64,000 nucleotides of DNA from Mycolicibacterium moriokaense (GTDB taxonomy: Bacteria > Actinomycetota > Actinomycetes > Mycobacteriales > Mycobacteriaceae): assembly GCF_010726085.1 (NCBI RefSeq), contig NZ_AP022560.1, positions 806,001 through 870,000 on the forward strand, in the 5' to 3' direction. The notes beneath the pieces were generated by a model. That model had not been told where the DNA came from and searched no databases. It worked only from the letters and a program-made list of their open reading frames with translations. Shown here piece after piece: positions 1 through 64,000 of this stretch. The position numbers were made by a program, and so were the translations under genes. Each line of letters starts with the position of its first letter. Position 1 is the first letter of the stretch.

Positions 1-974
1 ACGAGCCTGCCGACGATCGGGGCCAGCACGCCGGTCGCGACTGCCATCGTCGTCGTCGTCAACGCCGCCTGGGTGGCCGACAGCCCACGAATCTCCTGTA
101 GGTAGAACATCAATGGGACGACGGCGGCGATGACGGCGAAGCTGGTCAGTGCGATACCGGCATTGGCAAGGGCGAAGTCGCGGTGTCGGAACAACGTAAG
201 CGGTATGAGCGGTTCGCCGCGTTGAATCGACTGCCAGACAACGAACCCGACGAGCAACCCGAGCCCGGCGGTGATCGTCGCCCACACCTGTAGCGCCCAC
301 TCGCGGTGCTCCCCCTCCTGCAGTCCGTACACGATCAGGAAGATCGCCGCGCCCGACAGCATCACGCCGACCATGTCGAGGCGATGCCGCTGCGTGGGCA
401 GAGCGGGAATCAGCCTCCACGCCATGGCGAGTCCGACGGCACCGATCGGGACGTTGATCAGGAAGATCCACCGCCAGCCCAGCGCGTCGACGAGGAGGCC
501 ACCGGCCAACGGGCCGACGAACAGGCCGACTGCGGCGGTGGCGCCCCAGACACTCATCGCGACGCCCCGCCGCTCTGCCGGGAAGGTGCGGGTGACCAAC
601 GAGAACGTCTGCGGCGCGAGCAGGGCGGCGCCGATACCTTGGGCGACGCGTCCGCCGACCAGCAGATCGATGGAGTCGGCGAGTCCGCACCACAGCGATG
701 ACAGTGTGAAGAGCGCCAGCCCGGCCAGGTAGACATTCTTCGGCCCGACGCGATCGCCGAGGCGCCCGCCGACGAGCAGGAAGACGGCAAAGGAAAGCAG
801 ATAGGCGCTGGTCACCCAGATGACGGCGTGATAGTCGGCGCCGAACTGAGCTTTGATCTCCGGGTTGGCCACCGGGACGATCGTCGAGTCGACGACGATC
901 AGGAAGAAGCCCAGCATCATCGCCCACAGCGCACGGAACGGACGTTGTCCCGTCAGCTCCGCCCGCGTGCGCAT
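1..974 (-). CDS. MFS drug/proton antiporter, DHA2 type (3' end outside window)
   Basis: About 324 N-terminal residues are visible and the frame runs off the left edge. The translation begins MRTRAELTGQRPFRALWAMM and shows successive hydrophobic helices. It contains the MFS motif GGRLGDRVGPKN between helices 2 and 3 and a WRWIFLINVPIG stretch typical of the 14-helix EmrB/QacA group. The ATG at 974 lies only 4 bases after the folE stop, so the two genes are co-transcribed. The family exports drugs or small metabolites with proton antiport; the substrate here cannot be told. Linkage to folE may be functional or accidental. Confidence 0.85.
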   Translation of the reverse strand, partial: MRTRAELTGQRPFRALWAMMLGFFLIVVDSTIVPVANPEIKAQFGADYHAVIWVTSAYLLSFAVFLLVGGRLGDRVGPKNVYLAGLALFTLSSLWCGLADSIDLLVGGRVAQGIGAALLAPQTFSLVTRTFPAERRGVAMSVWGATAAVGLFVGPLAGGLLVDALGWRWIFLINVPIGAVGLAMAWRLIPALPTQRHRLDMVGVMLSGAAIFLIVYGLQEGEHREWALQVWATITAGLGLLVGFVVWQSIQRGEPLIPLTLFRHRDFALANAGIALTSFAVIAAVVPLMFYLQEIRGLSATQAALTTTTMAVATGVLAPIVGRL

Positions 975-978
975 CGCA

Positions 979-1617
979 TCACCCGCGCAGCAGCAGATGC
1001 AGTGCCTCGGCCCTGGCCGCCGCATCGTCTTTGAACTGGCCGCGCACGGCTGAGGTGGTGGTGACGGCGCCCGGTTTTCGCGCCCCCCGCATCGACATGC
1101 ACAGGTGCTCGGCCTCGACGACGACGATCACGCCGCGGGGCTTCAGTTTCCGCATGAACGCGTCGGCGATCTGTGCGGTGAGTCGCTCCTGAACCTGGGG
1201 GCGTCTGGCGTACAGGTCGACCAACCGCGCGATCTTCGACAGGCCGGTGACGCGGCCGTCCGCACCGGGGAGATAGCCGACGTGAGCGACGCCGTGAAAC
1301 GGAACCAGGTGATGCTCGCACGTGGAGTACATCGGTATCTGCCTGACCAACACCAATTCGTCGTGGTCTTCGTCGAATACCGTTGTCAGGACGTCATCGG
1401 GATCGGCGTACAGACCGGCGAACGTCTCACGGAACGCGCGCGCGACACGGGCGGGGGTGTCGCGCAGCCCTTCGCGGAGCGGGTCTTCACCGATCGCGAC
1501 GAGCAGATCGAATATCGCCCCCTCCACAGCGGCTTGATTGAAAGCGCGCTGATCGAACCTGGGCCCAGCCTCGAGCCGCGATTCGTCTGTGTGCGGCTCT
1601 TCGCGCGCCTGCAGCAT
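979..1617 (-). CDS. folE: GTP cyclohydrolase I
   Basis: Converts GTP to 7,8-dihydroneopterin triphosphate, the first step of folate and queuosine precursor synthesis. The zinc ligands are visible in [10 protein letters not shown] and [15 protein letters not shown], and the family's C-terminal TTSAVRGQF is present. The ATG at 1617 is preferred over one 26 codons upstream because a GGGGG Shine-Dalgarno run lies about 5 bases before it; this gives 212 aa, close to the usual mycobacterial length. In M. tuberculosis folE sits by ftsH and the folP/B/K genes. Here it pairs with an MFS gene, so it may be a second copy or a relocated one. Confidence 0.93.
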
Positions 1618-1771
1618 CGTCGCCCCCTTGCCGTCCGGCAGAAAGCAACCGCAAATCTCTTGCTGCCGCGCAATTCTGATAGCTGATATAACCAATAACA
1701 GAGTTTTGACGGCGCCGTGAACGAAATGAATCTAATTGCGCGCTCCACTGCGGCTCGGCGCCCGATTGACT

Positions 1772-1777
1772 TACATT
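1772..1777 (+). promoter_or_regulatory. putative leaderless -10 box (TACATT) for the DUF4331 gene
   Basis: TACATT fits the mycobacterial TANNNT -10 consensus. It ends 6 bases before the GTG at 1784, so transcription would start on or next to the start codon. No clear -35 is seen. Confidence 0.45.
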
Positions 1778-1783
1778 GACGTC

Positions 1784-2794
1784 GTGTCGAACCACTTCAC
1801 CGGCCTCAGCCTCGGTCCGCCGCTCGGCGACCAACGACTCGACCTATGCGACCTATATGCGTTCCAATCGCCTGCCGACTCGACGCGAACCGTCCTGATC
1901 CTCAACGCGAACCCGAATGCCGATGCGCTGCATCCGGATGCCATCTACCGGCTCGCCATCGACAACGACGGCGACCTGAAGAACGACATCGCGTTCAGCT
2001 ACGTCTTCTCGACCCCGCAGGACGGGCGACAGACCGTCGACGTCTACCTAGCCCACGGCGACGAGGCGGAGGAGCCGGAAGCCGTCGGCGAGAAGATCTT
2101 CGATGCCGTCGAGGTCTCTTTCGGCAAGGCCCCGCACATTCACCGGTCGAACGAGTTCACGTTCTTCGCCGGGGCCCGCAGCGATGCCTTCTTCTTCGAC
2201 TTCGACGGCATCAAGAACCTGTTCGACATCTCGGGTAAGCGCAACTTCACCTCACCGCACCTTGCCGAGCTCGGCGGGAAGACACCCTGGACCGGTCAGG
2301 ACTCCAACACCACGGCCAACGTGTTCTCCACGGTGATCGAACTGCCGACCGCCTACCTGCGCCCCGATCCCGATATCCGCATCTGGGGCCGCTGCAGCCT
2401 GCGGCAGGACGGCAAGCTCAACCACGTCGACCGCGCCGGCCACCCGTCGGTGAGCAGCTTCTTCAACACCGACGACACCAAGCTGGAGTACAACGCCAGC
2501 GAACCCGTGCACGACCGGGAACGCTGGATCGAGCAGTTCATCCACCTGATGGGCCACACCGGCAACTACACGCGCGAGGAGGCCGTCGCCGCGATCGACC
2601 TGGAGGGCACCCTGCCCGACATGTTGACGTTCAACCCGTCCAAGCCAGCGAAGTACCCGAACGGCCGGACGTTCACCGACGACGTCATCGACTATCGGCT
2701 GGCCTTCCTGACCAAGGGCGAATGCCCGCCGAGCGGGTTGAGTCCCCACATCGACACCCTCAGCGAATTCCCCTACCTGGGCACTCCGCACTGA
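1784..2794 (+). CDS. DUF4331 family protein
   Basis: 336-aa protein of the DUF4331 family, whose function is not established. Family features visible are DLYAFQSP near the N-terminus, ILNANPNA, and the later FHxxFxxxR-like NEFTFFAGARSDAFFFD. There is no signal peptide or membrane helix. The GTG at 1784 is chosen because a TACATT -10 box sits 6 bases upstream and homology-like sequence starts at VSNHFTGLSLGPP; a further start at 1736 would add 16 unconvincing residues. It is transcribed divergently from folE and is followed 31 bases later by the kinase gene. Confidence 0.8.
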   Translation: MSNHFTGLSLGPPLGDQRLDLCDLYAFQSPADSTRTVLILNANPNADALHPDAIYRLAIDNDGDLKNDIAFSYVFSTPQDGRQTVDVYLAHGDEAEEPEAVGEKIFDAVEVSFGKAPHIHRSNEFTFFAGARSDAFFFDFDGIKNLFDISGKRNFTSPHLAELGGKTPWTGQDSNTTANVFSTVIELPTAYLRPDPDIRIWGRCSLRQDGKLNHVDRAGHPSVSSFFNTDDTKLEYNASEPVHDRERWIEQFIHLMGHTGNYTREEAVAAIDLEGTLPDMLTFNPSKPAKYPNGRTFTDDVIDYRLAFLTKGECPPSGLSPHIDTLSEFPYLGTPH

Positions 2795-2825
2795 GGGTTG
2801 AGACAGAGACCACTACTATTCGCCC

Positions 2826-4286
2826 ATGCCGCTCGCTGCCGGACAGGAGATCGCCGGGTACACAATCGTGCGCTCGCTCGGCTCCGGTGGCATGGGCGAG
2901 GTGTACCTGGCCCAGCATCCGCGGCTGCCGCGCTATGACGCCCTGAAGGTGCTCTCGGCCACCGTCTGCGCCGACAGCGAATACCGGGAGCGCTTCAACC
3001 GGGAAGCCGACATCGCCGCCACGCTGTGGCACCAGCACATCGTCGAGGTGCACGACCGCGGTGACGTCGACGGCCAGCTTTGGATCTCGATGGACTACGT
3101 CGAGGGCACCGACGCGCACCGCCTCCTCACCGAGAGCTACCCCGACGGCCTACCCCCGGACGACGTCGTGCGCATCGTCACCGCGGTCGCCGACGCGCTC
3201 GACTACGCCCACGAACGCGGGCTGCTCCACCGCGACGTCAAGCCCGCGAACATCCTGCTGGCCAACCCGGGCACCAACAACGAGCGCATCATGCTGGCGG
3301 ACTTCGGGATCGCCAGGCGCATCGGCGACACGAACAGCCTGACCGGAACGAACATGACCGTCGGGACCGTCGCGTACGCCGCGCCGGAGCAGCTGATGGG
3401 CGAGGGTATCGACGGCCGGGCCGATCAGTATGCGTTGGCGGCGACGGCGTTTCAGCTGCTGACGGGAACTCCGCCGTTTCAGCATGAGAATCCCGCGGTC
3501 GTGATCAGCCAGCACCTGACCTCCGATCCGCCTGCGATCGGCGCCCGCCGTCCCGAATTGTCCAACCTCGGAACGGCATTCGAGAAAGCGTTGGCGAAGT
3601 CGCCGAATGACCGGTTCGACAAGTGCATCGACTTCGCCCGTGCGCTTGCCCATCGCACCGACGCGACGATCTCCGGCTCACGCCCGCTGTGGACGTCCAG
3701 CGGTTCCGCCCCCGGCGTCGCCCTATCCGAACCGACGATGCTCGCGCAGTCCTCGACCGGGGTTTCGGGGCCTCGACATGCCAAGCCGCAGAACGGCTCC
3801 CGGCCCCGCTTCGTCGTGCCCGCGGTCATCGCGTTGGCGCTCATCGCCCTCGCTGGCGTCGCCTTCGTGCTGTTCGACCGTTCCCGCGATCGGCCGGCAG
3901 AAACCAAGGCCGCGCCGACCACCACCACGGCTCCTGCCACGACTCAACCGGGCGGTGTCGCCCTGCCGGTGGTGGTTGTGGGGGCCGAGTGCGGAACGCT
4001 CGGCGAGGCCGGGCTCACCGAAACCGGCGCACCGGCCTACTGTGCCCATCTGCCGACGACGGGTGCGGCGATCTGGTCGATGTACCCGGGCGAGGTTTCC
4101 AGTCCCACGGTCACTCCCGGTCCCGACGCTGTGGCGTTGCCGTCGGAGAGCCAGCAGCCGGTGCTGGTCTGTATGGAACAGACCGGGCAGACCCACGCCG
4201 ACTGCCGCAGCGACATCCTCGAGGCCAACACCCCCGACGAGTCCGAGACGCAGACGACCGAGACCACGACCACCGAGTCGTCGTAG
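2826..4286 (+). CDS. transmembrane Ser/Thr protein kinase (PknF/PknJ-like)
   Basis: 486 aa. The N-terminal Hanks kinase domain (about 1-275) has the glycine loop [15 protein letters not shown]-anchoring Lys41, catalytic Asp137 in [11 protein letters not shown] and metal-binding Asp159 in DFG. The activation loop carries Thr/Ser-rich [13 protein letters not shown] single membrane helix lies near 328-350, followed by about 135 outer residues with paired Cys (GAECGTL, PAYCAHL, LVCMEQ, HADCRSD) that may form disulfides in a sensor domain. Phosphorylates Ser/Thr on cytoplasmic targets. The closest M. tuberculosis kinase cannot be fixed by eye; PknF, PknI and PknJ share this layout. Confidence 0.9.
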
Positions 4287-4287
4287 C

Positions 4288-5199
4288 TCAGATGGGCGGC
4301 AGCTCCAGCCAGTCGTCGATCATGAAGGCATCCCCCCGCGCGACCACCGTCGCTCCGCCCTGCCCCGGATAGTGCGCGGGTATCACCGCGGCACGACGCC
4401 GGGACGCCTCGGTCAGCACACGTCGCCGGGTCACCGCGGCCGCGTCGAAGTCCTCGTCCCACGCGCACGGATCGTTCGGTCGACGAATCTGTATGGGGCA
4501 GTGGGTCAGGTCGCCGACGAAGACCGCGGGCTTACCCGCATCCAGCCACACCACCGACGCCCCCGGCGTATGACCCGGCGCGGGCCGCAGCCACAGCGAC
4601 TCGCTGAGCTGGTGATCGCCCGACCACAGCTCGATCTGCCCTTCCACCGGAGAAACGCTGTCCGCGAACACCGTTCGGACATGCTGCTGTGCCGCTTGCT
4701 CTTCCTCGGACTGCGGCGTCGAGGTCTGCGCAGGGCCGTCGGGGCAGAAATGCCGGTAGTCGAGTTCCGGGACGAGGTAACGGGCTTCGGGGAACGTCGG
4801 CACCCACGTGTCGCCGTCCAGCACGGTGTTCCACCCGACGTGATCGAAGTGCAGGTGGGTGTTCACCACGACGTCGATATCGGTCGGCGCGAACCCGGCA
4901 CGTCCCAGCACCGTCAGGAAGTCGGTCTGCAGATGATCGAGCACCGCCATCAGCGGCCGTGTCTTGTCGTTGCCCGCGCCGGTGTCGATGAGCACGGTCA
5001 GCCCGTCCACCTCGATGACCCAGATCTGCATGGCGATGCGCCAGCCGTCCTCGGTCCAGTAGGTGGGCGTGAACTCGCTCTCCTCATTCCAGACGTCGCG
5101 TGGCGTACGCGGGAGCATCTCGAACGGGATGTTGTCCACCTGCGTTTCGACGACGCGGGTGAGGGTCGCTTTGCCGAGCCGCAGGTGGTCCGAGGTCAC
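4288..5199 (-). CDS. metallo-beta-lactamase-fold hydrolase
   Basis: 303 aa. The MBL zinc motif NTHLHFDHVG is followed by the downstream metal ligands in RPAPGHTPGAS and FVGDLTHCPIQ, and a final His in VIPAHYPG. Its GTG start at 5199 overlaps the embB stop by 4 bases, so it is the last gene of the emb operon; M. tuberculosis Rv3796 occupies the same place. The family hydrolyses diverse esters and lactones, and the substrate is unknown. It ends 2 bases from the convergent kinase gene, leaving no room for a separate terminator. Confidence 0.88.
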   Translation of the reverse strand: MTSDHLRLGKATLTRVVETQVDNIPFEMLPRTPRDVWNEESEFTPTYWTEDGWRIAMQIWVIEVDGLTVLIDTGAGNDKTRPLMAVLDHLQTDFLTVLGRAGFAPTDIDVVVNTHLHFDHVGWNTVLDGDTWVPTFPEARYLVPELDYRHFCPDGPAQTSTPQSEEEQAAQQHVRTVFADSVSPVEGQIELWSGDHQLSESLWLRPAPGHTPGASVVWLDAGKPAVFVGDLTHCPIQIRRPNDPCAWDEDFDAAAVTRRRVLTEASRRRAAVIPAHYPGQGGATVVARGDAFMIDDWLELPPI

Positions 5200-8100
5200 G
5201 GCTTGATCCTGATGTGTCCCGGTGAGTACAGGCCGCTGTGGGTGGCCGTGCCGAAGTCCAGTGTCGCGGGTTGGGCTTCCACTATGGTGTCGAACTTGCG
5301 CAGCGAACCCCAGTCGCGACCCCAGTCGTTGGACAGGTACGTCGCCATCACGTGTGCGCGCAGCAGCAGGTCGGTGATGCCCAGCAGCCCGCCGTTGAGG
5401 CCGTCCTCCCAGGTGTCGGTGTCCTTGCGCTTGGCGTTGTAGTCGGGCGTGATCCGGAACTTGGGGATCTCGGTGACGCCGTTGGCGTGCAGCATCGGCT
5501 GCTGGCACGGGAACGCCAACCCGACGGCCCAGTCCATCAGGACCGGCTGCTCCGACCCGACGTACTCCTGCACCGACCGCAGCTCCGGAACCCGCGGCGG
5601 CGTGACCGCGATCCAGTCGCCCGGCGTCAGCGAAAGATCCTCGGCGACAACGCGAACCGCGACGGCATCGTCTGGAATCTGCGCGCGGGGGAACCGCAGG
5701 TTGCGCCACGACGGGACCGGACCCAGGTCGTACGGCACCAGCCGGCCCGCGGGGACGGGAGTGCCGTCCGGTCCGGGCCGCGCGTATTCCAGCTCGACGG
5801 TCTGTCCCTCGGTGCGCCCGTTGAACACGCTGTCGCCGGTGATGTTGCCCGCGGCGGTGATCACCACAAGGGGGTGTGCGTCTTGGCGGGGCGGCAACTG
5901 ATACCACGCCGACGTCAACCGGCTCTGCTGCTGCGGTCCCTCGACGTAGCTGCCCGCCACCGGAACGCGCTTGGGGTCAAGGCCGTATGGCAACGGCACC
6001 GTCGACCCGTTGACACCCGGGGTCTTCAGTTTCGTCGGTTGATCCCAGTCGTAGTCGGTGCCGGGCATCGGCAGGTTCATCCGGATCGTCTCGGCGACGA
6101 TCTTCTCCGGCACGCCGTTGGGACTGAATCCCGTCGCCCCGACGCCGCCCAGCGGGCCGAGCGGGCCGTAGTCTCCGGGCAGCGGCGTCAGGAACCCGTC
6201 GTTCGGATTCGGTTCCACCAGAACGTCGTCCGCCAGTCCGCAGCCGCCGGTGAAGGCGCGCAGGTTGGCCCACGCGTTGGAGTACGTCGGGTACTGACGC
6301 ACGACGCCCGCGAGCATCGATCCCACGAACACCAGCACCATGAAGCCCGCCGCGACGGGGATCGGCGCGGCGGTGATGGCCCGGGTCACGCGGTCCTCGC
6401 CCCAGCTGCGATCTGCGAAGTGCAGCACGGCGGCCCAGATCACCGCGAGAGCGAACAGTGCGAAGAAGATGGTGCTGACGGTGACCGGGCCGATCTTCGG
6501 CATGGCGTTGTTGAACGGGACGCCGTAGCTCGACACGTACCACCACCCGTTGGTGGTCGCGAAACACAGTGCGAGCAGGAACAATACGGCCGCCACCACC
6601 GCCATCCGGTTGCGCGACCAGCGCAGCACCGTCCGCGAGACCAGGACGGTGGCCAGGGCCGCCATCGCGGCGCCGACGGCGGCGAACAGCCCGAAGTGAT
6701 GTACCCACTTGGTCGGGGCGAACTGCAGGAAGAAGATCGTGCCGAAGATCGTGCCGATCAGCCGCCACGCCGGACCACGCGCGACACCCGGAATTCGCTT
6801 GCGCCGCAACAGGATGAACAGCGATACGAACAGCGCCAGCGCCGTCATCAGGAACCCGAAGCGCCGCGACAGCGAACCGTCGACTGTCGGCAGGATCAGG
6901 TAGTAGTAGCGCAGGTTCTCGGTCCACCACTCCTGCGCCGGACCGATGGAGGTGCGGATTCTGGTGGCCTCCAACACCGTTGCGATGGTCTGGTCGGCGA
7001 ACACGACCGTCAGGATCACGGTGCCCGCCGCCAGCATCGGCGCGATCAGCGGCCAGGTGCCGACGAGGCGGTGTCTGCGAACGAGGATGCGCAGGATCGG
7101 CCTGCCGCCGGCCAGCAGCGCGGCGACGGCGATGAGCCCCGTCGGCTGAATGCCGAGGGTGAACGCCGCGACCAGCGTCGCCAGCGCCGCCGGCGTCATC
7201 CGTCCCGAGGCGATGGCCCGTTCGATCAGCACGTAGGTGATGAGCGCGCCGGTGGCGATCTGCCCCTCCGGTCGCAGGCCGTTGTTGAACGGCATCCACG
7301 CGGCCAGCAGCACGAGGCCCGCCGCCCACATCGCCGCCCGGCTGGACACCACCGCGGGGCCCAGTCGCGGTAACACCTCGCGGGACAGCAGGAGCCAGCA
7401 CACGATTCCGCACACCAGGTCGGGCAGCCGGATCCAGATGCTCGAATCGCTGACGCTGGTCATCAGCGCGAGCAGGTTGTAGTACCAGCCGAACGGATCC
7501 TCGGGACTGCCGAACCACCGGAAGTAGTTCGACATGTAGCCGGCATGGCCCGCGACGCGCGCCATCTGCAGCTGGTAGCCGTCGTCGGACGAGTTCGCGC
7601 CGATGATGTGCCACACCAGGAAGCCGCCGACCACCACCACATCCGTGGCGCTGAACGTCCGCCAGCGCGAGGGGATGAGGCGCTGCATCCGGCGGCCGTC
7701 CACCTGGTCCAACCGCCACAGTGCGATCAGTGCGATGACGGTTGCGACCATCGCCAGCAGCATCGCCGAGAGCTTCAAAACCGTTGGATGCGTGGTGAAC
7801 CGGGTGTCGATCACCGCCGACACCGAAAGTCCCGGCGGTGCCGGACCGGTCAGGTCGGTGAAGACGCCGACGATCTGCGGCCGCAGGTTGGGGTCCGGGA
7901 AGCCCGTGTACTGCTCCGTGCCGTCGGCCTTCCGCAGCCCGACGAAGTTCGCGAACGTGCCCTTCTCCGAGGAGGTGATCTCGATGCGCTGACAGTCGGG
8001 GGAGACCACCCGCGCACGCGGCACACTCGCCACGACGACGTTGCGGTCGGTGATGTCGACACGCTGCGGCGTGACGGTGACGAACAGCGACTGCAGCGCC

Positions 8101-8384
8101 GCCTGCTTACCGTTCTTCGGCGCGGTGCCCAACACCATCCCGCCCGACGGCGGCATCGACCGGATGACCTCGCACGGCACCGTCGCCGTCATCGACACCG
8201 GGGTCAGCGAGATCAGCGGCGCCGTCACGTTGTTCAGCTGGCTCTGACCATCCTGCCGCTGAGGCCATTCTAACGTCGCCGTCGTCTGCACCACCGGCAG
8301 CAGCGGCGTGGCGACCGACAGCACGAAGCCGATGAGTCCGGCGATCGTCGCCACCCACCGGGCGACCCGCGTCTCGCTGGTCAT
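5196..8384 (-). CDS. embB: arabinosyltransferase B
   Basis: 1062-aa polytopic GT-C enzyme that adds arabinofuranose from decaprenylphosphoryl-arabinose to arabinogalactan; it is the main ethambutol target. Seen: N-terminal helix RWVATIAGLIGFVLSVATPL, catalytic acidic pair in NSSDDGYQLQMARVA, proline motif region FAPTKWVHHFG, and C-terminal carbohydrate-binding domain. The ATG at 8384 has GAGAGGGG just upstream; an ATG at 8396 that overlaps the embA stop is the alternative. Residue 271, matching M. tuberculosis Ile303, is Gln, while the Met306 and Gly406 equivalents are kept. Confidence 0.97.
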   Translation of the reverse strand: MTSETRVARWVATIAGLIGFVLSVATPLLPVVQTTATLEWPQRQDGQSQLNNVTAPLISLTPVSMTATVPCEVIRSMPPSGGMVLGTAPKNGKQAALQSLFVTVTPQRVDITDRNVVVASVPRARVVSPDCQRIEITSSEKGTFANFVGLRKADGTEQYTGFPDPNLRPQIVGVFTDLTGPAPPGLSVSAVIDTRFTTHPTVLKLSAMLLAMVATVIALIALWRLDQVDGRRMQRLIPSRWRTFSATDVVVVGGFLVWHIIGANSSDDGYQLQMARVAGHAGYMSNYFRWFGSPEDPFGWYYNLLALMTSVSDSSIWIRLPDLVCGIVCWLLLSREVLPRLGPAVVSSRAAMWAAGLVLLAAWMPFNNGLRPEGQIATGALITYVLIERAIASGRMTPAALATLVAAFTLGIQPTGLIAVAALLAGGRPILRILVRRHRLVGTWPLIAPMLAAGTVILTVVFADQTIATVLEATRIRTSIGPAQEWWTENLRYYYLILPTVDGSLSRRFGFLMTALALFVSLFILLRRKRIPGVARGPAWRLIGTIFGTIFFLQFAPTKWVHHFGLFAAVGAAMAALATVLVSRTVLRWSRNRMAVVAAVLFLLALCFATTNGWWYVSSYGVPFNNAMPKIGPVTVSTIFFALFALAVIWAAVLHFADRSWGEDRVTRAITAAPIPVAAGFMVLVFVGSMLAGVVRQYPTYSNAWANLRAFTGGCGLADDVLVEPNPNDGFLTPLPGDYGPLGPLGGVGATGFSPNGVPEKIVAETIRMNLPMPGTDYDWDQPTKLKTPGVNGSTVPLPYGLDPKRVPVAGSYVEGPQQQSRLTSAWYQLPPRQDAHPLVVITAAGNITGDSVFNGRTEGQTVELEYARPGPDGTPVPAGRLVPYDLGPVPSWRNLRFPRAQIPDDAVAVRVVAEDLSLTPGDWIAVTPPRVPELRSVQEYVGSEQPVLMDWAVGLAFPCQQPMLHANGVTEIPKFRITPDYNAKRKDTDTWEDGLNGGLLGITDLLLRAHVMATYLSNDWGRDWGSLRKFDTIVEAQPATLDFGTATHSGLYSPGHIRIKP

Positions 8385-8392
8385 GGCCCCTC

Positions 8393-11300
8393 TCATGGCA
8401 GGGCCCTGATCGGGCCGTTGCGGCTCCAGCCGAAGACGCGGATCGTGCCCTGCTGGATCTTGGCGTCAGGCGCCTGCGACGCCGGCACCACCCGGTCGTA
8501 GCGTTCGATCGAACCCCAGTCGCGATACCAGTCGTCACGCAGGTAGCTCGGCACAGCCGTGGTGCGCAGCAGTGCCTGGATGAACAGGAACGGGCCGCCG
8601 TCCTGAGCGGACTGCCACATGTTCGACGACGAGACGATCTGCTTGAAGTTCGGCTGGATGCGGTACTCCGGCAACTCGGCGACGCCCAGGTGTTCCGAGA
8701 ACGGGCGCTGGCATGGGAAATTCGCGGCCGTCGCAATGTCCAACATCACCGGCGTCTGCGACCCCAGCAGCTGTTGCGCGGTCTCCAGCACTGGCACACG
8801 CGGCGGGGTGAACGCGAACCACTGATCGGTGGACAGGTTCGGATCGTCGGCGACGATGCGCGCGACGTTGGCCTCCGGCGGCGCCCACGCCAGCGGGAAA
8901 CGCAGGTTGCGCCAAGCCTTCTGCGGGAAGATGTCGATGGGCTGCACCTCGTTGAGCGCCTCGAAGCTCCCGTCGGGCCGGTGCACACCCCACTGCAGTT
9001 TCAGCGACTGCCCGTAGTTGAACGAGCCGTCCTCCTCGTAGTACCAGATGGCGCCCGCGGCGGCGACCGTCACCAACGGCCGGTCGGGTGTCCGGGGCGG
9101 CAGCTGGTACCACGCCGAAGTGACCTTGGCCGCAACGGTGTTCTCGTCGTAGCTGCCCATCACCGGAGTGCGGGCGGGGTCGAGACCGAACGGCAGGAAG
9201 ACGTTGGAGCCGTTGACGCCGACGGGTCCGTAGCCGCCGCCGGTGCCGGCGGCGTAGCCGATGCCGACGTTGGGTTCGTTGGGGGAGCCGTCGGAGTTCA
9301 CCAGGCCGGGGTTGGCGGTGACGGGCTCGGCGGGTTCCAGCGTGTCGCTGACGCCGTTGGGGGTGAACCCGATCGGGTCCTCCCCGCCGAGCGGACCGTA
9401 CTCGCCGAAGCGCTGACCCGGAACCGGTTGCAACATACCGGCATTGGTGTCCGGTTCGACGAGGACATCGTCGGCCATCGCGCAACTGGTCGAGGACAGG
9501 CCCGACGTCAGTGCGGCGACGTTGGCCTTGGCGGTGGTGTACACGGGATAGCGCTGCACCGCGCCCTTGGCCATCGAGCCGACCTCGAGCACGACCATGA
9601 TGACGGCGACCACCAGCAGCGGCGTCGACGCCAGCGCCCGGTTGCGGCGAGTGTCGGCGACCTCGGTGTGGCCGGCGTAGTCCATGCGGAAGTGGAGCCA
9701 GCCGGCGAGCAGACCCGTCAGGATCGCCAGCACCAGGAAGATGGTCAGCACCGGGAATCCGGCAATCACCGGCTGCTTGTCGAACCAAGGCACCCCGTAG
9801 TTGCCGACGTAGAACCAGCCGTTGATACCCGATGTCGCCCAGGCCAATACGAACAGCAGCGCCGTGACGTACAGCGCGAGATTGCGTCGGCTGTGCAGTC
9901 CGACCCGGGCGAACGCGAACGCGGTGACGGCGCCCAGGGCCCCGGCCAGCGCGGCGAAGGCGCCGAACTGCACGGCCCACTTCGTCGGCGTGAACGTCAG
10001 CAGCATCAAGCCGATCGCGGTGGTACCGATCAGCCGCCACACCGGGCCGCGTGCCATGCCGGGGACCACGCTGCGGCGCAGCAGGACGGTCAGCATGCCG
10101 AACAGGCACAGCAGCAGTACGAGCACCGCGAAGCGACGCGTCAGCGACGAGTCGACGCTGTCCTCGACGGTGAGGAAGTAGTAGCGCAGGAAGTCCTGGT
10201 ACCACGCGATCGTCGGGCCGACGACGTACTTGATGCGGGCCGACTCGGCGACCGTGGCCAGGGTCTGGTCGCGGAACACCACCACGAAGATCAGTGCGCC
10301 CGCCGAGAGCAGGGTGGCCAGCGGGGCGATGACGCCGTCGCGACGGCTGCGGATGATCCGCGCCACCGCGCGCGCACCGACCACCAGCGGCGCGACGGCG
10401 ATCAGGCCCTGTGGCGCCAGCGTCACCGAGAACACCGCCACCACGATGGCGAGCGCGTACGGCAGCAGGCGTCGGGTGCCGATCGCGTATTCGACGAGCG
10501 CCCACACAGCGATGACGCCGAACGCGATCAGCGGCTCGGGGCGTAGGCCGTTGTTGAACGGCAGCCAGGCCGCCAGGAACACCGCCCCCGCCGTCCAGAC
10601 AGCCACCCGGTTCTGCGAAAGTCGCCGGCCCAGCCGGGGCAGCACAAGACGGCTGACGATCAGCCAGGCGCCGATTGCGGCCAGGGTCGCGGGTATGCGC
10701 ATCCATACGCTGGCGGTGCTGACCGACGCAAGCTGCGCGAGCACCGACTGATACCAGTCGAACGGGGCCTCGCTGGCGCCGAAGTAGCGGTAGTAGTTCG
10801 CGGTGTAGCCGGCCTCGGAGGAGACCCTGGCGATGGTGAGGTTGTAGCCGTCGTCCGACGACAGGGCGCCGATCAGGTGCCATAGCAGCAGCGTCCCGAC
10901 GACGCCGATATCGGCCAGCCACGTCGCGAAGCCGACCCGCCAGCATCGTCGCCAGGCATGGGCGACGCGGCGGGAGCCCGCGCGGTCCAGCACGGCCATG
11001 GCCACCATCGAGGCGATCACGGCGGCGACGCCGAGCACCATCACGGCGAGCTTGAGAGGTGTCGGTGAGGTGATGAACCGGGTGTCGATGTCGATGCGGC
11101 CCGACAGACCCTCCTGTGCCGCCACCTTGAGCTCGGTGAACACCCCGGCCACCTGGGGCTTTTTCTCAGCGGGCAGCGTGCCCGCGGCGCCGGGGATGCC
11201 GATGAAGTCGGCACCGACCTCGCCGGGATTGGCCCAGAGGTGCAGGGTGCTGCAGGCCCCGGACTCCACTGCCGGTCGAGGCGCGACGGCGGCGACGGTG

Positions 11301-11671
11301 TCGCGTACGGCCACCACCACGAGGTCCTCGGTGGCGCGGACGAACATGCCGTTGCGACTGGCGTCGATCCCGGCAGGCGGCACGGTCGACACGACCAGCC
11401 CACCGTCGTCGGGCAGGGTGGCGACGGCCTGGCAGGGGATCGAGAAGTCGAGGGCCAGCGGGGCTCCGGACACCAGCGGCGCCGTGATGTCGGTGATCAG
11501 ACCGTCCGGGGAGGACGTCTGCGGCCACAGGATGGTGGCGGTGGTCTGGTTGACGGGCAGCAGCGGAACCAGGCCGCACAGCAGCAGCCCCGCGATTCCT
11601 GCGACGACGGCGATCAGCCGGGCGAACCGATGGGTCCGCTCATCCCGGCCGTCTTCAGGGTCGCGTGGCAC
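8393..11671 (-). CDS. embA: arabinosyltransferase A
   Basis: 1092 aa, almost the length of M. tuberculosis EmbA (1094 aa). Works with EmbB in forming the terminal hexa-arabinoside of arabinogalactan. Diagnostic stretches are [44 protein letters not shown] and the EmbA-specific C-terminus [12 protein letters not shown]. The GTG at 11671 (encoded [15 protein letters not shown]) aligns with the known EmbA N-terminus. The frame stays open far upstream without coding character. Its own promoter and a hairpin separate it from embC; its stop is linked to embB by an ATGA overlap or a short gap. Confidence 0.97.
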
Positions 11672-11679
11672 GAGGCTCG

Positions 11680-11685
11680 ATGGTA
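11680..11685 (-). promoter_or_regulatory. embA leaderless promoter, -10 box TACCAT
   Basis: On the minus strand TACCAT occupies -14 to -9 relative to the embA GTG, fitting TANNNT with an 8-base gap. Cytosines lie at -8, -11, -12 and -16. From memory these are the positions mutated in ethambutol-resistant M. tuberculosis embA promoters; C-12T would give TACTAT. Confidence 0.7.
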
Positions 11686-11760
11686 TGCGACCCAAGTGCC
11701 CGCGCTGACGATGCGGGGCCGAGCAAAGCCGATGTGTGACCAGGGCCAGGCGATTCCGCC

Positions 11761-11813
11761 GTTGTAACCGCATGGTGCGAGCCGGGTCGTATTTCCGCCA
11801 TGTGGTTACACCC
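11761..11813. repeat. 53-bp hairpin repeat, copy 1 (embC-embA spacer)
   Basis: Begins GTTGTAACCGCATGG and ends CCATGTGGTTACACCC. The arms form a stem of about 13 pairs with one mismatch. It starts 4 bases past the embC stop codon. A second copy with matching ends and a different loop lies at 61604-61656. It may act as a terminator or RNA-processing hairpin between embC and embA. Confidence 0.75.
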
Positions 11814-11817
11814 GGCG

Positions 11818-14800
11818 TCAGGACAGCCGCAACGGCGCCGGGCTCCACAGCCCGCTTCGCGTCGCCTTCCCCAGCTCGAGCCGGGCCGGTTCCGCATTCG
11901 GGTACCACGGCGTGAGCCGCTGCAGCGCACCCCAGTCGCGGAACCAGTCGTTCTTCAGATAACTCGGCACCGTGGTGGCCCGCACCAGCAGTTCGGTGAT
12001 CCCCAGCGGCCCGCCGCCCAGGTAGTCCATCACGGGCGAATTGGCCTCGGCCCCGAACCGGTCGGGCAGGATCCGCCACTTGGGCACCTCGGTAACGCCG
12101 TACTGGTGGGCGAACGGCCGCTGGCACGGGAAGGCCAGCCCGACGAGCCAGTCCAGCAACACCGGATCCTGGGTCCCCACGACGTCCTGCAGTGTCTGCA
12201 GCTGCGGGATGCGCGGCGGGGTGAGCGCGATCCAGTGCTGCGGGTTGAGGTCGTCGTCGGTGGCGACCAGCCGCACCTGGGTGGCGTCCTCTGGAATGGC
12301 GGCCATCGGTGCGCGCAGGTTGCGCCACGCGGGCACCGCGCCGACGTCGGCGAACCCGACACCGCCGCCCGATTCGTCCGCCGCGGCCTGTTCGTCGGTG
12401 GCCCACTCCAGCGTGACCTCACCCGGGTCGAAGCGCCCGGCGGCGGCGACCACGAGCAGCGGCCCCACCTCATCACGGGGCGGCAGCCGGTACCAGGCCG
12501 AGCGCAGCATCGCCGGCTGTTGGGTGCCGCCGCGCCAGCTGCCCATCACCGGAGTGGTCGCGGGGTCGAGGCCGTAGGGCAGGCGGGCCCGTGAACCGTT
12601 GACACCGGCTGCGGCGGTGGTGCCGCCCTCGGTGCCCGCCTCGCCCGCGGTGTCCTCCGTTTCCGGCGTGTCGGCGAAGTTGGTGGCGGTGCCTGGCCCG
12701 CCCATCACCTCGTCGGCCGAGATGTCGGACGGAATTCCGTTGGGCCCGAAGCCCTCTGCCGTCCCCGCACCGAGCGCGTCGGCCAGCGGCACGTCGACGG
12801 GCTTCAGCATGCCGGCGTTGGGATCCTGCTCGACGAGCACGTCCTCGGCCATGCCGCAGGTCTTGCCTGCCACCGCATAGAGGTTGGACCGGCCGACACT
12901 CCACGCGGGGTACTGGTCGATCATCGCCAGGGTCAGTGACAGCACCTCGAAGACGACGAGCGCCCACGTCGCAATCGCCAACGGCGCGCGGATGATTCGC
13001 TGGAACCGGGTCGGCGGCCCCGGCGGTGACTCGTCGCGGCCGGAGAAGTGGAACCACGCCGCGAGCAGCAGCGCGAGGACCGACAGTCCGAGCAAGATCG
13101 TCGTGAAGCCGAACTTCCACTCGGGGAACTGGTTGCTCCACGGCACCCCGAAGTTGGAGACGTACCACCACCCGTTGACGGTCGCGAACGACAGCGCCGT
13201 CACGAACAGCACCGCCGCGGCGAACACCGCACGGTTACGGCGCGAACGCATTGCGGCCGCGGTGACCGCGACCGCCGCAAGTGCGCCCAGCGATCCGGCC
13301 AGTCCGGCGAACACCCCGAAGTGGTGGGTCCACTTGGTCGGGGTGAACATCAGCGCAAGGAACGAGATGACCGTGATGCCGATGATGCGACGGCTCGGTC
13401 CCAGCGCGGTGCCCGGAATCCGGTACTTGCGCAACGACATCGCCACCGACACCGCGAGCGTGAGCAGCAACGTGAGCACCGCGAAGCGACGGGCGACAGA
13501 ACCGTCCGGGCTGGTGGTGAACAGCCGCTCGTAGCGGATGTGCTCGTCGAACCAGCTCAGGCTCGGCCCGACCGCCGACTTGAACGTGTTGGCCTGTAGT
13601 TCGCCGAGCAACGTCTGGTCGCGGAAGATCAGGATGATCGTCACCGTGCAGGCGGCCAGAATCGGCGCGAGCAGAGCCAGGTAGCCGAACCGCGAAGTAT
13701 GCGCGGCCACAATGGTTTTCAGGGGTCCGACGGCGACCAGCAGGGCGCCGACGGCGGCGATACCCGTAGGACCGGAGAACAGCGTCAGCGCGCCGATGAT
13801 GATGGCGATCGCCACCGGCAGCAGCCGGCTGGTGGCCACGCCGCGCTCCACCGAGCACCAGGTGAGCAGGATGCCCAGCGCGATGATGGGTTCGGGACGC
13901 AAGCCGTTGTTCAGCGGTAGCCAGAACGCCAGGAACAACCCGGCCGCCGTCCACGCCGCGGCCTGACTGGTCTTCACGGCGTGCCCCAGCCGCGGGATCA
14001 CCTCGCGGCTGATCAGCCACCAGCACGCCAGCGCCATCACCAGCGTGGGCAGCCGCATCCAGACGCTGTTGGTGCTCACGTGCGCCCACAGGGCCAGCAG
14101 GTCGTAGTACCACCCGAACGGCGCCTCAGGGGTGCCGAACCAGCGGTAGTAGTTCGCCATGTATCCGGCGTGTTCGGACACCCGCGCCATGGTCAGGATG
14201 TAGCCGTCGTCGGCGGTGTTGGCGCCGACGAAGTGCCACCACACCAGCACCGCGGTGACCACCCCGTCGAGCGGTCGTAGCGACCACCAGCGTGGCGGTA
14301 GGAAGCGTTTGACCTTCCTGCCGTCGGCGGTGTCCAACACGTGCAGCGCGCCGAGGGCGATGACCGTCATCGCGACGCCGATGATCATCGCCAGCAGCTT
14401 GAGCAGCGTCGGCGAGCTGCTGTAGCGGGTGTCCAGGGTCGCGGAGAACTGCAGGCCCGGCGGTGCCCGACCGGACAGATCGGTGAAGACGCCGACGATC
14501 TGGGGCCGGAAGTCGTAGCCGCCGCGCTCACCGCGCAGGGGTTCGCCGGCATCGTCCGAGTCGGGCGGCTGGACCAGCCCGACGAATTCGCCGGTCACCT
14601 TGTCCGCGTGCGCGGTGAACTCGAGCCGCTGGCAGTCCGGGCTGAGCACCTTGTCCAGCGGCGCGCTGACCACCGGGGTGTTGCGGACGATGACCAGCAG
14701 GTCGTTGTTCACCCGCTCGATCAGCAGGCCGCGGTCGATCGCCTTGGGCGCCTGCTTTGGCACCGTCGACAACAACACGGTGCGGGCGCGGTTCTCCGGC

Positions 14801-15042
14801 CCGACCAGGCCCGCCGCGACGCCGCACGGGATGCTGATCGTCAGGTCGGTGGCCACGTATCCGATCAGCGGGGCGTCGACGCTCTGCAGGACGCCGTTCT
14901 GGGGCCAGTTCAGCTGTGCGGTGGTCTGCGTGACGGGCAGCAGGGGGGTGGCGATGGCGAGGGCCGCACCGACCAGACCGGCGACGATGGCGACGAGGCG
15001 CGCCTTCCGGTGGTTCATCCTCCTTGCCCCGTCTGCGGCCAC
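11818..15042 (-). CDS. embC: arabinosyltransferase C
   Basis: 1074 aa; extends the arabinan of lipoarabinomannan from decaprenylphosphoryl-arabinose. Matches to EmbC include [18 protein letters not shown], the catalytic region [40 protein letters not shown] and the end [11 protein letters not shown]. The GTG at 15042 has AGGA 9 bases upstream. An ATG at 15018 (MNHRKARL) has AAGGAGG directly touching it, which is too close, though that start is possible. It lies 11 bases after aftA in the same operon. It keeps the Ile-Leu pair that EmbB has changed. Confidence 0.97.
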
Positions 15043-15053
15043 GGGGCTTGATC

Positions 15054-16910
15054 CTAGTTGGGGACGCGGATGGCCAGCACGAACGGCCCGATGTCGGACA
15101 CCTCGAAGCGGGGATCGTCGAACAGCGCCTCATCGAGGGCGACGTGGTAGCGCCGCACGTTGGGCTGGTTGGGGTAGACGTCGGAGGCCAGCCGCAAGGT
15201 GTACGTGTCGTCGGCGCCGCGGCGCATCAGAAAGACGTTCGGCGGCTTCCACGGCAGCGCGTCGAGCTGCTCGATGAACTGGTCGGCGTCGGTCAGCGTC
15301 GCCCAGCCCTCGATGGTCTCCGCGCGCTTCTCGAACTGTGCGAGCGGGTTGGCGTAGTGCGACGTCAACCCCTGGAACCCGTAATAGGGGTAGTACGACA
15401 GGAAGCTGTAGTCCGCGGTGAGGACGACGGTCTCGTTGCGCGGCAGCCCCGTCACCTCCTGAATCCTTGCGTCGATTTCGCGGTAGTAGCGCTCGGCGCC
15501 TGGCGGGCGGCGGTCGGCCCGCTGGCCGTAGCCGTCGGTGTCGGTGTAGGCGACGACGATGTCGGACCGCAGCACGTCCGGGATGTCCTGGCTGAACGTC
15601 AGCGCGCCGATGGCGCCCAGCGTCGCGGCGGCGGCGATGACGCGCCTGCCGGTCTCCGGCCGATACCGCGCCGCGATCGCCAGCGTCGTCTCGATGAAGC
15701 CGAAGGCACCCGCGGCGGCCAGCAGCACCGTCAACGTCGGTTGCAGCCGGAACGACAACAGGGTGGTCCCGGCGAGGGTGGTCAGCATTGACAGCAGCGA
15801 CCACGCGTAGACGGCGAGGACGGCGATGGTCAACGCGGCCGCGCGCGTCGAGCTGCGGGCACGCCACACCAGCCACAGTGCGCCGAGCATGCAGAGCGCA
15901 CCAAGCAGCGTGGGGTGCAGCATCGGGAACTCGAGCTCCGCACCGGCCGACGGTAGATAGTGTTGCGCCGTCCCGGAATCGGCGGGCTCGCCCTTGATCG
16001 CGGCCAGCAGCCACGGCCCGAGACCGACCAACCACATCGCCCCCGAGATCGCCGCGATGACAAGCAGTCGCAGCAGCGGCCCAGCAGAGCGGCGTGCAAT
16101 GCACACCAGCAGCGCCATGATCGTGAGCGTGAACGCGGCGTAGGCCAGCAGCAGCGTGTAGAACAGCGCCGCGACTCCGAGGAACAGCCCCGTCCCGATG
16201 ACGGCCGCCCAGCCCCCGTTACGGGCGCCGCCGCGCAGCCCCGACCAGGCCAGCACGAAGACGGGTGGCAGCAGCACGGTGATGACGGCGGCGTACGGTT
16301 CGGCGGGGGAGTACGCCAGGGTGGCCGCGGCGGTCGCCGTCGTCACCACCAATGCGGACTCGAAGCGAATCATCGCGGCCCACAACACGAATGCCAGCGC
16401 GACGGCGACCGTGATCGAGATGATCGCCCACGGCTTGAACATCTCCCACGCGGGCGTCCCGCTCAGCGCCGCCATCCGGCCGCCGATCCAGAACCAGCCC
16501 GGCGGGTAGAACGGCGGCAGACCGTAATAGGTCATGTCGTGCAGTGCGGGGCTGTCGGCGAGCCGGGTGAGGTACTCGGTGCGGAACTGCTGGTCGACCG
16601 AGATGCCGAACAGGTACAGCTTCGTCGCGCCGAGTGGCATCGCCAGTGTGACCACCGAGAACGCCGACAGGAACAGCAGCGCCCCGAGCCGCGCCAGCAC
16701 GCGCCGTCCCCGTCGCCAGACCAGACCACTCGCGAGCAGCCCTGCCAGACAGCCGAATTGGCCGACCGTGGTCAGCGCATGGAGTTGGTTCGACGAGTTA
16801 TACGCCGGCCACTCGACCCGTGCGATCGCGACAAGGGACACCGCCGTCACGGTCACCGCAATGATGACCGCCACCGCCATCTGACCGAGGACGGCCGGTG
16901 CCCTACCCAT
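15054..16910 (-). CDS. aftA: arabinofuranosyltransferase AftA
   Basis: 618-aa GT-C membrane enzyme that puts the first arabinofuranose residues onto the galactan chain. Family-specific stretches are [56 protein letters not shown] and the soluble end [15 protein letters not shown]. The ATG at 16910 follows the dprE2 stop by 2 bases, implying translational coupling. M. tuberculosis AftA has 643 residues, the difference being mostly a shorter N-terminal tail here. About a dozen membrane helices precede the C-terminal domain. Confidence 0.96.
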
Positions 16911-16912
16911 GA

Positions 16913-17695
16913 CTAGATGGGGAGCTTGCGCATCAGGGCGCGCGGAATGTGCCGGATCACCATCATCACGTAGCGAAACGCTCCCGGCGCCCATACCAGG
17001 TCCTTGCCCTTCGCCGACGCGGCGACCGCCAGTTCGGCGACGTCTTCCTTGTCGACCGTGAACGGTGCCTCTTTGGCGCCGGTCGCCTTCCAATAGGCGA
17101 TCGTCGTGCCGGTGCGCACCTGTCCGGGCCTGATCACCAGCACGCGAACACCGAACTCGCGCAAGGCTTCTCCGAGTCCCAGATAGAAGCCGTCCAGTCC
17201 GGCCTTAGTCGAGCCGTACACGAAGTTCGACCGCCGCACGCGCTCGCCTGCGGCCGAGCTCATCGCGATGATCCGGCCGAAGCCCTGTGCGCGCATCTTC
17301 TCGCCGAGCAGGACGCCGACGGAAACCGCTGCGGTGTAGTTGATCTGGGCGATCTGTACGGCCTTGCGCTGGTTCTGCCACAGTTCCTCGGCGTCGCCGA
17401 GCAACCCGAACGCAACGATCGCCACGTCGACATCGCCGCCTGCGAAGGCCTTCTCGATGACGGCGGGATGGCTGGCGGTGTCGACGCCGTCGAAGTCGAT
17501 CCACTCAACGGACTTGGCTCCGGCCGCCTCCATCTGCGCGATCGCGTCGTCCTTCTTGGGGTGCCCGGGGAGGTCGGCCAGGATGACCTTCGCCCGCGCG
17601 TTGCGCAGGAAGCGCTCGCAGATCGCGAGCCCGATCTCCGAGGTTCCGCCGAGCAGCAGAATGGTCTGCGGGTTACCAGTGGCATCAAGAACCAT
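16913..17695 (-). CDS. dprE2: decaprenylphosphoryl-2-keto-ribose reductase
   Basis: 260-aa short-chain dehydrogenase that, with DprE1, epimerises decaprenylphosphoryl-ribose to the arabinose donor used by AftA and the Emb proteins. Cofactor motif LLGGTSEIG is near residue 14 and the catalytic YGSTK follows [18 protein letters not shown]. The start ATG directly abuts the dprE1 TAA. The C-terminal [22 protein letters not shown] is hydrophobic and basic, probably a membrane-associating helix. Confidence 0.96.
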
Positions 17696-19096
17696 TTACA
17701 GGAGCTCCAAGCGTCGGGCCATATCGGATGCGAACACGCCGTTGGGATCGGCCTTGCGGCGCAATGCGATCCACTCGTCGATCCGGGGGTACATCTTGTG
17801 GAAGCGCTCCGCGCTGACACGGGAGTCCTTCGCGGTGTAGACCCGGCCGCCGAACTGCATGACGCGGTCGTCGAGTTCGTTGAGGAACTCGTTGACCCCG
17901 GGTTTGTTGGGGAAGTCCATAGCGACGTTCCAGCCGGCCATCGGGAAGCTCAGCGGTGCCCGGTTGCCGGGACCGAAGAGTTTGAACACGTTCAGTGCGG
18001 AATAGTGTCCGCGGGTCTGGATCCACCGGATGATGGCCTTGAACTCGTCGAGCGCATCGGGTGGCACCAGGAACTGATGCTGCGCGAAACCCGCTGGGCC
18101 GTAGGCGTTGTTCCAGCCGCTGACCAGGTCGAGCATGTGGTAGAACTGCGACAGATTCAGGATCTTGTCGCTGTAGGTCCCACCGAGTCGGTAGTACACC
18201 TCGCCGATCGCCATGAACGACAGCTTGTTCATCGCGCTCACCGGGAAGATGTTGGGCACCGTGAGTAGTTGCGGCGCATCGAATTTCAGCGGGTTCTTGG
18301 CGAGCTTGGGCGGCAGCTGGTCCAGCGTAGCGAGGCTGCCGCGGCTCACCGCGGCGCGGCCGAGCTTCGGCGGCGGGCTGATGAGGTCGAACCATGCGCT
18401 GGAGTAGGTGTAGCGGTCTTCGCTGCCGTCGAGGTGCACCGCGATCGTCTCGTCGAGATCCTTGGTGGCAACGCCGTCGGCGATGAAGTAGGCGGTCTCG
18501 GTCCGGGTCATCGCGATGCTGGCGCGCAGCACTATGCCGGTCAGCCCGTTGCCACCGACGGTCGCCCAGAACAGTTCGCTTTCGGGCCCGTCCGGCGTCA
18601 GGGTGTGCACCTCGCCGTCGGCCATCAGTAGGTCCATCGACACGACGTGGTTGCCGAAGCTGCCGGCGCTGTGGTGGTTCTTGCCATGGATGTCGGACGC
18701 GATCGCCCCGCCGACGGTGACCTGACGGGTGCCCGGCAGCACCGGAACCCACAAGCCGAACGGGAGTGCGGCCTTCATCAGCTGATCGAGGCTGACCCCG
18801 GCGTCGACGTCGGCCACCGCGGTTTCGGCGCTGATCGAATGGATGCGGTTCAGTGCGGTCATGTCGATGACCAGACCGCCACCGTTGCAGGCCTGGTCGC
18901 CGTAGGAGCGGCCGAGACCCCGCGCGAGGATGCCGCGGCGCAGGAAGGCAGGGCTCGACGAGCCGGGGTCGTTGGCTTCGCGGACGGCCTTGGCGATCAG
19001 CTCGACGTCCGGGGTGGACAGCACCTGCGCGACGGACGGTGCGGTGCGCCCGAACCCCGTCAGGGCACGTGAGGTCGTCGGCAGGTTGTCGAACAT
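17696..19096 (-). CDS. dprE1: decaprenylphosphoryl-ribose 2'-oxidase
   Basis: 466-aa FAD enzyme of the vanillyl-alcohol-oxidase fold that oxidises decaprenylphosphoryl-ribose; target of benzothiazinones. FAD-binding segments are [17 protein letters not shown] and [19 protein letters not shown]; the C-terminus [12 protein letters not shown] is the family signature. Residue 392, equivalent to the drug-reactive Cys387 of M. tuberculosis, is Ala (codon GCT at 17921-17923, in GWNVAMDFP). A leaderless-type -10 box precedes the ATG, so this gene heads the dprE1-dprE2-aftA-embC transcript. Confidence 0.97.
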
Positions 19097-19103
19097 CGTG
19101 ACG

Positions 19104-19109
19104 AGGGTA
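19104..19109 (-). promoter_or_regulatory. putative leaderless -10 box (TACCCT) for dprE1
   Basis: Minus-strand TACCCT lies 7 bases before the dprE1 ATG at 19096. It fits TANNNT and would make the dprE1-aftA-embC transcript leaderless, independent of the gene upstream. Confidence 0.5.
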
Positions 19110-19152
19110 CCGTGCGCCGGTCACGGTCCTGCTCAGCCGAAATATCGGTCCG

Positions 19153-19548
19153 TTAGCGCAACCGGAAGATGACGGCGCGCTGCACGACGAAGTTGATGAC
19201 GGTCGCCGTGCCCTGCGCGATGACGAACGCGACCGGAACGCGCCACGGCTTCTCGTCCAACGCCATGTAGAAGAGGTAGTTGATGCCGACCTGCACGGAG
19301 TAGGTGACCGCATACAGCACGCAGACCGCGATGAAGCGGGCCTTGCTCGGTGGGGCCTGGAACGTCCAGCGCCGGTTGATCAGGTAGGCGGTAGTGGTTC
19401 CGGCGATGAAACTGATCGTCTTCGCGACGTTGACGTGCAGGCCGACGGCCAGCAGGGCGATGTAGAGCCCGAAGTCGACGATCGCCGAGAGACCGCCGGT
19501 GACGATGAACCGCCAGATCTGAGTCGTCAGACTCAAGTTCGGGGACAT
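19153..19548 (-). CDS. GtrA-family membrane protein (Rv3789-like)
   Basis: 131 aa with four predicted helices. Opening WRFIVTGGLSAIVDFGLYIAL and middle AGTTTAYLINRRWTF are the GtrA signature. The M. tuberculosis neighbour of dprE1, Rv3789, has the same ending IAQGTATVINFVVQRAVIF. Rv3789 has been proposed to flip decaprenylphosphoryl-arabinose or to help recruit AftA; this is not settled. The ATG at 19548 is taken; an in-frame GTG at 19563 would add five residues, and neither has a clear Shine-Dalgarno site. Confidence 0.88.
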   Translation of the reverse strand: MSPNLSLTTQIWRFIVTGGLSAIVDFGLYIALLAVGLHVNVAKTISFIAGTTTAYLINRRWTFQAPPSKARFIAVCVLYAVTYSVQVGINYLFYMALDEKPWRVPVAFVIAQGTATVINFVVQRAVIFRLR

Positions 19549-19572
19549 CGGGGGCTCGGCCACCCGGGCAGC

Positions 19573-20991
19573 TTAGCCACCCAGTCCGCTGGCAATGAGC
19601 ACGGCGCGCAATGCGTCGATGGCCGCGCCGAACGCATGGTCGGGTGGAGTGCCGAAGCCGATGACGAGACCGTCGACCTGCGGGACGTCGGGTCCGGCCT
19701 GCGGATGACGCATGATCGACAGGCCCTGAAGCGCGATACCGGCCTCGCCGGCGCGTTGCAGCACCTCACGTTCGGCGCCGTCGGGCAGCGTCAGGGTGAG
19801 GTTCAGCCCGGCGTCCAGGCCGCGGATGCTGATGTCGCCGGACGACAAGGCCTGCACCGCCTGATCGCGGCGGCGTCGGTAGCGCATGCGCATGCGGCGG
19901 ATGTGTTTGTCGTAGCCGCCGCCCGTGATGAACTCGGCCATCGTCAGCTGGGTGATGCCGTCGACGTAGAACTGCGAGCCGCCCTGCGCGGCAACCACGG
20001 CGTCGACCAGATCGGTCGGCAGCGCCATCCAGCCGAGGCGCAGGACGGGGGACAGGCTCTTGCTGGCGGAGCCGAGATAGACGACGCGCTCGGGGCTCAG
20101 CGCCTGCAGGGCCCCGATGGGTTGGCGGTCGTAGCGGAACTCGCCGTCGTAGTCGTCGTCGAGGACGTAGCCGTCGGTCCGTTGTGCCCAGTCGACAACG
20201 GCGGTTCGGCGAGACGGGTGCAGCGTCATGCCGTACGGGTTGTGGTGTGCGGGAGTGAGGAGGACGGCGGGCACGTCGAGCCGATCGAGTTCCTTGACGA
20301 CGGCACCGTCCTCGTCGAGACCGATTGGGACGGTTGAGATTCCCATCGCGGCGAGGGCGTCGCGGAAGATGAAGAGTCCGTATGCCTCGACGGCGATGGG
20401 GCGCTGCGGTCCGAGGACTCGGCCCATGAGTTCGATGGCGTGCCGGACGCCGGCGCAGATGACGATCGATTCCGGCGAGGTGCGGACGCCGCGCGCCCGG
20501 GAAAGGTATTCGGCGAGGGCGTCGCGCAGTTCGGGTCGGCCGCGCGGGTCGCCCATGCGCAGCGCCTCGTTCGGTGCGTTGGTCAGTGCGCGCCGGGTCG
20601 CGGCGGCCCATTCGCTTCGAGGGAACTCGGATACGTCGGGGTTGCCGGGAATCAGGTTGTGTCGGGGGACGACGCGGATCCCGCGGGGGCGGGCAGGTCG
20701 CTGGGCGGGGCTGGTGTTGACGACCCAGGTGCCGGCGCCCTGGCGGGACGCGAGCCAGCCTTCGGCGACCAGTTCGGCGTAGGCCTCGGCGACGGTGTTG
20801 CGGGCCAATCCGAGATCGGCGGCGAGGGATCTCGACGGGGGAAGCATGGTGCCGGCGGCGAGTCGGCCGGAGCGCACGGCGTCGCGCAGGGCGGTGAGCA
20901 GCAGTTCTCGGGCGCCGCGGACGCCGGGGGTGATGGTTTCGCGGAGGTCCAGGTGGAGGTCGCGACTACCAGGATTGGCCCATGAAGTCAT
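19573..20991 (-). CDS. MocR/PdxR-type regulator (GntR HTH + aminotransferase domain)
   Basis: 472 aa. The N-terminal winged helix (about 25-95) contains LPPSRSLAADLGLARNTVAE, typical of GntR. The C-terminal fold-type-I aminotransferase domain binds PLP as a ligand sensor, with the Schiff-base Lys311 in GSASKSLSPVLRLGW. Members commonly control the divergent gene, here an AhpD-like protein 49 bases away. The known ligand classes include vitamin B6 compounds and amino acids; none can be assigned. Confidence 0.9.
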   Translation of the reverse strand: MTSWANPGSRDLHLDLRETITPGVRGARELLLTALRDAVRSGRLAAGTMLPPSRSLAADLGLARNTVAEAYAELVAEGWLASRQGAGTWVVNTSPAQRPARPRGIRVVPRHNLIPGNPDVSEFPRSEWAAATRRALTNAPNEALRMGDPRGRPELRDALAEYLSRARGVRTSPESIVICAGVRHAIELMGRVLGPQRPIAVEAYGLFIFRDALAAMGISTVPIGLDEDGAVVKELDRLDVPAVLLTPAHHNPYGMTLHPSRRTAVVDWAQRTDGYVLDDDYDGEFRYDRQPIGALQALSPERVVYLGSASKSLSPVLRLGWMALPTDLVDAVVAAQGGSQFYVDGITQLTMAEFITGGGYDKHIRRMRMRYRRRRDQAVQALSSGDISIRGLDAGLNLTLTLPDGAEREVLQRAGEAGIALQGLSIMRHPQAGPDVPQVDGLVIGFGTPPDHAFGAAIDALRAVLIASGLGG

Positions 20992-21027
20992 ACCTTAATT
21001 CAACCATGTAGATGGGATTTTGGGCAC

Positions 21028-21033
21028 TAGCGT
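21028..21033 (+). promoter_or_regulatory. putative leaderless -10 box (TAGCGT) for the AhpD-like gene
   Basis: TAGCGT ends 7 bases before the ATG at 21041. The adjoining 49-base divergent spacer (20992-21040) is AT-rich for this genome and is the likely binding site of the MocR regulator. Confidence 0.45.
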
Positions 21034-21040
21034 TGGTGGC

Positions 21041-21502
21041 ATGACTACGACATTGGAATCAGTTGACCGCATCCAGATCTACAAGACGTCGCCCGAGCTG
21101 TATGAGGCGATGATGGCGCTGAGTAGCGCGTCGGCCAAGGACATCGACGTCGAACTCGGCGAGCTGATCAAGATCCGGGCGTCGCAGATCAATCACTGCG
21201 CGTTCTGCCTCGACATGCATACGCGGGATGCGCGTAAGCACGGTGTCAGCGAGCAGAAGATAGATGTGCTGGCGGCCTGGGAGGAGGCCGAGAGTCTGTT
21301 CACCGAACGTGAGCGGGCCGCGCTGGCGCTGACGGAATCGATCACCGAGCTGCACAACGGCCACGTGCCCGACGAGGTCTATCAGCGGGCCGCGCAGGTG
21401 TTCTCGGAACGAGAGCTCGGTCAGGTGATCGCGATGGCGGTGACCATCAATGCGTGGAACCGGATCAACGTCGCGGCACGGGTGCAGCCGCCTACCCGCT
21501 GA
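21041..21502 (+). CDS. carboxymuconolactone decarboxylase / AhpD-like peroxidase
   Basis: 153 aa. It has the AhpD catalytic signature INHCAFCLDMHTRDARKHG, with a CxxC pair and a downstream His. Family members are thiol peroxidases or gamma-carboxymuconolactone decarboxylase-like proteins, often in oxidative stress. The ATG at 21041 has both a leaderless -10 box and a GGTGG stretch nearby; an in-frame start at 21020 is less likely. Divergent to the MocR regulator, which probably controls it. Confidence 0.85.
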   Translation: MTTTLESVDRIQIYKTSPELYEAMMALSSASAKDIDVELGELIKIRASQINHCAFCLDMHTRDARKHGVSEQKIDVLAAWEEAESLFTERERAALALTESITELHNGHVPDEVYQRAAQVFSERELGQVIAMAVTINAWNRINVAARVQPPTR

Positions 21503-21551
21503 AGCTAAAGCCGTATCGGCGCGACTCCGGCTGCAGCTGCCGCGTCGCTAA

Positions 21552-21557
21552 TACGGT
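21552..21557 (+). promoter_or_regulatory. putative leaderless -10 box (TACGGT) of the truncated gene
   Basis: TACGGT ends 6 bases before the GTG at 21564, showing that the truncated gene still keeps a plausible promoter. Confidence 0.4.
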
Positions 21558-21563
21558 CGAGGG

Positions 21564-21946
21564 GTGCTGACCCGGTCCGGTGCAGAGATCGTCATTCATG
21601 GCGACGGCCACAATGCTGTGGTCTACAAGTTGCACCGGCCGGGGACCGACCCGCGTCACCTGGCGGTGCGGCTGCGCGTGGCTGCGGGGTCGCAGGAGCT
21701 GTGGTCGCCGCTGTCGACGGTGCCCGAAGCGGTCGGCGATCGATGGCGCACGGTGTGGCCTTACGTGGAAACCGTTGTGCCGCAACCCGAGAACCTGCCG
21801 TGGACCGAGGCGGGTGGGTTGTTGGCGCGATTACACGCTGCCTCATTGCCCGCGCGGATTCCGTCGCATGGTTGGCCGCGGCGGCGCGGACTGGACCCTG
21901 GGAAGTGCCTGGGACCTTTCGGGGTGGGACATGGCGGGATAACGCC
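21564..21946 (+). pseudogene. phosphotransferase-like gene, 5' fragment cut off beside the HNH element
   Basis: About 105 residues look coding: GAEIVIHGDGHNAVVYKLHR, VWPYVETVVPQPENLPWTEA and LLARLHAASLPARIPSHGWP, resembling the N-lobe of APH/choline-kinase-type proteins. After roughly 21885 the frame turns into Gly/Trp-rich sequence that is only the complement of the HNH gene's 3' end. The catalytic HGDxxxxN part is absent. This looks like a gene truncated by arrival of the 13E12-type element. The exact junction is uncertain by some tens of bases. Confidence 0.6.
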
Positions 21947-21947
21947 T

Positions 21948-23561
21948 CTAGAAGGGTGGGGGTGGTGGGGGTCTGGTGGTGGGTGGGAAGTAGTCGTTGA
22001 CGCCCCAACGGGTTCGGGTCTTGTCGGCTTGTTGGTCGTGGGCTCGGGCTTGGGCTTGGATTGCGGCGTGGTTGTGGGCGCGTTGGGTGTCGATGGTTTT
22101 GGCGCGGTTCTGAGCGCGGGTGGCGCTGCGCCGCGGCATGGCCAACCTGCGGGCAGCCTCGCTTGTCGCGGGTGCGTCCGGGTTGGTGGTGGTGAGGGGG
22201 GCGGTGGGGCGACACAGGCTGGGAAACCATAATCGACTGCCCGGATGGGTGGTGTAGGTCTGTCCCTGCGGGCTGGTCCATGTCACGGTGCCGTCGGGGA
22301 GTTGTTCATCGTGCCAGCCCCAAAATGTTTTGAGTAAGTGATGTTTTCGGCATAAACATTTGAGGTTCGAGGCTTGAGTCGGCCCGCCCGGGTAGGCGAG
22401 GGTGTGGTCGATGTCGCAGTGGTGGGCGGGTTCATCACAGCCCGGGAAGCGACACGTCATGTCGCGACAGCGCACGAAGGTGGCCAACACCGCCGAGGGG
22501 ATGTAGCGCGGCTCAGCCGCAGCGTTGCCGGGGTGGCGCACCCACACGAGTTTGGCGGTGCCCGCGACTTTGGCGGCCAGCAGCGGGGCGGGCAGCATCG
22601 CCCCGCCCAACAACATCGCCGGCGCGCTGGCCGCCGGCGCCGGCGGCGGCGCGGGCATCCGGTCCAGGGCTTCGGCGATCGTCATCTCGCGTAGCGGCTT
22701 ATCGGCCGGCGGCAGTTCCACCGTCCCGTCCAACTGGGCGGGGGTGTCATCGGTCAACGAGTCCTCAGAAGCGATGACGTGGACCACCACCGCGCTGGGC
22801 TGGCGCTCGGCGGCCGCACAGCCGGGATCGCCGCAGCCGCAGGCCAGCCGGTCGGCGCCGTGCCCCAACGCGCCCAGCGCCGCGGAGCGGCGCTGATCCA
22901 GGGTGCGCGGATCGTTGTCACACACCGCACGGGCCATCGCGTCCAGGCGTTGATCCAGCGCGTCGCCGTCGGTGACGATCAACCGGCCGATCACGACCAC
23001 CGCCCCGGAGCCGTCATCAGGTTTGTCGATGTCGACTTTGAGGCCCTGGGCGGCGTATTCGGTGCGCCGCACCGCCATCGGGTCATAGCGCTCGACCCAG
23101 TAGTCGACCTCGGCGGCGGTGCGGATCGCCGACAGCGGCCCCCACGCCTGCAGGCGCGCGGCGATCTCGGTGTCGAGCTTGGCCATCACGTCGGGGTCTT
23201 TGACCAGCCGGGTACGCGCCACCACCGTCGAGACCAACCGGTAGTTCACCGCCCCGGCGGCGAACACCTCCGCCACCCGCGGCAGACGCTCGCGTAGCCC
23301 CACCGCGATCGACAACTGATGCGACGCCACCCCCAATGACACGTGTTGGGCGGCGGCGATCGAGGCCGCGACTGCCCCCCAGTTGTCCAAACACCACTGC
23401 TCACGCTCGACCGAGCCGCTGGCGGCATACAGGCGCTCGAGCTCATCGGCGCTGGCGAACAACCGCTGGGCACACGCGGCGTTTTCCAGCCGCGCCCACG
23501 CCCCCACCGCCGCCGGCCCCGCACTCGCCAAGGCCGCCACCACCACCCGCTGATCGAACAT
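21948..23561 (-). CDS. 13E12-repeat family protein (DUF222 + HNH endonuclease)
   Basis: 537 aa. The N-terminal two thirds are DUF222-like (LDNWGAVAASIAAAQHVSLG; QRRSAALGALGHGADRLACG), followed by an HNH nuclease with CRFPGCDEPAHHCDIDHTLA and CLCRKHHLLKTFWGW, where Cys pairs bind zinc and His is catalytic. The ending is proline-rich. Mycobacteria carry several such REP13E12 units, some serving as prophage attachment sites (known for phiRv1/phiRv2 in M. tuberculosis). It sits between a broken gene and the wzm operon end, consistent with insertion. The ATG at 23561 is the most likely start. Confidence 0.85.
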   Translation of the reverse strand: MFDQRVVVAALASAGPAAVGAWARLENAACAQRLFASADELERLYAASGSVEREQWCLDNWGAVAASIAAAQHVSLGVASHQLSIAVGLRERLPRVAEVFAAGAVNYRLVSTVVARTRLVKDPDVMAKLDTEIAARLQAWGPLSAIRTAAEVDYWVERYDPMAVRRTEYAAQGLKVDIDKPDDGSGAVVVIGRLIVTDGDALDQRLDAMARAVCDNDPRTLDQRRSAALGALGHGADRLACGCGDPGCAAAERQPSAVVVHVIASEDSLTDDTPAQLDGTVELPPADKPLREMTIAEALDRMPAPPPAPAASAPAMLLGGAMLPAPLLAAKVAGTAKLVWVRHPGNAAAEPRYIPSAVLATFVRCRDMTCRFPGCDEPAHHCDIDHTLAYPGGPTQASNLKCLCRKHHLLKTFWGWHDEQLPDGTVTWTSPQGQTYTTHPGSRLWFPSLCRPTAPLTTTNPDAPATSEAARRLAMPRRSATRAQNRAKTIDTQRAHNHAAIQAQARAHDQQADKTRTRWGVNDYFPPTTRPPPPPPF

Positions 23562-23614
23562 ACATTCGACACTAACCACCCGGCCGCCGCGAAACCACCA
23601 GCCCAACCCCCACC

Positions 23615-23641
23615 TGTGGACAAACCCGCAATTGGGGATAA
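23615..23641. other. two DnaA-box-like 9-mers upstream of the HNH gene
   Basis: TGTGGACAA (23615-23623; reverse TTGTCCACA) fits the mycobacterial DnaA box, and TGGGGATAA (23633-23641; reverse TTATCCCCA) differs at one base from TTATCCACA. Both lie in the 115-base spacer before the HNH start. Binding is not shown. Confidence 0.35.
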
Positions 23642-23676
23642 CCCCGGCGGAGGCCGGTCGGCGCTGGCGGAGGGAA

Positions 23677-24507
23677 CTAGACCCAGTACGCCACGCGCGA
23701 CCGGTACTGCCGCATGGCAAAAGCGGCCAACACCCAGCCGACGATCGTCAACACGATCACCACCACCCAGTGGTGCAGTTCCTGATCCGCGCCGAGCAGC
23801 GGTGCCCGCACGATGTCCAGATAGTGCAGCAGCGGATTCAGCTCGACGATGCGCGCGTAGTCGCCAGCTCCCTGCTGCTGCAGGGTCGACTCGTTCCAGA
23901 TGATCGGCGTCATGAAGAACAGCAGCTGCACCAGGCTCACCAACAGCGGGCTGATGTCGCGGTAGCGGGTCGCCAGGATCCCGAAACACAGTGATACCCA
24001 CACCATGTTGAGCACGATCAGCCCGAGGGCAGGAATGACCGCCAAGTCCGTCCACTTCCACGGCTTCGGATAGATGACCGCGATGATCACGAAGATGATC
24101 ATGTTGTGCGCGAACAGCAGGATCTGCCGCCACACCAACCGGTACACGTGCACGGACAGCGGCGTCGGAAGCTGTTTGATAAGGCCCTCATTCGCGATGA
24201 AGACCTCTGCGCCCTCGAGGATCGACGCGTTGATCAGGTTCCAGACGATCAAGCCGAGCGTGACGTACGGCAGGTGCTCTTCCAGCGGCAGCTTGAACAG
24301 CTTCGAGTACAACAACCCCATCGCGACAGCCGTCGCGCCGGTCGCGATCGTGATCCAGAACGGCCCGAGCACCGATCTGCGATAGCGCTGCTTGATGTCC
24401 TGCCAGCCCAGGTGCAGCCACAACTCGCGCTTGCCGAAGCCCGCGACCAAATCGCCCCAGGCGCGCGCCATCGTCTTCGACTGCGCGGCGGCGTCGGTGA
24501 ATGTCAC
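23677..24507 (-). CDS. wzm: galactan ABC exporter, permease
   Basis: 276-aa ABC-2 type permease with six membrane helices. Opening WQDIKQRYRRSVLGPFWITI is the signature of polysaccharide/teichoic-acid exporter permeases. With Wzt it moves lipid-linked galactan across the inner membrane for AftA and the Emb enzymes (Rv3783-Rv3781 in M. tuberculosis). The GTG start at 24507 overlaps the glfT1 stop by 4 bases. Confidence 0.93.
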   Translation of the reverse strand: MTFTDAAAQSKTMARAWGDLVAGFGKRELWLHLGWQDIKQRYRRSVLGPFWITIATGATAVAMGLLYSKLFKLPLEEHLPYVTLGLIVWNLINASILEGAEVFIANEGLIKQLPTPLSVHVYRLVWRQILLFAHNMIIFVIIAVIYPKPWKWTDLAVIPALGLIVLNMVWVSLCFGILATRYRDISPLLVSLVQLLFFMTPIIWNESTLQQQGAGDYARIVELNPLLHYLDIVRAPLLGADQELHHWVVVIVLTIVGWVLAAFAMRQYRSRVAYWV

Positions 24508-25406
24508 TGTGCCGGCCTCCCGAACTTCTCCCTACGACCCATGCGCCGCAACCGAATCCACTCGATCAGGCCGGCCGGGTCGCGTCGTGACACCAGGAAG
24601 TACCAGCCGAACCGCACCCACTCCTGGAACAGCAGTCGTCGCAACCCCGGCTGCGACAACAGATATCCGCGGTTGCGATACGTGAAGAACCGCTTGGCCT
24701 CGTCGTCGGGATACTGCGTGTGCATCCGCCCGCCGAGAATCGGTTTGAACTCGTCGCCGCCCTGCGGATGCAGGTAACTGGCCTCCAGGCACGTGCCGAA
24801 CGGCAGGCCCGAACGCACCAGCCGGCGGTGCAACTCCGTCTCGTCGCCGCGCACGAACAACCGAAGGTCGGGCACACCGATGACCTCCAGCGTCGACGCC
24901 CGAAACAGCGCCCCGTTGAAGAAGGACGCGATACCCGGCAACAGATCGTCGGATGCCTCGGTGCGCAGTTCGTCGACCCGTCGCCGCCACACCAGGCCAC
25001 GGCGCAACGGAAACGCCAGCCGCCCAGGGTCGTTCATGTCGCACACCATCGGTGAGACCGCCGCCAACCGATGCTTGTCAGCGCACGCCAGCAGCGCTCC
25101 GAGTACTTCGGAATCGGCGGGCCGGCCGTCATCGTCGGCCAACCAGACCCAGTCGGCGCCGAGCGCGAGGGCCTGCAGCATCCCCAGCGCGAAACCTCCT
25201 GCGCCGCCGAGGTTTCGGTGCGAGCCGATATATGTCGTCGGAATCGGCTGCCCGGCAACCAATTCGGCGACGTGCGGATCGTTGTCGTTGTCGACGACGA
25301 TGAGATGGTCGGGCGTTCGGGACTGGGCCGACACCGCTTCCAACGACTTCGCCAGTTCGTCAGGACGCCGGTGCGTGACGACGACCGCGCACAACAGGCC
25401 GGTCAT
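24504..25406 (-). CDS. glfT1: galactofuranosyltransferase GlfT1
   Basis: 300-aa GT2 glycosyltransferase that adds the first galactofuranose residues to the decaprenyl-PP-GlcNAc-Rha linker. UDP-Galf binding features: CAVVVTHRRPDELAKSL, VDNDNDPHVAEL and the metal-binding acidic run WVWLADDDGRP. A later DETELHRR probably holds the catalytic base. The ATG at 25406 overlaps the wzt stop (ATGA). Order wzt-glfT1-wzm is the same as in M. tuberculosis. Confidence 0.95.
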   Translation of the reverse strand: MTGLLCAVVVTHRRPDELAKSLEAVSAQSRTPDHLIVVDNDNDPHVAELVAGQPIPTTYIGSHRNLGGAGGFALGMLQALALGADWVWLADDDGRPADSEVLGALLACADKHRLAAVSPMVCDMNDPGRLAFPLRRGLVWRRRVDELRTEASDDLLPGIASFFNGALFRASTLEVIGVPDLRLFVRGDETELHRRLVRSGLPFGTCLEASYLHPQGGDEFKPILGGRMHTQYPDDEAKRFFTYRNRGYLLSQPGLRRLLFQEWVRFGWYFLVSRRDPAGLIEWIRLRRMGRREKFGRPAQ

Positions 25407-26194
25407 ACCGAGCGCTTCTCCTCGAGGACCTCGCGCACGTGCCGTGCGGCGTCCTCGCCTTCGTACGCCCGCACGACCTCCTCGATGCCGCCGGTCATCT
25501 TGATGGTGCCGTGGTCGATCCACATCGCGGTGTTGCAGAGACGCGCCAGGAACTCGTTGGAGTGGCTGGCGAACACGAGGATGCCCGAGCGCTCGACGAG
25601 ACTCTGCAGCCGCGACTGCGCCTTCTTCAAGAAGTCGGCGTCTACCGCGCCGATGCCCTCGTCCAAAAGCAGGATCTCGGGGTCGATGCTCGTCACCACG
25701 CCCATCGCCAACCGCACCCGCATACCGGTCGAGTACGTGCGCAACGGCATCGACAGGTAGTCCCCCAGTTCGGTGAACTCCGCGATCTCGTCGACCTTCG
25801 CCAGCATCTGCTTGCGCGTCTGCCCCAGGAACAGCCCACGGATGATGATGTTCTCGAAGCCCGTGATCTCGGGATCCATGCCGACGCCGAGATCGAACAC
25901 CGGGGCCACGCGGCCGGTCACCGTCGCGACCCCGCGGGTCGGCTCGTAGATCCCGGACAGCAGCCGCAGCAGCGTCGACTTCCCCGCGCCGTTGTGGCCG
26001 ACGAGGCCGACGCGGTCGCCCAGCTCCAGCGACATGGTGATGTCCCGCAGCGCCTCGATGACGACGACGTTGGACTCGTTGCGGCCGATGGCCCCGCCGG
26101 CCTTCCCGAGGAACGCCTTCTTCAACGAGCGTGACTTCGCGTCGAAGATGGGAAATTCCACCCAGGCGTCGCGCGTCTCGATACGCGGGGTCAC
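25403..26194 (-). CDS. wzt: galactan ABC exporter, ATPase
   Basis: 263 aa. Walker A GLVGHNGAGKSTLLRLLSG, signature YSTGMRVRLA and Walker B EILLLDEGIGAVD are present, with switch His in VFASHSNEF. The protein lacks the long C-terminal carbohydrate-binding domain of some Wzt proteins, as in M. tuberculosis Rv3781. GTG start at 26194 with AGGA upstream, 21 bases after the bpa stop. Confidence 0.94.
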   Translation of the reverse strand: MTPRIETRDAWVEFPIFDAKSRSLKKAFLGKAGGAIGRNESNVVVIEALRDITMSLELGDRVGLVGHNGAGKSTLLRLLSGIYEPTRGVATVTGRVAPVFDLGVGMDPEITGFENIIIRGLFLGQTRKQMLAKVDEIAEFTELGDYLSMPLRTYSTGMRVRLAMGVVTSIDPEILLLDEGIGAVDADFLKKAQSRLQSLVERSGILVFASHSNEFLARLCNTAMWIDHGTIKMTGGIEEVVRAYEGEDAARHVREVLEEKRSV

Positions 26195-26215
26195 CAGCCG
26201 ATTCCTACTCGAATG

Positions 26216-26722
26216 TCAGAGGTACTGGCCGGTCCCGGCGCCGCTGCGGGGTTGGGCGACGCCAGGGGGCAGCGCTCCCTGACCACGCATCTGCTCCAGC
26301 TGCTGACGTGCGGCCATCTGCTGGGCGAACAGTGCGGTCTGGATGCCGTGGAACAGGCCTTCCAGCCAGCCCACCAACTGTGCCTGCGCGATGCGAAGCT
26401 CGGCATCGGACGGCACCGCCTCGTCGGTGAAGGGCAGCGTCAGGCGTTCGAGCTCCTCGCGCAGCTCAGGCGCCAGGCCGTCCTCCAGCTCGGCGATGCT
26501 GGTCCGGTGGATCTCGCGCAGCCGGTTACGGCTGGCCTCGTCCAGCGGGGCCGCGCGCACCTCCTCGAGCAGCTGCTTGATCATCGTGCCGATCCGCATC
26601 ACCTTCGCGGGCTGCTCGACCAGGTCGGTCAGCGACTTGCCGCCGTCGTCACCCTCGTCGTTCGCAGCGTTCTGATCGCTGCCGATGACCTCGATGCCGT
26701 CGTCTTCGTTGTTGGCTGTCAT
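26216..26722 (-). CDS. bpa: bacterial proteasome activator (Bpa/PafE)
   Basis: 168 aa. ATP-independent ring activator that opens the 20S proteasome gate and helps degrade unfolded proteins such as HspR. Near-identical to M. tuberculosis Rv3780 over SLTDLVEQPAKVMRIGTMIK and LVGWLEGLFHGIQTALFAQQ. It ends in GTGQYL, the C-terminal hydrophobic-Tyr-X-type motif that docks in the proteasome. ATG at 26722 has GGAGAGGG upstream. First gene of the minus-strand operon leading to the galactan exporter. Confidence 0.95.
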   Translation of the reverse strand: MTANNEDDGIEVIGSDQNAANDEGDDGGKSLTDLVEQPAKVMRIGTMIKQLLEEVRAAPLDEASRNRLREIHRTSIAELEDGLAPELREELERLTLPFTDEAVPSDAELRIAQAQLVGWLEGLFHGIQTALFAQQMAARQQLEQMRGQGALPPGVAQPRSGAGTGQYL

Positions 26723-26902
26723 GTCCCTCTCCGCGCATATGTCGATGCGGGTTCTCGTCACACAAACGTATCTAGCGACACTAGTCCGTGAGGTAGGACC
26801 AATTGTCAGGCCGCCCCGCGAGGATTGCTTCTCGAGCAGCAGCAACGTCGGACCTATGAGCGCCCCGGGCCCAAACCGCACTGGACTAGTATTGCTGGCC
26901 AG

Positions 26903-26992
26903 GTGACCCGTACCGGGCTCGGCTGGGAGGCTTTGGGCACAGCCGGTCATCGCCCGGGATGGTGTCCGGTTGTGCATTTCACGACAGGCTAA
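26903..26992 (+). other. possible 29-codon upstream ORF
   Basis: GTG at 26903 to TAA at 26992 encodes [20 protein letters not shown] followed by [16 protein letters not shown] -10 candidate lies at 26887-26892. The stop is 13 bases before the next gene's ATG, with GAGGTGG between them. Could be a regulatory leader peptide; coding evidence is weak. The 283-base divergent spacer otherwise holds nothing recognised. Confidence 0.25.
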
Positions 26993-27005
26993 GAGGTGGG
27001 CTGGC

Positions 27006-28202
27006 ATGGCATACGACGTCGCCCGGGTGCGAGGGCTGCACCCGTCTTTGGGCGACGGTTGGGTGCACTTCGACGCACAGCACGGCATGCTGCTGCCCGA
27101 CGCCGTTGCCAGGGCCGTCTCGACCGCTTTCCGCGGTTCCATGCCCACCCCGACCGGTCCGCACCCCTCGGCGCAGCGCAGCGCGGCGGTGCTCGCCGCC
27201 GCCCGCCAGGCCGTCGCCGATCTCGTCGGCGCCAAGCCGGAGGGGGTTGTCCTCGGCTCTGACCGGGCGGTCCTGCTGACGTCGCTGGCTGACTCGTCGG
27301 CCGCACGAGTCGGGCTCGGCTACGAGATGGTGGTCAGCCGCCTGGATGACGAGGCGAACATCGCCCCGTGGCTGCGCGCGGCCAATCGCTATGGCGCCAA
27401 AGTGAAGTGGGCCGAGGTCGACATCGAGACAGGTGAGCTCCCGAACTGGCAATGGGAGAGCCTGATCACGGCTCCGACCAGGCTCGTTGCGATCGCCTCC
27501 GCCTCGTCGACGCTGGGTACGGTCACCGATCTCCGGGCGGTGACGAAGCTGGTGCACGACAACAGCGGTCTCGTGGTGGTCGACCACTCGGCGGCCGCGC
27601 CGTACCGACTGATCGACATCGACGAGATCGACGCCGACGTGGTCGCGGTGAACGCGCTCGCCTGGGGCGGGCCGCCGATCGGTGCGCTGGTGTTCCGTGA
27701 TCCCGCGGTCATCGACTCCTTCAGCTCGGTGTCGCTGAACCCGCACGCCCGCGGTCCGGCGCGGCTGGAGGTCGGGGCGCACCAGTTCGGCCTGCTCGCC
27801 GGCGTCGTCGCCAGTATCGAGTACCTGGCCTCCCTCGACGAGTCGGCGCACGGCACCCGTCGCGAAAGACTTGCGCTGTCAATGCAATCGGCGTCGTCGT
27901 ACATGAATCGGCTATTCGACTATCTGCTCATGTCGCTGCGCTCGCTGCCCGCCGTCATTGTGATCGGTCGGCCCGAAATGCGTATTCCCGTACTGAGTTT
28001 CGCGGTCAACGACGTGCCCGCGGAGAAGGTGGTGCAGCGGTTGGCCGACAACGGTGTCCTGGCAATCGCGAATGCCGGATCGCGCGTGCTCGATGCCATC
28101 GGCGTCAACGACATCGGCGGCGCCGTCACCGTCGGACTGGCCCACTACACGACGACCGCGGAAGTGGACCAGCTGGTGCGCGCGCTGGCTTCCCTGGGCT
28201 GA
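27006..28202 (+). CDS. cysteine-desulfurase-like aminotransferase, PLP lysine missing (Rv3778c-like)
   Basis: 398 aa, same length as M. tuberculosis Rv3778c. The fold is class V aminotransferase/Suf[48 protein letters not shown]. Where SufS enzymes have the PLP-binding His-Lys before a Trp/Tyr-Gly-Gly-Pro, this protein reads [12 protein letters not shown]: Ala219 replaces Lys. No catalytic Cys loop is obvious. It therefore probably cannot form the usual internal aldimine. Start ATG at 27006 ([16 protein letters not shown]) matches the family. Confidence 0.85.
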
Positions 28203-28210
28203 CCCCAGTC

Positions 28211-29194
28211 TCAATCCGCTACGCGCAGAAGGATTTTCCCGGACACCTCACCCGAGTTCAGCAGCTCGTGAGCGGCGCCGGCCTGCTCGATGTCGAACTC
28301 GGCGCCGATGATCGGACGCACCTGACCGTCGGCGATCATCGGCCAGACATTGGCGATCACCTCGGTGACGATCTCGCTCTTGCTGCTGGGTCCGCTCACC
28401 GGACGCGACCGCAGCGCGGTGGCGATCACCCCGCCGCGCTTACCGAGCAGCTTGCCGATGTTCAGCTCGGCCTTGACCCCACCCTGCATTCCGATGATCA
28501 CCAGACGTCCGTCGGGAGCCAGCGCGTCGACGTTGCGGTCGAGGTAGGCCGCACCCATGATGTCGAGGATCACGTCGGCGCCCGCGCCGCCGGACTCGGC
28601 GCGAACCCGCTCCACGAAGTCCTCGTCGTGGTAGTCGATGGTGACCTCGGCGCCGAGTTCGGCGCACAGGTCCAGCTTGTTCTTCGACCCTGCGGTGATC
28701 GCCACCCGGCAGCCAAGCGCGCGGCCGACCTGGATGCCGTGCGTACCGATGCCGCTCGCACCGCCGTGGATGAGCAACCACTGACCGGCCCTCAGGTGCG
28801 CGGTCATCACCAAGTTCGACCACACCGTGCATGCGACCTCGGGCAGGGCGGCCGCGTGGTGCAGCGACACCGTGTCCGGGACCGGCATCACCTGTCCGGC
28901 GGGCACGGCGACGTACTGGGCGTAGCCTCCACCGGCCAGCAAAGCACACACCGGTTGCCCCACCTGCCATCCGGTGACCCCGTCGCCCAGGCGCTCGATC
29001 GTCCCTGACACCTCGAGCCCGAGGATCTCGCTGGCACCGGGCGGCGGCGGATACTTGCCCGCCGCTTGCAGCAGGTCTGCCCGGTTCACCCCCGCGGCGC
29101 TGACTTTGATGACTACTTCACCGTCGCCGGGCGCCACGTCGGGAACTTCTTGCCAGGTCAATTGGCCTTTGCTGGAGGTCATGATCGCTTGCAT
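28211..29194 (-). CDS. zinc-independent quinone oxidoreductase (MDR family, Rv3777-like)
   Basis: 327 aa. N-terminal GroES-like fold with AAGVNRADLLQAAGKYPPPP, then the NADPH-binding loop IHGGASGIGTHGIQVGRALG. Zinc ligands of alcohol dehydrogenases are absent, placing it with NAD(P)H:quinone oxidoreductases (TIGR02824/PIG3-like). Transcribed divergently from a MarR regulator with an AAACAG/CTGTTT operator candidate between them, so induction by quinones or electrophiles is plausible. Confidence 0.9.
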   Translation of the reverse strand: MQAIMTSSKGQLTWQEVPDVAPGDGEVVIKVSAAGVNRADLLQAAGKYPPPPGASEILGLEVSGTIERLGDGVTGWQVGQPVCALLAGGGYAQYVAVPAGQVMPVPDTVSLHHAAALPEVACTVWSNLVMTAHLRAGQWLLIHGGASGIGTHGIQVGRALGCRVAITAGSKNKLDLCAELGAEVTIDYHDEDFVERVRAESGGAGADVILDIMGAAYLDRNVDALAPDGRLVIIGMQGGVKAELNIGKLLGKRGGVIATALRSRPVSGPSSKSEIVTEVIANVWPMIADGQVRPIIGAEFDIEQAGAAHELLNSGEVSGKILLRVAD

Positions 29195-29218
29195 TCAAAC
29201 AAGGCTACTACGCTGCGA

Positions 29219-29231
29219 AAACAGTCTGTTT
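29219..29231. promoter_or_regulatory. 13-bp palindrome, candidate MarR operator
   Basis: AAACAG-T-CTGTTT is a perfect dyad in the 78-base spacer between the quinone oxidoreductase and the MarR gene. A related CAAACA half-site lies about 13 bases to its left. Confidence 0.5.
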
Positions 29232-29260
29232 GTTCCCGCCCCAGCAACGCATCAGAGATT

Positions 29261-29266
29261 TACCAT
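29261..29266 (+). promoter_or_regulatory. putative leaderless -10 box (TACCAT) for the MarR gene
   Basis: TACCAT ends 6 bases before the ATG at 29273; the palindrome at 29219-29231 covers the expected -35 area (29238-29243 with usual spacing, so just upstream of it). Confidence 0.45.
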
Positions 29267-29272
29267 TGCCGC

Positions 29273-29785
29273 ATGGAGCAGATCATCGCGGGGCGTACGG
29301 CCAGTGATATGCCGGGACTGGATATCGCTGAGCAGCGGTCGTGGCAAAACTTCCTCGATTCGGCGTTGCGGATGTATGCGACTCTCAACCGGTCGCTGAT
29401 GGATGCGCACCAGCTGACCCTCAACGATGTTCGGTTGCTGGACATCCTGGACAAGTCCGAAACGGGCTCATCGCGAATGGGCGACCTCGCCGACAACCTG
29501 ATGTCGCTGCCCAGTCGCGTCACCCGCCAGATCCGCCGCCTGGAGCTACAGGGTCTGGTGCGGCGCGGCGCCAGTCCCGACGACGGCCGCGGCGTCCTCG
29601 CGACTATCACCGACGAGGGCAGGACCGCCGTGCGCGAAGCCATGGTGACCTACGGCCAGGGCGTGCGGACGCATTTCCTCTGCCGGCTGTCGCGGCCGCA
29701 GATTGCGGCGATGGGTGAGAACTGCCGACGTGTCAGCGCCGCTCTCAAGACTGCCGCACCTCCCGCGAAACTCGGGCGCGTCTGA
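29273..29785 (+). CDS. MarR-family transcriptional regulator
   Basis: 170 aa. Winged-helix region contains GDLADNLMSLPSRVTRQIRRLE followed by the wing RRGASPDDGRGVLATITDEG, both typical of MarR. Probably represses itself and the divergent quinone oxidoreductase through the dyad between them. Start at ATG 29273 (MEQIIAGRTASDMPG) is favoured by the leaderless -10 box; the frame is open further upstream without coding character. Confidence 0.88.
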   Translation: MEQIIAGRTASDMPGLDIAEQRSWQNFLDSALRMYATLNRSLMDAHQLTLNDVRLLDILDKSETGSSRMGDLADNLMSLPSRVTRQIRRLELQGLVRRGASPDDGRGVLATITDEGRTAVREAMVTYGQGVRTHFLCRLSRPQIAAMGENCRRVSAALKTAAPPAKLGRV

Positions 29786-29803
29786 ACCCGTACCCTTATC
29801 GGC

Positions 29804-29893
29804 GGTGGCGTGGCAGAGCGGCCTAATGCACTCGCCTTGAAAGCGAGAGACGGCTAAAACCGTCCGGGGGTTCAAATCCCTCCGCCACCGCCA
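29804..29893 (+). tRNA. tRNA-Ser (anticodon TGA)
   Basis: 90 bases with CCA encoded. Acceptor GGTGGCG pairs with CGCCACC, the anticodon loop is CTTGAAA, a long variable arm (ACGGCTAAAACCGT) marks a class II tRNA, and the T loop is GTTCAAATC. Confidence 0.95.
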
Positions 29894-29917
29894 GAGTTTC
29901 GGCACTACCATCCATTC

Positions 29918-30253
29918 ATGAGCGCACTGGCGGTGGTCGTGATCGCGGTCACTGTGCTGGCCTTGGTAAGCGCGGTGGTCGTGGGGTGGCTGTTGTGGAC
30001 CAGCCGCGTCGACGGTCGCGACGATTCCGCCGAGGCGCGCTATCGCAGGCACTCCAAGCATTTGCACAGTCCGCGGAACATTCGGATGATGCGCGCCAGG
30101 CAGCGCCCCGGGATGTGGGGCGCAGGCGCGACAGGCGCCGCAGGCATCGGTTTTCTCGGCTTCAGTGGCGACGAGCATGGCGACTACGGTTCAGGATGCG
30201 CCGCCGGATGCGGCGGTGGCTGTGGCGGCGGAGGTGGCTGCGGCGGCAGCTAG
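29918..30253 (+). CDS. small membrane protein with Gly/Cys-rich tail
   Basis: 111 aa. One N-terminal helix (about 4-27), a basic middle part (RYRRHSKHLHSPRNIRMMRA) and a C-terminal tail where Cys alternates with Gly runs (GCAAGCGGGCGGGGGCGGS, four Cys). Similar Gly/Cys tails occur in some uncharacterised actinobacterial membrane proteins and could bind metal, but no family is recognised with certainty. ATG at 29918 follows the tRNA by 24 bases. From 30254 to 30421 nothing convincing is seen. Confidence 0.65.
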   Translation: MSALAVVVIAVTVLALVSAVVVGWLLWTSRVDGRDDSAEARYRRHSKHLHSPRNIRMMRARQRPGMWGAGATGAAGIGFLGFSGDEHGDYGSGCAAGCGGGCGGGGGCGGS

Positions 30254-30421
30254 CGCAGCGCGATCTGCGACTCGGTGGAGTTGGCATGGCCGAGCGTCAA
30301 ACCTGTTGACGCCGTGGCGGGTTCGGCATGGCGGGGGGCGACGACCGCGATCTTCGTAATTGCGTTGCGCGCCAGCGTCATCGCGCAACGAGGCGAGTGC
30401 TGGTGGGTGGCGCCACGAACC

Positions 30422-31255
30422 CTATTCCCCGGTGAAGTTCGGCGGCCGTTTCTCGAACGTCGCCTGCAGCCCCTCGGCAAGATCCTTGGACGGTAGGAAC
30501 GCAGAGTTCCAGGCCGCCACGTAGCGCAGGCTCTCGGAGACCCTGGCGATGCGCTGCTGATCGAGGACGTCCTTCACACCGCTGACGACCAGCGGCGGGT
30601 TGGCGGCGATCTCGGCGGCCGTCGCGTGCGCGGCGGCCAGCGACGCTTCCGCGTCGTCGAACACGTCGTTGACGAGACCGATCTTCTCGGCCCGTGCGGC
30701 GTCGATGTCCTTACCCGTCAGCGCCAGCTCGCGCAGGTGCCCGTCGGACAGGATCAGTGGCAGGCGCGCCAGGCTGCCCACGTCGGCGACGATCGCGATC
30801 TTGACCTCGCGCACCGAGAACTTGGCGTCGGCGCTGGCGTAGCGGATGTCGACGGCGGAGATCAGGTCGACGCCGCCGCCGATGCACCAGCCGTGCACGG
30901 AGGCGATCGTGGGGGTGCGGCAGTCGGCGACGGCGTTGATGGCGCCCTGCATCCGCAGGATGGTCTTGTGGAAGTCGGACCGCGGACGTGCGGTGGCGCC
31001 TTCGGCGAGCACGTCGGAGAGGGTGCCGCCCATCGCGAGCAGGTCAAGCCCGTAGCTGAAGTTCTTACCCGAACCGGTCAGCACGATCGCCCGCACCTCG
31101 CGGTCGGCATCGAGCTCGGCGAAGACATCGGGCATCTCGGCCCAGAAGGCGGGTCCCATGGCGTTGCCCTTGCCCGGACCGATCAGCGTCACCTGTGCGA
31201 CGTTGTCCTTGACCTCGACGGCGACGGATTCGTATGCCCCATTTTTCTGGCCCAT
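30422..31255 (-). CDS. echA21: enoyl-CoA hydratase/isomerase, dienoyl-CoA isomerase type
   Basis: 277-aa crotonase-fold protein at the place of M. tuberculosis echA21. Oxyanion-hole segments are GKNFSYGLDL and HGWCIGGGVDL. Asp130, Glu150 and Asp158 (GGGVD; FSVREV; VADVG) have the same spacing as Asp176, Glu196 and Asp204 of mammalian delta3,5-delta2,4-dienoyl-CoA isomerase. It is therefore more likely an isomerase for odd-position double bonds than a hydratase. Acts in beta-oxidation of unsaturated acyl-CoAs. Confidence 0.9.
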   Translation of the reverse strand: MGQKNGAYESVAVEVKDNVAQVTLIGPGKGNAMGPAFWAEMPDVFAELDADREVRAIVLTGSGKNFSYGLDLLAMGGTLSDVLAEGATARPRSDFHKTILRMQGAINAVADCRTPTIASVHGWCIGGGVDLISAVDIRYASADAKFSVREVKIAIVADVGSLARLPLILSDGHLRELALTGKDIDAARAEKIGLVNDVFDDAEASLAAAHATAAEIAANPPLVVSGVKDVLDQQRIARVSESLRYVAAWNSAFLPSKDLAEGLQATFEKRPPNFTGE

Positions 31256-31274
31256 GGCCCAGAAGGCTAACGAC

Positions 31275-31712
31275 TCACGGTGGCGAGCCGGACACCACCT
31301 CGCTGACCGTCATGTCCGGCATGAACTGGCACATGGCGCCGGCCATGAGTATCGCCGTCAGTTCGGTCATGTTGTCGGTCACGCCATCTTCTTTGAGGAT
31401 GGCGCGGATCACGGCCTTCTGTGTGGCCTCGTCGAGACTGTTGTACTCCTCGCACGTCATCGTCTGCGCATTCGGCGGTGGGGGAACGTCGGGGACGTCA
31501 TTGCCGCCTAACCCAGGCAGACCAGGGATATCGGGGATCTCGAAGCCCGGTAAGCCCGGAATGGTCGGCTGCGCCGTCGCCGTCGGCTCCGTCGTCAAAT
31601 CCGGCCCCGGCTCGGTCGTCATGGCGACGTTGCCCTCGGTGGTGCGCTGGCACCCGGTCGCGAGGCCGATCACGATCAGCGCCGTCGCCCCCACCCGCAC
31701 GTACGTCTTCAT
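31275..31712 (-). CDS. putative lipoprotein of unknown function
   Basis: 145 aa. Signal peptide MKTYVRVGATALIVIGLATG with lipobox ATGC, then a low-complexity Thr/Pro/Gly segment with repeated PGLPG, and a C-terminal helical domain containing CEEYNSLDEATQKAVIRAIL and a second Cys in GAMCQFMPD, probably disulfide-linked. The domain resembles small acid-stress (HdeA-like) folds only by layout. ATG at 31712 has a TATCGT -10 box 7 bases upstream, so it is likely leaderless. Confidence 0.75.
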   Translation of the reverse strand: MKTYVRVGATALIVIGLATGCQRTTEGNVAMTTEPGPDLTTEPTATAQPTIPGLPGFEIPDIPGLPGLGGNDVPDVPPPPNAQTMTCEEYNSLDEATQKAVIRAILKEDGVTDNMTELTAILMAGAMCQFMPDMTVSEVVSGSPP

Positions 31713-31719
31713 CTGGGCA

Positions 31720-31725
31720 ACGATA
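31720..31725 (-). promoter_or_regulatory. putative leaderless -10 box (TATCGT) for the lipoprotein gene
   Basis: Minus-strand TATCGT lies 7 bases before the ATG at 31712 in a 40-base divergent spacer shared with the gene at 31753. Confidence 0.45.
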
Positions 31726-31752
31726 GGCGCAAGCTCGACATAGGAGAAACGC

Positions 31753-32274
31753 ATGAGTGACGACCTGCGCCCCGGACCCGATTCGCCGCCGACGGACGAA
31801 CTCGACGGCGCTGAAGCCACCTTCGCCGTGCTGAACCATGTCCTGCACGGAATTGCCGACGTCGACCTGGAAAAGCAGACGCCGTGCCGCGAGTTCGATC
31901 GGACGGACTCGGTGGAACGTCAAGTCATCCCCGCCGGACGGCCTGCGTTGGACGCCTGGAAACGACGCGGCCGCGACGGCACCGTGTCGTTCGGCATGTC
32001 GTTCGGGACCAACGAAGTGCAAGCCAAGGTGATCGTGGGCATCCTGTCGCTCGAATTCCTCGTCCACGCTTGGGATTACGCGGCCGCCATCGGACGTGAG
32101 GTGAACGCGCCGGACTCGCTGTCCGACTACGTGCTGGGGTTGGCTCGCAACATCATCACCCCGCAGGGCCGCGCCAAGGCCGGCTTCGACGACCCGATCG
32201 ACGTGCCTACCGATGCCGGTGTGCTGGACCGCTTGATCGCCTACACGGGCCGCGCGCCCGGGCTGAACGGCTAG
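31753..32274 (+). CDS. TIGR03086/mycothiol-dependent maleylpyruvate isomerase-like protein, internally deleted
   Basis: 173 aa. N-terminal part ends QTPCREFD and the C-terminal part is SVERQVIPAGRPALDAWKRR and LSLEFLVHAWDYAAAIGREV, both typical of DinB-like proteins at this locus (Rv3773c-like). Family members normally have about 30 residues between them, carrying the helix with the first metal-ligand His; here CREFD joins directly to RTDSVERQV in frame. The protein may be inactive. AGGAG precedes the ATG. Its 3' end overlaps the convergent neighbour by 4 bases. Confidence 0.75.
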   Translation: MSDDLRPGPDSPPTDELDGAEATFAVLNHVLHGIADVDLEKQTPCREFDRTDSVERQVIPAGRPALDAWKRRGRDGTVSFGMSFGTNEVQAKVIVGILSLEFLVHAWDYAAAIGREVNAPDSLSDYVLGLARNIITPQGRAKAGFDDPIDVPTDAGVLDRLIAYTGRAPGLNG

Positions 32275-32738
32275 AGCCGCGACAGATAGAAGTACATGTA
32301 GCGGCCGGTGCCCGAGGTGAAGTCGAGGGCGCCCTTGCCGTTGGTGATCGCCACGACGGTATCGTCGTCGACCTTCTTGAAGTGGTCGTGAATCGGCATG
32401 CCGTCGTAGACCATCGTCGCGGTCAGCTCCCCGCGAAACTCCTCCGTCCAGAGGCTGGCGGCGCCGTTCATCAGGTTGGTGTCGGCGCGCGTGGTGCCGT
32501 CGTCGTCGCGGTAGACGATCGGGTCGACGTCGAACGCGGACCGGAACGTGGTGCCCCACCAGCGGTCGCCGAGGAACCGGTCGCCGCGGTGGCCCGTGAC
32601 GAGGTCACCCCCCCACTCGCCGATCATGAAGTCGATCGTCACGGCTTCCAGGGTCGCCCAGAAGTCCTCGAGCTCGTCGTAGGGGATCGGGTCCGCGCGA
32701 CGGACGAACTCGTCGAACCGCACGCGCGCGGAGGTCAT
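32271..32738 (-). CDS. GXWXG / DUF4334 domain protein
   Basis: 155 aa. The N-terminal GXWXG domain shows MIGEWGGDLVTGHRGDRFLG followed by WWGTTFRSAFDVDPIVYRD, and the C-terminal DUF4334 part has EFRGELTATMVYDGMPIHDH and GRYMYFYLSRL. A lipocalin-like barrel is expected; function unknown. The ATG at 32738 overlaps the hisC2 stop (ATGA), so it is translated with hisC2. Confidence 0.82.
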   Translation of the reverse strand: MTSARVRFDEFVRRADPIPYDELEDFWATLEAVTIDFMIGEWGGDLVTGHRGDRFLGDRWWGTTFRSAFDVDPIVYRDDDGTTRADTNLMNGAASLWTEEFRGELTATMVYDGMPIHDHFKKVDDDTVVAITNGKGALDFTSGTGRYMYFYLSRL

Positions 32739-33787
32739 GCGGCGATCCACTTCCTGGCGAATTCGATGAACGCGTCGTTCTCGTGATGCGCGCCGATGGT
32801 GACACGTACCCCGTCCTCGGCATACGGCCGCACGATGATCCGGCTGTCGGCCGCGGCCTTGGCGAACTCCTGCGTCCGGCCGGGCAGTGGCAGCCAGACG
32901 AAGTTCGCCTGGGACGGCGGCACGGTATAGCCGGCGTCGCGCAGGGCATCGGTGACGCGGGTACGTTCGGCCACGACCTCGTCGGTTCGGGCCATCAGTT
33001 CGTCGGCGGCCTCCAGTGAGGCGATGGCAGCGGCCTGCGACACCGTGGTCGCGTTGAACGGCACGTAGACCTTGCCCAGCGCCGTGACGATGTCAGGATC
33101 GCCGACGGCGTAGCCGACGCGCAGCCCGGCCAGCCCGTAAGCCTTCGAAAACGTCCGTAGCACAACGACGTTGCGATGATTGCGGACCAGGCTGAAGCTG
33201 TCTGGCACGAACCCGTCGCGGATGTATTCGACATACGCCTCGTCCAGGACGATCATGATGTGCGACGGCACCGCTTCGACGAAGGCGCCCAGTTTGTCGG
33301 GGTCGACGACAGTGCTGGTGGGGTTGTTCGGGTTGCACACGAAGATTAACCGGGTCCGGTCGGTGATCGCGGCCAGCATCGCGTCGAGGTCGAAGATGTA
33401 GTCCGACAGCGGAACGTGTACCGGCGTGGCCCCTGCGGTGCGGACCTGCAGCGGGTAGATCTCGAAGCTGCGCCAGCCGTAGAGCACCTCGTCACCGACA
33501 GTCGATGTGATCTGGATCAACTGCTGGGAGAGGCTGACCGATCCACCGCTGACGGAGATGTGCTCGGGCGAGAAGTTCACGTGCTTGGCCAACGCCTCCC
33601 TGAGCTCGACATAGCCGTTGTCGGGGTAGCGGTTGATGTTCTCGGCGGCCTTCTCGATCGCGGCCAGGACGCTGGGCAGCGGCCCGTGCACCGTCTCGTT
33701 ACTGGCGATCTTGATGGCCCCCGGCACGTTCATACCGGGGGTGTAGGCCGGTAGATCGGCAAGCTCTGGTCGTAGCCGGGCAGTCAC
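32735..33787 (-). CDS. hisC2: histidinol-phosphate / aromatic amino acid aminotransferase
   Basis: 350-aa fold-type-I PLP enzyme, same locus as Rv3772. Substrate loop IKIASNETVHGPLPSV, VCNPNNPTSTVV, and the PLP lysine in RTFSKAYGLAGLRVGYA are seen. Family members of this subgroup act mainly on phenylalanine/tyrosine and their keto acids; dedicated histidine biosynthesis uses another copy. The position near tyrA later in the window suits an aromatic role. GTG start at 33787. Confidence 0.92.
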   Translation of the reverse strand: MTARLRPELADLPAYTPGMNVPGAIKIASNETVHGPLPSVLAAIEKAAENINRYPDNGYVELREALAKHVNFSPEHISVSGGSVSLSQQLIQITSTVGDEVLYGWRSFEIYPLQVRTAGATPVHVPLSDYIFDLDAMLAAITDRTRLIFVCNPNNPTSTVVDPDKLGAFVEAVPSHIMIVLDEAYVEYIRDGFVPDSFSLVRNHRNVVVLRTFSKAYGLAGLRVGYAVGDPDIVTALGKVYVPFNATTVSQAAAIASLEAADELMARTDEVVAERTRVTDALRDAGYTVPPSQANFVWLPLPGRTQEFAKAAADSRIIVRPYAEDGVRVTIGAHHENDAFIEFARKWIAA

Positions 33788-33879
33788 CCGCTCAGTTTAT
33801 GGGTAGCTGGCGCGCTCTTGATCTGCTTTGCTTCGCGCTATCGGGGCTGTGTACTCTGTCGGATCGGCGGTAAACGTCA

Positions 33880-33971
33880 GGAGGCGTGCCAGAGCGGCCG
33901 AATGGGGCTCACTGCTAATGAGTTGTCGCCCTCAAAGGCGACCGGAGGTTCAAATCCTCTCGCCTCCGCCA
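33880..33971 (+). tRNA. tRNA-Ser (anticodon GCT)
   Basis: 92 bases with CCA. Acceptor GGAGGCG/CGCCTCC, anticodon loop CTGCTAA, long variable arm with GTCGCC/GGCGAC, T loop GTTCAAATC. Confidence 0.95.
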
Positions 33972-33987
33972 ACAACTGAACACACAT

Positions 33988-34060
33988 GCGCCCGTAGCTC
34001 AACGGATAGAGCATCTGACTACGGATCAGAAGGTTAGGGGTTCGAATCCCTTCGGGCGCG
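33988..34060 (+). tRNA. tRNA-Arg (anticodon ACG)
   Basis: 73 bases; CCA is not encoded. Acceptor GCGCCCG/CGGGCGC, D stem GCTC/GAGC, anticodon loop CTACGGA between CTGA and TCAG, T loop GTTCGAATC. Lies 16 bases after tRNA-Ser, probably one transcript. Confidence 0.95.
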
Positions 34061-34161
34061 CTCACAATTCGAATGCATTTTCGGGCGGTCCGGACGGCGC
34101 GGACTCGGTCGCGAGAGTTTGCCGGAGAGGCGGCGTGTAACCGTGCGCCCTATCTCAATGC

Positions 34162-34662
34162 ATGACTCAACGCGATATCTCGCTGTCTCGATTGACCACG
34201 ACCCGCGCATCGGGTGCCGTCGTACTCATCCGTGTGTATGTCGGCCTGATCTTCGTCGGCGAAGGTCTTCTGAAATTCGTTCGCCCCGACGCGCTCGGCT
34301 CCGGCCGGTTCGTCAAGGCCGGCATCCCTATGGGGGCGTTCCTCGCCGATTTTGACGGCGTCCTCGAAATCGTGTGCGGGCTGCTGATCCTGGTCGGGCT
34401 GTTCACTCGGCTGGCGACCCTGCCGATGATCGGCGACATGGTCGGTGCGCTCGGGATCACGAAGCTGCCGCTGTTGTGGGACCATGCCCCGCTCTATCCG
34501 AGTGAGGGCGGAATCTGGGACTTCTTCCACGAAGGCCGCCTCGAACTGGCGATGCTGTGCGGCTGCCTCTACCTGCTGATCGTCGGCGCGGGGCCTCACT
34601 CGGTTGACGCGCGGGTGAACCGGAGTGCCACCGCATCTCGTGAACAGAAGGTGGCCGCTTAA
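34162..34662 (+). CDS. DoxX-family membrane protein
   Basis: 166 aa with four helices. The DoxX signature is seen in RVYVGLIFVGEGLLKFVRPD and LEIVCGLLILVGLFTRLATL. DoxX proteins range from a thiosulfate:quinone oxidoreductase subunit to mycobacterial partners of superoxide dismutase and thiol/redox systems. Located 117 bases upstream of a sigma factor-Rieske pair in the same direction, suggesting a redox connection. ATG at 34162. Confidence 0.85.
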   Translation: MTQRDISLSRLTTTRASGAVVLIRVYVGLIFVGEGLLKFVRPDALGSGRFVKAGIPMGAFLADFDGVLEIVCGLLILVGLFTRLATLPMIGDMVGALGITKLPLLWDHAPLYPSEGGIWDFFHEGRLELAMLCGCLYLLIVGAGPHSVDARVNRSATASREQKVAA

Positions 34663-34779
34663 CCGCGTCCACAGCATTCCTCAAGGTCGAGTCCGGGACG
34701 GCACCTAGTGATTCCAAGCGAGAGCGCGATTTCAGACGCGGATGACGTGCCACTGCGCTCGAGGGGAGGGTTGCATCAG

Positions 34780-35277
34780 GTGACGGACGCCGCCTATCCG
34801 AACTGGGATTCGGTGTACCGCGACAACGTCACCTGGGTGTACCGGCTGATGTACCGCAAGGTCGGCAACCAGCCGGACGCCGAGGATCTGACCGCGGAAG
34901 TATTCATGGCCGCGCTGCGACCGATGAGGATATCGGCGACCGTCCCCGAGGTACGTAAGTACCTGCATATGACCGCGCGCACGGTGCTCGCTGCGTACTG
35001 GAAGGACAGGATGGGCCGGCAGATCACATCGATCGAGGACTACCCAGCTGAGGAGGCGGAACCCGAGCAGATGGCGAGCGACGCGCCCGACACGGTACGA
35101 CGGCTGCTGCAGCGGCTTCCCGACAAGTACCGCCGAATACTGGAACTGCGCTTCCTGCAGGCGGCTTCGGTGCGCGAAGCCGCAGATCAGATGGGTGTCA
35201 GCGTCTCAAATGCCAAAGCGCTGCAATACCGAGCGCTGCGGATGGCGGCGCAGAACGGTGAGGAGGTGGCCTCGTGA
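34780..35277 (+). CDS. ECF-type RNA polymerase sigma factor
   Basis: 165 aa. Region 2 contains WVYRLMYRKVGNQPDAEDLTAEVFMAA; region 4 contains LLQRLPDKYRRILELRFLQA followed by a helix-turn-helix in VREAADQMGVSVSNAKALQY. The GTG at 34780 is preferred because AGGGGAGGG lies 9 bases before it; an in-frame GTG at 34708 would add 24 residues. Its stop overlaps the Rieske gene by GTGA. No classical zinc anti-sigma factor is present; the overlapping membrane Rieske protein is the natural candidate partner. Confidence 0.9.
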   Translation: MTDAAYPNWDSVYRDNVTWVYRLMYRKVGNQPDAEDLTAEVFMAALRPMRISATVPEVRKYLHMTARTVLAAYWKDRMGRQITSIEDYPAEEAEPEQMASDAPDTVRRLLQRLPDKYRRILELRFLQAASVREAADQMGVSVSNAKALQYRALRMAAQNGEEVAS

Positions 35278-35972
35278 CCGAAAAGAACGTACGCCGCTTC
35301 GTCGACAATCTGCTTCGTGGGAGAGCCACCGAACGTGCCCGCCCAGATGATCTCGAAGCCGAGCAGATGAAGATGGCGATCGACCTGCGCGTGGCCCGAC
35401 TGGGCAACGACGCCCCCCGTGAGGAGTACCTGTCCGATCTGCATCGCCGGTTGTCGAGCGCGATGGCCGACGAGCAGCCGTCGGTGAGTCGCCCGCGATC
35501 GGCGCCTGACAGGCGCTCGGTGGTGATCGGCGGGTCGGTGGCGGCGGCGTCGGCAGCAGCCGGGCTGGTGGTCGGTCGCAGCCTGCTCGCCCCCGACAGT
35601 GTCAGACCCGCCGAGCCCCCTGCCCAGGCCGAACTCGATCCGAGCCACGGGGCATGGCTTGCCGTCGGCGCCAGCGATCAAGTGGCCGAAGGCGCTGCGC
35701 TGGCCTTCGACCTGGGCTCGGTCAACGGCTTCGTTCACCGGGCGGAAGCAAAACTCGAGGCCGTCTCCGGGGTGTGCACACACCAGGGCTGCAAACTGTG
35801 GCTCGATGCGATGGAGAGCCGACTACGCTGCCCCTGCCACTCGACATCATTTTCATTGCAGGGCACCACGCTCAGCCATCAGCTGCCCGTCGCCCCGCCA
35901 CCGCTGCCCAAACTGGCGGTCCGTGAAACCAACGGCGTCATCGAGGTTTTCGCGCCGACAACGTCCACTTAG
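35274..35972 (+). CDS. membrane-anchored Rieske [2Fe-2S] protein
   Basis: 232 aa. An N-terminal cytosolic part of about 75 residues (RRFVDNLLRGRATERARPDD; EEYLSDLHRRLSSAMA), a helix near 82-103, then a Rieske domain with both cluster motifs, CTHQGC and CPCH, about 17 residues apart. The N-terminus has the size and helical look of an anti-sigma domain, but lacks HxxxCxxC zinc ligands. Start GTG overlaps the sigma factor stop with AGGAGG upstream. May sense redox state and hold the sigma factor, or feed electrons to a partner. Confidence 0.85.
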   Translation: MTEKNVRRFVDNLLRGRATERARPDDLEAEQMKMAIDLRVARLGNDAPREEYLSDLHRRLSSAMADEQPSVSRPRSAPDRRSVVIGGSVAAASAAAGLVVGRSLLAPDSVRPAEPPAQAELDPSHGAWLAVGASDQVAEGAALAFDLGSVNGFVHRAEAKLEAVSGVCTHQGCKLWLDAMESRLRCPCHSTSFSLQGTTLSHQLPVAPPPLPKLAVRETNGVIEVFAPTTST

Positions 35973-35995
35973 GGGGCCACCTGCCGGCATATCGC

Positions 35996-36001
35996 TAGAT
36001 T
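35996..36001 (+). promoter_or_regulatory. putative leaderless -10 box (TAGATT) for the phosphoesterase gene
   Basis: TAGATT ends 6 bases before the GTG at 36008, fitting TANNNT. Confidence 0.45.
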
Positions 36002-36007
36002 TGAGGT

Positions 36008-36511
36008 GTGCGGCTTCTACTCATCGCCGATACTCACGTTCCCAAGCGCGCCCGTGACCTTCCCGCCCGCGTGTGGGACGAAGTCGTAGCGGCCGATGTC
36101 GTGATCCACGCGGGGGACTGGGTGGATCCCCAACTGCTCGACACCCTAGAGGCCCGCGCGAAGCGGTTGATCGCGTGCTGGGGAAATAACGACGGTGCCG
36201 AGTTGCGCCGTCGCCTCCCCGAGCGTGCCGACGTCACGCTGGGCGGCCTGCGCTTCACGGTGACGCATGAGACCGGCGCGGCGTCCGGCCGCGAGGCGCG
36301 GATGGCCAAGATGTACCCCGACACCGACGTGCTGGTCTTCGGCCACAGCCACATCCCATGGGACACCCGCGCCAAAACCGGTCTGCGACTGCTCAATCCG
36401 GGTTCCCCGACGGACCGTCGGCGCCAGGAGTTCTGTACCTACATAACCGCGACGGTGCATGACGGTGCGCTGTCCGACGTCGAGCTGCACCGCCTGGAGC
36501 GCCATGCGTGA
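36008..36511 (+). CDS. YfcE/MJ0936-type metallophosphoesterase
   Basis: 167 aa. The calcineurin-like metal motifs are all present: ADTH, HAGDW, WGNND, THE and GHSH. Family members hydrolyse phosphodiesters, including cyclic nucleotides, in vitro; the physiological substrate is unknown. GTG at 36008 has a leaderless -10 box. Overlaps the next gene by 8 bases. Confidence 0.88.
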   Translation: MRLLLIADTHVPKRARDLPARVWDEVVAADVVIHAGDWVDPQLLDTLEARAKRLIACWGNNDGAELRRRLPERADVTLGGLRFTVTHETGAASGREARMAKMYPDTDVLVFGHSHIPWDTRAKTGLRLLNPGSPTDRRRQEFCTYITATVHDGALSDVELHRLERHA

Positions 36512-36914
36512 CCGCCCGGCCCGCGTCGCCGACGTGCACGAGATCGCCGCCGCGATGCCACACAGCACCCGTATCGAGGGCCCCAAGGGCAACCCGATCT
36601 ATCAGGTCGGCGGCAAGTCGTTCGTGTTCTTCCGCACGCCGCAGCCCGACGCCGAAGATCCCGAGACCGGTGAGCGCTACACCGACGTGATCATGATCTG
36701 GGTCGAGTCCGACGCCGACAAGCTGGCGCTCATCCAGGACCCGCATTCGCCGTTCTTCACCACGGACCGCTTCGAAGGCCACCCCTCTGTGCTGGTGCGG
36801 GCGAGCCGGCTGTCGGAGATCGGCAAGATCGAGCTCACGGAGCTGATTCAGGATGCCTGGCTGTCGCGGGCATCGAAGCGTCGTGCCGAGCGGTGGTTGG
36901 CCGAGCACAGCTGA
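36504..36914 (+). CDS. MmcQ/YjbR-family protein
   Basis: 136 aa, DUF419/YjbR fold (CyaY-like). Seen: DVHEIAAAMPHSTRIEGPKG, YQVGGKSFVFFRTP, and the ending LIQDAWLSRASKRRAERWL, a typical C-terminal helix of the family. DNA-binding has been suggested for the family but function is open. The ATG at 36504 overlaps the phosphoesterase gene. Confidence 0.85.
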   Translation: MRDRPARVADVHEIAAAMPHSTRIEGPKGNPIYQVGGKSFVFFRTPQPDAEDPETGERYTDVIMIWVESDADKLALIQDPHSPFFTTDRFEGHPSVLVRASRLSEIGKIELTELIQDAWLSRASKRRAERWLAEHS

Positions 36915-36975
36915 GTTGCCCCGGCGACGGCGCGGTGAGCGTTAGTCTGCGCATCTGAATCGGGAAGAGGCAGCC

Positions 36976-37821
36976 ATGGCACGAGCATCCAGACCGAACG
37001 GGAAGATCAACGGAAAAGTCGTCGCGATCACCGGCGGAGCGCGGGGCATCGGCCTGGCCACCGCGAAGACGCTGCACCGACTCGGCGCCAAGATCGCCAT
37101 CGGCGATATCGACGAAGCGGCGGTCAAGGACGCCGGCTCAGAGTTCGACTTCGGCTTCTACGCGCGTCTCGACGTGACCGACCGGCAGTCATTCACCTCG
37201 TTCCTCGACGATGTCGAGCGTGAGCTGGGACCGGTCGACGTTCTGGTGAACAACGCCGGAATCTGTGTGACGTGCCGCTTCCTCGACGAACCCGACGAGT
37301 TGACCGAGCGGACGCTGGCGATCAACGTCACCGGCGTCATCCTCGGCACCAAGCTGGCCGCCCAACGAATGGTCAAGCGCGGCAAGGGGCACATCATCAA
37401 CGTCGCCTCGTTGGCCGGGCTGAACGGGGTACCCGGCATCGCGACCTACTGCGCGACCAAGCACGCCGTGCTCGGCTACACCGACACCGCACGAATGGAG
37501 TTGCGCGGCACCGGCGTCCACGCCTCCGCTATCCTGCCGACGCTGACGAACACGGGGATGATCGACGGGGTCGCCAGCATGCCCGGCATGCGTAACGCCG
37601 AACCAGAGGACATCGCCGCCGGCATCGTCAGCCTCATCGAGAAACCGAAGCCCCGCATGATCGTCACGCGCCAGGCCGGCGTGATGATGGCCATCACCAA
37701 ACGGTTGCCGCTGCGGCTGGGCGAGGCGGTCACCCGTGCACTGAACGCCGACCGGATCTTCGCCGACGCCATCGACAAACCCGAACGCCGCGAGTACGAG
37801 GATCGCGCCCGCCACTCCTGA
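36976..37821 (+). CDS. short-chain dehydrogenase/reductase
   Basis: 281 aa. Cofactor loop ITGGARGIGLATAKTL, NNAG, and active site YCATKHAVLGYTD following NVASLAGLNG. Asp in IGDIDE after the second strand suggests NAD(H) preference. The C-terminal extension (PRMIVTRQAGVMMAITKRLP) is that of the mycobacterial SDRs near lipid genes. AAGAGG precedes the ATG. Followed 20 bases later by the alkyl sulfatase gene. Confidence 0.88.
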   Translation: MARASRPNGKINGKVVAITGGARGIGLATAKTLHRLGAKIAIGDIDEAAVKDAGSEFDFGFYARLDVTDRQSFTSFLDDVERELGPVDVLVNNAGICVTCRFLDEPDELTERTLAINVTGVILGTKLAAQRMVKRGKGHIINVASLAGLNGVPGIATYCATKHAVLGYTDTARMELRGTGVHASAILPTLTNTGMIDGVASMPGMRNAEPEDIAAGIVSLIEKPKPRMIVTRQAGVMMAITKRLPLRLGEAVTRALNADRIFADAIDKPERREYEDRARHS

Positions 37822-37841
37822 CGGATGAATACTGTGGCGGA

Positions 37842-39719
37842 ATGGATCAGAAGCCACCGACCGCGGTCATCGAGTCCGCCAACCGCGAGCACCTGAGCGG
37901 TCTGCCGTTCGACGACAACGCCGATTTCGAGGCGGCCGACCGCGGATTCATCGCCGCGCTCGAACCGTGCGTCGTCAAGGCGGCCGACGGAAGAGTGGTG
38001 TGGGACAACGACGTCTACGCGTTCCTGAACGGCGACGCGCCGGCCACGGTGCATCCCAGCCTGTGGCGGCAGAGCCAGCTGTGCGCCAAGCAGGGGCTGT
38101 ACGAGGTCGTCGAAGGCATCTACCAGGTCCGCGGCCTGGACCTGTCCAACATCACGTTCATCGAGGGCGACACCGGGATCATCGTCATCGATCCGCTGAT
38201 CTCCACCGAGACCGCCGCGGCGGCGCTGGCGCTGTACCGCGCCCACCGCGGCGACCGTGCCGTCAGAGCCGTCATCTATACGCACAGCCACGTCGATCAC
38301 TTCGGCGGCGTGCTCGGCGTGACGACCCAGGCCGACGTCGACGCGGGCAAGGTCGTCGTGATCGCGCCCGAACACTTCACCGACCACGCGGTGCAGGAGA
38401 ACGTCTACGCCGGTACCGCAATGGCGCGACGCGCCTCCTACATGTACGGCGCGGCGCTGGCCAGGGGTCCTGCCGGGCAGGTGGGGTGCGGTCTCGGGCA
38501 GGTGGGGTCGACGGGCGAGGTGGCTTTGATCGTGCCGACGCTCGACATCCGCGAGACCGGCGAGAAGCACATCATCGACGGCGTCGAGATCGAGTTCCAG
38601 ATGGCGCCGGGCACCGAGGCGCCCGCCGAAATGCACTTCTATTTCCCGGCTTTCCGCGCGCTGTGCATGGCCGAGAACGCCACGCACAACCTACACAACC
38701 TGTTGACGCTGCGCGGGGCGCTGGTGCGCGACCCGCACGGCTGGGCGGGCTACCTCACCGAGGCGATCGACACGTTCGCCGACCGCACCGACGTCGTGTT
38801 CGCCTCCCATCACTGGCCGACATGGGGTAAGGAGCGGATCGTCGAATTCCTTTCCCTGCAACGTGATCTGTACGCCTACCTGCATGACCAGACGTTGCGG
38901 CTGCTGAACCAAGGCTTCACCGGGATCGAGATCGCCGAGACCTTCCAGATGCCGCCCGCGCTGCACAAGGCGTGGCACACGCACGGCTACTACGGCTCGG
39001 TGAGCCACAACGTGAAGGCGGTCTATCAGCGCTACATGGGTTGGTTCGACGGCAACCCCGGCCGGCTGTGGCAGCATCCGCCCGAGGCGATCGGGCCGCG
39101 CTACGTCGAAGCGATGGGCGGGATCGACAACGTCGTCGGGATCGCCCGCAAGGCCTTCGATGATGGCGATTTCCGTTGGGCAGCAACGCTACTCGATCAC
39201 GCCATCTTCACCGATCAGAACCACTCGGCGGCGCGCGAGCTGTACGCCGACACGCTGGAGCAGCTCGCATACGGCGCCGAGAACGCCGTGTGGCGCAACT
39301 TCTTCCTCGCCGGTGCGACCGAACTGCGGGAAGGGAACTTCGGCACCCCCACGCAGAGCGCGTCACCGTCGATCATGGGTCAGCTGACACCGGAGCAGAT
39401 GTTCGACACGCTCGCCATCAACGTGAACGGGCCGAAGGCGTGGGACCTCGACATCGCCGTCGACATCACGTTCCTCGACGTCGAGACCAACTACCGGTTG
39501 ACGCTGCGCAACGGGGTGCTCGTGTACCGCAAGGTGCCCGCCGACCCCGCGACCGCGCAGGCCACCGTGAACCTGGCGAGCAAGTTGCGACTGTTGGCAT
39601 TCGCGGCAGGCGACGCGAATTCGCCGGGCCTGGAGATCAGCGGTGACGCGAATGCGTTGCCGTCGCTGCTTGCGGTGGTGGACCGGCCCGACCCGAACTT
39701 CAACATCGTCACGCCGTAG
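37842..39719 (+). CDS. type III (metallo-beta-lactamase) alkyl sulfatase, SdsA1-like
   Basis: 625 aa, the family length. N-terminal MBL domain has the dizinc motif THSHVDHFGG (His148 onwards) and EHFTDHAVQENVYAG; further ligands in MAENATHNLHN and FASHHWPTWG. A middle helical dimerisation domain (about 400-500) and a C-terminal SCP2-like lipid-binding domain (about 510-625) follow. Cleaves primary alkyl sulfates such as SDS to alcohol and sulfate. There is no signal peptide, unlike secreted SdsA1, so it should act in the cytoplasm. Probably co-transcribed with the SDR, which might oxidise the released alcohol. Confidence 0.93.
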   Translation: MDQKPPTAVIESANREHLSGLPFDDNADFEAADRGFIAALEPCVVKAADGRVVWDNDVYAFLNGDAPATVHPSLWRQSQLCAKQGLYEVVEGIYQVRGLDLSNITFIEGDTGIIVIDPLISTETAAAALALYRAHRGDRAVRAVIYTHSHVDHFGGVLGVTTQADVDAGKVVVIAPEHFTDHAVQENVYAGTAMARRASYMYGAALARGPAGQVGCGLGQVGSTGEVALIVPTLDIRETGEKHIIDGVEIEFQMAPGTEAPAEMHFYFPAFRALCMAENATHNLHNLLTLRGALVRDPHGWAGYLTEAIDTFADRTDVVFASHHWPTWGKERIVEFLSLQRDLYAYLHDQTLRLLNQGFTGIEIAETFQMPPALHKAWHTHGYYGSVSHNVKAVYQRYMGWFDGNPGRLWQHPPEAIGPRYVEAMGGIDNVVGIARKAFDDGDFRWAATLLDHAIFTDQNHSAARELYADTLEQLAYGAENAVWRNFFLAGATELREGNFGTPTQSASPSIMGQLTPEQMFDTLAINVNGPKAWDLDIAVDITFLDVETNYRLTLRNGVLVYRKVPADPATAQATVNLASKLRLLAFAAGDANSPGLEISGDANALPSLLAVVDRPDPNFNIVTP

Positions 39720-39851
39720 CCGGCACCTCACGGCGCTGTTGCCCGCACTGTGAACTCGATTTTGCGGGGACGCAATCGACAGAAACCGCGAGGCAACGGC
39801 CATGGCGTTGACTCCCAGACACAGCCCAACCATGTGCCGAGGAGGCAGCCC

Positions 39852-40215
39852 ATGTCGACCATTTTCGATCAGATCGGAGGCTACGAGGCGCTGGAGGTCG
39901 TGGTCGCCGACTTCTACGACCGCGTACTGGCCGACGACGAACTCGCCGGCTTCTTCACCGGCACCAACATGCCCAAGCTGAAGGGCAAGCAGGTCGAGTT
40001 CTTCGCCGCCGCTCTCGGTGGACCGGAGCCGTACACGGGCGCGCCGATGCGGCAGGTGCACCAGGGGCCGCGGCATCACCGTGCATCACTTCAATCTGGT
40101 GGCGGGGCATCTGAGCGCCAGCCTCACCGCCGCGGGCGTCCCCGACGAGATCGTCCAGCAGATCCTGGCCGCGATCGCGCCGCTCAGCGCCGACATCGCG
40201 ACGGCGGTCGCCTGA
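39852..40215 (+). pseudogene. glbN: truncated haemoglobin N gene with a +1 frameshift
   Basis: Frame 1 from ATG 39852 (AGGAGG upstream) reads [20 protein letters not shown] and [20 protein letters not shown] to VHQG. The rest, [18 protein letters not shown] to the stop at 40213, is in the next frame. A GGGG run at 40064-40067 has one G more than the family needs. Distal Tyr (DFYDRVL), Gln (KGKQ) and the proximal His (VHQG) are intact, so only the extra base breaks a trHbN that would detoxify nitric oxide. Either a true pseudogene or an assembly error in a homopolymer. Confidence 0.85.
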
Positions 40216-40218
40216 GCG

Positions 40219-40992
40219 TCAGGGAATTCCGCCGTCGACACGCAGGATCGAGCCGCTGGTGTAGGACGAGGCATCTGACGCGAGAAACAGTGCGGCGCCG
40301 ATGATTTCGGCGGGCTGCCCGAGGCGTTTGAGCGCGAACGCCTGCGCACCCTGCTCGACCGCGGGGATGTCCCACGCCTTGCTGATATCAGTGAGGAAAG
40401 GCCCGGGCATCAGCGTGTTGACCCGTACGGTCGGGCCGTAGGCCTTGGCCAGACCCTCGGTCAACGCATTGAGTCCGGCCTTGGCCGCTGCGTAGGGCAG
40501 CTCGTGCGGGCCGGGACGCAGTGAGCCCGTCGAGCTGACGTTGATGATGGACCCGCCGCCGTCGGCGACCATGCGCTCGCCGATCAACGCCGACAGCCGG
40601 AACGGGCCCTTCAAGTTCAGGTTCACGACCACGTCGAACAACTTCTCGGTCACCGAGGTCAGCGACTCGTACAGCGGCGACAACCCCGCGTTGTTGATGA
40701 GCACGTCGACTTTGCCGAAACGGTCGTAAGCCGCGTCGACCAGCCCGTCGAGCTCATCCCAGTGCCCGACATGCACCTGGTACGGCAGCGCGGCGCGGCC
40801 CGTCGCGGCGGAGATCTCCTCCGCGGTGGCTACGCACGCGTCGTACTTGCGGCTGGCGATGACGACGTCGGCGCCGCACTTCGCGGCCGCGAAGGCCATC
40901 TCCCGGCCCAGCCCTCGGCTACCGCCGGTGACCAGCACCACCCGGTCCGTCAGGTCGAACAGTTCGTCCGCATAACCTCGTCCTGAGCTCAC
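40219..40992 (-). CDS. short-chain dehydrogenase/reductase, FabG-like
   Basis: 257 aa. [22 protein letters not shown], and active-site [16 protein letters not shown] with preceding [11 protein letters not shown]. The end [19 protein letters not shown] is standard for 3-oxoacyl-ACP reductase/gluconate dehydrogenase-like SDRs. Arg in ASRKYDA suggests NADP(H). The GTG at 40992 overlaps the stop of the peptidase gene. Ends 3 bases from glbN. Confidence 0.88.
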
Positions 40993-42080
40993 AGCGGCAC
41001 TTCCTCCTTGCGGCGTTGGTCGGCGGCGGTTTCGCGGATCACCCGGTGCACGAACCCGAGCTTGGCCACCACGGGTGGCGGAATCTCGAACGGGTACAAC
41101 GGATTCTTACCCATCCCGGTGTTGATCCGGTTGAAGAACAGCGACATCCATTTCCAGTCGTACAGCATCTGTTCGACGGGCTCGTCCGCGTAGGACTCGA
41201 GCGGTACGACATCGCGCGGTGCGGCGAACGGCATTCGGTCAGCGTGCAACACCATGCCCGCCTCGCGACTGGTCTCGATCGCGTCGGTGATGTGCAGATA
41301 GTGGGCGAAGCATTCGGCGAAGTCCTCCCACGGGTGCATGGTCGCGTACTCGGAGATGAAGGTCTCCCGCCAGCCTTCCGGTGCGCCGAACGTGTAGTGC
41401 CGATCCAGCGCGTCGGCGTAGCTGGTGCGTTCGTCTCCGAACAGATCCCGGCACTGGGCCAGGTATCGGTCGGCGCCGGAACCCGTCTCGACCAGGACGT
41501 TCTGGTAGTAGTGGCCGACCTCGTGGCGGAAGTGGCCGAGCATGGTCCGGTACGGCTCGCCGAGTCGCACGCGCAGGGTCTCGCGGTACGCGTCGAGCGA
41601 CTCGACCAGGTCGATGGTGATGACTCCGCTGGCGTGGCCGATCACCACGCGCTCACCCTCGCTGTAGCTGGACACCAGGTCGAAGGCCAGACCGCCGTCG
41701 CGGCGCCAGAACGGCTCGACCGGCAGGCCGAGGTCGAGCAGCTGGTACACCAGCCGCCGCATGGCCGCGGCCGTCGGCACCAGCTTCTCCCGCGCGATGG
41801 TGTCGGAGGCGTCTGGCTCGCGACGGATCAGCGAGTCGGCCTGGCAGCGGCCCCGTTGGTGGGCGTCCCGCTCCTGCTCTGGGACAAGCCAATTGCAGCC
41901 GAGCGTGCCGCTCTGGGTGCAGCGGATCCACGTGCGCCCGCTGATGGTGACCGCGTCGTCGGTGACCACGAGCATCGACATCGAGTGCGGGTGAAACCCG
42001 AGTGCGGCATGGCAGGTGTGGCAGCGATCGGCCTCGAACGGCGTGAAGTTGTTGCACACGGGACAGGCGAATGCGCGCAC
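40989..42080 (-). CDS. zinc-ribbon metallopeptidase-like protein
   Basis: 363 aa. An N-terminal zinc ribbon (CPVCNNFTPFEADRCHTCHA) and a second Cys set (CTQSGTLGC), then a peptidase-like core with HEVGHYYQNVLVE and a downstream acidic-His region EDFAECFAHYLHITDA. It matches the 'putative zinc-binding metallopeptidase' family (PF15887), of unproven activity. GTG start at 42080, divergent from the phosphatase gene across 18 bases. Confidence 0.82.
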   Translation of the reverse strand: MRAFACPVCNNFTPFEADRCHTCHAALGFHPHSMSMLVVTDDAVTISGRTWIRCTQSGTLGCNWLVPEQERDAHQRGRCQADSLIRREPDASDTIAREKLVPTAAAMRRLVYQLLDLGLPVEPFWRRDGGLAFDLVSSYSEGERVVIGHASGVITIDLVESLDAYRETLRVRLGEPYRTMLGHFRHEVGHYYQNVLVETGSGADRYLAQCRDLFGDERTSYADALDRHYTFGAPEGWRETFISEYATMHPWEDFAECFAHYLHITDAIETSREAGMVLHADRMPFAAPRDVVPLESYADEPVEQMLYDWKWMSLFFNRINTGMGKNPLYPFEIPPPVVAKLGFVHRVIRETAADQRRKEEVPL

Positions 42081-42086
42081 GCGTCC

Positions 42087-42092
42087 TATGGT
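42087..42092 (+). promoter_or_regulatory. putative leaderless -10 box (TATGGT)
   Basis: TATGGT ends 6 bases before the GTG at 42099 and lies within the 18-base divergent spacer, so the two promoters must overlap the opposite genes. Confidence 0.45.
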
Positions 42093-42098
42093 GTCACG

Positions 42099-42701
42099 GT
42101 GCAGTTGTTACTCATCCGGCATGCGTTGCCGCTCCGCAGCGAGCCCGGGCAGGGTTCCGACCCCGAACTGTCCCAGGAGGGTATCGAGCAGGCCAAGCGG
42201 CTGCCCGACGCGCTGGCCCGGTACCCGATCAGCCGCATCGTCAGCAGCCCGCAGATCCGGGCGAGGCAGACTGCGCAACCGGTGGCCGACGCGCTGGGGA
42301 TGGCGATCGACATCGACGAGCGGCTCGCCGAATACGACCGCGATCTCGCGCATTACACGCCCATCGAGGAGATCTCTGAAGAGGATATGAAGCGGCTCGT
42401 CAACGGTGACCTGCCCAGCGGGGTTGACCAGCCGGCGTTCATCGCGCGGGTCGCGGAGGGCATCGACGACATCCTGGCGTCCGCTGACCGTGAGGACACG
42501 GTTGCCGTCTTCACCCACGGTGGCGTCATCAACGCGACGGCGCACCGGGCCATGAACACCGAGCGACTGCTGTGTGTGCAGGTGGACTATGCGGGGATCA
42601 CCCGGATGCTGTGGTCGTCGCGGCAGAAGAGGTTGTTCGTGGCGGGCATCAACGCGACCGAGCACGTATGGGATCTGCTGCCCCGAAACCAGCAGTGGTA
42701 G
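42099..42701 (+). CDS. histidine phosphatase family protein
   Basis: 200 aa. Catalytic LLLIRHALPLRSEPGQGSD holds the RH(G/A) phospho-histidine motif, and THGGVINATAHRAMN has the second His. Acid residue in YDRDLAHY. Members dephosphorylate small metabolites or proteins; the substrate is not evident. The GTG at 42099 is supported by the -10 box. It lies 9 bases upstream of the phosphotransferase gene. Confidence 0.88.
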   Translation: MQLLLIRHALPLRSEPGQGSDPELSQEGIEQAKRLPDALARYPISRIVSSPQIRARQTAQPVADALGMAIDIDERLAEYDRDLAHYTPIEEISEEDMKRLVNGDLPSGVDQPAFIARVAEGIDDILASADREDTVAVFTHGGVINATAHRAMNTERLLCVQVDYAGITRMLWSSRQKRLFVAGINATEHVWDLLPRNQQW

Positions 42702-42710
42702 ACAGTTCCG

Positions 42711-43739
42711 GTGACAACTTCGCTGGACGGGCTTGACCTCGACGCCCTGGACCGTCACCTGCGCTCCGCAGGGATCCCTCGCTCCGGCGACCTGCGCGGA
42801 GAGTTCATCTCCGGTGGTCGGTCCAACCTGACCTTTCTGGTGTACGACGACGCGTCCAAGTGGGTGTTGCGCCGTCCCCCGCTGCACGGCCTGACCCCGT
42901 CGGCCCACGACATGGCGCGCGAATACCGGGTGGTGGCCGCGCTGCAAGACACCGCGGTGCCGGTGGCCCGCGCGGTCACGATGCTCGACGACGACTCGGT
43001 GCTCGGGGCGCCGTTCCAGATGGTCGAGTACGTGGACGGCCGCGTCGTGCGGCACACCGATCAACTCGAGGCGCTCGGTGACCAGAAGGTCATCAACGCG
43101 TGCGTCGACGCGTTGATAAAGGTCCTCGCCGACCTGCACGCGGTCGATCCGGAGGCGGTCGGCCTCGGCGACTTCGGTAAGCCGACGGGCTATCTGGAGC
43201 GTCAGGTCCGGCGTTGGGGTGGGCAGTGGGAGTTGGTGCGCACCGAGGACGATCCGTGCGACGCCGACGTGAAACGGCTGCATTCGGCTCTGGCAGAAGC
43301 GGTTCCGGCGCAGAGCCGCACCGCGATCGTGCACGGCGACTACCGCATCGACAACACGATGCTCGACAAGGACGACGCGACAAAGGTGCTCGCGGTGCTC
43401 GACTGGGAGATGTCGACGCTGGGCGACCCGATCAGCGACGCCGCGCTGATGTGTGTGTATCGCCACCCGATGTTCAACCTGGTGCACGCAGACGCGGCAT
43501 GGTCGTCGCCGCTGATCCCGTCGGCCGACGAGTTGGCGCAGCGGTATGCCGTCGCGGCCGGCGTCGAGTTGGATCATTGGGATTTCTACATGGCGCTGGC
43601 CTACTTCAAGCTGGCGATCATCTCCGCAGGTATCGCCTACCGGGGCCGGGAGGGTGGCGGCGTCGCCGAGGACACCGACCAGGTCGCCGAGGCCGTCGGC
43701 CCGCTGATCAGCGCGGGTCTCGAGACGTTGAAGCGCTAG
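42711..43739 (+). CDS. fadE36: APH-type phosphotransferase (FadE36-like)
   Basis: 342 aa. Although the M. tuberculosis homologue is named fadE36, the sequence is an aminoglycoside phosphotransferase-like kinase fold, with FISGGRSNLTFLV, VLRRPP, catalytic HGDYRIDNTML and metal-binding LDWEMSTLGDP. In larger proteins this domain is fused to acyl-CoA dehydrogenases (ACAD10/11), which act on phosphorylated 4-hydroxyacyl-CoAs, so it may phosphorylate hydroxyacyl-CoA. GTG at 42711. Confidence 0.87.
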   Translation: MTTSLDGLDLDALDRHLRSAGIPRSGDLRGEFISGGRSNLTFLVYDDASKWVLRRPPLHGLTPSAHDMAREYRVVAALQDTAVPVARAVTMLDDDSVLGAPFQMVEYVDGRVVRHTDQLEALGDQKVINACVDALIKVLADLHAVDPEAVGLGDFGKPTGYLERQVRRWGGQWELVRTEDDPCDADVKRLHSALAEAVPAQSRTAIVHGDYRIDNTMLDKDDATKVLAVLDWEMSTLGDPISDAALMCVYRHPMFNLVHADAAWSSPLIPSADELAQRYAVAAGVELDHWDFYMALAYFKLAIISAGIAYRGREGGGVAEDTDQVAEAVGPLISAGLETLKR

Positions 43740-43747
43740 TTCTCACC

Positions 43748-43807
43748 GCGAGAAGACGCAAATACCCCCAACACGCCGCGAAATAGGGGGCGTTTGCGCC
43801 TGCTCGC
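43748..43807. terminator. long hairpin between convergent genes
   Basis: Arms GCGAG, CGCAAA and CCCCC (43748-43769) pair with GGGGG, TTTGCG and CTCGC (43786-43807), with small internal bulges and a 16-base loop. It fills the gap between fadE36 and the LapA-like gene. There is no U-tract, so mycobacterial-type or bidirectional termination is inferred. Confidence 0.65.
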
Positions 43808-43824
43808 CGGGGTTGGCGCGGGAG

Positions 43825-44202
43825 TCAGAAACTCTGCGCCTTGAGGTTGCGCTTCGCGGCGCGGCGCAGCTGCACGATGCGCGCGGTGCCCACGGCAACC
43901 GTCAGCAGGCCTCCGCATACTGCGGCCAACAGAATCGCCACGCCCACAGGCAGATTCCACTCCCAGACGAAGAAGTGGATGGTCGTGGATTCGGTGTTCT
44001 GCATGATGAACACCAACAGCACGATCAGGATGAGAAATCCGGCGATCAACGCCGCCCACAGCGCGGCGGCACGCGTGAACTTCAGCGCCGATTCCGGTTT
44101 GACGAGGTATTCGCCCGGGGTGGCGACCGGGTCCGGCGGCTCGCCTCTCCCGGATACCGGCGGTGGCGGCAGGTCGGGCGGGACAGGCGGATCGCTGGTC
44201 AT
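43825..44202 (-). CDS. LapA-domain (DUF1049) membrane protein
   Basis: 125 aa, position of Rv3760. A proline-rich N-terminus (PPVPPDLPPPPVSGRG) is followed by helix WAALIAGFLILIVLLVFIMQNTE, the short loop STTIHFFVWEWNLPVG and a second helix VAILLAAVCGGLLTVAVG, then a basic tail. This QNxxxxxxxFxxWxxxLP pattern defines the LapA domain. Role in mycobacteria unknown. Divergent from proX. Confidence 0.85.
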   Translation of the reverse strand: MTSDPPVPPDLPPPPVSGRGEPPDPVATPGEYLVKPESALKFTRAAALWAALIAGFLILIVLLVFIMQNTESTTIHFFVWEWNLPVGVAILLAAVCGGLLTVAVGTARIVQLRRAAKRNLKAQSF

Positions 44203-44291
44203 GTGTCCATCTTTGCCTTTCCGGGCGTCGAATGAAACCAGTATGGGTACTCACGCTGAGCTAAAGCGCGGCGATACCGCCTGCATGTCGA

Positions 44292-44297
44292 TACTGT
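44292..44297 (+). promoter_or_regulatory. putative leaderless -10 box (TACTGT) for proX
   Basis: TACTGT ends 7 bases before the ATG at 44305, favouring that start over the ATG at 44332. Confidence 0.4.
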
Positions 44298-44304
44298 CCA
44301 TCAG

Positions 44305-45276
44305 ATGTCGAAAGGCCGAGAGGGCTGTCATATGTCCCCTGGTAAATCGCTGCCGTTCCTGGTGGCTCTGCTCGCATTGATCGCATCGTTATCGTCGGCG
44401 TGCGGCAGTTCCAACCCGCTCGGCGGTGGACAGATATCGGGCGATCTGAAGTCGATCGCGGTCGGTTCGGCCGACTTCACGGAGAGCAAGATCATCGCCG
44501 AGATCTACGCCCAGGCGCTGGAGGCCAACGGCTTCACGGTCCGCCGCCAGTTCGGTATCGGCAGCCGCGAGACCTATATCCCTGCGGTGCAAGATCATTC
44601 CATCGATCTGATCCCGGAGTACACCGGCAACCTCTTGCAGTACTTCGATCCGGAGGCGACCGCGACGACGCCCGATGCGGTACTGCTCGCGCTGCTCAAG
44701 GCGCTCCCCGGCGACCTGTCGATCCTGTATCCGTCGCCGGCGGAGGACAAGGACACCCTGGCGGTCACCGAGGCGACGGCGCAGCGCTGGAATCTCAAGT
44801 CGATAGCCGACCTCGCGAAGCATTCGGCGGAGGTGAAAGTCGGTGCGCCATCGGAGTTTCAGACCCGGGTGACCGGTCTGGTGGGGCTGAAGGAGAAGTA
44901 CGGCTTGGACATCACGCCCGCCAACTTCGTCTCGATCAGCGACGGCGGTGGCCCCGCGACGGTGAAGGCACTCACCAGCGGAACCATCACCGCGGCCAAC
45001 ATCTTCAGCACCTCACCGTCGATCGAACAGAACAAACTGGTGGTCCTCGAAGATCCGGAGAATGTCTTCCTCGCCGCGAACGTCGTTCCGCTGGTCGCTT
45101 CGCAGAAGATGTCTACCGAACTCAAGACAGTGCTCGACGCGGTCAGCGCCAAGCTGACCACCGAGGCGCTGATCCAACTCAACACCGCCGTCGAGGGCAA
45201 TCGAGGAATCGACCCCGACGAAGCGGCAGAGAAGTGGATAAAGGACAACGGCTTCGACCAACCGGTGCAGAAATGA
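44305..45276 (+). CDS. proX: osmoprotectant ABC transporter, substrate-binding lipoprotein
   Basis: 323 aa (Rv3759c-like). Signal peptide with lipobox SSAC at about residue 33, then an OpuAC-type domain: VGSADFTESKIIAEIYAQAL, DLIPEYTGNLLQYF and LAANVVPLVASQ. Such proteins bind glycine betaine, choline or related compounds; the aromatic cage cannot be verified by eye. First gene of the proXVWZ operon; stop overlaps proV (ATGA). An ATG at 44332 is an alternative start. Confidence 0.92.
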   Translation: MSKGREGCHMSPGKSLPFLVALLALIASLSSACGSSNPLGGGQISGDLKSIAVGSADFTESKIIAEIYAQALEANGFTVRRQFGIGSRETYIPAVQDHSIDLIPEYTGNLLQYFDPEATATTPDAVLLALLKALPGDLSILYPSPAEDKDTLAVTEATAQRWNLKSIADLAKHSAEVKVGAPSEFQTRVTGLVGLKEKYGLDITPANFVSISDGGGPATVKALTSGTITAANIFSTSPSIEQNKLVVLEDPENVFLAANVVPLVASQKMSTELKTVLDAVSAKLTTEALIQLNTAVEGNRGIDPDEAAEKWIKDNGFDQPVQK

Positions 45277-46379
45277 TCACCTTCGAAAACGTCACCAAGA
45301 GGTACCCCGACGGCACCGTCGCGGTCGACGATCTGACGCTCGAGGTTCCGGAGGGCACGCTCACGGTCTTCGTCGGTCCGTCGGGCTGCGGTAAGACCAC
45401 CTCGATGCGGATGATCAACCGGATGATCGACCCGACCTCGGGCACGCTCACCGTCGACGGTAAGGACCTCACCAAGGTCGACCCTGTCCAGCTGCGACTC
45501 GGCATCGGCTACGTCATCCAGAGCGCGGGGCTGATGCCACACCTGCGGGTGGTCGACAACGTCGCGACCGTTCCCGTGTTGCGCGGCGAATCACGGCGCA
45601 GCGCACGCAAATCCGCGTTGGGCGTGATGGAACGCGTCGGCCTCGATCCCAAGCTCGCCAACCGCTATCCGGCGCAGCTGTCGGGTGGTCAGCAGCAGCG
45701 CGTGGGGGTCGCCAGGGCGTTGGCCGCCGATCCGCCGATCCTCTTGATGGACGAGCCGTTCAGCGCCGTCGACCCCGTCGTGCGCGAGGATCTGCAGACC
45801 GAAATCCTGCGGCTGCAAAGCGAACTGCGTAAGACGATCGTCTTCGTCACCCACGACATCGACGAAGCGGTCAAGCTCGGCGACAAGGTCGCGGTGTTCG
45901 GCCGCGGCGGAGTGCTGTTGCAGTACGCGGACCCCGCGTTCGTGTTGTCAAACCCGGCGAACGAACACGTCTCGGCATTCGTCGGTGCCGACCGCGGATA
46001 TCGGGGGCTGCAGTTCTTCCACGCGACGGGGCTGCCGCTGCACGAGATCAGCCACGTCGCCGAGGACGACGTCGACAGCGTGTCACTGGGTCAGGGCGAG
46101 TGGGCGCTCGTGATCAAGGAGGGCAAGCCCTACGCGTGGATCAACGCCGAGGGCGTCGACCTGCACCGCAAGGGCAAGGCGCTCTACGACAGCACCATCG
46201 GTGGCGGCTCGTTCTTCCGGCCGGACCACACCCTGCGGCAGGCCATGGACGCCGCGTTGTCCTCACCGAGCGGACTGGGCGTCGCGGTCGACGACGAGGG
46301 CCGGCTGATCGGCGGGGTGCGCGCCGACGACGTCCTCGAGGCACTCAAGGAGCAGCGCCGTATCCCGGAGCTGGGTTAG
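45273..46379 (+). CDS. proV: osmoprotectant ABC transporter, ATPase
   Basis: 368 aa. Walker A FVGPSGCGKTTSMRMIN, signature [16 protein letters not shown], Walker B ILLMDEPFSAVDP, switch THDIDEA. The C-terminal part (about 245-368) holds a CBS-like regulatory domain, as in OpuA-type ATPases that sense ionic strength. ATG at 45273 overlaps the proX stop. Confidence 0.93.
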   Translation: MITFENVTKRYPDGTVAVDDLTLEVPEGTLTVFVGPSGCGKTTSMRMINRMIDPTSGTLTVDGKDLTKVDPVQLRLGIGYVIQSAGLMPHLRVVDNVATVPVLRGESRRSARKSALGVMERVGLDPKLANRYPAQLSGGQQQRVGVARALAADPPILLMDEPFSAVDPVVREDLQTEILRLQSELRKTIVFVTHDIDEAVKLGDKVAVFGRGGVLLQYADPAFVLSNPANEHVSAFVGADRGYRGLQFFHATGLPLHEISHVAEDDVDSVSLGQGEWALVIKEGKPYAWINAEGVDLHRKGKALYDSTIGGGSFFRPDHTLRQAMDAALSSPSGLGVAVDDEGRLIGGVRADDVLEALKEQRRIPELG

Positions 46380-46381
46380 TC

Positions 46382-47047
46382 GTGCGGTATCTGCTGAACC
46401 ACCTCGACGACCTGTGGATGCTGACGCTGATCCACCTGCGACTGTCGCTGATCCCGGTCCTGCTGGGTTTGGTCATCGCAGTGCCGCTCGGCGCGGTCGT
46501 GCAACGGACCACGATGCTGCGACGCATCACGACGCTGACCGCGAGCATCATCTTCACCATCCCGTCGCTCGCGCTGTTCGTCGTGCTGCCGTTGATCATT
46601 CCCACACGCATCCTCGACGAGGCGAACGTGATCGTCGCGCTGACGCTCTACACCGTCGCGCTATTGGTGCGCGCCGTTCCCGAGGCGCTGGACGCGGTGT
46701 CGCCAGCGGTGCTCGACGCCGCCACCGCCGTCGGCTACAAGCCGTTGGTGCGGATGCTGAAAGTTGAACTACCACTGGCGATTCCGGTGCTCATCGCCAG
46801 TCTGCGCGTCGTCGCCGTCACCAACATCTCCATGGTGTCGGTCGGTTCGGTGATCGGCGTCGGCGGTCTCGGCACGTGGTTCACCGAGGGATACCAGGCC
46901 AACAAGAGCGATCAGATCGTGGCCGGCATCATCGCGATCTTCGTGCTGGCGGTCGTCATCGACACGTTGATCATGCTGGCCGGTAAGGCGTTGACGCCCT
47001 GGGCGCGAGCGGGGCGTCCGAGCCGCGTCAAGGCGGTGACCGGATGA
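46382..47047 (+). CDS. proW: osmoprotectant ABC transporter, permease 1
   Basis: 221 aa. Membrane helices with the EAA-type loop EALDAVSPAVLDAATAVGYK preceding LPLAIPVLIASLRVVAVTNI. GTG start 2 bases past the proV stop; its end overlaps the proZ start (ATGA). Confidence 0.92.
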   Translation: MRYLLNHLDDLWMLTLIHLRLSLIPVLLGLVIAVPLGAVVQRTTMLRRITTLTASIIFTIPSLALFVVLPLIIPTRILDEANVIVALTLYTVALLVRAVPEALDAVSPAVLDAATAVGYKPLVRMLKVELPLAIPVLIASLRVVAVTNISMVSVGSVIGVGGLGTWFTEGYQANKSDQIVAGIIAIFVLAVVIDTLIMLAGKALTPWARAGRPSRVKAVTG

Positions 47048-47811
47048 GCCCGATGACCTTCCTGCAGGAAGCGTTGGCGTACATCTTCACCGCGGCCAAC
47101 TGGGGTGGCCCGGCCGGGCTGGGTGCGCGCATCTTCGAGCATCTGCAGTACACGGTGATCGCCGTCGTCTGCTCGGCCCTCATCGCCGTCCCGCTCGGCA
47201 TGCTCATCGGCCACACCGGCCGCGGCACCTTCCTGGTCGTCACGGGGGTCAACGCCCTGCGCGCACTGCCGACCCTCGGCGTGCTCCTGCTCGGTGTCCT
47301 GCTGTGGGGCCTGGGACTGGTGCCGCCCACCGTCGCGCTGATGCTGCTCGGCATCCCGCCGCTGCTCGCGGGCACCTACTCGGGCATCGCCAATGTCGAT
47401 CCAACAGTGGTGGACGCCGCCAGATCGATGGGCATGACCGAGCGGCGAATCCTGCTGCGCGTCGAAACACCGATCGCGATGCCGCTGATTCTCAGCGGTC
47501 TGCGGACTGCGACGCTGCAGGTCGTCGCGACCGCGACCGTCGCGGCGTACGCCAGCCTGGGCGGCCTGGGCCGGTATCTGATCGACGGCATCAAGGTCCG
47601 CGAGTTCTATCTGGCGCTGGTCGGCGCGCTGATGGTGACGGCGCTGGCCTTGGTTCTCGACGGTCTTCTCGCGTTCGCGGTCTGGGTGTCGGCGCCGGGC
47701 GCGGGACGGCTTCGCCGGATGCCGCAGCCGTTGCTCAGCGACGAGGTGGCGCTGGAGTCGCGATCATCGGCGGAACCGGTGTCGGAGCCGAGTCTTCGTC
47801 AATTACGGTAG
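47044..47811 (+). CDS. proZ: osmoprotectant ABC transporter, permease 2
   Basis: 255 aa. Five or six helices; EAA loop region SGIANVDPTVVDAARSMGMT then RILLRVETPIAMPLILSGLR. The C-terminal tail is longer and polar (LSDEVALESRSSAEPVSE). Completes the four-gene importer. Confidence 0.92.
   Translation: MSPMTFLQEALAYIFTAANWGGPAGLGARIFEHLQYTVIAVVCSALIAVPLGMLIGHTGRGTFLVVTGVNALRALPTLGVLLLGVLLWGLGLVPPTVALMLLGIPPLLAGTYSGIANVDPTVVDAARSMGMTERRILLRVETPIAMPLILSGLRTATLQVVATATVAAYASLGGLGRYLIDGIKVREFYLALVGALMVTALALVLDGLLAFAVWVSAPGAGRLRRMPQPLLSDEVALESRSSAEPVSEPSLRQLR
47804..47809 (+). promoter_or_regulatory. putative leaderless -10 box (TACGGT)
   Basis: TACGGT overlaps the end of proZ and ends 6 bases before the GTG at 47816, giving the next gene its own promoter. 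Confidence 0.45.
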
Positions 47812-47815
47812 ATGA

Positions 47816-48412
47816 GTGAGTGAAGCAGCGCGCTCGGAGCAGCAGGCGTCGTGGCCGGCAACTCTGACCTGGCGTGCGCACGATGAGCCCCGGATGGAGT
47901 CGGTGCGGGTGCAGCTCTCGGGCAACCGCATCAAGGCCTACGGCCGGATCGTCGCCGCCGCCACCCCGTCGCATCCCGCCTTCTCCGCGTCCTATGACCT
48001 GGTGACCGACGAAACCGGCGCCACCAAGCGGCTGTCGATGACCGTGACGCTCGCCGAGCGGGAACGCCAGCTGTCGATCGCGCGGGACGAGGAGAACATG
48101 TGGCTCGTCCAGCAGCACACCGGCGAGACCAGCCGGGCCGCCTACGGGGGTGCGCTGGACGTCGACGTGGTCTTCAGCCCGTTCTTCAACGCCCTGCCCA
48201 TCCGGCGCACCGGGCTGTACGAGCGCAACGAGTCCGTGGTCCTGCCGGTGGTGTACGTCCGCTTGCCCGAGCTCTCGGTCGAGGAAGTGACGATCAGCTA
48301 CAGCAGTGCCCCGGGGGGCATCAAGCTGCACTCGCCGGTCGCCGAGACCACGGTGACCGTCGACTCCGAGGGGTTCATCCTCGACTATCCAGGGTTGGCA
48401 GAGCGGATCTGA
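47816..48412 (+). CDS. putative glycolipid-binding protein (DUF1089, Rv3755c-like)
   Basis: 198 aa. PF06475-type features: [57 protein letters not shown] and [18 protein letters not shown] beta-rich lipocalin-like fold that binds glycolipid in a Pseudomonas homologue; no enzyme activity is known. No signal peptide. Its last 38 bases overlap the convergent tyrA gene. Confidence 0.87.
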
Positions 48413-49334
48413 TCACCCCGCCGGCCCTGCCCTCGGCGGCCAGTGCCTCGCGCCAGTTGTCCTCCCCGACGACGATGGTCACGATCTCGGGCCTGCGGAA
48501 GCTGTCGTAGCGAACCCTCGCGGCGTGGCCCGCGTCGACGAGTTCGGTCAGCGGGCTGCCCTCGGCGAGTGCGGTGCGGGCCAGGTTGAGCAGGTCGAGG
48601 GTCCGGTCGAGGACGGGCAGCACCTGATCGGCGTTGGCCTCGCACATGGCGCGGACGAGATCGGGTGCGGTGGCCGCGACGCGCGTCCCGTCGCGGAACG
48701 ACCCGGCGGCCAGCGCGAACGCCAGCGGCACCTCACCGGCCGTCGCGGCGAGCGCTTCCGCCAGCAGGTGCGGCAGGTGCGAGATCGTCGCGGCGGCGGC
48801 GTCGTGCTCGTCCGAGCGGGCGGGCACCACCACGGCGCCGCAGTCCAGCGCCAGGTTCATCACCAGCGTCCAGATGTCGGGGTCGACGTGGTCGTCGACG
48901 CTGATCACCCAGGGTGCACCGACGAACAACCGGGCGTTCCCCGCCGCCCAGCCGGACTCCGCGGTGCCCGCCATCGGATGACCGCCGACGAAGCGGTCGA
49001 GCAGGCCGACGGCGCGGACCTCGTCCAGGACGCACGTTTTCACGCTGGTGACGTCGGTCAGCGGGCATTGCGGTGCCAGATCGCGGATGTGGCCCAGCAT
49101 CTGCGCCAGGGCAGGCACCGGCACGGCGAGCACGATCAGCGCGTCGCCCGCCGCGGCCCGGGTCAACGCTGCGTCGAGGTCCTCGGTGGCGTCGAAACCC
49201 TCGGCCGTCGCGGCTTGGACGGCCTCCATCGAGCGGTTGTAGCCGAAGACCTCGCGTCCAGCGGCCGCGGCGGCGCGCATCACGGAGCCGCCGATCAGGC
49301 CGAGCCCGATCACGCAGACCGGTGTGTTCGTCAC
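48375..49334 (-). CDS. tyrA: prephenate dehydrogenase
   Basis: 319 aa (Rv3754-like). NAD-binding [20 protein letters not shown] at the N-terminus, substrate motif [13 protein letters not shown] with the catalytic His, and helical dimerisation domain. Converts prephenate to 4-hydroxyphenylpyruvate for tyrosine. The GTG at 49334 gives [10 protein letters not shown]; an ATG six codons upstream is possible. The 3' end overlaps the neighbouring gene on the other strand. Confidence 0.93.
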
Positions 49335-49413
49335 CCTTCCACCCTGGCACATCCCTGGTAACGCGCGGCATCAGCCATGCTGCGGATTTCTGGTCAATCC
49401 CCTGGTCGGCGAC

Positions 49414-49419
49414 TACCGT
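49414..49419 (+). promoter_or_regulatory. putative leaderless -10 box (TACCGT)
   Basis: TACCGT ends 8 bases before the ATG at 49428, consistent with a short-leader or leaderless transcript for the tadA operon. Confidence 0.4.
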
Positions 49420-49427
49420 TGGCCCCC

Positions 49428-49949
49428 ATGGGAGCACAGCGTGCCGCAGCGTCGAAGCAGGCCGCCGACCGCCCGGACGGATTCGGCGTGGCTGTGATTC
49501 GTGAGGACGGTAAGTGGCGATGCGCCGCGATGCGCTCAGCGGCGCTGACCAGTCTGTCCGCCGCCGAGACCGAGCTTCGCGAAATACGCAGTGCGGGAGC
49601 GGTCTTCGGGCTGCTCGACGTTGACGACGAGTTTTTCGTGATTCTGCGACCTGCCCCGGCCGGGACGCGGATGTTGCTTTCGGATGCCACCGCGGCGCTG
49701 GACTACGACATCGCCGCGGAAGTGCTGGAGAAGCTGGACAACGACATCAGCGAGGACGATCTGGATCCCGACGAGCCGTTCGAGGAGGGCGATCTCGGCC
49801 TGCTCTCGGACATCGGCCTGCCAGATGCGGTGCTGGCCGTCATCCTCGACGAGTCGGATTTGTACGCCGACGAGCAGATCGGGCGGATCGCGCGCGAGAT
49901 GGGGTTCGCCGACGAACTGTCGGCGGTGCTCGACCGTCTCGGCCGGTGA
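49428..49949 (+). CDS. tRNA adenosine deaminase-associated protein (Rv3753c-like)
   Basis: 173 aa, acidic. Typical stretches: DGFGVAVIREDGKWRCAAM, GAVFGLLDVDDEFFVILRP, and a highly acidic loop EDDLDPDEPFEEGDLGLLSD. Conserved in actinobacteria immediately before tadA (17 bases gap here) but with no established activity; it may assist TadA. Confidence 0.88.
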   Translation: MGAQRAAASKQAADRPDGFGVAVIREDGKWRCAAMRSAALTSLSAAETELREIRSAGAVFGLLDVDDEFFVILRPAPAGTRMLLSDATAALDYDIAAEVLEKLDNDISEDDLDPDEPFEEGDLGLLSDIGLPDAVLAVILDESDLYADEQIGRIAREMGFADELSAVLDRLGR

Positions 49950-49965
49950 GCCGGTTATTGCACTG

Positions 49966-50415
49966 GTGACCGACGAGGACCTGGTCCGGGCCGCGATGGA
50001 CGCGGCGGCGGGTGCCGGACCGCGGGACGTCCCGATCGGCGCGGTCGTGTGGGCCGCCGACGGCACCGAGCTGGCGCGGGCGGCCAACGCCCGTGAGGAG
50101 ACGGGTGATCCGACGGCGCACGCCGAGATCCTGGCCATGCGGGCGGCCGCGGAGGTGCTCGGCGACGGCTGGCGACTGGAGGGCACGACGCTGGCGGTGA
50201 CGGTCGAACCCTGCACGATGTGCGCCGGGGCGCTGGTGATGGCGCGGGTCGCACGGCTGGTGTTCGGGGCGTGGGAACCCAAGACCGGGGCGGTCGGCTC
50301 GCTGTGGGACGTGGTGCGCGACCGGCGTCTGACGCACCGCCCGGATGTGCGCGGGGGAGTGCTGGCTGCCGAGTGTGCGGCGCCGCTGGAGGCGTTCTTC
50401 GCCAGCCAGCGGTGA
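49966..50415 (+). CDS. tadA: tRNA-specific adenosine deaminase
   Basis: 149 aa. Zinc-deaminase motifs TAHAEILAMR (catalytic Glu) and EPCTMCAGALVMAR are intact. Converts A34 to inosine in tRNA-Arg(ACG), a gene for which is present at 33988-34060 in this window. GTG start at 49966; co-transcribed with the preceding gene. Confidence 0.94.
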   Translation: MTDEDLVRAAMDAAAGAGPRDVPIGAVVWAADGTELARAANAREETGDPTAHAEILAMRAAAEVLGDGWRLEGTTLAVTVEPCTMCAGALVMARVARLVFGAWEPKTGAVGSLWDVVRDRRLTHRPDVRGGVLAAECAAPLEAFFASQR

Positions 50416-50419
50416 GGTT

Positions 50420-50722
50420 TTAGTTGGAGGCGTACTTCGGGCAGAAGTACAGCGGAGCGCCGGCCATGATGTAGTTCGACAGGCCTTGATCCTTGGTGAT
50501 GACGTCCAGGCGAGCGACGATGGTATCCAGATCAAGACCCTGGTCGTATTGGGCGCACACGTTCTTGGCGAGGGTGGTCAAGGTGGCGCAGTCGCCCGGA
50601 TATCCCGCTCTGGCCAGGCTCGTGCAGTACTCGGAATCGGGGGCGGCGACGGCGCTCGGCGCGTGAACGAGCGACGCGATTGCCCCGGAGATCGCCAGGG
50701 CTGCGAGCACAGTGATCTTCAT
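50420..50722 (-). CDS. secreted DUF732 protein
   Basis: 100 aa. Signal peptide MKITVLAALAISGAIASLVH with likely cleavage after AVAA, mature part with four Cys (EYCTSLARAGYPGDC; KNVCAQYDQG; LYFCPKY) as in DUF732. AGAAAGGTGGG precedes the ATG. Small secreted proteins of this family are common in mycobacteria; function unknown. Confidence 0.85.
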   Translation of the reverse strand: MKITVLAALAISGAIASLVHAPSAVAAPDSEYCTSLARAGYPGDCATLTTLAKNVCAQYDQGLDLDTIVARLDVITKDQGLSNYIMAGAPLYFCPKYASN

Positions 50723-50839
50723 TGCCCACCTTTCTAGCGGCTGGCTACCCGGTTAGGTGGCTGGCCACGCGTGACCGACATGCGTCGATTCGGTCTCGAA
50801 AGCTCTTTGACTCTCGGCTATGGGGACATGACCGAGCTA

Positions 50840-50865
50840 GCGGCGTCATCAAATGATGACGCCGC
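50840..50865. promoter_or_regulatory. 26-bp near-perfect dyad, operator candidate
   Basis: GCGGCGTCATCA and TGATGACGCCGC are exact complements around a central AA. The 2-base centre is too short for an RNA hairpin loop and there is no U-run, which favours a protein-binding site. It lies between the DUF732 gene (minus) and tRNA-Ser (plus). Confidence 0.5.
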
Positions 50866-50923
50866 CGGCCGTGATTATGTGACGGTTTGGGCGCTCGGCA
50901 CCCTCGTCGGTAAGCTGCCACAC

Positions 50924-51014
50924 GGTGGCGTGTCCGAGCGGCCTAAGGAGCACGCCTCGAAAGCGTGTGTGGGGTAACCCCCCACCGAGGGTTCAAATCC
51001 CTCCGCCACCGCCA
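50924..51014 (+). tRNA. tRNA-Ser (anticodon CGA)
   Basis: 91 bases with CCA. Acceptor GGTGGCG/CGCCACC, anticodon loop CTCGAAA, long variable arm GTGGGGTAACCCCCCAC, T loop GTTCAAATC. Confidence 0.95.
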
Positions 51015-51120
51015 TAACTTCCCGACGCAGGTGTTCACCGGCCTCGGTCTGTGTGAGACCCGTCGATAGCTTTGCCGAAATGTGGTCGCTGGCACATGAC
51101 CGGACACGGGTTCCCGATCG

Positions 51121-51219
51121 ATTTCTGCCAACCAAGCATCAATTTCTGCCACCGGAATTATTCCGCTGACCTGCGCTGTTCCTTCAACTATGCCGGTTCG
51201 AAACAACACAGAACCGGCA
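51121..51219 (+). promoter_or_regulatory. repeat-rich control region of the 54-aa secreted peptide
   Basis: Direct repeats ATTTCTGCCA at 51121-51130 and 51142-51151 (21 bases apart, two helical turns), then palindrome CGGAATTATTCCG at 51153-51165, then a 9-bp stem TGCCGGTTC/GAACCGGCA at 51191-51219 with an 11-base loop, close to the start codon at 51249. Suggests a repeat-binding activator or repressor plus a leader hairpin. Confidence 0.5.
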
Positions 51220-51248
51220 GAAGCGGAAACACAGAAGAAGGTATCGAA

Positions 51249-51413
51249 ATGAAGAAGTTCGGATTCGCTGCCATCGTTGCCAGCGGTCTCGCCGCGGCGG
51301 TTTTGGGATTGGCCGGTCCGGCGCAAGCCGACCTGGGCCACCACGGTTGGGTGCTCGACAACCACCAGAGTGCCACCACCGACACGACCCCGAGGTTCGG
51401 CAACGGTCGCTGA
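51249..51413 (+). CDS. 54-aa secreted peptide
   Basis: MKKFGFAAIVASGLAAAVLG is a clear signal peptide with likely cleavage after AQA, leaving about 26 residues (DLGHHGWVLDNHQSA and on). AGAAGAAGG lies about 7-10 bases before the ATG. The mature peptide is His-rich and has no Cys. Not a family I recognise by name. A strong intrinsic terminator follows 20 bases downstream, so this is a one-gene transcription unit. Confidence 0.75.
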   Translation: MKKFGFAAIVASGLAAAVLGLAGPAQADLGHHGWVLDNHQSATTDTTPRFGNGR

Positions 51414-51433
51414 CACAGCAGCTCGACCAGGAA

Positions 51434-51460
51434 GGGGCACCCAGTTCGGGTGCCCCTTTC
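51434..51460 (+). terminator. intrinsic terminator after the secreted peptide gene
   Basis: Perfect 9-bp stem GGGGCACCC/GGGTGCCCC with a 5-base loop AGTTC, followed by TTTCTTGT. Confidence 0.85.
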
Positions 51461-51580
51461 TTGTCGCCCAAAGTCGCGGGCGGGCCGGGCAATTCGCGTC
51501 CGAATAGGGACAGTGCATACTGGCCAGTGATGTGGTCCAGCAGCGGGCTCAAAGATTCGACCATCTTGGGGGCTTGACTG

Positions 51581-53824
51581 TTGCCTTTTGCCGAAGACTT
51601 TGTGCCGGTCGGTACGCCCGTCGATCTCGACAACTGCGCGCGCGAGCCGATCCACATTCCCGGCAGTGTCCAACCCCGCGGTGTGCTGGCCGTGGTGCGG
51701 GAGTCCGACTTCGAGGTACGGCAGGTCAGCGCCAACGTCGCGGACCTTCTCGCACGCCCCGCGGAAAGCGTTCTGGGGCAGCACCTGTCATCGCTGATCG
51801 GTTTCGACGAGGCGACCCGCGTCGAACAGGCGACGTCGGCGCCCGGTGATCTACGCCAACGCAACCCGCTCGAATGCGTCATCGACGTGGCAGGTGAGCC
51901 TCTTGCGTTCGACGTCATCCTGCATCGCGAGCCGGGCGGCGTGCTGCTTGTCGAGGTCGAAATCGCCTACGGCGAACGGCCGTTCTCCTTCCCGAACACC
52001 TATCTGGCCGTGCGCAGTTCGATCGACGAACTAAACCGCGCCGCCACCCTGACCGAGCTCTACGACGCCACCGCGCGCTCGGTCCGCGAGCTCACCGGCT
52101 TCGACCGCGTGATGGTGTACCGCTACGACGAGCAGTACAACGGCGAGGTCGTCGCCGAGGCCAAGCGTGACGAGCTCAACCCGTTCCTGGGTCTGCACTA
52201 CCCGGCGTCCGACATCCCGGCGCAGGCTCGCGCGTTGTACGAGAAGAACTGGCTGCGGCTCATCGACGACGTCGGCTACACGCCGTCGCCGCTGCTGCCC
52301 GCGGTCGACCCGGATCGGGGCGAGCCGACCGACCTGACACACGCGACGCTGCGCAGCGTTTCGCCGATCCACATCGAGTACCTGCAGAACATGGGTGTGC
52401 AGGCCTCGATGTCGATCTCGCTGCTGCGGCACGGCCGGCTGTGGGGACTGATCGCGTGCCATCACTACGCCGGTCCGCATCTCCCGCCGTTCGGGACCAG
52501 GGCGGCCGCCGAATTCCTCGGCTCGACCCTGTCGCTGCGACTCGTCGACCAGTTCGAGGACGAACAACTGCACAAGCGGCTGGCCGCGCAGGCCGTCCTG
52601 AGCAAGCTCACCGCCGCCACGCTGGACGACAGTGAATCGCTGACCGCGGTGCTGCTCGGCGCTCCCGACCTTCTCGACCTCGTGCCCGCCGACGGCGCCG
52701 TGGTCAACATCGGCGGCGAGTACCAGGCACTGGGGTCGGTGCCGCCGCAGGACGCGGTGGCCGCCGTCGCGGCATGGGCGCGTGACGCGGGCGACGAGAT
52801 CGCCAGCAGCGAGTCGCTGTCCCGGGAGTTGCCGGACCTCGACCTCGATCCGCAGCTGACCTCCGGTGCGCTGGCGATCAACCTGCCAGACGGGCAGTAT
52901 GCGATCTGGTTTCGAAGCGAGGTGCTGCGTTCCGTCGACTGGGGCGGCGACCCGCACAACAAGGCGATCGCGACCAGCGAAGGCGACCAGGTTCGGCTGA
53001 GTCCACGCAAGTCCTTCGATCGGTGGCGCGAGATCGTGCATCGCTGCTCCGAGCCGTGGGTGACGACCGAGGTCGAATCCGCCGAGTCGCTGCGGCGACA
53101 CCTCGTCGAATCGCTGTACCGCCGCACCCGGGGTGCGCTTCGCGTCGCGGAGACCCTGCAGCGCAGCCTGTTGCCGACGTCGATACCCACCGTCGACGGC
53201 TGGCAGCTGTCTGCGCACTATGAACCCGCCGTCGGGGGGCGCGTCGGCGGCGACTGGTACGACGCGTTCGAGACTCGCGACGGTCGGTTGATCGTGTTGA
53301 TCGGGGACGTCGCGGGTCATGGCATGGCCGCCGCCGGAACGATGGCGCAGGTGCGAAATGCGTTGCGCGCGTATCTGTTCACCGGTGACACCCCCGCCGA
53401 AGCGCTCGATCGGCTCAACGATTTCTGCCTGCACATGGTCTCGCGCGCGTTCGTCACCGTGATCATCGCGCGCGTCGATCTGGGGTCGGGGTCGGTTGAA
53501 GCGGCGTGCGCCGGCCACCTGATCCCGTACATCACCCGACCAGGACAGGTGGCTGTCCCCGCGCCCGTCCGGTTGTCGCCGCCGATCGGAGCGATCGGTA
53601 CGACGTATGACGCGAGCACCTTCGCGATCGCACCCGGCCAGGGTTTGGTGATGTTCTCCGACGGCCTCGTGGAACGGCGCGATGAGCCGATCGACGACGG
53701 CATCGAGCGGTTGGCCGAAACACTCGGTGGCGCAGCCGATTCGACGGCGACCTGGATCTCGACGGCGATGGCGTCGAGCGAAACCGACGACGACGTCACC
53801 ATCGTGACCCTCCGCCGTCTCTAG
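51581..53824 (+). CDS. bacteriophytochrome with SpoIIE/PP2C phosphatase output
   Basis: 747 aa: PAS (about 10-120), GAF (135-320), PHY (330-510), linker helix, SpoIIE phosphatase (535-747). The bilin-attaching Cys19 is in DNCAREPIHIPG; Asp211 (YPASDIP) and His264 (SPIHIEYLQNMG) are spaced 53 apart as in Deinococcus BphP; the PHY tongue has PRKSF and WGGDP. The output has GGRVGGDWYDAF and IGDVAGHGMAAAGTMAQ. It should photoconvert in red/far-red light and dephosphorylate an anti-sigma antagonist. TTG start at 51581 is supported by GGGGG 8 bases upstream. No heme oxygenase gene for the bilin is seen here. Confidence 0.93.
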   Translation: MPFAEDFVPVGTPVDLDNCAREPIHIPGSVQPRGVLAVVRESDFEVRQVSANVADLLARPAESVLGQHLSSLIGFDEATRVEQATSAPGDLRQRNPLECVIDVAGEPLAFDVILHREPGGVLLVEVEIAYGERPFSFPNTYLAVRSSIDELNRAATLTELYDATARSVRELTGFDRVMVYRYDEQYNGEVVAEAKRDELNPFLGLHYPASDIPAQARALYEKNWLRLIDDVGYTPSPLLPAVDPDRGEPTDLTHATLRSVSPIHIEYLQNMGVQASMSISLLRHGRLWGLIACHHYAGPHLPPFGTRAAAEFLGSTLSLRLVDQFEDEQLHKRLAAQAVLSKLTAATLDDSESLTAVLLGAPDLLDLVPADGAVVNIGGEYQALGSVPPQDAVAAVAAWARDAGDEIASSESLSRELPDLDLDPQLTSGALAINLPDGQYAIWFRSEVLRSVDWGGDPHNKAIATSEGDQVRLSPRKSFDRWREIVHRCSEPWVTTEVESAESLRRHLVESLYRRTRGALRVAETLQRSLLPTSIPTVDGWQLSAHYEPAVGGRVGGDWYDAFETRDGRLIVLIGDVAGHGMAAAGTMAQVRNALRAYLFTGDTPAEALDRLNDFCLHMVSRAFVTVIIARVDLGSGSVEAACAGHLIPYITRPGQVAVPAPVRLSPPIGAIGTTYDASTFAIAPGQGLVMFSDGLVERRDEPIDDGIERLAETLGGAADSTATWISTAMASSETDDDVTIVTLRRL

Positions 53825-53840
53825 GCCGTCGGCCCGCGCG

Positions 53841-54660
53841 GTGTTCGGTCCGATCGTGGCGCATCGGGTGATTCAATGGGGTACCGGCACGGTCGGCGGC
53901 GAGATCGTCACCGCCATTCTCGACCACGACTACGATCTCGAGCTCGTCGGCGCACTCGTGTACTCCGAGACCAAGAACGGCGTCGACATCGGCACGCTCG
54001 TCGACCGTGAGCCGATCGGCGTCACCGCGACCACCGACGTCGGCCAGATCCTGGACCTTGACGCCGACTGCGTCATCTACACGCCCCGCACCGCGGCGTT
54101 CGACGACGTATGCCGACTGCTGGAGAGCGGCAAAAACGTTGTCACGACTGCCTTTCTGTTCCATCCCGCACGGATCGAGCCTGGGGACCGCGACCGCGTC
54201 CTCGCCGCCTGCGAGAAGGGCGCCAGCTCCGTACACGGCAGCGGTATCAACCCCGGCAACCTCTCCGGTGTACTCCGTGGAGGCCATCCCCGCCGAACAG
54301 GATCACCAGATCTTCGACCATCTACTGGCCGCGGGCACGACGGCCGGGCAGCGCTGGAACTGGGTGGGGCGCCGAAACGGAGAAGCACTCATCGAGATCG
54401 AAACGCTGTGGACGGTGGGCGGCGAGTACCCCGGCCACTGGCCCAAGCCCGCGCACGGTTGGACGCTCACCATCGAAGGCGATCCGTCGATGCGCACCCA
54501 CTCCATGTCGCTGGCCAGCTTCACCCGCGACGCCACCATAGAAGAACACGTGCGCTCGGCCAGTGTCGCGACGGGAATGCAGATCCTCAATGCGGTGCCC
54601 GCCGTGTGCGAGGCGCCACCCGGATTCGCGTCGACGCTGCCGTTAATTCGTAGTCATACG
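53841..54660 (+). pseudogene. dihydrodipicolinate-reductase-like NAD(P)-binding protein, broken
   Basis: Frame 1 (GTG 53841 to about 54270) has VIQWGTGTVGGEIVTAILDH, CVIYTPRTAAFDDVCRLLES and HGSGINPGNLSGVL. The C-terminal part (EAIPAEQDHQIFDHLLAAG, WTVGGEYPGHWPKP, EGDPSMRTHSMSLASF) is in another frame. Family members have about 350 aa; the two parts total about 270, so roughly 80-100 central residues are missing besides the frame change. Sits in the middle of the signalling island and is presumably a leftover. Confidence 0.75.
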
Positions 54661-54785
54661 GGTTCGGGCGACTGCACAGGGGTTAACGGCTATTGTCGGA
54701 GGGTCACTAAAAAAGAGGTCAGAGCGGCCACGGTGACAAGCGCGAGAAAACGTGGTTGCGATTGTCTTCGGTATATAACCCTGTG

Positions 54786-55973
54786 GTGAGTGCGTCCGAC
54801 TATCCGGCCGCCGATGAGCGGCCGTTCTCGGTGCTGCTCGTCGAAGACGACCGTGCCGATGCGGTGCTGGTCGAGGAACTGATCGCCGACGCGGACCCCG
54901 ATATGCAGGTGGTATGGGCGCCGTCGATGGGGGCTGCGCGTCGTCACCTGGAGGTATCCCGTCCGGACTGCATGCTGCTGGACCTCAACCTCCCCGACGC
55001 GGACGGCATCAAGGCGCTGGACCAGGTCGCCCGACACGACGTGACGATGCCGGTCGTCGTGCTGACCGGTCTCCACGACGAGCACTTCGGCGTGTCAGCC
55101 CTCGCGGCGGGAGCGCAGGATTACCTGGTCAAGGGCCGTGTCGAGCCCGAGACGCTGCGCCGCGCGCTGCTGTACGCGGTCGAGCGCAAACGCGCCGAGC
55201 TGACCGCCGTGGAACTGCATGCCAGCGAACTGCGCGCCAAGGAGAACGCCCGCCTCGAACGCGGTTTGCTGCCGTCGCCGCTGTTACTGGACAACCCCGG
55301 CGTCGACATCGTCGCGCAGTACCGGCCCAGCAGGCAGTTCGCCCTTCTGGGCGGCGACTTCTACGACTTCGTCCAGACGCCCGACCGCACCGTGCACGTC
55401 ATGGTGGGTGACGTGGCAGGCCACGGCCCGAACGAGGCCGCGCTCGGGGTCGCCCTGCGCATCGGCTGGCGCGCGCTGACGTTCGCCGGTCTGCGCGGTA
55501 ATGAGCGGATGCGTCAGCTGGAGCGGATCCTGAGCACCGAACGCCCCGGCACGAGCATCTTCGCGACGGTGCAGTCCGTGGCACTCTCCCCCGACGATCT
55601 GAGCTTCAACGTGGTGTCCGCAGGGCATCCGGGCATGCTGCTGCACGGACCCGATTCGGTGGAGTGGTTGGAGCCCGAGGTGGGGCCGGCGCTGGGGCTC
55701 AACGGGTACGAATGGCCGCTGAACATCATGGAGCTTCCACGGGGCTACGGCCTGGTGCTGTTGACCGACGGACTGATCGAAGGACGCTCAGGGCACGGCA
55801 CCGAGCGGCTGATGGAGGCGGGTCTGCTCGAGGTGGCGCGATCCTACGCGCACGTTCCCGGCGCGCAGTTCGTCGATGCGTTGATCAACGACGTCGAGCG
55901 CCGCGCGCAGTCCGTCGGCGGCATCAGCGACGACATCGCGGTGGTGCGGGTCGAGCGGACGTCGACCGGATGA
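54786..55973 (+). CDS. response regulator with SpoIIE phosphatase domain
   Basis: 395 aa. Receiver domain with acidic VEDDRADA, phospho-acceptor Asp66 in CMLLDLNLPDADG, Thr in VLTGLHD and Lys in YLVKGRV. Then a coiled stretch and a SpoIIE/RsbU phosphatase: LLGGDFYDFVQ, VMVGDVAGHGPNEAALGVAL, GISDDIAVVRVE. Phosphorylation should switch on dephosphorylation of an anti-sigma antagonist. GTG at 54786 (54783 is equally possible) after TATATAAC. Overlaps the histidine kinase gene (ATGA), its likely partner. Confidence 0.92.
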   Translation: MSASDYPAADERPFSVLLVEDDRADAVLVEELIADADPDMQVVWAPSMGAARRHLEVSRPDCMLLDLNLPDADGIKALDQVARHDVTMPVVVLTGLHDEHFGVSALAAGAQDYLVKGRVEPETLRRALLYAVERKRAELTAVELHASELRAKENARLERGLLPSPLLLDNPGVDIVAQYRPSRQFALLGGDFYDFVQTPDRTVHVMVGDVAGHGPNEAALGVALRIGWRALTFAGLRGNERMRQLERILSTERPGTSIFATVQSVALSPDDLSFNVVSAGHPGMLLHGPDSVEWLEPEVGPALGLNGYEWPLNIMELPRGYGLVLLTDGLIEGRSGHGTERLMEAGLLEVARSYAHVPGAQFVDALINDVERRAQSVGGISDDIAVVRVERTSTG

Positions 55974-57541
55974 AATGGCAACCGACCGTTCAGGGTTGGC
56001 AGAACCTGGTCCTGGCGGCCATGGGTGTCGTCGTGCTCGCCGGATCCATCGCCGGTGGGGTGCTGTTGAACCGCAACGACGACGTGTCCAACGAGATCAC
56101 CGCGGAGATCGGGCCGATGCGGATCGCGGCGTACCAATTGCAGGCAGCGCTGCGCGATCAGGAGACTGCGATCCGCGGGTACGCGATCACCGCCGACCCG
56201 CGGTTTCTGGAGCCGTATGTCAACGGCCAGAAGGCCGAAGCTGATGCGGCGCAGGTGATCCGGGATCATGCCGGTGAGCGCGCGAAGCTGCTGGCCGATC
56301 TGGAGGACATCGAGCGCATCTCCGCGACGTGGCGCAGCGAGTACGCCGAGCCGCTGATCACCGAGATCAAACCGACCGCGCCCGAGGTCGGCGACACCGG
56401 CACTGCCACGCGGGGCAAGGCCCTGTTCGATACCCTCCGGCAGAACTTCGACTCGCAGCTGCTGCACCTGCAGCAGGAACGTGATGACGCGGTCAATGAG
56501 CTTGCGACACTGCAGAATTGGCGCAACGCCGTCTTCACCGCGATCGTCGTCGCATTGATCGTCGCCGCGGTGCTGTCGGCGGTGGTGATCCGAACCGCGG
56601 TCACCCGTCCGCTCACCGCGTTGGCCGCATCGTGCCGAAAGATCACCCAGGGCGACTTCAGCGAAAAGATCGTGCCCCAGGGCCCCAAGGACATCCGGGC
56701 CATCGCGGCGGACGTCGAGGACATGCGCCAGCGGATCATCGACGAACTCGAAGCCACGCAGAAGGCGCGAACACAACTGGCCGAGCAGGCTCTCGAGTTG
56801 CAGCGGTCCAACGCCGAGCTCGAGCAGTTCGCCTACGTCGCCAGCCATGATCTCCAGGAGCCGCTGCGCAAGGTCGCCTCCTTCTGTCAGCTCATCGAGA
56901 AGCGCTACGGCGACAAGCTCGACGAACGCGGCACCGAGTACATCGCGTTCGCCGTCGACGGCGCCAAGCGCATGCAGACTCTGATCAACGACCTGCTCAC
57001 GTTCTCCCGCGTCGGCAGGCTCAACCCGACGCGCGCCGAGGTCGACCTCGGCGCGACGCTGGACGAAGCGATCGAAAACCTCGACACCGCGATCGCCGAA
57101 TCGGGTGCCGAGATCGTTCGCGAAGGGCAGCCGCTGCCGCGAATCACGGGAGACCCCACGCTGTTGACGATGGTGTGGCAGAACCTCATCGGCAATGCGG
57201 TGAAGTTCAAACGCGACGGGGTCGCCCCACGCATCGTCGTCACTTGCGAACGCGACGAGGACGAGGCCGATGCGCCGTGGACGCTCACCGTGACCGACAA
57301 TGGCATCGGCATTCCCGAGGAGTTCTCCGACAAGGTGTTCGTGATCTTCCAGCGCCTGCACGGCCGCGATGTCTACACCGGCACCGGAATCGGCCTTGCG
57401 CTGTGTAAGAAGATCACCGAAAACCACGGCGGCCGAATCTGGATTGACAACTCCTTCCAAGGGGGAACCAGAGTCCGATTCACGATTCCCGTTGCCGCCG
57501 GCGAACGCGTCGCGGCCGACCTGGAAGGAACACCTGCATGA
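55970..57541 (+). CDS. CHASE3 sensor histidine kinase
   Basis: 523 aa. Helix 12-34, an extracytoplasmic CHASE3 domain (about 35-180; RDQETAIRGYAITADPRFLE), second helix 186-208, HAMP, coiled coil (QKARTQLAEQALELQRSNAE), then the phospho-acceptor His293 in YVASHDLQEPLRKV and ATPase with QNLIGNAVKFKRDG and TDNGIGIPEEFSDKVFVIFQ, GTGIGLALCKKI. The DLQEPLR H-box is of the phytochrome-kinase type. Overlaps genes on both sides by ATGA, implying one signalling operon. Confidence 0.93.
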   Translation: MKWQPTVQGWQNLVLAAMGVVVLAGSIAGGVLLNRNDDVSNEITAEIGPMRIAAYQLQAALRDQETAIRGYAITADPRFLEPYVNGQKAEADAAQVIRDHAGERAKLLADLEDIERISATWRSEYAEPLITEIKPTAPEVGDTGTATRGKALFDTLRQNFDSQLLHLQQERDDAVNELATLQNWRNAVFTAIVVALIVAAVLSAVVIRTAVTRPLTALAASCRKITQGDFSEKIVPQGPKDIRAIAADVEDMRQRIIDELEATQKARTQLAEQALELQRSNAELEQFAYVASHDLQEPLRKVASFCQLIEKRYGDKLDERGTEYIAFAVDGAKRMQTLINDLLTFSRVGRLNPTRAEVDLGATLDEAIENLDTAIAESGAEIVREGQPLPRITGDPTLLTMVWQNLIGNAVKFKRDGVAPRIVVTCERDEDEADAPWTLTVTDNGIGIPEEFSDKVFVIFQRLHGRDVYTGTGIGLALCKKITENHGGRIWIDNSFQGGTRVRFTIPVAAGERVAADLEGTPA

Positions 57542-57987
57542 CGGCCGAGCCCGCCACCGTGCGCGCTATCGACGTACTGCTCGTCGAGGACGACCCCGGA
57601 GACGAGTTGATCACTCGGGAAGCGTTCGAGCACAACAAGATCAAGAACAATCTTCACGTCGCACGCGACGGCGAGGAAGGCCTGGACTTTCTGTACCGTC
57701 GCGGTGTCTACGAGAACGCCCCGCGGCCCGACCTGATCCTGCTGGACCTGAATCTGCCGAAGTACGACGGCCGCCAGCTGCTCGAGCAGATCAAATCCGA
57801 TCCGGACCTCAGCCACATCCCAGTGGTGGTGCTGACGACGTCCTCGGCGGAGGAGGACATCCTGCGCAGCTACAAGCTGCACGCCAACGCGTATGTCACC
57901 AAGCCGGTAGATCTCGATCAGTTCATGAACGCGGTGCGGCAGATCGACGAGTTCTTCGTTCAGGTGGTGCGGCTGCCGCAACTCTAA
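57538..57987 (+). CDS. single-domain response regulator, Rcp1 type
   Basis: 149 aa. VEDDPGDELITREAF, Asp70 in LILLDLNLPKYDG, TTSSAEEDIL and YVTKPVDLDQF. The insert GLDFLYRRGVYENAPRPD is typical of Rcp1, the response regulator of cyanobacterial phytochrome Cph1. No output domain; it likely relays phosphate from the CHASE3 kinase to another protein. Overlaps the kinase gene by ATGA. Confidence 0.92.
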   Translation: MTAEPATVRAIDVLLVEDDPGDELITREAFEHNKIKNNLHVARDGEEGLDFLYRRGVYENAPRPDLILLDLNLPKYDGRQLLEQIKSDPDLSHIPVVVLTTSSAEEDILRSYKLHANAYVTKPVDLDQFMNAVRQIDEFFVQVVRLPQL

Positions 57988-58391
57988 GGGGCTGCGAATC
58001 GCATTCGCACCGTGGTGCCCTTTGTCGAGGAATTGACGTCGACGCCCGTGCTCACCGCACGCATGATCGACAGCCCGCGGCCGCGGGTGCTCGGCTGGGT
58101 CGGGGGCGTCTGCCACACACCGTCATCGGCGATGTCGACGACGATCTGGCCCTTGTCGTGCACCGCGTCGATGCGGATTCGCCCGCCGATGATGTCGCGA
58201 TACGCGTGCTCGATGCAGTTGGTGCACGCCTCATTGACCACCAGCACGATGTCGGCGATGCGCGAGCTGGACATCCCGATCGGCTTGAGCCAGCCGGTCA
58301 GTTTGCGTCGGATTTCGGCGAGCCGCTCGGCTGCCGCGGGGACCTCGATGCGAAGCGACTCGACCGGTCGCGAACACGCATCGATTGCCAC
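57984..58391 (-). CDS. RsbW-like anti-sigma factor kinase
   Basis: 135 aa, GHKL ATPase fold: IADIVLVVNEACTNCIEHAY (N box), VDIADDGVW (G1) and GRGLSIMRAVSTGVDV (G2). Such proteins bind a SigB/SigF-type sigma factor and inactivate an STAS antagonist by phosphorylation; SpoIIE phosphatases reverse this. It is convergent with the signalling operon and overlaps its end by 4 bases. Start GTG at 58391; GGGGTAC upstream faintly recalls a SigF -10. Confidence 0.88.
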   Translation of the reverse strand: MAIDACSRPVESLRIEVPAAAERLAEIRRKLTGWLKPIGMSSSRIADIVLVVNEACTNCIEHAYRDIIGGRIRIDAVHDKGQIVVDIADDGVWQTPPTQPSTRGRGLSIMRAVSTGVDVNSSTKGTTVRMRFAAP

Positions 58392-58458
58392 GCCCGTCGT
58401 TGTACCCCGAAAGGGCAGATATCTCACGCAAGAAATCGGCGCGTTATGAGTGTGTGAC

Positions 58459-58830
58459 TTACCGGTAGAAGGTCCAGCTGTAATCGGCGGACCACGCGCC
58501 GCCCACGCAGGCGAGCGGAACACCGTCCGGCGACTGGGCCACGCCCTTCTCCTCACCGCAGGGCAACCGCAGCGTACGAACTCCCACCAGCGGTGGAGCC
58601 GGGATCCAGACACTGCCCGAACTGCAGGCCAACGTATTGCCCGACGCGTCGACGCCCCAGTTGTAGCGGGTGTTCTGCACGCAGTGCTCACCGGCGACCG
58701 CGCTGCGTGTGAGATATGGCACGCAATCCGCGCCGTCACAGTAGCCGGGTGAAGCCGATGCGTTCGCCGCGATCACCATGGGCGCCGCCACGAACCCGCA
58801 CGCCAGTGCCGCTGCCGCAAGGATCTTCAT
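58459..58830 (-). CDS. secreted Cys-rich protein
   Basis: 123 aa. Signal peptide MKILAAAALACGFVAAPMVI with cleavage probably after ASA; mature part has six Cys (GYCDGADCVPY, EHCVQNTRYNWG, LACSSGS, LPCGEE, LACVGG) and many Trp/Tyr. Mycobacterial secreted proteins of this look are common; function unknown. Leaderless ATG at 58830. Confidence 0.78.
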   Translation of the reverse strand: MKILAAAALACGFVAAPMVIAANASASPGYCDGADCVPYLTRSAVAGEHCVQNTRYNWGVDASGNTLACSSGSVWIPAPPLVGVRTLRLPCGEEKGVAQSPDGVPLACVGGAWSADYSWTFYR

Positions 58831-58837
58831 GAGCCAT

Positions 58838-58843
58838 AGCGTA
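58838..58843 (-). promoter_or_regulatory. putative leaderless -10 box (TACGCT)
   Basis: Minus-strand TACGCT, 7 bases before the ATG at 58830, in a 49-base divergent spacer. Confidence 0.45.
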
Positions 58844-58865
58844 GGTTTTCCCGGCACCGCCCGCG

Positions 58866-58871
58866 TATGGT
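58866..58871 (+). promoter_or_regulatory. putative leaderless -10 box (TATGGT)
   Basis: TATGGT ends 8 bases before the ATG at 58880, facing away from the TACGCT box of the neighbouring gene. Confidence 0.45.
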
Positions 58872-58879
58872 TTCGGTTC

Positions 58880-59233
58880 ATGAAGATGGCCTTTACCACC
58901 GCGGCCGCCGCCCTGGCGACCGCTGCGACCGCGGTCGCGCTGGCGCCGACGGCCGAGGCGGACGTCGTCGCATACCTCGTGAACGTGCACGTGCGGCCCG
59001 GATACAACTTCCCCAACGCCGACGCCGCGATCGGGTACGGCAACACCATCTGCGACCGGGTGGCGGCCAAGATGAGCTACGCGCAACTGGTCGACCAGGT
59101 GAAGGCCGATTTCCACACGTCCGACTACTACCAGGGCGCCTACCTGATCAACCAGGCCGTCAACGAGCTGTGCCCGGCGCAGATCTGGCAGCTGCGTCAG
59201 TCCGCGGCCGGCTACACGCTGCCGCCTGCCTGA
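58880..59233 (+). CDS. secreted DUF732 protein
   Basis: 117 aa. Signal peptide MKMAFTTAAAALATAATAVA cleaved about TAEA, then DVVAYLVNVHVRPGYNFPNA, two Cys (NTICDRVAAK; NELCPAQIWQ) and helices typical of DUF732. Second member of the family in this window (see 50420-50722). Function unknown. Confidence 0.83.
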   Translation: MKMAFTTAAAALATAATAVALAPTAEADVVAYLVNVHVRPGYNFPNADAAIGYGNTICDRVAAKMSYAQLVDQVKADFHTSDYYQGAYLINQAVNELCPAQIWQLRQSAAGYTLPPA

Positions 59234-59248
59234 ACCCTGTCATGACAA

Positions 59249-59277
59249 CGGCGGCGCCCCCTTTCGGGACGCCGCCG
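59249..59277. terminator. hairpin between convergent secreted-protein and lpqH genes
   Basis: CGGCGGCG pairs with CGCCGCCG, continued by CCC/GGG around a one-base mismatch, with loop CTTTC. No strong U-run on either side. Confidence 0.6.
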
Positions 59278-59292
59278 CCGAAATGAGCCTGA

Positions 59293-59757
59293 CTAGGGGC
59301 AGGTGACCTCGATTTCGAATGGCTTGTTGACCGGCTGCAGCGGGTTGGCCATGTCCACACCCGTCGCGGTGCCGCTGATCTTGTAGGTCTTGCCGTCCTT
59401 CTCGGCCTTGGCCTCGCCCTGTCCGGTGCCGCTCTGGTAGCCGAGCGTCACGCCGTTGACGTTGCCCAGGCCCACCGACTGCACCGTGGGCTCATCGCCC
59501 TCGCTCACGACCGCTGCGATACCCGTCGCGGCATCGCCGATCGCGATGTTCATGTTGCCCCCCATGGAGCTGCAGACGACCGTGCCCTGGACCGCCTGGT
59601 CCGCACCGTCGATCGTCACTGTGGTCTTGCCCTCGGCCGCGGCGGCAGAGGAGGTCTCCCCGGTGGTCTCAGACTTCTTTTCGCCAGATGAACACCCGGT
59701 CAGACCGGCGATGAGGATAGCCATGCCGCCCACGGCGACCACGAACCCACGCTTCAC
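59293..59757 (-). CDS. lpqH: 19-kDa lipoprotein antigen
   Basis: 154 aa (M. tuberculosis LpqH 159). Signal peptide [20 protein letters not shown] with lipobox LTGC, Ser/Thr/Ala linker, then [17 protein letters not shown] and [20 protein letters not shown] nearly identical to LpqH. A TLR2-ligand surface lipoprotein in pathogens. GGAG lies 7 bases before the GTG at 59757; a GTG at 59760 also exists. Confidence 0.95.
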
Positions 59758-59880
59758 CACTGTTCTCCTTTGTGTTGTCGCGACCCGACAAGATCGGCGG
59801 ATCGTCTTCAGCAGTATGGTGCGCGTCACCGGACGCGACACTGGATTAGACGAAAACGTGACCCGGGGCGGGCCGGATGG

Positions 59881-61589
<1,709 letters not shown>

Positions 61590-61603
61590 CCCAGCGCGCC
61601 GCG

Positions 61604-61656
61604 GGTGTAACGCCGTGGCGCGATCGCGGCCGAATTCTCGCCGTGCGGTTACAACC
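61604..61656. repeat. 53-bp hairpin repeat, copy 2 (tgt/amine oxidase 3' ends)
   Basis: Starts GGTGTAACGCCGTGG and ends GTGCGGTTACAACC. In reverse complement its ends match copy 1 (11761-11813). It lies between convergent genes and supplies the TAA stop codon of the amine oxidase gene. Confidence 0.75.
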
Positions 61657-63037
61657 GGTGCTCAGCGCGACCCAGCTCGGCGATGACGGCTTCGGCGGCG
61701 CGTTCGCCAGCGTCGACCGCGCCTTCCATGTAGGCGCTCCAATAGGTCGCGGTATCCGTTGAGGCCCAATGGATTGCGCCGATCGGCGTGCTCAGCGCCG
61801 ACCCGTAGGTGGTCCACACGTGTGGCCCGTGGTTCGCGTTGTAGCAGCCGCGGGTCCACTGCCGCTCCGACCATTCGCCGTCGATATAGAACTGGGGCTT
61901 GGCGGCGGCGCTGCCGTAGTGGCGGACGAGTTCGGCGGTGAGAGCTTCGCGACGCTCGCTCTCGGGCAGGCGACCGTAGGTGCGGGCCTGGTCGCCCTCG
62001 AGGAACAGCAGGATCACCCCGCGGTCGTCGCCCGGTATGCAGGTGTCGTTCGACATTCGGGCCGGGCCGACGTCGGAGATGAGCTGGCCGTTGAACCCGT
62101 CGTTGCGCCAGAACGGCTCGTCGTAGATGAAGAACGCCTTCATCGCCGACCCGTTGGGCAGCCGTTGGGTCAGCTGATCGCGGATCCCCGGCAGCGGCGG
62201 GTCGTACATGATGCGCCCGGCGAGCGTCGGCGAGATCGCGACGATGACCCGTCGACCGCGCGCGACCAGCCCGCCGCGGCAATGCACGGTGACGCTGTCC
62301 GCGCTGTGCTCGATCAGCTGGACGGGCACATTGAGCACGATGCGGTCGGAGATCAGGGCAGCCAGCCGCTTCGGGATCTCGCTGGTGCCGCCGACGAACC
62401 GCGTGGTCTGCGCGCCGCCCTCCGATTCGGCGAACAACTCCGACGTCACACCGCACGTGTTGATCGTGAACAGCAGGTGCAGGAAGGACACCTCGGCGGT
62501 GGGGACAGCGAGGATCCCGACGGTGCAGATCTCCAGCAGCGTGCGCGCGACCGGCGAAAGTCCCTGCGCGTCATACCAGGCGCCCGCGGTGATGGCGTCC
62601 CATTCCAGTGCCCGCGGCGCCGACCAGGGCGCCTCGACGGGGACCTCCTCGGCCAGCACGTCGAGCCTTCGCAGCACCAGCTCCAGTTCCTTGAGCTCCG
62701 ACTCGAAGCGGGCGTGAAACTCGTTCTCCCGCAACACCCCCGAGTCGGCGAGTTCGTACGACGTCTCACCCTCGTCGTACTGCGGGTAGGTCTCGACCCC
62801 GAGTTCCGCGGCGAGGCGGAACATGCGCTCGTGGGTGTCGCCGATCCATTGCGCGCCGAGTTCAACCGGGATGCCCGGCACGACCTCCTCGGTGAGGATG
62901 CGTCCGCCGACCCGTTCGTCGGCTTCCAGGACCAGCGGGGTGAGGCCCGCCTCGAGCAGCTTTCGGGCCGCGATCATTCCGGAGAGTCCCGCTCCGACGA
63001 CGATGACGTCGGCTTCCCTGGTCGATGGCTGCACCAT
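61649..63037 (-). CDS. flavin monoamine oxidase-family protein
   Basis: 462 aa. FAD-binding VIVVGAGLSGMIAARKLLEA and EADERVGGRILTE at the N-terminus; substrate-binding middle; C-terminal FAD contact HWASTDTATYWSAYMEGAVD. Oxidises amines to aldehydes, ammonia and hydrogen peroxide. The C-terminal covalent-FAD Cys of mammalian MAO is absent, as usual in bacteria. Its stop codon lies in the hairpin repeat. Substrate unknown. Confidence 0.9.
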   Translation of the reverse strand: MVQPSTREADVIVVGAGLSGMIAARKLLEAGLTPLVLEADERVGGRILTEEVVPGIPVELGAQWIGDTHERMFRLAAELGVETYPQYDEGETSYELADSGVLRENEFHARFESELKELELVLRRLDVLAEEVPVEAPWSAPRALEWDAITAGAWYDAQGLSPVARTLLEICTVGILAVPTAEVSFLHLLFTINTCGVTSELFAESEGGAQTTRFVGGTSEIPKRLAALISDRIVLNVPVQLIEHSADSVTVHCRGGLVARGRRVIVAISPTLAGRIMYDPPLPGIRDQLTQRLPNGSAMKAFFIYDEPFWRNDGFNGQLISDVGPARMSNDTCIPGDDRGVILLFLEGDQARTYGRLPESERREALTAELVRHYGSAAAKPQFYIDGEWSERQWTRGCYNANHGPHVWTTYGSALSTPIGAIHWASTDTATYWSAYMEGAVDAGERAAEAVIAELGRAEHRL

Positions 63038-63077
63038 CGGGCCACTTTCTCACAGATTCCCGCACGCTTTCGGGCGT

Positions 63078-63833
63078 TCAGAGCGGGTTGAGGATCCGCT
63101 CCAGGAACTGTCGGGTGCGCTCCTCCTTCGGATTGCCGATCACCTCGGACGGCGGGCCCTTCTCCAGGATGATGCCGTGGTCGGTGAACAGCACCTGATC
63201 GGAAACCTGCTTGGCGAACTGGATTTCGTGGGTGACGATCACCAGCGTCCAGCCCTCGACCGCCAGGTCTTTGATCACCGACAGCACCTCGCCGACCAGT
63301 TCGGGGTCCAGCGCCGACGTCGGCTCGTCGAACAGCACAACCTTCGGCTTCAGTGCCAGCGCCCGTGCGATGCCGACACGCTGCTGCTGCCCGCCGGACA
63401 GCTGGAACGGGTACTGGTCCTTCTTGGCGGCCAGTCCCACCTGATCGAGTAGCTCGATGGCCTCGGCCTCGACTTCTTCGCGCGGCCGCTTCTGCACGAC
63501 GATCGGGCCCTCGGTGACGTTCTCCAGCACCGTCTTGTGCGGAAAGAGGTTGTGGGACTGGAATACGAAGCCGCTCTGCGCACGATACTTCCGCAGCTGA
63601 TCCTTGGCGACCGGCTTGGAGAAGTCGATCTCGACATCACCGACGCGGATCACCCCTTCATCCGGCACGTCGAGCGCGTTGAGTGCACGCAGCAGCGTCG
63701 TCTTCCCCGAACCGGACGGCCCGATGATCGTCGTCGCAGTGCCCTGTGCCACCTCGAACGAGACGCCGTTGAGAACCTTGAAGTCTCCGAAGGCTTTCCG
63801 CACTCCTTCGGCTTTGACGCGATATTCGGTCAT
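63078..63833 (-). CDS. polar amino acid ABC transporter, ATPase (GlnQ-like)
   Basis: 251 aa. Walker [18 protein letters not shown], signature [20 protein letters not shown], Walker [20 protein letters not shown], switch [10 protein letters not shown]. The pattern is that of HisP/GlnQ ATPases. ATG at 63833 overlaps the stop of the permease gene (ATGA). Confidence 0.92.
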
Positions 63834-64000
63834 CTGGCCACGTACCTTTCCAGCCGGCGCTCGTATCTGTTCTGTGCGAACGAGAGCACCAGGCAGATGA
63901 TCCAGTAGTACAGCGCCGCAGTGCCGTAGAGCGCGAAGAACTCGAAGGTCGGAGCCGCGACGTTCTGGGCGGTTCGAAACAGTTCGGTCACCAGAATGGT
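63830..64000 (-). CDS. amino acid ABC transporter permease, C-terminal part
   Basis: The last 56 residues are visible (TELFRTAQNVAAPTFEFFAL; YYWIICLVLSFAQNRYERRL), ending in a basic tail, as in HisM/GlnP permeases. The 5' part lies beyond the right edge. Translationally coupled to the ATPase. Confidence 0.85.
   Translation of the reverse strand, partial: TILVTELFRTAQNVAAPTFEFFALYGTAALYYWIICLVLSFAQNRYERRLERYVAR

Follow-up and report, generated by a model that had tools for sequence, protein, structure and literature searches.

Partner switching is the main control of sigma factors of the SigB/SigF type, and the mycobacterial inputs to it are mostly unknown. The closest described system to the locus reported here is the RsfSR module of M. 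smegmatis, which excerpts of a 2024 paper (PMC10950880) link to respiratory state. According to the same excerpts, phosphorylation of RsfR lowers its phosphatase activity, RsfR action on RsfB has been measured, RsbW2 phosphorylates the antagonist without binding SigF, and the sensory module had remained elusive. As for light, a figure legend in PMC9587094, the part of that paper considered here, counts SpoIIE/PP2C among phytochrome effector classes. Proteins of this architecture are found in databases in many mycobacteria, under the names "SpoIIE family protein phosphatase" or phytochrome. In the open-licence literature, we found no paper giving a substrate of a phytochrome-SpoIIE protein or linking one to mycobacterial partner switching or SigF. 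Here, we analyzed the window, a 64,000-nucleotide stretch of Mycolicibacterium moriokaense DNA, in which an earlier note made from the letters alone had described a phytochrome-driven partner-switching island.

An RsfR-RsfS-type module with an accessory phytochrome

The locus comprises the following features.

51581..53824, + strand: phytochrome with PP2C output, PAS_2-GAF-PHY-SpoIIE (Pfam), 747 aa, TTG start
53841..54663, + strand: broken DapB_N-type dehydrogenase-like gene between the phytochrome and rsfR, outside the proposed mechanism
54756..55973, + strand: RsfR-like receiver-SpoIIE phosphatase (Response_reg and SpoIIE), start at TTG 54756 or GTG 54786
55970..57541, + strand: RsfS-like histidine kinase with CHASE3, HAMP, HisKA and HATPase_c (Pfam), His293
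57538..57987, + strand: Rcp1-type single receiver, 149 aa, Asp70, Response_reg (Pfam)
57984..58391, - strand (57987-58394 in the Pfam search): RsbW-like HATPase_c_2 protein starting with GTG, its gene running towards that of the receiver

The five gene products singled out in the earlier note carry the domains it had assigned to them, all with Pfam matches above curated cut-offs, and the ATGA overlaps it had described lie at 55970-55973 (receiver-phosphatase/kinase) and 57538-57541 (kinase/receiver). The SpoIIE domain of the receiver protein scores 109.6 bits (cut-off 25), and its phospho-acceptor is Asp66, numbered from 54786. Because the RsbW-like gene is convergent, it lies outside the operon; the phytochrome is not in an operon with rsfR either. 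Neither this orientation nor the broken dehydrogenase featured in the earlier note.

Four of the five genes match the RsfR-RsfS locus described as controlling SigF in M. smegmatis, with the window showing its order of receiver-PP2C, CHASE3 kinase, receiver and convergent rsbW. The likeness extends over domains, gene order and the convergent RsbW, as far as the excerpts describing RsfSR and rsfB-rsbW2 go (PMC10950880, PMC7693655). Measured against those excerpts, there are also differences: the convergent RsbW of the window, although in the same position as RsbW2, belongs to another subfamily, no STAS gene follows it, and a phytochrome-phosphatase lies upstream. Similarly, the Rcp1-type receiver, by position the counterpart of MSMEG_6128, has only a Response_reg match in Pfam, whereas MSMEG_6128 is described there with a DNA-binding domain. 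An identification of the window RsbW as RsbW2 was rejected, as the convergent RsbW2-type proteins form a clade that does not include it; its anti-sigma kinase role is putative, because RsbW2 does not bind SigF and the window protein is of another subfamily. The full published order, RsfB included, occurs at nine of 69 named RsfR loci, for example in M. brisbanense (L124) and M. aquaticum (L133).

What this comparison does not bear out is the "phytochrome-driven" part of the earlier description. Of the 69 named loci, 66 have kinase and receiver genes after RsfR (of the other three, two lie at contig ends) and 67 have no such phytochrome in the flanks fetched; sister species that lack the phytochrome carry the module at an unchanged chromosomal position. 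Since most relatives have the rsfRS module without an adjoining phytochrome, the locus is not phytochrome-driven, and the phytochrome is an accessory input that only one clade has at this locus. The kinase and the Rcp1-like receiver do not point to a link with a phytochrome, because they are part of the RsfSR module and accompany RsfR with or without a phytochrome.

A bacteriophytochrome with a phosphatase output

The PAS_2, GAF and PHY domains of the window phytochrome score 73, 59 and 150 bits, all above curated cut-offs, its SpoIIE domain 134.6 bits (cut-off 25), and its best matches in a PDB search are phytochrome sensors, with E down to 1.5e-115. The bilin and pocket residues are Cys19, Tyr180, Arg181, Tyr182, Asp211, His264, Tyr267 and His294, PRKSF spans residues 475-479, and the PP2C aspartates are at 558, 561, 576, 694, 737 and 738; Cys19, Asp211, His264 and PRKSF are thus intact where the earlier note had placed them. 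We take the N-terminal Cys, the GAF Asp/His/Tyr and PRxSF to be the bilin attachment, pocket and tongue of a bacteriophytochrome, and the conserved SpoIIE aspartates to be metal binding. All that is said here of domains, of the intact pocket and metal residues, and of which genes are present and linked is read directly from the DNA.

These features are widely conserved. At least 83 of 396 genus genomes have a phytochrome of this type, and we compared 84 loci, that of the window among them. All 84 retain the GAF pocket residues examined, PRxSF is present in 83 and the PP2C aspartates in 81, and the distance from PRxSF to GGDWYD is 81 residues in 80. The N-terminal Cys is found in 76 called open reading frames, and at all 84 loci by a loose tblastn test. 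The sensor is 95% identical to that of M. barrassiae. Together, this supports the prediction that the window protein is an intact BphP-type sensor fused to a SpoIIE phosphatase. An AlphaFold model built with 32 sequences, which share 75-94% identity with the window protein, was poor, with a mean pLDDT of 60.7, and fair chiefly across the SpoIIE domain, so the helical linker is weakly predicted.

Partner-switching genes near phytochromes and elsewhere in the genome

A STAS, RsbW or other SpoIIE gene, of several kinds, lies within 5 kb of the phytochrome at 39 of the 84 loci, and a canonical heme oxygenase gene at 22, one of which is also among the 39; at 24, the search for partner-switching and heme oxygenase genes found nothing within 5 kb. 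In other clades phytochromes adjoin STAS and RsbW genes. Of the 396 genomes, 16 have a divergent STAS type, each time with a phytochrome a few hundred bases away; it scores at least 163 bits, the next best match (116 bits) being unlinked to a phytochrome. Its serine aligns with the RsfB-type serine in the three members aligned and was seen by eye in 15 of 16. STAS-linked and rsfRS-linked phytochromes form separate clades (support 1.0 each), and each set goes back to a single origin, which means that the loci within it do not count as separate events. The linkages together are good comparative evidence for an action of the phytochrome phosphatase on partner-switching antagonists.

The SigF partner-switching gene set is present elsewhere in this genome, as SigF, an RsbW1-like protein and a serine-bearing STAS protein. 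The earlier note had placed antagonist and sigma factor outside the window; indeed, PF01740 (STAS) matches ten places genome-wide at E <= 0.001, none of them inside it, and SigF is at C1:5229577-5230365 (486 bits, cut-off 372). The gene directly upstream of that for SigF (C1:5230368-5231141, start unsettled) is assigned to RsbW1 because of where it lies and because its product matches HATPase_c_2, though weakly (33 bits). An RsfB-RsbW-like operon encodes a STAS protein (C1:1779324-1779668) and an RsbW (C1:1779707-1780153) that groups with RsbW2-type proteins encoded beside RsfB.

We also scanned for SigF-type promoters, which we take to be of the GTTT-N14-18-GGGTA type. None was found in the 300 bases that precede each of the 84 phytochromes or in the 350 bases that precede each of 60 RsfR genes, and GTTT-N14-17-GGGTA is absent from the window. 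A looser motif occurs upstream of two of the 84 phytochromes, against 1.3 expected from Markov-resampled controls. These null scans do not support SigF autoregulation.

Discussion

The main proposal of this study, which we consider reasonably probable, is that SigF is released by a PP2C under light control, which removes the phosphate from an RsfB-like STAS protein and works alongside RsfR. A light-sensing phosphatase would have been added to an older SigF-control locus (rsfR-rsfS-receiver, convergent rsbW), in which, as in M. smegmatis RsfSR, RsfR would dephosphorylate the STAS antagonist unless phosphorylated by RsfS; the phytochrome would be a second input, independent of RsfR. That the protein binds bilin, that light gates it and in which sense, which STAS protein is its substrate and what follows for SigF are all inferred. 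Photoconversion of the bilin would alter the activity of the protein's own SpoIIE phosphatase via the fixed-length linker. The phosphatase would then dephosphorylate the serine of an RsfB-like STAS protein whose gene lies outside the locus, the best candidate being that of the RsfB-RsbW-like operon (second, C1:350652-351005), and the unphosphorylated STAS would take the RsbW1-like anti-sigma factor off SigF. The earlier reading of light into partner switching survives in its outline, an intact sensor-phosphatase near partner-switching genes with SigF, RsbW1-like and STAS genes elsewhere, and fails in giving the phytochrome the driving role.

The phytochrome could instead feed another partner-switching pathway, such as the cluster at C1:350.6-355.7 kb, which we regard as somewhat unlikely. 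This cluster encodes a STAS protein that keeps the serine position (the second candidate above), a two-STAS protein, an RsbT-like protein, a SpoIIE protein and a PAS-SpoIIE-RsbW protein. The phosphatase domain of the window phytochrome is 35% identical to the last of these and 31% to RsfR, a small difference. At 31%, sequence gives no ground for assuming a substrate shared with RsfR. At five of the 84 loci a phytochrome is near another SpoIIE gene and an RsbW-like gene at 29-34%, but linkage in the window clade is to rsfRS, and an RsfR relative is present in 80 of 83 phytochrome genomes versus 195 of 313 others, relatedness uncorrected. That the position beside rsfR is chance, the phytochrome being a passenger functionally untied to the locus and now eroding, seems to us distinctly improbable, despite what the history of the neighborhood lends it. 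The tree gives the rsfRS-linked arrangement, in which the window phytochrome sits between a tRNA deaminase gene and rsfR, a single origin, and nine sister loci have neither phytochrome nor dehydrogenase there. Two more (L074, L076/L242) lack the phytochrome and keep the dehydrogenase, and in M. neglectum the phytochrome is broken, so that it is dispensable. The dehydrogenase (DapB_N match of 29.6 bits, cut-off 25.6) is itself decaying in the window, where it can be aligned over 53865-54663 as two pieces and, compared with intact relatives, has lost about 79 residues and changes frame; the gene is open in L170, L193, L208, L236 and L241, and was not found in M. barrassiae. Against erosion, however, frame, pocket and metal residues of the phytochrome are intact in the window and five of six clade relatives, and in separate clades the same phytochrome adjoins other partner-switching genes.

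The remaining alternative concerns the chromophore. The earlier note had seen no heme oxygenase in the window, and PF01126 finds no canonical one in the whole genome or in the other six genomes of the window clade. A PF14518 protein (L289) was discarded as a candidate, its PDB matches being HrmI, SznF and a diiron protein. Photoreception might thus have been lost in this clade, leaving a constitutive or otherwise-triggered phosphatase regulator. We deem this very unlikely, since the pocket residues and N-terminal Cys are kept, as in heme oxygenase carriers, and the genome encodes an orthologue of MhuD as well as a DUF2470-type protein that matches heme-binding MSMEG_6519 (E 2.6e-135); bilins might also come from outside. 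Canonical heme oxygenase is lacking in 37 of 83 phytochrome genomes (this one and 36 of 82 others), which raises the question of chromophore source. A broader, compound claim is that about one-fifth of mycobacterial species gate the general stress sigma factor by red/far-red light through a phytochrome that is an antagonist phosphatase, and that lineages without canonical heme oxygenase, among them that of the window, use as chromophore a bilin made by noncanonical mycobacterial heme breakdown (mycobilin from MhuD, or a product of the MSMEG_6519-like protein) or taken from the environment. As a whole, we hold it to be unlikely.

Our findings suggest that such phytochromes may feed light into the mycobacterial stress response. 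If this is true, red light would reach a stress sigma factor of a nonphotosynthetic genus by a short route that lends itself to direct testing. Light-induced mycobacterial pigment is a poor fit for this sensor, since short-wave light is the inducer according to the part of a review considered here (PMC7755587). RsbK-RsbY of Bacillus cereus, as portrayed in excerpts of PMC10950880, likewise combines a CHASE3 kinase with a receiver-PP2C phosphatase acting on the antagonist, but its phosphorylation sign is opposite to that of M. smegmatis RsfSR and it has no phytochrome. In Bacillus and Listeria, blue light (YtvA/Lmo0799) and red light reach SigB, as proposed here for SigF, through RsbW-RsbV partner switching, the red-light route being unknown in Listeria (PMC3019169, in part). 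Unlike YtvA/Lmo0799, LOV proteins that in that account act via the stressosome, the predicted photoreceptor of the window is itself a SpoIIE phosphatase, an architecture common to bacteriophytochromes with SpoIIE/PP2C output and accompanied in one clade by a dedicated adjoining STAS gene.

Results

The genome is one contig of 6,225,779 bases, of which the window takes up positions 806001-870000. The five genes that the earlier note had named there are real and lie where it placed them; between two of them is a broken gene that it did not mention. The layout is as follows.

51581-53824: phytochrome with PAS_2, GAF, PHY and SpoIIE domains
~53841-54789: broken dehydrogenase-like gene, between the phytochrome and the receiver-phosphatase
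55970-55973: ATGA overlap of the receiver-SpoIIE gene (RsfR-like) and the CHASE3-HAMP kinase gene (RsfS-like)
57538-57541: ATGA overlap of the CHASE3-HAMP kinase gene and the single-receiver gene
57984-58391, opposite strand: RsbW-like gene, convergent

Among the matches listed, the top named one is M. barrassiae, with 92% identity for RsfR and 95% for the phytochrome sensor.

The comparison demonstrates the architecture, conservation and linkage of the phytochrome. PHY domains occur in 99 of the 396 genomes of the genus. From the 109 places listed outside the window genome we took 89, chiefly the best scoring, and dropped six (L153, L154 and L237-L240) as distant or of other architecture, keeping 84 loci in 83 genomes, window included; 83 genomes is a lower bound, the dropped L239 having a distant SpoIIE. 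Tyr180, Arg181, Tyr182, Asp211, His264, Tyr267, His294 and His295 are kept in all 84 loci, PRxSF in 83 and the phosphatase aspartates in 81; PRxSF and GGDWYD lie 81 residues apart in 80 loci, and the N-terminal Cys is found in 76 of the 84 called ORFs and in 84/84 by a loose tblastn test. Beyond the genus, other families of the order also have matches that span both sensor and phosphatase. Some match (E <= 1e-60) was found in 70 of the 298 genomes searched, a count that includes genus members and sensor-only matches. In public records these proteins go under the names SpoIIE family phosphatase, histidine kinase or phytochrome. In another family of the order (f16; search set G410-G658), many genomes have a phytochrome-SpoIIE relative or two, at ~54% and 44% identity, and the open frames of these are often longer. 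Other PHY proteins of the genus (G266:C60, G334:C1, G224:C1, G158:C52, G046:C24 and others), with open frames of ~970-1150 or 680-850 aa, probably have other architectures.

The genes around the phytochrome loci suggest a link with partner switching. Within 5 kb of the phytochrome, some loci being cut by contig ends, a STAS, RsbW or other SpoIIE gene is present at 39 of the 84 loci, a canonical heme oxygenase at 22 (one also among the 39) and none of these at 24. The 39 comprise 16 loci with a divergent STAS gene whose mid-point is 0.3-0.4 kb from the phytochrome start, nine with a convergent STAS and RsbW pair, six with RsfR (85-100% identity), five with another SpoIIE and an RsbW-like gene (29-34%), and three with one weaker or more distant gene at 2.3-4.9 kb. 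The divergent STAS type is found in 16 of the 396 genomes (163-274 bits), every time at a phytochrome locus, and the next best match (116 bits) lies away from a phytochrome; the serine of the divergent STAS type aligns with the RsfB-type serine in the three members aligned, and inspection by eye shows it in 15 of the 16 proteins. A midpoint-rooted tree built from 81 phytochromes places the 16 STAS-linked proteins in one clade and the rsfRS-linked proteins in another (support 1.0 each), the loci inside either clade not counting as independent cases; this separation suggests that the association with partner switching arose more than once. By hand count, the window genome has about seven other partner-switching places in 6.2 Mb, so a position within ~1 kb of one would arise by chance in well under 1% of cases. 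An RsfR relative is present in 80/83 phytochrome genomes versus 195/313 others (raw counts, kinship ignored). At twelve phytochrome loci, such as L160, a 106 aa gene (by eye an ABM-type monooxygenase) lies directly downstream on the same strand.

With the window RsfR as query, at least 80 loci were found in named genomes, of which the first 69 (>=68% identity to the window protein) entered the neighbourhood analysis; the last 11 listed are distant (<=41%). RsfS and the receiver gene lie downstream of RsfR in 66 of the 69, two of the three misses being contig ends. The convergent gene is a window-type RsbW at 17 loci and an RsbW2-RsfB pair at nine (e.g. L124, L133), the two RsbW types falling into separate groups; eight loci instead carry a STAS gene and an RsbW-like gene upstream, and none of the three query types was seen at the remaining 35. 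Genus-wide, 275 of 396 genomes have RsfR relatives (E <= 1e-30; a few weak). The earlier note had called the island phytochrome-driven. Instead, the phytochrome appears to be an accessory input to a module that is common without it: a phytochrome of the window kind is absent from 67 of the 69 fetched RsfR flanks and occurs in two (L073, and L140, where it is broken). M. hodleri and others (L088, L090, L091, L099, L100, L105, L107, L118) show an alternative arrangement round the module: rsfR is immediately preceded by a STAS gene, and an RsbW-like gene with a SpoIIE is found farther upstream. In Mycobacterium sp. URHB0044 (L089), the 21 kb locus has an RsfR relative (73%) but neither RsfS nor the receiver gene.

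Flanks were compared at 23 loci, 19 of them in the window clade (L140/L241 are the same place, as are L076/L242; clade loci L078, L080, L082, L084 and L085 lie outside this comparison), with gene names assigned from our own reading of the sequences. The common order in the clade, followed to each stretch's end, is ABC permease, prephenate dehydrogenase, tRNA deaminase, rsfR-rsfS-receiver, rsbW, secreted protein and tgt. Four non-clade loci (L119, L120, L124, L129) have none of these flank genes, so in them the rsfRS module occupies another place. At nine clade loci, rsfR and the tRNA deaminase gene have no phytochrome or dehydrogenase between them, and at two (L074, L076/L242) only the dehydrogenase is there. 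Loci with the phytochrome are the window, L073, L170, L193, L208 (5.8 kb from rsfR) and L236; in M. neglectum (L140/L241) the gene is broken, its alignment falling into two parts as the frame changes near residue 479, and the phosphatase part and remaining locus still align. The dehydrogenase-like gene is in decay: five relatives have it as an open frame, the window copy is broken, and none was found in M. barrassiae. Within this clade, the pattern of presence suggests either gain or loss of the phytochrome at a site that keeps the SigF-control module.

The earlier note had placed the sigma factor and the STAS antagonist outside the window, and a genome-wide search located SigF and candidate STAS proteins (C1 is the contig of the window genome).

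C1:5229577-5230365: SigF (486 bits, cut-off 372); an RsbW1-like gene lies immediately upstream (its HATPase_c_2 match is weak, at 33 bits), and a STAS gene is convergent to it
C1:1779324-1780153: STAS-RsbW operon, grouping with RsfB-RsbW2 pairs of other mycobacteria
C1:350.6-355.7 kb: second cluster, with a PAS-SpoIIE-RsbW protein and a STAS in which the serine position is kept

Identity of the phytochrome phosphatase is 35% to the SpoIIE part of the PAS-SpoIIE-RsbW protein and 31% to RsfR, and sequence does not single out a substrate. A SigF-type promoter motif was seen neither within 300 bases upstream of the 84 phytochromes or within 350 bases upstream of 60 RsfR genes nor in the window. 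The structure model of the phytochrome is poor outside the SpoIIE domain.

No PF01126 heme oxygenase was found in the window genome or in the six other genomes of its clade (G080, G124, G145, G169, G277, G341); the domain occurs in 46/83 phytochrome genomes versus 80/313 others. The one phytochrome-adjacent heme oxygenase checked, at L206, is canonical (PF01126 144 bits, best PDB match E 2.1e-31). In the window genome, one protein is an MhuD orthologue by its matches to Rv3592-type structures (E 6e-55 to 1e-54), and a PNPOx/DUF2470 protein, which we take to be HugZ-like, matches heme-binding MSMEG_6519 (E 2.6e-135). MhuD is reported to make mycobilin (PMC8801480).

Discussion

The phytochrome as a putative input to a known SigF-control core is new, and comparative support for it is good. 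Light would gate the phosphatase of the phytochrome, which may act on a STAS substrate, and SigF would be released as the outcome. In the open-licence literature we found no report of a mycobacterial phytochrome acting on SigF. Published work describes light input to SigB via other receptors (PMC3019169) and the loss of carotenoid pigment upon sigF deletion in M. smegmatis (PMC10950880).

The core of the island, rsfR-rsfS-receiver with a convergent rsbW, is an already known system, its match to the M. smegmatis RsfSR locus being judged by gene order and domains. As described for that species (PMC10950880, PMC7693655), the genes of RsfR (a receiver-PP2C phosphatase), RsfS (a CHASE3 kinase) and a third, receiver protein make up a putative operon; rsbW2, which rsfB precedes, is convergent with it. 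RsfR dephosphorylates RsfB, an activity reduced when RsfS phosphorylates RsfR; RsbW2 phosphorylates RsfB and is reported there not to bind SigF; and removal of the third gene, MSMEG_6128, left a SigF marker unchanged (PMC10950880, PMC7693655).
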